Source of the DNA: a virus
Length of the DNA: 22,617 nt
Virus record (IMG/VR): IMGVR_UViG_3300034418_000930
Location: 1-22,617 of that record
Reading direction: 5' to 3' (one strand)
Part shown: piece after piece, positions 1-22,617 of the stretch
Numbering within the stretch: position 1 is the stretch's first letter
Layout of the letters: every line of letters begins with the position of its first letter
Program-made: the position numbers and the translations under genes
Notes under the pieces: generated by a model
Database searches by the model: none
Seen by the model: the letters and a program-made list of their open reading frames with translations, nothing else
Told to the model about the DNA's origin: nothing

Positions 1-1
1 G

Positions 2-1324
2 CGATTTGGTTCCGGTGGAGTAGAAAAAGGCAAGCTGTCGGTAGACACAAGCAGTAACATGGCGTTTGAAACTGGCGGCTCAGAACGCATGCGCATCGAC
101 TCTAGCGGGGCGCTTATTCTTTCTGGCAATGGAGGAAGCACTACTAACTCAGTAGACATATCCTACAATGGCACAAGCGGTCAAGGTTCTTTTAATGCCG
201 ACTCTGGCACTGGAAATACTTTCTTGACATTTGGCACTTCTTCATCTGGTTCTTTGTCAGAAGCCATGCGCATCGACTCAAGCGGCAACGTGGGTATTGG
301 TGGGACAACCACTACAGGATGGGCTAATAAACAGCTAGTTCTTGACGCTGGTTCAAACACTTCTGCCGCATTTGTAATGGTAAATGATACAACGGGTAGA
401 GCAGCAACAGACGGTTCTGTAATTACTTTGTCAGGTTCAGACATGTATTTAATACAGCGTGAGTCTGCAAATATGATATTCCGAACTGCAAACACAGAAC
501 GCATGCGCATTGACTCAAGCGGCAATCTATTACATGGCACAACTAGCTCTTCAATATATAACGCAACAAGCGGAGATGGTGTAAATATCAAAGGCCAGCA
601 GGGTCAAATTATTATTGCTAAAAATGCTACTTCTACTGCCGACCCAGCACTTTGGCTTAACAACACAGGTGTTGATGGCGCTATTGCAACCTTTGCAAAA
701 GACGGCACCTCAGTCGGTAGTATTGGTGTTGCTGGTTCGCGTCCGTATTTGGCAAATAACGTCAACTTTGGCATCAAGCTAGATGACTTTGGAGGCGGGC
801 AACTTCAACCAGCCACAACCGCTGGTGCTGTACAAGACAACGCTTGTAGCCTTGGTGGCTCTAGCGCACGTTGGAAAGACCTCTACCTGTCAGGCGGTGT
901 CTACCTAGGCGGCACAGGTTCAGCCAATAAGCTAGACGACTATGAAGAAGGGACGTTTACTGCATCCTTGCGAGGAAGCACTGGCGAACCCGGAACATTG
1001 ATTACAACTACAGGTTATTACACAAAAATAGGTAGAGATGTTACTTATAACATTAGTTTTGAAAATGTTAATACAACAGGTTATTCAGGAGATGTATCTA
1101 TAGAAGGATTGCCGTTTAATAACGGGTTTGGTCGTCATATGGGCACCGTTGGTGTTTATTCATTGGCAACTTGGACAGAACAAATTGTTGGTTCTGTAGA
1201 TTCAGGTTCAGCGGTGATTGTAATAAGGGACATTCGTTCAGGAACCTCATGGGCTTCCGCTGAACACAATGCAGGCAGTACACGGTATCTTTGGGTAGCA
1301 GGAACTTACATGACAACAGCCTAA
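2..1324 (+). CDS. Tail fibre / adhesin protein, 5' end outside window
   Basis: The reading frame is open from base 2, so the ATG at 59 is probably an internal Met and the true start lies upstream of the window. The protein carries three copies of an (E/A)RMRIDSSG(N/A) motif, coded near bases 81, 258 and 495. This type of repeat is common in tail fibres of marine phages. Further on, a segment with LGGSSARWKDLYLSGG (about base 850) leads to KLDDYEEGTFT (about 930) and a Gly/Thr-rich beta-type end domain with YYTKIGRDVTY. The LDDYEEGT...YTKIG arrangement is familiar from C-terminal domains of phage fibres. The expected role is host-receptor contact at the virion surface. Two small genes that often accompany fibre genes follow directly. 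The last 100 codons are more AT-rich than the repeat part, which suggests a mosaic. The fibre assignment is fairly sure; the receptor is unknown. Confidence 0.8.
   Translation, partial: RFGSGGVEKGKLSVDTSSNMAFETGGSERMRIDSSGALILSGNGGSTTNSVDISYNGTSGQGSFNADSGTGNTFLTFGTSSSGSLSEAMRIDSSGNVGIGGTTTTGWANKQLVLDAGSNTSAAFVMVNDTTGRAATDGSVITLSGSDMYLIQRESANMIFRTANTERMRIDSSGNLLHGTTSSSIYNATSGDGVNIKGQQGQIIIAKNATSTADPALWLNNTGVDGAIATFAKDGTSVGSIGVAGSRPYLANNVNFGIKLDDFGGGQLQPATTAGAVQDNACSLGGSSARWKDLYLSGGVYLGGTGSANKLDDYEEGTFTASLRGSTGEPGTLITTTGYYTKIGRDVTYNISFENVNTTGYSGDVSIEGLPFNNGFGRHMGTVGVYSLATWTEQIVGSVDSGSAVIVIRDIRSGTSWASAEHNAGSTRYLWVAGTYMTTA
81..527 (+). repeat. Three near-identical copies of the RMRIDSSG coding repeat
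   Basis: Copies begin at about 81, 258 and 495. Each contains a version of CAGAA(C/G)(G/C)CATGCGCAT followed by (C/T)GACTC(A/T)AGCGG. Spacing is 177 and 237 bp (59 and 79 codons), so the frame is kept. The nucleotide match is closer than the protein alone would require. Intervening segments differ. This looks like a modular fibre shaft in which segments can be exchanged by homologous recombination; that role is inferred. Confidence 0.75.
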
Positions 1325-1327
1325 TTA

Positions 1328-1347
1328 TCTCAAGTGGATTCTTGAGA
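1328..1347 (+). other. Short stem-loop after the tail-fibre gene
   Basis: TCTCAAG and CTTGAGA form a perfect 7-bp stem with a 6-nt loop (TGGATT), starting 4 nt after the fibre stop codon. No T-run follows, so it is not a classical intrinsic terminator. It could be an mRNA processing or 3'-end stabilising element, or chance. Confidence 0.35.
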
Positions 1348-1370
1348 CGGACTAAAACAGGAGAAAGACA

Positions 1371-1598
1371 ATGGCATTAACTAAAATCGTAACAGCAGAC
1401 AAAATTGAAGTAGTTACTACTCAGGACGAGGACGGCAATGACGTAACCTCTGTTCAAGTACGGACTGCCACCAAGGTACTAGAGGATGGCGCTGTAATTT
1501 CACAGTCTTACCATCGTCATGTAATCCAATCAGGTGACGACTACTCATCTGAACCCGCTAACGTACAGGCTATTTGTGTAGCCGCATTTGGAGACTAA
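1371..1598 (+). CDS. Small tail-fibre-associated hypothetical protein (75 aa)
   Basis: The start is supported by AGGAG at 1359-1363, 7 nt upstream of the ATG. The protein is soluble and acidic, with no signal peptide or membrane segment. It begins MALTKIVTADKIEVV and has a YHRHVIQSGDDYS motif near residue 43. Small proteins of this appearance often sit just after fibre genes in marine phages. A structural or chaperone role is possible by position, but the function is unknown. It is followed 2 nt later by the next gene, so the two are probably co-translated. Confidence 0.75.
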   Translation: MALTKIVTADKIEVVTTQDEDGNDVTSVQVRTATKVLEDGAVISQSYHRHVIQSGDDYSSEPANVQAICVAAFGD

Positions 1599-1600
1599 AA

Positions 1601-1921
1601 ATGGCTACATGGACTATTGCAACACTTGAACGAAACACTGACTCAGACCAAGGGGTAATTGTTGCCCACTGGCTAGTTACTGAAACAGAAACTGTGGGTA
1701 CTGGAGATGACGCTGTGACTTACAGTGCTACATCCTATGGGACTTGTGGGTTTACCCCAGACCCTTCTGCCGCTGATTACATTGCTTATGACGACCTAAC
1801 GGTAGCTGATGTCATTGGCTGGTGTCTGGGTGAGTTAGACGTTGAGGCTATTGAATCAGCCTTGACTGCTAACATTAATGAGCAGAAGAACCCTGCAACT
1901 GCTCACGGTGTGCCGTGGTAG
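1601..1921 (+). CDS. Small conserved phage protein next to tail fibre (106 aa)
   Basis: The frame is open from 1574, but the ATG at 1601 has GGAG at 1590-1593, 7 nt upstream, and gives the natural start MATWTIATLER. The protein includes YSATSYGTCGFTPDPSA around residues 45-60 and ends KNPATAHGVPW. It matches from memory a family of about 100 aa (DUF7936-type) found beside fibre genes in many marine and environmental phages. No membrane segment or enzymatic motif is seen. The role is unknown; a virion or tail-assembly role is suggested only by position. The stop codon abuts the promoter at 1922. Confidence 0.75.
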   Translation: MATWTIATLERNTDSDQGVIVAHWLVTETETVGTGDDAVTYSATSYGTCGFTPDPSAADYIAYDDLTVADVIGWCLGELDVEAIESALTANINEQKNPATAHGVPW

Positions 1922-1950
1922 TTGACAAACTACTAAAAGTATGCTATAAT
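1922..1950 (+). promoter_or_regulatory. Consensus sigma70 promoter with extended -10
   Basis: TTGACA (1922-1927), a 17-nt spacer and TATAAT (1945-1950) match the bacterial housekeeping consensus at every position. TG at 1942-1943 adds an extended -10. It fills the only sizeable gap in this region, directly after the stop codon of the preceding gene. It would drive the two short membrane proteins and probably the virion-protein block, using host RNA polymerase. The predicted start of transcription is about 1956-1958. Confidence 0.88.
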
Positions 1951-1955
1951 CTTTT

Positions 1956-1961
1956 AAGGAG
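1956..1961 (+). promoter_or_regulatory. Shine-Dalgarno AAGGAG for the 52-aa gene
   Basis: AAGGAG lies 6 nt before the ATG at 1968. It coincides with the expected transcription start of the adjacent promoter, so the mRNA may begin at or within the ribosome-binding site. Confidence 0.7.
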
Positions 1962-1967
1962 TTTAAG

Positions 1968-2126
1968 ATGGATTTAATTATTATTATTAATACTGTTACA
2001 ACAATTGTTACAGTAGCTTCTATTATTGCAGCTTCAACATCTACTCCTAAAGACGATGAGTGGATTGCAAAGCTTTATAAATTTATAGACTTGTTAGCTA
2101 TTAATATTGGTAAAGCAAAGCAGTAG
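1968..2126 (+). CDS. Short single-span membrane protein, holin-like (52 aa)
   Basis: The sequence reads MDLIIIINTVTTIVTVASII followed by AASTSTPKDDEW and a charged, partly amphipathic tail ending GKAKQ. Residues 3-22 form one hydrophobic span and the C-terminal 25 residues look helical and cationic. It has a strong promoter and Shine-Dalgarno of its own. Short proteins of this build occur upstream of virion-protein genes in marine podoviruses. It could be a small holin, a lysis regulator or an inner-membrane component. The function is not established. The next gene starts within 13 nt. Confidence 0.75.
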   Translation: MDLIIIINTVTTIVTVASIIAASTSTPKDDEWIAKLYKFIDLLAINIGKAKQ

Positions 2127-2138
2127 GTGAAACTAGAT

Positions 2139-2360
2139 ATGGCAGCAAAAACTGAGATGGAGTTAGCTCTAGAGGCTTTAGATAAAATTGCTCAACATGA
2201 GAAAGAATGTGGTGAGCGTTGGGGTGAAGCCACGGCTGAACTAAGACAGTTAAAAGAGTTAGCTATGTCTCATGCTGCTAGGTGGGAAAGGCTTTCATGG
2301 CTTGTTGTTACAGTAGTTATTACTGGAGCAGCTTCTGTTATTGTAGCACACTTAGGTTAA
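2139..2360 (+). CDS. Coiled-coil plus C-terminal membrane anchor protein (73 aa)
   Basis: The frame is open from a GTG at 2127, but the ATG at 2139 has AGGTGA at 2125-2130, 8 nt upstream, and is preferred (start MAAKTEMELALEALDK). Residues 1-50 are charged and helical. Residues about 52-71 (LSWLVVTVVITGAASVIVAH) form a single membrane span. This coil-then-anchor plan resembles XhlA-type haemolysin/holin-accessory proteins. With the preceding 52-aa membrane protein it may form a lysis or membrane-modifying pair, apart from the main lysis genes near 14 kb. Function is inferred only from architecture. Confidence 0.75.
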   Translation: MAAKTEMELALEALDKIAQHEKECGERWGEATAELRQLKELAMSHAARWERLSWLVVTVVITGAASVIVAHLG

Positions 2361-2363
2361 ATA

Positions 2364-5300
2364 ATGAGTAATAAAAGATCTAAAAGAAATAACAATAAAG
2401 TCTTGAAAGCACTTCGCCAGAAGAGAGCTAAGGGTGGTCGTACTAAAAAGTTTTATGGTGGTGTTGAAGGCATGGCAGGGCTTAATATCCCTAGCGAAGC
2501 TGAGATACAAGCTCGTATAAGACAGCAGCAAGGTACTAATCAAGAAACTCCTGCGCAGAAAGCCGCTAGAGAAGCTAAAGCAAAGGCTGATAGAGAAGCT
2601 AAAGCAGAAGCGGATAGACTTGAAGCTGAACAAAAAGCAGAAGCGGATAGACTTGAAGCTGAAAAAATAGCAAAACAAGGGAAAGTTAGTAGTGACACCC
2701 AAACTACTACTACTCCTACACCTACTACTACAACATCTTCTGTTAATGATCCTAAGCCTTTAAGAAGTGATTATGGTTCTAATCTAGGTGGACGTAGAGC
2801 AATTACTGCAAAAGAAGCCTATGAAAGAGATTTAGCGGCATGGGAAGCTAGACAAGCTGCTAATATAGACGTAACAGAAGGAATTGGTAGTGGGTCTCCT
2901 ACAGACATTGCCACCAGTACAGCACAACAAGAGGATACTATGAGTACAACACCTGATACTGGGGAGCCGCCACAAGTTAGCATAACGCCTCCTGAAAAGT
3001 TTGATATTCAAGAAGTAGAAGTTGAAGATGTTTCTTTAGAAGGTACTAAACTAGGCCCTGCTCAACAGATAAAGCAGCAAGAACAAGTGGGGGCGGCTAC
3101 AGTCGCTGCTGCACCTACGGTAACTACAACGGCCCCTACAGCTACTACAGCAGCTATGCCCACTACTGTAACTCCTGCAACTATGGAAGCTGCGAAAGCT
3201 GAAGATTTATCAGCCACTATAGCTGCACAAGGACGTGTAAGCGATGAAGCTATTGCTCGTGCTGAAGGCCCTACACTTACTGAAAGGGCTGTAGCGGCTG
3301 AAAGAGACACTGCACAAGAGCAGGCAGCTTTAGCAGAGGCGCAAGACTTTGAAATTTCTGAAGGTGCTTATGTAGATAAAGTAACTGGTAAGGTTACTGA
3401 GGTAGCTCCTACCCGTGAAGCAGAAGCTAAACAACGTGAAGCTATTACTGGGCAACCTGCAACAACTGGACAAGCTGCTAAGATTATAGATACTGTAGGA
3501 TATGAAGCAGCAAAAAGACGTACAGTTAAAGGAGAAGCAGCTAAAGGTGCAGCAGCTTCTATGATTGCAGAAGTAGGCGAACTACCTCCTGATATTACAG
3601 CAGCTATTGTAGAAGACCCTGCAACTGTTCAAGCACAAATTGATAACCAACCTGTAGAAGTACGTGCAGCAGTAGCAGCATTACCTACAGAAGCTCTTGT
3701 ATCTTCTCAAATGGAAACCCTTTTAGCAGGTATGGAGGATGGAAAGACTCCTACATGGGCTAGGCCAGCCGTAGCAGCTATTGAGCAAAAATTAGCCGCT
3801 AGAGGCATGTCAGCGTCTACTGTGGGTCGTGATGCTTTATTTAATGCAATAATACAGAGTGCCTTACCCATCGCTCAGAGCAATGCACAGGCTCTTCAGC
3901 AACGTGCTGCACAAAACTTATCTAATGAGCAGCAAGCTAATCTTACACAATCTACACAAGATATGCAGAGGCGTATGGCTAACTTAGCTAATCGTCAAAC
4001 AGCAGAATCACAGACTGCTGCAAATGCACAGGCTATGGCGACTCTTCAAAGTCAGTTCAGTCAACAAGCGGTCATGACTACAGCACAGCAGCAACAGCAA
4101 ACACGTATGCAAAATCTGCAAAATCAACAACAAGCCGCTGTACTAAATGCTCAAATGCAACAAGCTACCAATGCTCAAAATCTTGGAAATGAGCAGCAAA
4201 TGGAGTTAGCTAACTTACAGATTGCTGATGCTACGCAACGCGAAAACATGACTGCTGAAAATCAAAAGCGTCTTGCAGAAATGCAAGTGGCTGCTGACTT
4301 TCTTGCAAAGAATGCAGGTTTTAAGCAACAAATGGAGCTTGCTAATTTAAGTAATGATCAGCAGATGCGTTTAGCTAACTTGTCTGCTTTGAATCAAGCA
4401 AGTGCTGATAATCTTAGTGCAGCCCAGCAAACAGAGTTATCTAATTTAAATGCTCGTATGCAGACTAATTTACTAGAAAGTAAGTTGGCTCAAGAAATGG
4501 GGCTTGCTCAATTAAATGTTGATCAACAACGTGCTGTACAAAATGCAGCTATGGTTGCTAATGTAGACTTAACTAAGTTTAGTGCGGCTCAACAAGTAGA
4601 ACTAGCTAATAGTAAGTTTATGCAGTCTATGTCTATGGCAGACTTTAATGCCGAACAACAAGCAGCTATGCAGAACGCTACTATGATGGCTCAGATGGAT
4701 CTTGCAGCGGCTGATCAACGCACAAAGCTTGCTATTACTAATGCTCAAAGTTTCCTACAGATGGACATGACTAATCTTAGTAATGCTCAGCAGGCTACTA
4801 TACTTGATCAACAAATGCGGCAGCAACGTATCCTTTCAGATCAGTCAGCCACTAATGCAGCACGACAGTTTAATGCAGCTTCAGAAAATCAAACTAATCA
4901 GTTTATGGCTAGTATGCAAGCCAATATGAATCAGTTTAATGCTACGCAAACAAACGCTATGGCTCAGTTTAATGCGGCAGAAGCTAACAAAGCAAGTGCT
5001 ATAAATGCTGCTAATACTATTGAAATTAATAAAATTAATGCACAAATTAGAAACCAAGTTAATCAGTTTAATGCTTCTATTGAGTTCCAACGTGATCAAT
5101 GGAACGCTGCTAATGCACAGGCTGTTGCACAGTCAAATGTAGAGTGGCGTAGAAGGGCTAATACTATTGATACAGCAGCCCAGAATGCAGCTAATCAACA
5201 AAATGCTCAAATGGCATTTAATTTATCAAGTGCAGAGCAAGAGTTTTTGTGGCAAAACTTACGAGATGAAGCTGCTTATATCAGAACTGCTTATGAAAAT

Positions 5301-5417
5301 GAAGAGCAACGTAAGACTGTTATGTATTCTACAGCCCTTCAAAATGAAGCAGCGGCTGGTAAAGGTTCTAGTACAACAAGTACATTAATGACGTTAATTG
5401 CTAATATATTTAAGTAG
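2364..5417 (+). CDS. Large Q/N/A-rich virion protein with 11-residue repeats (1017 aa)
   Basis: This is probably a structural or internal virion protein. The basic N-terminus (residues 1-40) contains RAKGGRTKKFYGGVEG. An Ala/Glu/Lys helix follows (about 62-104), containing a tandem 11-residue repeat. Two Thr/Pro/Ala-rich linkers lie at about 112-126 and 246-273. A mixed region follows, then a very long Gln/Asn/Ala/Met-rich helical region at about 505-965. There, QQ pairs fall at residues 523, 611, 655, 666, 688, 721, 743, 765 and 809, all separated by multiples of 11. No enzymatic motif or signal peptide is seen. It stands first in a block of five large co-directional genes that look like ejected or internal proteins. 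It may form a long rod or core, or line the ejection path. The exact role is unknown. Confidence 0.8.
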   Translation: MSNKRSKRNNNKVLKALRQKRAKGGRTKKFYGGVEGMAGLNIPSEAEIQARIRQQQGTNQETPAQKAAREAKAKADREAKAEADRLEAEQKAEADRLEAEKIAKQGKVSSDTQTTTTPTPTTTTSSVNDPKPLRSDYGSNLGGRRAITAKEAYERDLAAWEARQAANIDVTEGIGSGSPTDIATSTAQQEDTMSTTPDTGEPPQVSITPPEKFDIQEVEVEDVSLEGTKLGPAQQIKQQEQVGAATVAAAPTVTTTAPTATTAAMPTTVTPATMEAAKAEDLSATIAAQGRVSDEAIARAEGPTLTERAVAAERDTAQEQAALAEAQDFEISEGAYVDKVTGKVTEVAPTREAEAKQREAITGQPATTGQAAKIIDTVGYEAAKRRTVKGEAAKGAAASMIAEVGELPPDITAAIVEDPATVQAQIDNQPVEVRAAVAALPTEALVSSQMETLLAGMEDGKTPTWARPAVAAIEQKLAARGMSASTVGRDALFNAIIQSALPIAQSNAQALQQRAAQNLSNEQQANLTQSTQDMQRRMANLANRQTAESQTAANAQAMATLQSQFSQQAVMTTAQQQQQTRMQNLQNQQQAAVLNAQMQQATNAQNLGNEQQMELANLQIADATQRENMTAENQKRLAEMQVAADFLAKNAGFKQQMELANLSNDQQMRLANLSALNQASADNLSAAQQTELSNLNARMQTNLLESKLAQEMGLAQLNVDQQRAVQNAAMVANVDLTKFSAAQQVELANSKFMQSMSMADFNAEQQAAMQNATMMAQMDLAAADQRTKLAITNAQSFLQMDMTNLSNAQQATILDQQMRQQRILSDQSATNAARQFNAASENQTNQFMASMQANMNQFNATQTNAMAQFNAAEANKASAINAANTIEINKINAQIRNQVNQFNASIEFQRDQWNAANAQAVAQSNVEWRRRANTIDTAAQNAANQQNAQMAFNLSSAEQEFLWQNLRDEAAYIRTAYENEEQRKTVMYSTALQNEAAAGKGSSTTSTLMTLIANIFK
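2601..2663 (+). repeat. Tandem 33-bp direct repeat inside the 1017-aa gene
   Basis: A perfect 30-bp sequence occurs at 2601-2630 and again at 2634-2663, an offset of 33 bp or 11 codons. The unit encodes KAEADRLEAE, and a degenerate copy lies just upstream (about 2566-2600). It probably arose by slippage or unequal recombination and extends a charged helix. Confidence 0.9.
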
Positions 5418-5425
5418 GAAACACT

Positions 5426-6634
5426 ATGGGATTTTTTAGTAAAATATTTAAAGGTGTCAAAAAGGTCTTTAAAAAGGTTGGTAAGGGCATTAAAAGTGTA
5501 TTTAAAAAAGTCGGTAAGTTTATGGGTAAGATTGGTATTGTAGGCCAGATTGCTCTTAGCTTTTTGCTTCCGGGGGTAGGCGCTTTAATCGGTAAAGCTG
5601 CGGGGGCTATGATGGCCTCTAGTAGTGCTATTGTAAGTGGTGCTGGTAGTTTTTTAAATGCTGCTGTAAATATAGGATCTAAGGCTGGCTCACTTGTTAA
5701 AAGTGTGGGTAAAGGTGTTTTAGATGTAGTAGGAAAAACTGTAGGTACTGCTATAAATCAAATTCCGGGAGCCGGTGATTTTCTTTACAAAGTAACTTCT
5801 GGTAAAATTGACATTACTCAAATGGAAAATTTTACAGGCCCTAACGGTATCATGGCTACTGCTCAAAATGCTATTACAGATGTAGCAGCTAAAGGTAAAG
5901 ATTTATTTTCTATGGATACTCTTACAAAAGAAAATGTATTTTCCCAACAAGCTAAAATATCAAAAGGACTTGAAAAATATGCTAAGCCACTTACTGAAGC
6001 AACGGTAGAAGTTTCTCCTGATGAGTTTGCGGAAAGAATAACCGCAGGGGAGTCTCCAATGCAGGCCAGTATTCCAAAACCAGAAGCACTAGCAGAAATA
6101 AAAGCACCTACTTCTTTTGAAGAGGGATTTGCTCTATCTCCTGAGGATGCGACAGCAAGAAGTTTGTCTACAGGCCAAGCAGACTACTTTGGAATACAAC
6201 CGCAACAACCAGCTTCTTTGTTGTCTGCTCCTGAAGTACCTACTTTAAGTGCAGAGCAACTAGCAAGTGGTTACGAGTACACAGCTACAGGAGTTACGAC
6301 ACCGCCTCAAACACTTACTGATAAATTTTTAGGCACCGAAGTAGGCCAAACGGTACAAGCTAAGGCTACAGAAGCTGCTGGTAAACTCACCAAAGCCAAT
6401 GTAATTAGTGCTATTGGTAAAACTTATGGGCAACAGGGAGAAGCTGTGAGTGGCGGGAGCTATACTTCTTTTGATATTCCTGAAATGGAACAATTTGGGA
6501 TGGCTGCTACAGTAGCTGATCAAACACAACGAAGGATTAATAGAACTCAAATTTCAAACTTTGGTAATACAGTTGATCCACTATATACGCCCCAATCTAG
6601 TTGGGGTAAAACTCTTGCGGAGCTTACAGCATAA
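5426..6634 (+). CDS. Virion protein with cationic amphipathic N-terminus (402 aa)
   Basis: The start has AGGA about 8 nt upstream. Residues 1-36 repeat short Phe/Val-Lys-Lys units (FFSKIFKGVKKVFKKVGKG, then SVFKKVGKFMGK). This is strongly cationic and amphipathic, like helical membrane-active peptides. A Gly/Ala-rich hydrophobic stretch follows (about 37-75, including IALSFLLPGVGALIG). The remainder is soluble and ends with SSWGKTLAELTA. Proteins with this kind of N-terminus are frequent in marine podoviruses, but their role is not established to my knowledge. A membrane-penetrating ejection protein is the most natural reading. Its stop codon overlaps the next start by 1 nt. Confidence 0.78.
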   Translation: MGFFSKIFKGVKKVFKKVGKGIKSVFKKVGKFMGKIGIVGQIALSFLLPGVGALIGKAAGAMMASSSAIVSGAGSFLNAAVNIGSKAGSLVKSVGKGVLDVVGKTVGTAINQIPGAGDFLYKVTSGKIDITQMENFTGPNGIMATAQNAITDVAAKGKDLFSMDTLTKENVFSQQAKISKGLEKYAKPLTEATVEVSPDEFAERITAGESPMQASIPKPEALAEIKAPTSFEEGFALSPEDATARSLSTGQADYFGIQPQQPASLLSAPEVPTLSAEQLASGYEYTATGVTTPPQTLTDKFLGTEVGQTVQAKATEAAGKLTKANVISAIGKTYGQQGEAVSGGSYTSFDIPEMEQFGMAATVADQTQRRINRTQISNFGNTVDPLYTPQSSWGKTLAELTA

Positions 6635-7164
6635 TGTTAGAACAACCTAATCAGCAGCTAGAAGAATATCAAAGCCGTATGGATCGTCCTATACCCGGAC
6701 AGTCCCTAACTGAAGACCCTGACAGCCCTCAACCATATGTATCGGCACCAGAGTTTACTGTTATTCAAGAGGCTTTAGATTATCTTTTTGTTACTGTAAC
6801 AGAAGAAGAAACATACGAGAATGTAATGTCTTCTATAGCAAGAGGAGTCTCTATTATGGAGATTACTCAGCTACTTCTTTTTGCAGGCTTTAATGAAGGT
6901 AAGTGGAATCCAGACTTAATGCTTCTTCTTGCAGAACCTACAGCATATATGCTTATGGGTCTGGCAGAACGCGCAGGAATTGATTATGAAATTACTGATG
7001 AAGATGATGATGAAATCAATGTCTTCGGTGCTGCTCTACCACAAGAAAAAGCACAGCAGTTAGAAAATAGAGAAATTCCTGAAGAGACTGTAGAGCAAAT
7101 AGACAATACTGAGTTACCAAGTTTAATGGAGAAACCGACTCCAAGTTTGATGCAGAGGCAATAA
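6634..7164 (+). CDS. Conserved marine phage protein with PIPGQSLT motif (176 aa)
   Basis: The start codon overlaps the previous stop (TAATG). The N-terminus contains RPIPGQSLTEDPDSPQPY near residue 18, a motif I recognise from small structural-region proteins of cyanophages and other marine phages. The central part (about 40-125) is helical and acidic, with a hydrophobic MLLLAEPTAYMLMGLAE segment. The tail is acidic and ends PSLMEKPTPSLMQRQ. There is no signal peptide or catalytic motif. Its position between two large virion proteins suggests a structural or assembly role. Function is unknown. Confidence 0.75.
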   Translation: MLEQPNQQLEEYQSRMDRPIPGQSLTEDPDSPQPYVSAPEFTVIQEALDYLFVTVTEEETYENVMSSIARGVSIMEITQLLLFAGFNEGKWNPDLMLLLAEPTAYMLMGLAERAGIDYEITDEDDDEINVFGAALPQEKAQQLENREIPEETVEQIDNTELPSLMEKPTPSLMQRQ

Positions 7165-7165
7165 T

Positions 7166-9034
7166 ATGGCTATTGAAGAAACCTATCGAAGTCTACTAGG
7201 CGCTCAACGCCAACGTCAGAAAAAAGAAGAGCGTCAAGATATGCTTTTACAGGCAGGTACTCTTGCGACTAATATTTATCAACAAAAGTTAGATGAAAAG
7301 GCTCAAGAGTTTTTTGACCGTACTGAAGTTGCTAATCAACGTATTAAGTATCAAGAAGGTTATGATCTTTATAATAATAAAATTAAAAAGATATACGATG
7401 AAGGTACTCAAAGTACTTTAGGTCTGGGGGAGTATTTGGTAGGTAATATAGCGCAGCCTATTGCACAAGAAAGAATCTATGCAAACTTTGACGAAGACAT
7501 GGTTAGTGATCCCGATAAGCTTGGGAGTGCTGTTAGATCTTATGCAGAAGAGATGGTCTATGGAGGCTTAGACGCTCAAGGTAACCGCATGGGCGGTGGT
7601 ATGCTTGATAAACTACAAGCGGCTTATGATAGCGGTAAGACTCTTAAAAGTATGGATAAGTACGATGAGTATATTTCTCGCAGGGCTGATTTACCTGAAA
7701 ATGTAGGTATGGCCTTGGTCGGTAGATTTTTTAATGGTAAAAGCAGACAAGAAGTAGAGGCTGATGCGCTGCAAAGGATTGCAACAAATAATCAGTTTGA
7801 TGAAAACTCTGCTGCTTTTATGGCGCTTGCTAAAGCATTTGACTCAGGTATGAGTCTTACTAATTCAGAAAAAGTTGCTAAGAAGGTTCAGGCGTACACT
7901 GAAAATATTAAAATGAAAGCTGATGAGTTTTTAAAGGATTCTAAAATTGTAACTGCTAAAAGGCCAGATGGGAGGGGTGGGCAGTTTGAATATACATATA
8001 TCCAAGATATGTATGAAAATAGAAGGACAGGGGCAGTTCGTACAGTAGATAGGGCAAATACATCAGATCCTTTTTCTACAAGAATATTTAAAAACGAGCA
8101 AGTAACGCTTCCCGGTGAAGTTATAGAAGGGGAAGAAGTAGATCCGCTAACAGGTAAGGTTGTAAAAACAAAAGAAAGAACTTATACCACTGTATCTGGT
8201 AAAAACATGTTTAAAGATATTGAAGTAAATACTGTTGGCGAAAATCCTCTAAGAGGAGATATTACTACAGAGGTATCAGCTACTTTAATTGATGCGGCCA
8301 ATCAAACAGTGAATGGTGTTATTTTACAACAACCTGATGCGCCTATTGTAAGAGATGCTTTTGCGGCACATCAAGAAAGACTTTATGGTGAAGATGAAGA
8401 ACAGAAAAAACAATACAGAGCAGATATAAATCGAAATGTACATATTATGGGTTACAATTTAAGTCAAGAATATGGCTTTGATTTACCCACAGGTAGGAAA
8501 ATTGCTGCTCAAATATTTGTAAATGATGTAAGGTACAATGAAGAAACAGATGGCGAGTTTAAAAACTATAGAGGTGCTAATTTGTATTCTTCTACGGAGT
8601 CAAACGGTTTAAGAATTCTTGAAGCAATAAATGATTTAAATATGTCAGACGCTGAGTTTAGGCTGGGAGGCATTGCTGATGAAAAAGAATTTGTTGAGCG
8701 TTTAATTCCAGATTTAATCAGTAAAAATAATTTAACAGCTTTTAGAGGTCGCAAAGGCGCTAGTACAAGAGAAGATGCTATTTTTGATGAGGAAAGTAGA
8801 CTATATTTTCTTTCAAAAAATATGCCTCAAGATGCCAATATTAATAATTATTTTAACCTCCCTATAAATTTAGGCGTTCCTTACGCAGATGCAGGTTTAA
8901 CTCTTTATGATTATATTGAAAGAGAAACTATGGGAACAATTTCTAGAGGTCAGAATCTTAAAGAATATTATGGTGAACTAACTGAGGCTGAAGAACTTGC
9001 TAAAATTCAAGCGACTCTTGGCGGCGCTAAATAA
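7166..9034 (+). CDS. Putative internal virion protein (622 aa)
   Basis: The gene starts 2 nt after the previous stop. The product is mostly helical and highly charged: MAIEETYRSLLGAQRQRQKK begins a long coiled-coil-prone N-terminal region (about 1-80). No membrane span, Cys cluster or enzyme motif is recognisable. Size and position, between the 402- and 1607-aa proteins, fit an internal or ejection protein of a podovirus. I do not recognise a specific family, so the assignment rests on context. Confidence 0.65.
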   Translation: MAIEETYRSLLGAQRQRQKKEERQDMLLQAGTLATNIYQQKLDEKAQEFFDRTEVANQRIKYQEGYDLYNNKIKKIYDEGTQSTLGLGEYLVGNIAQPIAQERIYANFDEDMVSDPDKLGSAVRSYAEEMVYGGLDAQGNRMGGGMLDKLQAAYDSGKTLKSMDKYDEYISRRADLPENVGMALVGRFFNGKSRQEVEADALQRIATNNQFDENSAAFMALAKAFDSGMSLTNSEKVAKKVQAYTENIKMKADEFLKDSKIVTAKRPDGRGGQFEYTYIQDMYENRRTGAVRTVDRANTSDPFSTRIFKNEQVTLPGEVIEGEEVDPLTGKVVKTKERTYTTVSGKNMFKDIEVNTVGENPLRGDITTEVSATLIDAANQTVNGVILQQPDAPIVRDAFAAHQERLYGEDEEQKKQYRADINRNVHIMGYNLSQEYGFDLPTGRKIAAQIFVNDVRYNEETDGEFKNYRGANLYSSTESNGLRILEAINDLNMSDAEFRLGGIADEKEFVERLIPDLISKNNLTAFRGRKGASTREDAIFDEESRLYFLSKNMPQDANINNYFNLPINLGVPYADAGLTLYDYIERETMGTISRGQNLKEYYGELTEAEELAKIQATLGGAK

Positions 9035-9044
9035 AGGATGTTAA

Positions 9045-12000
9045 ATGATATTTGATGATACATTCAAAAAAGAAGAGGATGTAAAAGGCCCTGTATTTGT
9101 AAAGCCTTCTATTGATTCTACGGCTATGCCCACAACAACAAATGCTTGGCGTAACGATCCTAGAGTTCAGGCGGCAGCAGAAAGATACACATATGCTCTT
9201 TCTAAATTAGATAATACTTTTGATCCCGGTAGTTATTTTGATGATAATCGTGACATTGTAGAGGTCTTGCGGGACGAAGACAATCGAATTGCGACTATTA
9301 TTAATCGCGCTGGTAATTTAGATGAGTTATCGCCTCAGGCAAAAAAAGACTATAATTTTCTTAGAAGTACTTGGCAAAATACAAATCCTTCAAATTTTGA
9401 TGAGTGGACAGACTATGCTGCTGATTTAAGTACAGATATTTTTGCAGATCCTTTAAATGCCCTTGGTTTGATTTTTACTGGAGGTAGTTCAAACATAGCT
9501 GCTCAGACTGCCGGTAAAGAAGGTTTAAAGCAAGTTTTAAAAAGAGCAGCAGTTTCTGATAGCACTAAAGCTCAAACTATAAGAGGTGCTATAGCGTCAG
9601 GTGCTTATGGAACTTTACATGAAGATCAACTACAACGTGCTGAAATGGCTACAGGTTTGTCTTCTGATTATCAAATTGCGCGTACAGCAACAGTAGGGGG
9701 CGTAAGTGCTTTGGCTGGTGCGGCGCTTGTCGGATCAGTTGCAGGAACAAGTAAGTTCTTTAAAAACCGTGCTAAAGAACGCATGGATGCTGATGAGCAG
9801 TTTAGAAAAGCCAACAGCGAAGGCCCTGAAGGTATAGACCCAAATGTACAACAGGCTGTAGATGATAACATCGAAATACTAAAGCGTAGCTCTAGAACAG
9901 ATGTTTCTGCTGATGTTACACCCGGAAGGGCTTCTGTAGTTATAGACCAAGAGCCTATTCAATCTTTTTCTGAAAATGTAAGTAAGAAGGCTGGAGGCGG
10001 CGAAAGAACCACACAAGAAGTAGCTGACACTGTTAATCAGGTTATGCGAGATTCCGCTAATAAACCACTAGACAACTTAGGGAGGCGTGTAGGGTTTGAA
10101 GTAAATAGAATTATAAATAGATATGGGGCTAAGATGTTTTTTAAACCTGTATCGGTTGTTGAGTCATTTAGTAAGTTTTCACAGACCGCTAATGATCTCA
10201 TGAAAAAGTTTAGATACGATGCTGGTCGTAACGTGTGGGGAGATCGTGACTATGATGCTCAAGATTTCTTCGAGGTCTATAAAGAAACAGCAGGCCGATA
10301 CTTTGTAAGAGCTAAAGTGGCAATGGAGCCTCTTGCACTTAATATGCGTGGTAAGCTCTCTGAAGTCGCTAATAATAATATTATAAAAACTTTGCGCGGT
10401 GCAGAGCCTGCGGGTGAAGCTGTAGGTACTATTGCAGGCGAGCTTAGAGAAATACTAGATGATATAGCTGGCAGGCTTTTAGAAGAAGGCTTTATTGATG
10501 AAGCGGCTACAAACTATGTTCCTCGTATGTGGAGCAGGTCTGCTATTGAAAAAAATAAAGAAACATTTATATCTAAGCTTATGGATGCCAACGAGGTCAA
10601 CTCTGTAGAAGAGGGCCTGAGAGTAGTTGAAGAAATGCTTGATAAGAAAAATCAACTAGATGGTGGAAGCTCAGGCGGTAATGCTTTCTTTTTTAAGCGA
10701 CAGTTTAATCTTATTGAAGATAACGAGTTTGAAGAGTTCTTGAACAACGATATTGTTGATGTTATGAATACTTACATTTTTCAGTCCTCTAAGCAGTTGG
10801 CTAAAAAACAAGTATTCGGTGTTAGAAACTTAAAAGAATATAGAAAAAGATACGTAGATAACATCCGTGCAGAAATGCGTAAGGCTGGTAAAACCCTTAC
10901 AGTAGGTGATGAAGAAGATCTAATCAATATCTGGAAGCTTACTACAGGAGAAGATGTTAGTAGGTTTGAAAGCAGTAAAGTACAAGGTTTTATTGATGCC
11001 TACAGTGTAGCTAACCGTTTAGCCTATCTACCCCTTGCAACCCTTTCAAGTGTTACTGAGGTCTTTATTAATGTAGGTAAGGCAGGCGTAACTAAAACTC
11101 TAAAAGGTCTTGCAAAGTCTACTGATGCTGCTCAGGACACCATACAAAAGCAACTAAAAGAAAAATTAGGTAAGCAAGGTCTTACTGAAAATGAAATCTG
11201 GAAAGAGATGAACAAGTTTGGTCTTGCTCTGGATACTGCTATGTCAGACTTAGCTGATAGGCTTGCAGGCGATGGTCTTAGCTCAGAGCTTGCTAGAAAA
11301 GTAAACAATAATTTCTTTAGGTTAAACTTCCTAGATCAGTGGACTAAATCAGTTCAGATGATGTCTTATGTAACTGGTAAAACTTTGATAACTGATAATC
11401 TTAGGGCCATCGCAAAGAATAAAGGGCTGCCAGATTCAAGAAGAATTACTCGCCTGAAAGATGAGTTAAAAGAATTAAATATTGATATTGAAGGGGGTCT
11501 TAACTGGGTTGAAACAGGCAATAAAGATTTTGAAGAAGTCATACAGCGCGGTGCTTCTAGATATGCTAATGAAGTTATTTTAAATCCCTCCGCAGAGTCT
11601 GGGCTAAAACCCATGTGGATGGCAAATCCTCAGTCATCTATACTGTTTCAGTTTATGGGATACCCCGCTGCCTTTACAAATACAGTACTTAAAAATGCTG
11701 CCAAGGGACTTTTACGTGATCCCATTCAGAATGCACCCAGAATTGTTCCAGCGGCTCTTATCATGACTGAAATGGCACGGTGGACTAACTATGCTCGAAG
11801 TGGTGGTGAGTCTGAGAGATTTAAAGATCGTGAACAGATATATACTGACGCTGTTGTTCGCTGGGGTGGTAATGGCCTTATTGCAGATATGATGGGTCGA
11901 AGTAGAAAAGCAATGGAAATTTACCAAGACCCTATGGCTGGTGTTGCAGGTCTATTCGGCCCTGTAGGGCAAGATCTATATACTCTTGTACGCCGTGGAG

Positions 12001-13868
12001 ACATTGTAAGTTTCTTCGGTAAAAAAGTACCTTTATACGGCGCAGGCAGGACGATTGAGCGCACATTTGATGTTGAGTTTATGGATGAGTATAACAAAAA
12101 TCTTAAAGAACTCAATGAAAAATTTGAGGAGGCTGTTGTACCCGAAAGATCCAGAAAGCCTTTTATGTATGCAGCAGGCGGTGTCGTTAAGAATGTACCT
12201 AATGTGCCCGAAGAGCCTGATCAGCGTATTGATAAAATAACAGGCCGTCCCTACGACAAGCAAGCTGGCGAAGCCTTTGTAGATAACGAAGAAGATCCTT
12301 TGGCTAGGCTTGGATTGGTTGTCGGCGGTCTTGCAAAGCCCGTTGCAAAAGTTGCTAGGACTGTTACAGATGAGATAGCTGATCTGATTAAAAGTTATTC
12401 TAGTAAAGACGCAGATCCCGAATCAATTAAAAAGGCTGCTAACGATATAGTAGATCTTCAGATTGGTCAAGATGATTATGAAATTGAGCAAATAAGAAAG
12501 TCTCTAGAGCGTACATCTTTTACAGACTACGATGAGTATGTTAACGAGCCTGTAGAAGAAGTACTAGATAAATATCGTCTACGTGAAACAGAAGAAGAAT
12601 CTTTTATTCAGACTCAGGGGCAGTTTAGAAATACTGATGAGATACTATTAGAGGATGATTTTGTTCCTGATTTAGATAAGGATGTAGGCGAAGCGGGTAT
12701 TAGCCTAAGTAGAATTCGTGAGGCTAACGATCCTATTTCACAAAAAACCTCAGGCATTTTAAACAGATTAATTCAAAAAATGCCTAGGGTTAGTAGGTCT
12801 GCTGATCCTGTTGTAGAGGCAGATCCTGAAGTACGACAAGCAAACATAGATAGAATATTAGAAGAGTCTGTTGTAAAAACGCCTGTTTATCGTGCTACAG
12901 GGCATGGCGTGGATACTGACTTTGATGTTGGTTTTACACTGGCTAATGAAATATCTCCGCACTTTGGTACAAAGGGCCAAGCAGATGATTTAGCAATTAG
13001 ACGATATTTTGATTACGAGATAGGCTATACCGAAAAAGTACCAGCAGAACTTCTTTATAATGCAGGAGCTAAGATGCCCGGAAAGACTCCTTCTATGATT
13101 AAAGGTTATTTATATATAAAGAACCCTATCACCATTGAGTCTGACTTTGGAGTGTGGAAGGCAGAGGAGATTTTGCAAGATAGAGAGCAAGTTGATACTT
13201 TGATTGACAGCATGGTTAAAAGTTCTAATGGTAAATTAAAAGAAAAAGAACTTCGAGCAGAGTTGTTTGATACTACATCAAAGAGCTTAAAAGAATATAA
13301 AGAAGTAATTGATAGTTATGATACTAATATTCCAGAAATTGAATTGCAAATAAGAATTAGGCGTTATGATGTAAATGATAAACTTAGGGCATTCTTAAAA
13401 TCAAAAGGCTTTGATGGTATTAAATACCTTAATAAGTTTGAAGACAAAGGTGCGAAAGAGTTTTCATATATTCCATTTGAGCCTCAACAATTCAAAGCTG
13501 TCTTTGCAGAAAACTTTGATTTAGAAGATCCTAGAGTCTATAAGGCAGAGGGTGGTGTAGCACGTGCCGATATGCGTAGGTCTGATGGGTCTGTTAAGTC
13601 AGCACAGGGTTTCTTAGGGCCTGTTGAGAACACAGTACAGGGCGGCACTATGACTGAAGTTTCTATAGGGACAGAGATTAATGGAAAGAAAATGGAAATA
13701 CCTACAATGGTGCCTACACTTACAGAGGATGAGGTTAAGACGCTATCATCTATGAAGCTGGAGGGTAATGCTAAAAACATTCCTGAGTCTATTATTATGA
13801 AGGCCAAGGAACATGCCCGTATGCGCTTAGAGCAGGGCAAGAGTCCATTTTATCAGGACGGTGAATGA
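9045..13868 (+). CDS. Giant internal virion protein with C-terminal ADP-ribosyltransferase-like domain (1607 aa)
   Basis: The start has AAGGA about 8 nt upstream. Residues 1-1040 are a mainly helical body with one hydrophobic glycine/alanine stretch at about 214-234 (ALAGAALVGSVAG) and an aromatic segment near 855-880 (ILFQFMGYPAAFTNTVL). A linker starting AAGGVVKNVP (about 1043) leads through an acidic region to residues 1278-1490. That stretch resembles the ADP-ribosyltransferase domain of phage polyvalent proteins: VYRATGHG (R1283), SPHFGTKGQADD (H1306), YLYIKNPI, FDGIKYL and KEFSYIPFEPQQFKAVF (E1472). The last 100 residues (RRSDGSVKSAQGFLGP ... ARMRLEQGKSPF) are a module seen in many phages at protein ends. 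It is probably packaged and ejected into the host. The body assignment is by context; the transferase call is from motif recognition only. Confidence 0.75.
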   Translation: MIFDDTFKKEEDVKGPVFVKPSIDSTAMPTTTNAWRNDPRVQAAAERYTYALSKLDNTFDPGSYFDDNRDIVEVLRDEDNRIATIINRAGNLDELSPQAKKDYNFLRSTWQNTNPSNFDEWTDYAADLSTDIFADPLNALGLIFTGGSSNIAAQTAGKEGLKQVLKRAAVSDSTKAQTIRGAIASGAYGTLHEDQLQRAEMATGLSSDYQIARTATVGGVSALAGAALVGSVAGTSKFFKNRAKERMDADEQFRKANSEGPEGIDPNVQQAVDDNIEILKRSSRTDVSADVTPGRASVVIDQEPIQSFSENVSKKAGGGERTTQEVADTVNQVMRDSANKPLDNLGRRVGFEVNRIINRYGAKMFFKPVSVVESFSKFSQTANDLMKKFRYDAGRNVWGDRDYDAQDFFEVYKETAGRYFVRAKVAMEPLALNMRGKLSEVANNNIIKTLRGAEPAGEAVGTIAGELREILDDIAGRLLEEGFIDEAATNYVPRMWSRSAIEKNKETFISKLMDANEVNSVEEGLRVVEEMLDKKNQLDGGSSGGNAFFFKRQFNLIEDNEFEEFLNNDIVDVMNTYIFQSSKQLAKKQVFGVRNLKEYRKRYVDNIRAEMRKAGKTLTVGDEEDLINIWKLTTGEDVSRFESSKVQGFIDAYSVANRLAYLPLATLSSVTEVFINVGKAGVTKTLKGLAKSTDAAQDTIQKQLKEKLGKQGLTENEIWKEMNKFGLALDTAMSDLADRLAGDGLSSELARKVNNNFFRLNFLDQWTKSVQMMSYVTGKTLITDNLRAIAKNKGLPDSRRITRLKDELKELNIDIEGGLNWVETGNKDFEEVIQRGASRYANEVILNPSAESGLKPMWMANPQSSILFQFMGYPAAFTNTVLKNAAKGLLRDPIQNAPRIVPAALIMTEMARWTNYARSGGESERFKDREQIYTDAVVRWGGNGLIADMMGRSRKAMEIYQDPMAGVAGLFGPVGQDLYTLVRRGDIVSFFGKKVPLYGAGRTIERTFDVEFMDEYNKNLKELNEKFEEAVVPERSRKPFMYAAGGVVKNVPNVPEEPDQRIDKITGRPYDKQAGEAFVDNEEDPLARLGLVVGGLAKPVAKVARTVTDEIADLIKSYSSKDADPESIKKAANDIVDLQIGQDDYEIEQIRKSLERTSFTDYDEYVNEPVEEVLDKYRLRETEEESFIQTQGQFRNTDEILLEDDFVPDLDKDVGEAGISLSRIREANDPISQKTSGILNRLIQKMPRVSRSADPVVEADPEVRQANIDRILEESVVKTPVYRATGHGVDTDFDVGFTLANEISPHFGTKGQADDLAIRRYFDYEIGYTEKVPAELLYNAGAKMPGKTPSMIKGYLYIKNPITIESDFGVWKAEEILQDREQVDTLIDSMVKSSNGKLKEKELRAELFDTTSKSLKEYKEVIDSYDTNIPEIELQIRIRRYDVNDKLRAFLKSKGFDGIKYLNKFEDKGAKEFSYIPFEPQQFKAVFAENFDLEDPRVYKAEGGVARADMRRSDGSVKSAQGFLGPVENTVQGGTMTEVSIGTEINGKKMEIPTMVPTLTEDEVKTLSSMKLEGNAKNIPESIIMKAKEHARMRLEQGKSPFYQDGE

Positions 13869-14236
13869 TGTATAAGTATTTCACAGAAGAAGAGTTAGAA
13901 TGTAAGCACTGCCAAGCCAAGGGTATAGACCCTATGTTCATGAAGAAGGTGGATGCCTTGCGTGAAAAGATGGGATTTAGCTTTCCTGTAACCTCTGCAT
14001 ACCGCTGTAAAGACCACCCCATAGAGGCCCGTAAAGCCTCTCCGGGGGCACATGCGTCAGGGAGGGCCATAGATATAGGGGTATCCCATGAAAGGGCTTA
14101 CAGGCTCGTACAGGGCGCTGTAGAGGCAGGCTTTAGTGGTATTGGTGTTAGTCAGAAGGGTGGTGTAAGGTTTATACACCTTGATGACCTTGAAGACTCT
14201 GAAGGCCGTCCAAGACCACACATCTGGAGTTATTAA
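13865..14236 (+). CDS. Peptidase M15 family endolysin (123 aa)
   Basis: This is a D-Ala-D-Ala-type zinc peptidase of the M15_3 kind, expected to cleave peptidoglycan stem peptides during lysis. The metal-binding pattern is visible: GAHASGRAIDIG gives H63 and D70, and RFIHLDD gives H105 and D107. The N-terminal YFTEEELECKHC and the SAYRC segment near residue 44 are typical. Full length for the family. There is no signal peptide, so export must depend on the holin encoded next. The start is ATGATG overlapping the upstream TGA; either Met is possible. Confidence 0.88.
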   Translation: MMYKYFTEEELECKHCQAKGIDPMFMKKVDALREKMGFSFPVTSAYRCKDHPIEARKASPGAHASGRAIDIGVSHERAYRLVQGAVEAGFSGIGVSQKGGVRFIHLDDLEDSEGRPRPHIWSY

Positions 14237-14237
14237 T

Positions 14238-14627
14238 ATGAGTATTGTAGCAAGCTTAGTAGGCCCTGTATCTGGACTACTTGATAAGTTTATTGAAGAC
14301 AAGGATCAGAAGAATGCTTTGGCCCATGAGATTGCTACCATGTCTGAGAAACATGCACAGGAGTTAGCTAAGGGTCAACTTGAGGTTAACAAAACTGAAG
14401 CAGCACACTCTAGTATCTTTGTAAGCGGCTGGAGGCCCTTCATTGGCTGGACATGTGGGCTGGGTATGTTTGGTAACTTCATTACAATTCCATTTTCTAA
14501 CTTTGTGCTGGCCCTAGTAGGCGTAGATATTTTTATACCTCTAGTACCTTTAGAGACTATGATGCCAGTACTTATGGGTATGCTAGGCTTGGGTGCAATG
14601 AGGAGCTACGAGAAGACCCGGAAATGA
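14238..14627 (+). CDS. Holin, GTA 3TM type (129 aa)
   Basis: The frame is open from 14181, but the ATG at 14238 has GGAG at 14226-14229, 8 nt upstream, and lies just after the peptidase stop. The product starts MSIVASLVGPVSGLLDKF. It has a charged helical middle (KGQLEVNKTEAAHSS) and then IFVSGWRPFIGWTCGLGM, the signature of the GTA_holin_3TM family. Two further hydrophobic spans follow, ending in a short basic tail (YEKTRK). It would permeabilise the inner membrane and release the M15 endolysin. Its neighbours and order match standard phage lysis modules. Confidence 0.88.
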   Translation: MSIVASLVGPVSGLLDKFIEDKDQKNALAHEIATMSEKHAQELAKGQLEVNKTEAAHSSIFVSGWRPFIGWTCGLGMFGNFITIPFSNFVLALVGVDIFIPLVPLETMMPVLMGMLGLGAMRSYEKTRK

Positions 14628-15088
14628 TTATTGAGAGCGTAGCAGCGGCCTCTGCAATCTTAACATCTATTAACGGTTTAATTAAACAAGCTAATGAGAC
14701 TGGGGCAGGGATGCAACAACTCATGGGTACTATATCAGACTTTGGAGAAGCTTTAACAAACTTTGAAATAGATCGTAAGTCTAGTACCTTTAAGTCCCTT
14801 AGCCAGAGTGAGATCTTAAAGCTCACCATGCTCAAGAAATCCTATGAGAGATACTGGAAGGATGTACATGACCTGCTGTTAGTGGCAGATCCAGAGATGC
14901 TAGAGTCTTTTAAAGAGGCTAAAGCAGAACAGGAACATCAACGTCAAAGACACATGGCTATGTTAGCTAAGAAAAAAAAAGAAAGAGATCTTTTAATTCA
15001 TCAACTGACTGTGGGTGCTGCAGTGTTAGTGATCGGAGGGGCGCTGGCTGTAGGAGCCGTAATGTTAATTATAAAAATACTTACTTAA
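14624..15088 (+). CDS. Tail-anchored coiled-coil protein, possible spanin-like lysis accessory (154 aa)
   Basis: The ATG overlaps the holin stop (ATGA). The first 60 residues (IIESVAAASAILTSINGLIK...) are helical. Residues about 65-125 are a charged coil with a Lys/Gln-rich stretch. A single membrane span lies near the C-terminus (about 131-152, VGAAVLVIGGALAVGAVML). The position right after the holin suggests a lysis or membrane role. The topology, with the anchor at the C-terminus, is not that of classical Rz, and no outer-membrane lipoprotein partner is seen. Function is therefore open. Confidence 0.75.
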   Translation: MIIESVAAASAILTSINGLIKQANETGAGMQQLMGTISDFGEALTNFEIDRKSSTFKSLSQSEILKLTMLKKSYERYWKDVHDLLLVADPEMLESFKEAKAEQEHQRQRHMAMLAKKKKERDLLIHQLTVGAAVLVIGGALAVGAVMLIIKILT

Positions 15089-15098
15089 TGGAGTTAGA

Positions 15099-15287
15099 AT
15101 GCCAGCTAAAAAGAAAACTAAATCTAAAGTAAACGAGGCAGGTAACTATACCAAGCCTACTATGCGTAAGCGTTTATTTAATAAGATCAAGGCAGGAAGT
15201 AAAGGCGGTAAGCCGGGCCAGTGGTCAGCACGTAAAGCTCAGATGCTTGCTAAGGAATACAAAGCAGCAGGTGGTGGGTATAAGTAA
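15099..15287 (+). CDS. Small Lys-rich basic protein (62 aa)
   Basis: ATG is preceded by GGAG about 6 nt upstream. About a quarter of the residues are Lys, and the sequence includes RLFNKIKAGSKGGKPGQWSA and a Gly-rich end (AAGGGYK). Proteins of this sort occur in marine phages and are annotated only as DUF families. A nucleic-acid binding or DNA-compacting role is suggested by charge; there is no direct evidence. It is the first of three consecutive basic genes with overlapping ends. Confidence 0.75.
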   Translation: MPAKKKTKSKVNEAGNYTKPTMRKRLFNKIKAGSKGGKPGQWSARKAQMLAKEYKAAGGGYK

Positions 15288-15541
15288 TGGCACTCAAGAA
15301 GTCACAGAAATCCCTCAAGAAGTGGACTAAAGAGAAATGGGGAACCAAGTCAGGTAAACCCTCAACACAAGGAAAGAAAGCAACAGGTGAAAGGTATCTC
15401 CCGAAGAAGGCTAGAGAGGCTTTATCAGACAAGGAGTACGCTGCCACTTCCAAAAAGAAACGTGAAGACACGAAGAAAGGAAAGCAGCACTCAAAGCAAC
15501 CCAAAAAGATAGCTAAGAAAACAGCGAGGCATCGTAAATGA
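15287..15541 (+). CDS. Lys-rich DUF5872-like basic protein (84 aa)
   Basis: The start overlaps the previous stop (TAATG). It is very basic: KSQKSLKKWTKEKWGTKSG near the start, then ATGERYLPKKAREALSDKEY (about residues 35-54) and a Lys/Arg tail (KQPKKIAKKTARHRK). The ERYLPKKA...EYAATSKKKR pattern is the one I associate with DUF5872, common in marine phages and some large viruses. Function is not known to me. The charge points to binding DNA or RNA. Confidence 0.78.
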   Translation: MALKKSQKSLKKWTKEKWGTKSGKPSTQGKKATGERYLPKKAREALSDKEYAATSKKKREDTKKGKQHSKQPKKIAKKTARHRK

Positions 15542-15861
15542 TGGATAGAGAAGAGTACAAGAAGGGTGGTAAAGCTAAGAAGAAAGACCCACGGTTAGCC
15601 CGTGCAGGCGTTAGCGGCTATAACAAGCCTAAGAGAACTCCTAAGCATCCTAAGAAGTCACATGTTGTAGTGGCTAAAGAAGGTGACAAGATCAAGACTA
15701 TTCGGTTTGGTGAGCAAGGGGCTAAGACGGCAGGTAAGCCAAAGGCGGGAGAGTCTGACAAGATGAAGAAGAAACGTGCAAGCTTTAAAGCGCGTCACGC
15801 TAAGAATATTAAGAAGGGTAAGATGAGTGCGGCATATTGGGCTGATAGGGCCAAATGGTAG
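15538..15861 (+). CDS. Lys-rich basic protein, DUF6321-like (107 aa)
   Basis: The start is ATGATG overlapping the preceding TGA; GAGG lies 8 nt before the first ATG. It is basic throughout, with REEYKKGGKAKKKDPRLARA at the N-terminus, a short beta-like piece (SHVVVAKEGDKIKTIRFGE, about residues 40-58) and a C-terminus ARHAKNIKKGKMSAAYWADR. The ending ...YWADKVKW-like is known from a conserved phage family. A nucleic-acid binding role is plausible; the function is unknown. Confidence 0.75.
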   Translation: MMDREEYKKGGKAKKKDPRLARAGVSGYNKPKRTPKHPKKSHVVVAKEGDKIKTIRFGEQGAKTAGKPKAGESDKMKKKRASFKARHAKNIKKGKMSAAYWADRAKW

Positions 15862-16061
15862 GGCCTGTATCACCTGTATCAAACATGCTACTGAGTAGTT
15901 ATGTCAACACAGAGACACGTACTTCTATTGTTAATAGCGGCGGGGATACTGGTAGAATTGACAGTACTGTTTTCAGGACTGTGTACTACCAGTACGATCA
16001 TGGGACAATAAGTGTACGTAATGTATCCTCATCATCCCAGATCATCAACCTTTTAGTTTAA
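15855..16061 (+). CDS. Possible last gene of the rightward operon (68 aa)
   Basis: The frame starts at an ATG overlapping the end of the previous gene by 7 nt, with AGGG as a weak ribosome site. The product MVGPVSPVSNMLLSSYVNTE... is Ser/Val/Thr-rich and beta-like, with VYYQYDHGTISVRNVS near residue 43. I recognise no family. It ends inside the tail of the convergent gene (9-bp overlap) and contains a strong inverted repeat. It may be real or a chance frame over a structured 3' end. Confidence 0.45.
   Translation: MVGPVSPVSNMLLSSYVNTETRTSIVNSGGDTGRIDSTVFRTVYYQYDHGTISVRNVSSSSQIINLLV
15951..15990 (+). other. Imperfect inverted repeat / stem-loop near the operon end
   Basis: GGTAG (15951-15955) pairs with CTACC (15986-15990). 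ACAGT (15961-15965) pairs with ACTGT (15978-15982). CTG (15967-15969) pairs with CAG (15974-15976) around a TTTT loop. This gives 13 pairs in three blocks, with one mismatch and one internal loop. No T-run follows on either strand, so it is not a standard terminator. It could be a transcript 3'-end or processing structure. Confidence 0.45.
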
Positions 16062-16259
16062 AGCTTCTAACTCCTTTTCAAGATGTTCATGAAGTGTACC
16101 AACCTTAGTATCTACCTCACTTAATATTTTTTTAACTAAAGGTATGTCATCGCTGTCAAATACAGAACCAATCTTTTCAACTGGTAGTTTACTATATTCA
16201 CTCATTATATTACCTTTAGAGTTTATGAATACTTTAAAACTTATGATGTTAGCCTCCAT
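16053..16259 (-). CDS. Small hypothetical protein downstream of NrdB (68 aa)
   Basis: The ATG at 16259 lies 1 nt after the nrdB stop, with AAGG about 10 nt upstream inside the nrdB end; this fits translational coupling. An internal ATG at 16205, with AAAGGT 7 nt upstream, would give a 50-aa form (MSEYSKLPVEKIG...). The longer form reads smoothly as a beta hairpin (FKVFINSKGNIMSEYSKLPV), so I prefer it. The C-terminal half is an acidic helix. Function is unknown. It is the last gene of the leftward operon. Confidence 0.6.
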   Translation of the reverse strand: MEANIISFKVFINSKGNIMSEYSKLPVEKIGSVFDSDDIPLVKKILSEVDTKVGTLHEHLEKELEALN

Positions 16260-16260
16260 A

Positions 16261-17232
16261 CTATGCGACCTTATTGAAGGTAACTTTACCAACATCCCCA
16301 CGTAAGCCAGCCTTCATGTAGGTAGTAGCACGACCTTCAAAGAAGTTCTGATGCTCTACACCCAGTACATCATCAAGCCAGTTTAGTGGATTGTCCTTTA
16401 CCTCGTAGTTAGGCTTCAAACCTAGCTGTAGCAAGCGACGGTCAGCAATGTACCTGATGTACTGTTGCATCTCAGCCTTAGTCAAGCCCGGTATGTCACC
16501 CTGCTCAAACACCAAGTCCAAGAACCTATCCTCTAGGTCAACCATCTCCCGACATGCCTGATAGATTTCAGCCTTGAAGTCATCAGTCCACAGATCAATG
16601 TTCTCCTGAATAAACTCCCTGAATAGCTTTGTCATGGCTTCTACGTGCATGGATTCATCACGGATACTGTATGTAATGATCTGCCCCATGCCCTTCATCT
16701 TACCAAACCTTGGGAAGTTAAGCAGGATGATGAAGCTGCTAAATAGCTGCAAGCCTTCAGTAAAGCCTGAGTAGATAGCTAGTGCCTTAGCAATGGACTT
16801 CTTATCGCCCTTGGTGACCTTCACAGAGTTAATGTATTCATGCTTGTCTGCCATAGCCTCATACTCTGCAAACGCCTTATACTCAACCTCTGGCATTCCT
16901 ACGGTGTCCAGTAGCAGGCTGTAGGCATGTTGGTGTATGGACTCCATGTTAGCAAAGCTAGACATCATCATACGTGCTTCAGGCTTCTTGAAGATACGCA
17001 TGTACCTGTCAACGTACCCAGCACCTACGTCTACATCAGACTGTGTAAACAGACGGAAGATCTGAGTCAGTAGATTCTTTTCCTCATCAGTCATTGTCTG
17101 CCAGTCTTTAACATCATTGTGCAATGGCACATCTTCAGGGAACCAGTGCATCTGATTCTGTTGTGAGTAGTAGTCGAACATCCAAGGATGGTCAAACGGT
17201 TTGTAGTAATCTCTAGTATCTAATAGGCTCAT
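16261..17232 (-). CDS. nrdB: Ribonucleoside-diphosphate reductase small subunit (class I, beta)
   Basis: This subunit houses the di-iron centre and tyrosyl radical that start ribonucleotide reduction. Expected iron ligands are all visible: D66, E97 and H100 (ESIHQHAY), E159 (FTEGLQLF), E193 and H196 (RDESMH). The radical tyrosine is Y104, four residues after H100 as in E. coli NrdB. The D66-to-E97 distance of 31 residues also equals that of E. coli. At 323 aa it is slightly short but complete. It begins with an ATGA overlap with the 125-aa gene. It partners NrdA encoded about 1.5 kb upstream in the same operon. It supplies dNTPs for phage replication. Confidence 0.96.
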   Translation of the reverse strand: MSLLDTRDYYKPFDHPWMFDYYSQQNQMHWFPEDVPLHNDVKDWQTMTDEEKNLLTQIFRLFTQSDVDVGAGYVDRYMRIFKKPEARMMMSSFANMESIHQHAYSLLLDTVGMPEVEYKAFAEYEAMADKHEYINSVKVTKGDKKSIAKALAIYSGFTEGLQLFSSFIILLNFPRFGKMKGMGQIITYSIRDESMHVEAMTKLFREFIQENIDLWTDDFKAEIYQACREMVDLEDRFLDLVFEQGDIPGLTKAEMQQYIRYIADRRLLQLGLKPNYEVKDNPLNWLDDVLGVEHQNFFEGRATTYMKAGLRGDVGKVTFNKVA

Positions 17233-17606
17233 GCTGTGGCTCCCCTTAGCTTAGAAATAAGACTGTTAAAGTATGCTGGTCTAAGCGGCTCTTGTTTGGT
17301 TGCTTTTCTATCTTCTGATATTTGGGTTCTAGTTCTAAAAAACCCTTTATGTTCTGGGAACATGTCCATAAACTTTCTTGCGTAGAAAGCTCTGTAGTTG
17401 TTGTTCAGTTTGAACTGGTTAATACCATCACCACCTATATCTTTTTCCCATCTTATTCTTTCAAAAACAGCGTTTACGCTATAATTTTTATATCCTTTTG
17501 ATATAATTTCTTTTGAAAAACGGACAAACATATCCCAAACTTCTGGGTGTTCTTTGTTAAATTTTAAGTATTGCTCCCGCATTTCATCTAGTCTTGTATC
17601 ACTCAA
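17229..17606 (-). CDS. Conserved phage protein of unknown function (125 aa), TTG start
   Basis: The start codon is TTG, overlapping the previous TGA (TTGA), with a good ribosome site (GGGAG, 7 nt upstream). The product has a well-ordered middle: FERIRWEKDIGG (about residues 48-59), FKLNNNYRAFYARKFMDMFP and EHKGFFRTR (about 65-95). I recall this WE...KLNNN...YARKF...GFFRTR pattern from an unnamed family in phages and bacterial chromosomes. It may be a small DNA-interacting helical protein, but no function is established. It lies between MazG-like and NrdB genes. Confidence 0.8.
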   Translation of the reverse strand: MSDTRLDEMREQYLKFNKEHPEVWDMFVRFSKEIISKGYKNYSVNAVFERIRWEKDIGGDGINQFKLNNNYRAFYARKFMDMFPEHKGFFRTRTQISEDRKATKQEPLRPAYFNSLISKLRGATA

Positions 17607-17908
17607 GCTGCATCTCCCTCTTTGATAAAGACACCATGACTGTTCATGTGTCCCTTGCGATCCTTAATATCATTATACGCTACCTTTAAACATTCCTCAA
17701 GTGTCGTATCGTTCATAATGGCTAGGGTGTTTAACACTACTAAACAGTCACCGATGTCATCAGTAACGTCACGCACCTTGGCTATGTTATCGCCTAGCTC
17801 ACCTATTTCTGACACAAGTTTAGCAAACTGTGCCAAGGGTGTACTGTTGTTAATTATACCTCGCTGCATAGACCATACGCTAATCAGGTGTATTAGTTCA
17901 TCGCTCAT
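17603..17908 (-). CDS. MazG-like nucleotide pyrophosphohydrolase (101 aa)
   Basis: The frame opens at 17935, but the start MSDELIHLIS at 17908 follows a GGAG and is more natural. It is an all-alpha NTP pyrophosphatase: E34 and E37 (SEIGEL) and D51 and D54 (DDIGD) form the ExxE...(E/D)xxD metal-binding motif of the MazG superfamily. Single-domain size of about 100 aa fits phage MazG. Phage MazG proteins hydrolyse non-canonical or regulatory nucleotides and are common beside RNR genes. Substrate cannot be told from the sequence. It overlaps both neighbours. Confidence 0.82.
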   Translation of the reverse strand: MSDELIHLISVWSMQRGIINNSTPLAQFAKLVSEIGELGDNIAKVRDVTDDIGDCLVVLNTLAIMNDTTLEECLKVAYNDIKDRKGHMNSHGVFIKEGDAA

Positions 17909-18065
17909 TCTTTTTATTCTCCAAATGTTCTTCAAGCAACCTAGTCAAGCCTATGTCAAGTAGTAGCTGTACTGCTTGAGAGTCTAAGTCCAGTTCCATG
18001 TTAGCAGAGCCATCCTCATTCTCTGTGACTTTCTTAACAACTATCTTAGGTAGATCATCAATCAT
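17898..18065 (-). CDS. Small acidic hypothetical protein filling the gap before MazG (55 aa)
   Basis: This short frame starts at the ATG at 18065, overlapping the end of the 72-aa gene by 8 nt, and ends 11 nt inside the MazG-like gene. It occupies what would otherwise be a 150-bp hole in a gap-free operon. The product MIDDLPKIVVKKVTENEDG... has a short beta start and an amphipathic helix (AVQLLLDIGLTRLLEEHLE). The ribosome site is weak (GAG, 4 nt upstream), so coupling to the upstream gene is needed. No family is recognised. Confidence 0.6.
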   Translation of the reverse strand: MIDDLPKIVVKKVTENEDGSANMELDLDSQAVQLLLDIGLTRLLEEHLENKKNER

Positions 18066-18276
18066 CTATCTCATGCCCCGCAGTAATTACAACAGACTTA
18101 AATACTTCAATCATGTATACAAGCTCTTTTACATCTAGAGAAGTAGTTGACTTAGCATGCAACATACCCTCTTCATCCCAACCAAGGATTAGTACGTCCT
18201 TGTAACTGCCCTTGGCATCCTCTAAAACCTCATCAGCCGTAGCGTCTTCAGGCATTAAGTTAATTATGTTACTCAT
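18058..18276 (-). CDS. Small hypothetical protein (72 aa)
   Basis: ATG overlaps the stop of the preceding gene (TAATG), with GGAG about 11 nt upstream. The product reads MSNIINLMPEDATADEVLED, then a beta-rich part (VLILGWDEEGMLHAKST, about residues 29-45) and a helix (VKELVYMIEVFKSVVI). The pattern of NILPEDATADEVLE...GWDEEG...STTSL recurs in phage proteins of 70-90 aa without known function. No catalytic residues stand out. Confidence 0.75.
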   Translation of the reverse strand: MSNIINLMPEDATADEVLEDAKGSYKDVLILGWDEEGMLHAKSTTSLDVKELVYMIEVFKSVVITAGHEIDD

Positions 18277-18482
18277 TAAAAATGTGTCTCCAGAACAGTT
18301 AGTTTATCTTCTGCCTCAGCAATCTTTCCTACAAGAGTATCCATAGTTTCTATCAAGTTACCATGCTCACCTACACCTGCTGGGTTATCTAAATAGTTTT
18401 GTACTTCTGCTTTGTATACTTCTATCTCAGCTTCGTACAGTCGCATCATGGCGTTAATCTTGGGGTCTATCACTGTATCCAT
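18276..18482 (-). CDS. Small coiled-coil hypothetical protein (up to 68 aa)
   Basis: The first ATG (18482) follows GGAGG with no spacing, which would not work well. A GTG three codons later (18473) has the same GGAGG at 9 nt and may be the actual start. The product is acidic and helical (MMRLYEAEIEVYKAEVQNYL, then a helix ending LTVLETHF). It overlaps the 86-aa gene upstream by 29 nt, or 20 nt from the GTG. Function is unknown. Confidence 0.65.
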   Translation of the reverse strand: MDTVIDPKINAMMRLYEAEIEVYKAEVQNYLDNPAGVGEHGNLIETMDTLVGKIAEAEDKLTVLETHF

Positions 18483-18714
18483 CCTCCAGTAATTCTTTGT
18501 ACTTGTTTAGGTACTCCTTGTAACTCAAGGGTGCCTCCTGTTGTTTGATCTTATCGTTCATATAACTAGACCACATCTGCATACAGTAGTTACTGAACAA
18601 CATAATCTTATCATCTTGTTCCCTATAGTATGCCAGATAATCAGACCAAGTGGCATACTTTTTTAACTCTGTTATATAGAACTGCGCTCTGTATACTGGG
18701 TGTTCATCCTTCAC
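18454..18714 (-). CDS. Hypothetical protein downstream of NrdA (86 aa), GTG start
   Basis: The GTG at 18714 lies inside the end of nrdA (11-nt overlap), with GGGGAG 10 nt upstream; no in-frame ATG occurs before residue 43. The product is rich in Tyr, Lys, Asp and Glu, including FYITELKKYATWSDYLAYYR and a helix ending YKELLEDGYSDRPQD. No family or motif is recognised. The operon position suggests co-expression with the reductase. Confidence 0.7.
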   Translation of the reverse strand: MKDEHPVYRAQFYITELKKYATWSDYLAYYREQDDKIMLFSNYCMQMWSSYMNDKIKQQEAPLSYKEYLNKYKELLEDGYSDRPQD

Positions 18715-20608
18715 AACTTAGGCACTCCCCGTCTTCAAGGTTAATTCTAGGGATTTTGATGTTAACATTCTCTGTATTTCTAGCTGCTGTAGAGCGCAGG
18801 TAATACATAGATTTGAGTTTGTTAGCTCCTGTCCAATGTACACTGTTAACATACTCCAGATACTCATCGTGTACCTCCTGTGGTGCTGTAGCTGGTGGTG
18901 GCTCAAAGAATAAGTTTACTGACTGTGCTTGGCAGACATACTTCTGTCGCTGGTAGGCATGTTCAATGATCCAGATCTGGTTTAGTTCTGGTGCTGTCTT
19001 AAATACTTCCTTTTCTTCTTCAGTAAGTCCATCAAGGTTTGCCACAGAGCCTTCAGCAGCCGCAATATCCTTCCACGTTTTCTCTGTGTTAATACCTTTG
19101 GTTTCAAGTAGTTCCTCCAAGTATTTGTTTTTTACTTTATACGACCCCGTAAGAGTTTTGTGCGTAAATACGTTAGCCCTTGTAGGCTCAATACTAGGGC
19201 TTGTTCCACCACATATAATACTAGAACTAGCATTAGGGGCAATAGCAAGGAGATGGGAATTACGCAAGCCACTACCAGCCATGTCAGGAGCCTCCCCACG
19301 GTCTCCAGCCAAACGCCGGGAAGCCATCGTAGCTCTGTCTTTGATAGCTTTAAACGCTCTATTGTTAAAGCTGGCGGCGTACATTCCTTCAAAAGGGATT
19401 CCATTACGTTGAAGGTAACTATGAAAACCCATCGCTCCAAGACCAACCGCACGTTCTCTATATGCACTATAAGCGGCTTTTGCAAAGCCTGTTTTATCTG
19501 GTTCCACATTTTCTAAAAACTCCCGTCTGTTCATGCCAGTCTTGGGATAGCTATGACTACCACCTGTGGCGTTATCAATGAAGTGTTCAATGGTGTTATC
19601 TAACATGGTAATTAGATCATCAATAAACTGCTCATCGTCTTTCCAATCATCAAAGTATTCTAGGTTAACACTGGACAAACAACACACTGCTGTACGCTGC
19701 TCACTGGTTGGTAGGGTAATCTCAGAGCATAAGTTACTCTGGCGTACCTGTAGCCCTAGCTCCTTCTGTGACTGTGGTAGAGCCTCATTACAGCGGTCTA
19801 GGTTAACAATGTATGGTTCACCTGTCTCTGCTCTAGTATGCACTAGCTGCCACCATAAGTCTCTTGCTGATACAGTCTTGATTGCCTGCTTAGACTTGGG
19901 GTCAACTAAACGCCACTGGTCATCATTCTTAACGGCTGTAAGAAACTCATCTGTGATTGTAATACCGTTGTGTAGGTTAAGACACTTACGGTTTAAGTCC
20001 CCACCAGTAGTCTTACGCATAGCAATAAACTCCTCCACCTCTGGGTGGCTGATGTCCATGTACGCTGCATATGACCCCCTACGGGTTACACCTTGGTTGA
20101 AGGCCAGCATCTGACTGTCCACTACGTGCATGAAAGGGATGCTACCAGTAGACTGACTGCCGTTAGCAGTAGAAACGCCGTTGCTTCTAACATCACCCCA
20201 ATATCCACCCAAGCCTCCACCTCCACTTGCCAACCAAATGTTCTCATCATAGTGGTCAGATAGGCCACGCCTTGAATCAGGAACATAATTAAGAAAACAG
20301 CTAATAGGGAGGCCACGAGTGGTTCCCCCGTTGCTAAGTATAGGAGTGCTAAAACCGAACCAACTCTTACTTGCGTAGTCGTAAAGTCGCTGTGCAAGAT
20401 TGTAGTCAGTATGTCCTTGATACGTTGCACCGTAGACCGATGCTCTGGCGAAGGCTTCTTGGGCATGTGTTTCATCTTTCCAAAGGTATCTATCTTTTAT
20501 TGTTTCCAGAGAAAAATTATTAAGAGTATCTTCTAAATCGTAATCAATCTGAATCCCTAGATAATCCTGCTTGCCAATTTTTGATGTCATACTCATCATC
20601 CTTTTCAT
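18704..20608 (-). CDS. nrdA: Ribonucleoside-diphosphate reductase large subunit (class I, alpha)
   Basis: This is the catalytic subunit that reduces NDPs to dNDPs with NrdB. Active-site residues are visible: C104 (PISCFLN) and C309 (AVCCLSS) as the redox pair, and N292, C294 and E296 (SNLCSE) around the thiyl radical. Y602 and Y603 (SMYYLR) serve the radical path, and a C-terminal CLSC (C629, C632) accepts reductant. Numbering is from the first ATG. At up to 634 aa it is shorter than E. coli NrdA (761 aa). The missing part is the N-terminal ATP-cone, so overall activity control by dATP is probably absent. ATGs at 20608, 20599, 20596 and 20590 are in frame. AAAAGG fits best with 20590 (MTSKIGKQ), which would shorten it by 6 residues. 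Confidence 0.96.
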   Translation of the reverse strand: MKRMMSMTSKIGKQDYLGIQIDYDLEDTLNNFSLETIKDRYLWKDETHAQEAFARASVYGATYQGHTDYNLAQRLYDYASKSWFGFSTPILSNGGTTRGLPISCFLNYVPDSRRGLSDHYDENIWLASGGGGLGGYWGDVRSNGVSTANGSQSTGSIPFMHVVDSQMLAFNQGVTRRGSYAAYMDISHPEVEEFIAMRKTTGGDLNRKCLNLHNGITITDEFLTAVKNDDQWRLVDPKSKQAIKTVSARDLWWQLVHTRAETGEPYIVNLDRCNEALPQSQKELGLQVRQSNLCSEITLPTSEQRTAVCCLSSVNLEYFDDWKDDEQFIDDLITMLDNTIEHFIDNATGGSHSYPKTGMNRREFLENVEPDKTGFAKAAYSAYRERAVGLGAMGFHSYLQRNGIPFEGMYAASFNNRAFKAIKDRATMASRRLAGDRGEAPDMAGSGLRNSHLLAIAPNASSSIICGGTSPSIEPTRANVFTHKTLTGSYKVKNKYLEELLETKGINTEKTWKDIAAAEGSVANLDGLTEEEKEVFKTAPELNQIWIIEHAYQRQKYVCQAQSVNLFFEPPPATAPQEVHDEYLEYVNSVHWTGANKLKSMYYLRSTAARNTENVNIKIPRINLEDGECLSCEG

Positions 20609-20711
20609 TTAACTGCTCTTTTCTGTAGCCCCTAGTCCTAGCTTTATTCTTGGACTGTTTCTTTTTATTAAACCTAGCAACCCTCTCAGCTTTTCTATCG
20701 TAGCTGCTCAC
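20544..20711 (-). CDS. Small basic ORF bridging DUF3310 and nrdA (55 aa), GTG start
   Basis: A GTG at 20709-20711 is preceded by GGAG at 7 nt. The frame runs 55 codons to a TGA inside the nrdA N-terminus. It overlaps the DUF3310 gene by 17 nt and nrdA by 47-65 nt, depending on the nrdA start. It fills the only gap in this operon stretch. The product VSSYDRKAERVARFNKKKQ... is rich in Arg and Lys in its first 35 residues and acidic afterwards. It could be a small nucleic-acid binding protein. No homologue is recognised; the ribosome site and fit are the main support. Confidence 0.55.
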   Translation of the reverse strand: MSSYDRKAERVARFNKKKQSKNKARTRGYRKEQLNEKDDEYDIKNWQAGLSRDSD

Positions 20712-21084
20712 TTGGATGCTCCAATAAATAATTAATTAACTTTTCTTCGTACCAACGAGCCTTACGCAGATCTTCTACAGGTTTACCCTTGTATCTAAAC
20801 CTCCACATGTACTTCAAGGCATTTCCGCGTAAGTACCCAATGTACTCATCATGGGTCAGCATACCTTGGATAGCTTCAATACATTCCATACTGCCATTGT
20901 TGTAATGCTCTGGTCGGTTAACTACATCGTAGCTCTTAGCCATAGCCTCCTCAGAGAACCTTGGATGGTGGTTGGGTTCGTTGTCTTCGTCATCATAGTA
21001 GAAATGTTCTTTGGGTGCAGCGTCTTCTATAGTCTTAAATGCCATTCTATTCCATTCCTGTGGAGTGATATTATCAATACTCAT
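20695..21084 (-). CDS. DUF3310 (SaV-like) phage protein (129 aa)
   Basis: The ATG overlaps the nuclease stop (ATGA). The C-terminal half matches DUF3310: VVNRPEHYNNGSMECIEAI (about residues 55-73), then YLRGNALKYMWRFRYKG and a helix DLRKARWYEEKLINYLL. The first 50 residues are variable and acidic. DUF3310 is frequent in phage replication and nucleotide regions, sometimes annotated as a nucleotide kinase without good evidence. Its biochemical role is unsettled. Confidence 0.88.
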   Translation of the reverse strand: MSIDNITPQEWNRMAFKTIEDAAPKEHFYYDDEDNEPNHHPRFSEEAMAKSYDVVNRPEHYNNGSMECIEAIQGMLTHDEYIGYLRGNALKYMWRFRYKGKPVEDLRKARWYEEKLINYLLEHPSEQLR

Positions 21085-21599
21085 TGCATTTCCAAATCAA
21101 GCTTGTCATTTCTCTTCTTGTAATCTTCAGATTCTCTGGCTTTAGGATCAATCCAACTATCTGGTATTGTTTCTTCACTAAACCATCTGAAGCCGTTAGC
21201 CTCTGCCCATTCCGCATGAGATCTTTTAGTGCCGTCCTTACGGCGCTTGGCTCCCGGCATAGGGGCTGAAGGATTAGCAAACAAGAATACCAGTTCAGTA
21301 TTTTTAGGCAAGATCTTTTTAACCCAGATGTACTTATTGTACTCTTGGAAGTCCCAGAACCTTCCCTTAGATTCAAGCAGGATCTTCTTTCTACCTATCT
21401 TTCTAACAAAGTCAGGCTCGTATTTATGCTCTATAATATAAGGAACTAAATCTGTATGGTGTTCCCAATCTTTTAAAATAGACTCATGTAATAACATTTC
21501 CCAGATAGAATCGTATTTATTACCGTCTTTTTTTACAAGCTTTGGGCGAGGTACTCTAGGTTTGCGCCAACCGCTAGGGGCTTTCTTTTTAGTACTAAT
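21081..21599 (-). CDS. T7 endonuclease I-like Holliday junction nuclease (about 172 aa), probable ATT start
   Basis: This is a PD-(D/E)XK nuclease expected to cut branched DNA during replication and packaging and to help degrade host DNA. Key residues are visible: YEPDF supplies the Asp and LLESKGRF the E-x-K. The later KRSHAEWAEANGFRWF and EETIPDSWI match the second half of T7 gp3 (SYGEWCEKHGIKF, LIPAEWI). The only in-frame ATG (21497) would remove YDSIWEM, which contains the Glu likely equivalent to T7 E20, and it has no useful ribosome site. The frame is open to a stop at 21603-21605. An ATT at 21597-21599 lies 6 nt after GGGGAG (21606-21611) and overlaps the preceding TAG. No ATG, GTG, TTG or CTG lies between. 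Confidence 0.78.
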   Translation of the reverse strand: MSTKKKAPSGWRKPRVPRPKLVKKDGNKYDSIWEMLLHESILKDWEHHTDLVPYIIEHKYEPDFVRKIGRKKILLESKGRFWDFQEYNKYIWVKKILPKNTELVFLFANPSAPMPGAKRRKDGTKRSHAEWAEANGFRWFSEETIPDSWIDPKARESEDYKKRNDKLDLEMQ

Positions 21600-21885
21600 G
21601 ACTTACTCCCCGCTTTGCATAGTTTTCTAAATCAGACATAGTTGTATCTTCTATCCGCAAACCAAGCTTAACAAACTTTTTGAGTTGTTTCCTAACCCAC
21701 TGAGGGCTGTAGAAACTTAGTCTTATAGAGTTGTTAGCATAAAAGTAATTAGCTTCAGGCAAGTATTGCTTAAAATTATTTTTATTTATTTTATCATGAT
21801 CTTCTTCAGGCACTAGAGTTTTCAACCAATCAAAAAGTATTGCGTCGGCTTGGCGGGATATTTTCTTACATACTTTAGAGTTCAT
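21595..21885 (-). CDS. Hypothetical phage protein (96 aa)
   Basis: The ATG at 21885 has GGAG 7 nt upstream and overlaps the Cas4/RecB-like gene by 11 nt. The product MNSKVCKKISRQADAILFDW is followed by LKTLVPEEDHDKI and a Tyr/Phe-rich middle (YLPEANYFYANNSIRLSFYS, about residues 40-60), then a Lys-rich helix (WVRKQLKKFVKLG). It lies between two nucleases, so a role in DNA metabolism is possible. I recall similar proteins near endonuclease genes of marine podoviruses, but no function. Confidence 0.72.
   Translation of the reverse strand: MNSKVCKKISRQADAILFDWLKTLVPEEDHDKINKNNFKQYLPEANYFYANNSIRLSFYSPQWVRKQLKKFVKLGLRIEDTTMSDLENYAKRGVSH
21606..21611 (-). promoter_or_regulatory. Shine-Dalgarno GGGGAG ahead of the ATT start
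   Basis: GGGGAG is placed 6 nt before ATT, ideal spacing for initiation. It lies inside the end of the 96-aa gene and is the main reason to extend the nuclease upstream of its first ATG. Confidence 0.6.
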
Positions 21886-22617
21886 CAGTAATCTCCGTAA
21901 CTCTTGGGAGAGATTTAACTTCTGTCATGTACACAGGCCCCTTGGCATAACTAAATACCCGTAAGCCTTTTCCATTATTAGCATCAGCGTAGCAATCGAA
22001 CTTGTAAGAGCAGTAATTACAGCCCTTATTAAGCTTCATATTGCCTGATTTACCATCAGGGGTGGGACTATAACATCTCTCTGGCGGGGTGTCAATTGAC
22101 AAAGTTGAAAGTAGTCTATCTATTGTAGAGCTTATATTGATTTTGTCAAGCTCTTCAGGTTGGAAAAAAGCTAACTCTCCTGTCTCTTTGTTTATAACAA
22201 GAAAACCTCCGTTGTCTGTACCTTCAGCTTCTTCATAACCAGATAGCTGGGCTATGTAACCAAAGGGATCGTCCTCTGGTAGGGTACCATTAGAGAATTT
22301 CTGAAAGGCCCTGCCAGAAGCCGTCTTTATATCCACTACCTCACCATCTATCTTACAGTCCATATGACCAGATATGCCCTTAACCTTTACTTCTTTTTGA
22401 CAGTCGCTGACCTCGTGGCCTGCGATCTTAACCAAGAAAAGTAGCACCTCTTCTAGTATATGACCATACATAAACTTGATGAAGGTGGATGGTTCTATAC
22501 TTCCTCTTCCACTAGCGCCAGCTTTGTTCTCATACCATAGTTGTCTAGCAGGACGGCCCACGTTAGACATTCTAAGTGTAAACTTTTTGTTCCTTTCAGG
22601 CACATTCTGCCACTGCT
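21875..22617 (-). CDS. Cas4/RecB-like PD-(D/E)XK exonuclease, 5' end outside window
   Basis: The frame is open to the window edge; the GTG at 22603 is more likely an internal Val, since QWQN precedes it in frame. Counting from that GTG, motifs of the RecB/Cas4 nuclease fold are: YGHILEE (E51/E52), GHMDCKIDGEVVDIKTAS (D82, D91, K93) and YIAQLSGY (Q119, Y123). A cysteine group follows: C177, C195, C198 and C204 (GCNYCSYKFDC). It should degrade or trim DNA ends in phage replication, recombination or host DNA breakdown. The four Cys may bind an iron-sulphur cluster or zinc. No cas1 or repeat array is present, so this is a phage replication nuclease rather than part of CRISPR. Confidence 0.83.
   Translation of the reverse strand, partial: QWQNVPERNKKFTLRMSNVGRPARQLWYENKAGASGRGSIEPSTFIKFMYGHILEEVLLFLVKIAGHEVSDCQKEVKVKGISGHMDCKIDGEVVDIKTASGRAFQKFSNGTLPEDDPFGYIAQLSGYEEAEGTDNGGFLVINKETGELAFFQPEELDKINISSTIDRLLSTLSIDTPPERCYSPTPDGKSGNMKLNKGCNYCSYKFDCYADANNGKGLRVFSYAKGPVYMTEVKSLPRVTEITDEL

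Follow-up and report, generated by a model that had tools for sequence, protein, structure and literature searches.

A long repeat protein opens a five-gene cassette

The DNA analysed here, called the window throughout, is a viral stretch of 22,617 nucleotides (IMG/VR record IMGVR_UViG_3300034418_000930). It encodes a 1017-aa protein, referred to below as the rod protein, whose gene opens a cassette of five genes (Table 1). The order of the cassette is kept in most of the complete neighbourhoods around related genes, where the proteins encoded after the rod gene measure about 250–500 aa (shorter or missing in some), about 165–240 aa and about 300–1040 aa, followed by a giant protein of 817–1893 aa. 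The promoter match upstream has the form TTGACA-17-TATAAT with a TG extended -10 element and is the sole 12/12 match in the scanned interval 1200–6000.

Table 1. Features of the rod gene, its cassette and the upstream region in the window.
Feature	Position	Strand	Basis
Sigma-70 promoter consensus, 12/12 perfect	1922..1950	+	Pattern match only; upstream of cassette
Hendecad-rod protein gene, 1017 aa	2364..5417	+	ORF; relatives in 26 phage records and at least about 100 viral contigs
Rod protein, N-terminal part, residues 1–439	2364..3680	+	Composition and alignment
Rod protein, conserved helical cap, residues 440–511	3681..3896	+	Three alignments; predicted short helices
Rod protein, main rod (segment A–B), residues 502–830	3867..4853	+	Autocorrelation, register table, length rule
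Rod protein, second rod segment (B–C), QFNA type, residues 831–924	4854..5135	+	Period and length rule
Rod protein, conserved C-terminal helices (SNVxWRR ... LWQxLRDxA) and variable tail	5136..5414	+	
Cassette gene 2, 402 aa	5426..6634	+	ORF; weak tape-measure profile match
Cassette gene 3, 176 aa	6634..7164	+	Size conserved, about 165–240 aa in relatives
Cassette gene 4, 622 aa	7166..9034	+	ORF; neighbourhood comparison
Cassette gene 5, giant, 1607 aa	9045..13868	+	phrog_7348, E 4.9e-181

By composition, the N-terminal part of the rod protein has a basic start followed by an A/T/E/P-rich low-complexity region and is probably disordered; among relatives it is highly variable in length, and its length modulo 11 falls into all classes. 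This region also contains a 33-bp tandem repeat (2601–2672, 2.2 copies, 94% match) that lies outside the rod and encodes KAEADRLEAEQ-type 11-mers. The alignments of the cap that follows share the motifs P-x-W-A, RG-[LM]-S-x-S and SALPIAQ. At the other end, the rod proteins of the roseophages CRP-738 (L037) and CRP-3 (L038) are extended by a self-cleaving Peptidase_S74 chaperone domain, which is absent from the protein of the window.

The giant product of the last cassette gene matches LUZ24 gp50, annotated as 'virion structural protein' (tblastn E 4e-11). Because the cassette ends in this LUZ24-gp50-like virion protein, an ejection role is likely. As for podovirus ejection proteins, the rod gene lies in a cluster of internal-protein genes that adjoins virion protein genes, and from this neighbourhood we infer that the rod protein is present in the virion; a literature search for virion proteomics of the HMO-2011-type group found nothing relevant. 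The start of cassette gene 2 (5426–5600) encodes a repeated Lys-rich amphipathic stretch (MGFFSKIFKGVKKVFKKVGKGIKSVFKKVGK) and then a hydrophobic segment, both conserved in relatives, so that its N-terminus looks membrane-active. In phage HTVC115P, gp46 (L022:16570-17019), encoded between the rod gene and cassette gene 2, is a protein of the HlyC RTX-toxin lysine acyltransferase family (Pfam E 1e-15), and three further loci (L102, L112, L124) have relatives of it close to the rod gene. Such a protein might acylate the Lys-rich N-terminus of the cassette gene 2 product. After the cassette (13865–14627), the window carries a Peptidase_M15 gene (E 6e-12), which probably serves lysis, and then a gene for a GTA-type holin with three transmembrane segments (E 2e-19).

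The rod protein has a true 11-residue period

The original prediction had described a strict hendecad periodicity, based on QQ pairs at residues 523, 611, 655, 666, 688, 721, 743, 765 and 809 and on the DNA 11-mer CAGTTTAATGC at 4866, 4932, 4965 and 5064. All these positions are exact, and the 11-mer encodes QFNA at residues 835, 857, 868 and 901. The QQ list was selective, the whole protein having 26 QQ starts; one phase modulo 11 holds 14 of the 20 that lie between residues 502 and 830. We scored the identity autocorrelation of residues 500–960 against 1000 shuffles and obtained z = 10.4 at lag 44, 9.7 at lag 22, 7.5 at lag 11, 7.3 at lag 55 and 6.6 at lag 33, while the next-best lag reached only 3.0. 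Residues 1–500 show a weak trace at most (z 3.0 at lag 11). The unbroken repeat covers residues ~502–966, and the regularity is real and exceeds what had been claimed for it.

The rod family belongs to HMO-2011-type podoviruses

The rod protein has no match among Pfam or PHROG families. A protein search of phage genomes found relatives in 26 records. Most of these come from phages of the HMO-2011 type or phages related to them, including HTVC103P, 104P and 115P, roseophages of the CRP series, HMO-2011, Vibrio phage CHOED, Aeromonas MQM1, Pseudoalteromonas Slicky01, Sinorhizobium phiM6 and Rhizobium RHph_N3_19. In IMG/VR, a single-protein query returned 20 loci and an alignment query at least 79, with 565 stretches encoding a relative; a scan of metagenome-assembled genomes for the conserved patterns added five loci, presumably on phage contigs. 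The family belongs to the HMO-2011-type podoviruses, and the phage of the window is probably a short-tailed marine podovirus. Electron microscopy shows short tails for isolates carrying the rod gene (CRP-1, -2, -3, -9 and -13; PMC6918029, PMC8528129), and the heads of related isolates, where measured, are about 70 nm across (PMC8528129); this morphology is that of the isolates rather than of the phage of the window.

Autocorrelation is strongest or near-strongest at multiples of 11 in most relatives examined; the most remote ones, e.g., phiM6 and RHph_N3_19, show the period weakly. In one relative (L012, 1208 aa), the period of 11 is joined by strong ones of 13 residues (z 8.5) and 26 residues (z 7.2).

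Rod length changes only by whole hendecads

To compare rod lengths we represented three conserved anchors as HMMs: A (SALPIAQ, window residue 502), B (NAARQFNA, 830) and C (SNVxWRR, 924). The A–B distance equals 9 modulo 11 in all 112 related loci, although it takes 14 distinct lengths from 64 to 768 aa. Likewise, the B–C distance, with seven values between 61 and 138, equals 6 modulo 11 in 114 of 114 loci, and the A–C distance equals 4 in 110 of 110. Anchor B sits inside the repeat and its placement could slip by whole units, which would not create the rule between A and C. As controls, the distances from start codon to anchor A and the lengths of the C-terminal tail each occupy all 11 classes. 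Mapped by parsimony onto a tree built from the anchor blocks, length changed about 32 times in A–B and about 11 times in B–C, every time by whole hendecads. Length changes other than multiples of 11 residues, named beforehand as evidence against a conserved period, were found in none of the more than 110 loci. We consider this whole-unit rule, which holds over lengths that differ roughly tenfold, a solid result.

A basic unit of 22 residues was rejected, as relatives are separated by odd numbers of hendecads. Many A–B lengths fit the series 108 + 110n (108, 218, 328, 438, 548, 658 and 768), and in long forms the identity at lag 110 is elevated, to 0.33 in the 768 class and up to 0.71 in one local stretch. 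These lengths and the raised identity indicate that long rods probably grew by copying blocks of ten hendecads. Six loci (L079, L082, L096, L085, L114 and L086) with A–B segments of 548–768 aa lengthen in such 110-residue blocks and show a 55-residue lag as well.

The rod is predicted to be a helix with two opposite seams

As the register holds without a slip in all relatives, we stacked their residues position by position. The ~30 hendecads of segment A–B in the window have Q at registers 0 and 10, L/M at 3, N at 5 and L/A at 6. The stacked relatives have 60% Q at register 0, 57% Q at 10 and 62% N at 5, with L/M at 3, L/A at 6 and A/M/V at 1, and their 25,823 pooled segment A–B residues contain no proline and 1.25% glycine. 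AlphaFold models the core of the window protein as helix throughout (mean pLDDT 58, low confidence) and a short relative as a continuous helix of 168 residues (mean pLDDT 63, best blocks 76–86); these models were used for secondary structure alone, being too weak for a fold search. The whole-hendecad steps, the lack of proline and the modelled helices support the original proposal of a continuous helix under selection with a period of 11 residues, and we treat the rod as a predicted helix below.

On a helical wheel, segment A–B displays two apolar stripes, at registers 1/4/8 and 3/6, lying about 179 degrees apart. Registers 0 and 7, on one side between the stripes, are 1% hydrophobic and 73–75% amide or hydroxyl, and charge is highest on the opposite face, at registers 2 and 9. 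The hydrophobicity power of the main rod is only 1.2–1.5 at 98 degrees per residue (random = 1) and 17–18 at the second harmonic, 163.6 degrees. A peak at 131 degrees is equally strong, because the Q at register 10 sits in the middle of a stripe. The main rod lacks the single buried 3-4-4 seam of a single-core hendecad coiled coil of the tetrabrachion type and has the two opposite seams instead. This pattern, without a single-face moment, favours lateral packing into a sheet or tube, of which the DNA-pilot tube of phiX174 H is an example. Segment B–C keeps an identical 11-residue register and has a power of 1.7–1.9 at 98 degrees; since it carries F at register 4 and Q at register 3, it probably packs differently from segment A–B.

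Between anchors A and C the rod of the window would measure about 63 nm if straight. The length of 69 nm given in the original prediction for 460 helical residues is correctly calculated and comes near the head size of related isolates (~70 nm). As a general rule the fit to the capsid fails, because the rods of relatives span 147–862 residues, or 22–129 nm if straight. Overall, the observation behind the original prediction is confirmed and its interpretation partly supported; of the structures it had offered, the lining of an ejection tube appears to be the best reading.

A possible DNA conduit and its alternatives

We tentatively favour, at somewhat less than an even chance, a model in which the rod protein leads an ejection cassette of five genes and its helices lie side by side as a sheet or tube that conducts DNA. 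Several copies of this internal virion (ejection) protein would be packaged, and on infection the long helices would align laterally through the two opposite hydrophobic seams. Each helix seems to need neighbours on two opposite sides, and the assembly would therefore be a single layer, open or closed. Segment A–B, with 5–69 hendecads, together with segment B–C would form this layer without twist, closing as a sheet or tube, with the Gln/Ser/Asn-rich face meeting the DNA and the opposite face bearing most of the charge. Only insertions and deletions of whole hendecads would keep the seams in register and be tolerated, because the pattern of contacts recurs exactly every 11 residues. The analysis demonstrates the 11-residue period, length changes by whole units, a register pattern with two seams, a syntenic cassette and a last gene homologous to one for a virion protein; the oligomer, the tube, the contact with DNA and the role in ejection we infer. 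The fit of the phiX174 H hendecads described below and the short tails of isolates that carry the rod gene speak for the model as well.

Several results weigh on this model. The seams, 179 degrees apart, correspond to a nearly flat sheet and count against a narrow ten-helix barrel, which calls for about 144 degrees; given this outcome of estimating helix number from the seam angle, we claim no oligomer number. Furthermore, rods of 422–862 residues (63–129 nm straight) far exceed a periplasm, and these lengths are a difficulty both for models with straight rods in the head and for models that merely span the periplasm. The missing sequence relation to the P22, T7 and LUZ24 counterparts, which also lack the period, counts against the model too, as do the low confidence of the AlphaFold models and the small size (33 residues) of the phiX174 comparison. 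A rather unlikely reading, in which short-tailed phages hold an undeployed 'internal tail', would have an amide-faced single-layer helical tube of 20–130 nm unfold into the envelope on infection, its length quantised in 1.65-nm hendecads and often growing by 110-residue blocks. If true, a podovirus would possess a tape-measure-like device tuned to the envelope of its host.

Among the alternatives to a DNA conduit, an external trimeric fibre, whisker or tail-needle shaft is unlikely but survives best. Here the protein would assemble into a parallel coiled coil of hendecads, and its length could vary freely, since the shaft merely holds its tip away from the particle. Peptidase_S74 domains are self-cleaving chaperones that act on homotrimers in tail fibres and spikes, and the rod proteins of CRP-738 and CRP-3 end in such a domain. 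Lengths of 22–129 nm would suit fibres, and the rod gene comes after tail-fibre-like genes. However, closing a trimer takes a single buried 3-4-4 seam, at odds with the two opposite seams of the main rod, and the rod gene heads an ejection-like cassette. Moreover, LUZ24 gp53, whose gene occupies a similar place in its cassette, has a core that matches a 'DNA ejection protein' profile, and the C-terminal end of that same profile matches the S74 tail of CRP-738.

Somewhat less probable is a tape-measure-like ruler that sets the length of a structure built along it, such as an internal core or a transient tail extension, without conducting DNA. Tape measure proteins of some siphophages are marked by a variable number of 11-residue units (PMC3271669), cassette gene 2 weakly matches tape-measure profiles, and growth in larger blocks (the 108 + 110n series and the lag-110 identity) fits a ruler too. 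Against it, the isolates carrying the rod gene have short tails, and inspection revealed no visible tie between rod length and the lengths of the neighbouring cassette proteins. We regard as improbable an internal core, i.e., a rod or sheet inside the head that has no channel role and serves to order the packaged DNA or to store other ejection proteins. The position of the gene in the cassette would agree with it, amide-rich and weakly charged helices could stack in layers, and window-type rods of ~63–69 nm are near head size, but relatives of 752–862 residues would extend to 113–129 nm straight and exceed heads of ~70 nm.

A beta-solenoid with 11-residue rungs is very improbable: an in/out pattern at positions 1, 3, 6 and 8 would give the same 4/11 and 5/11 Fourier peaks (131 and 163.6 degrees), but the helix-forming composition of Q, A, L and M, with zero proline and ~1% glycine, and the all-helix AlphaFold models speak against it. 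Periods of 11 and 22 residues are typical of apolipoprotein- and perilipin-type proteins and lags 22 and 44 are the strongest in the window protein, yet the membrane-lying amphipathic helix that the original prediction had listed is hardly credible given almost no power at 98 degrees and a strong second harmonic.

The DNA conduit stays our favoured, unproven mechanism. As the rods of more than 100 related phages change only by whole units, our results suggest that the rod is a modular part of the DNA-delivery machinery, one that would act in the manner of the rulers and DNA tubes known from other phages although its sequence is unrelated to theirs. Neither Pfam nor PHROGs has a name for the family, whose main rods differ about tenfold in length and follow the rule without exception. 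Its members thus offer natural length variants with which one could test what a helical rod of a phage measures or builds.

Comparison with known phage systems

Among known systems, the LUZ24 virion cassette gp53-gp52-gp51-gp50 has a comparable gene order and a last gene homologous to that of the 1607-aa protein; unlike the rod protein, LUZ24 gp53 is without a hendecad rod. The T7 gp14-gp15-gp16 and P22 gp7-gp20-gp16 clusters similarly run from small to giant, with the last protein the largest, and a review describes tunnel formation by ejection proteins of the T7/P22 type. None of the T7, P22 and LUZ24 counterparts has an 11-residue period. We also considered kinship of the rod family with LUZ24 gp53, T7 gp14 and P22 gp7, and of cassette genes 2–4 with P22, T7 and LUZ24 proteins; profile comparison gave no signal in either case.

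With 11-residue-repeat tape measure proteins of siphophages, the rod shares a variable number of 11-aa units (Belcaid 2011, PMC3271669). Those proteins, however, carry W (or F) as the marker residue where the rod has Q/N, and they set tail length in long-tailed phages, whereas the rod gene sits in a podovirus ejection-like cassette.

Sequence searches with the rod family against all solved PDB chains, including the DNA pilot protein H of phiX174, found nothing relevant. The H tube, which among single helical layers in phages has been studied best, is a decameric alpha-helical barrel formed by residues 151–271, with an interior of mostly N, Q and R (PMC7354561). Like the rod, H has 11/3 hendecads, with Q at registers 0 and 7, L/I at 3 and M/I at 6, and amides occupy hendecad positions that we take to face inward in H. 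Against the register profile of the rod, the best phase of three H hendecads (33 residues, PMC7354561) scored 10.5 bits and the next -16; compared with column-permuted controls this fit has p 0.027, a modest value from 33 residues only. H differs in having three hendecads where the rod has 30–40 and in belonging to an ssDNA microvirus, and the seams of the rod are closer to 180 degrees. We regard the resemblance as a likeness of design rather than as evidence of kinship.
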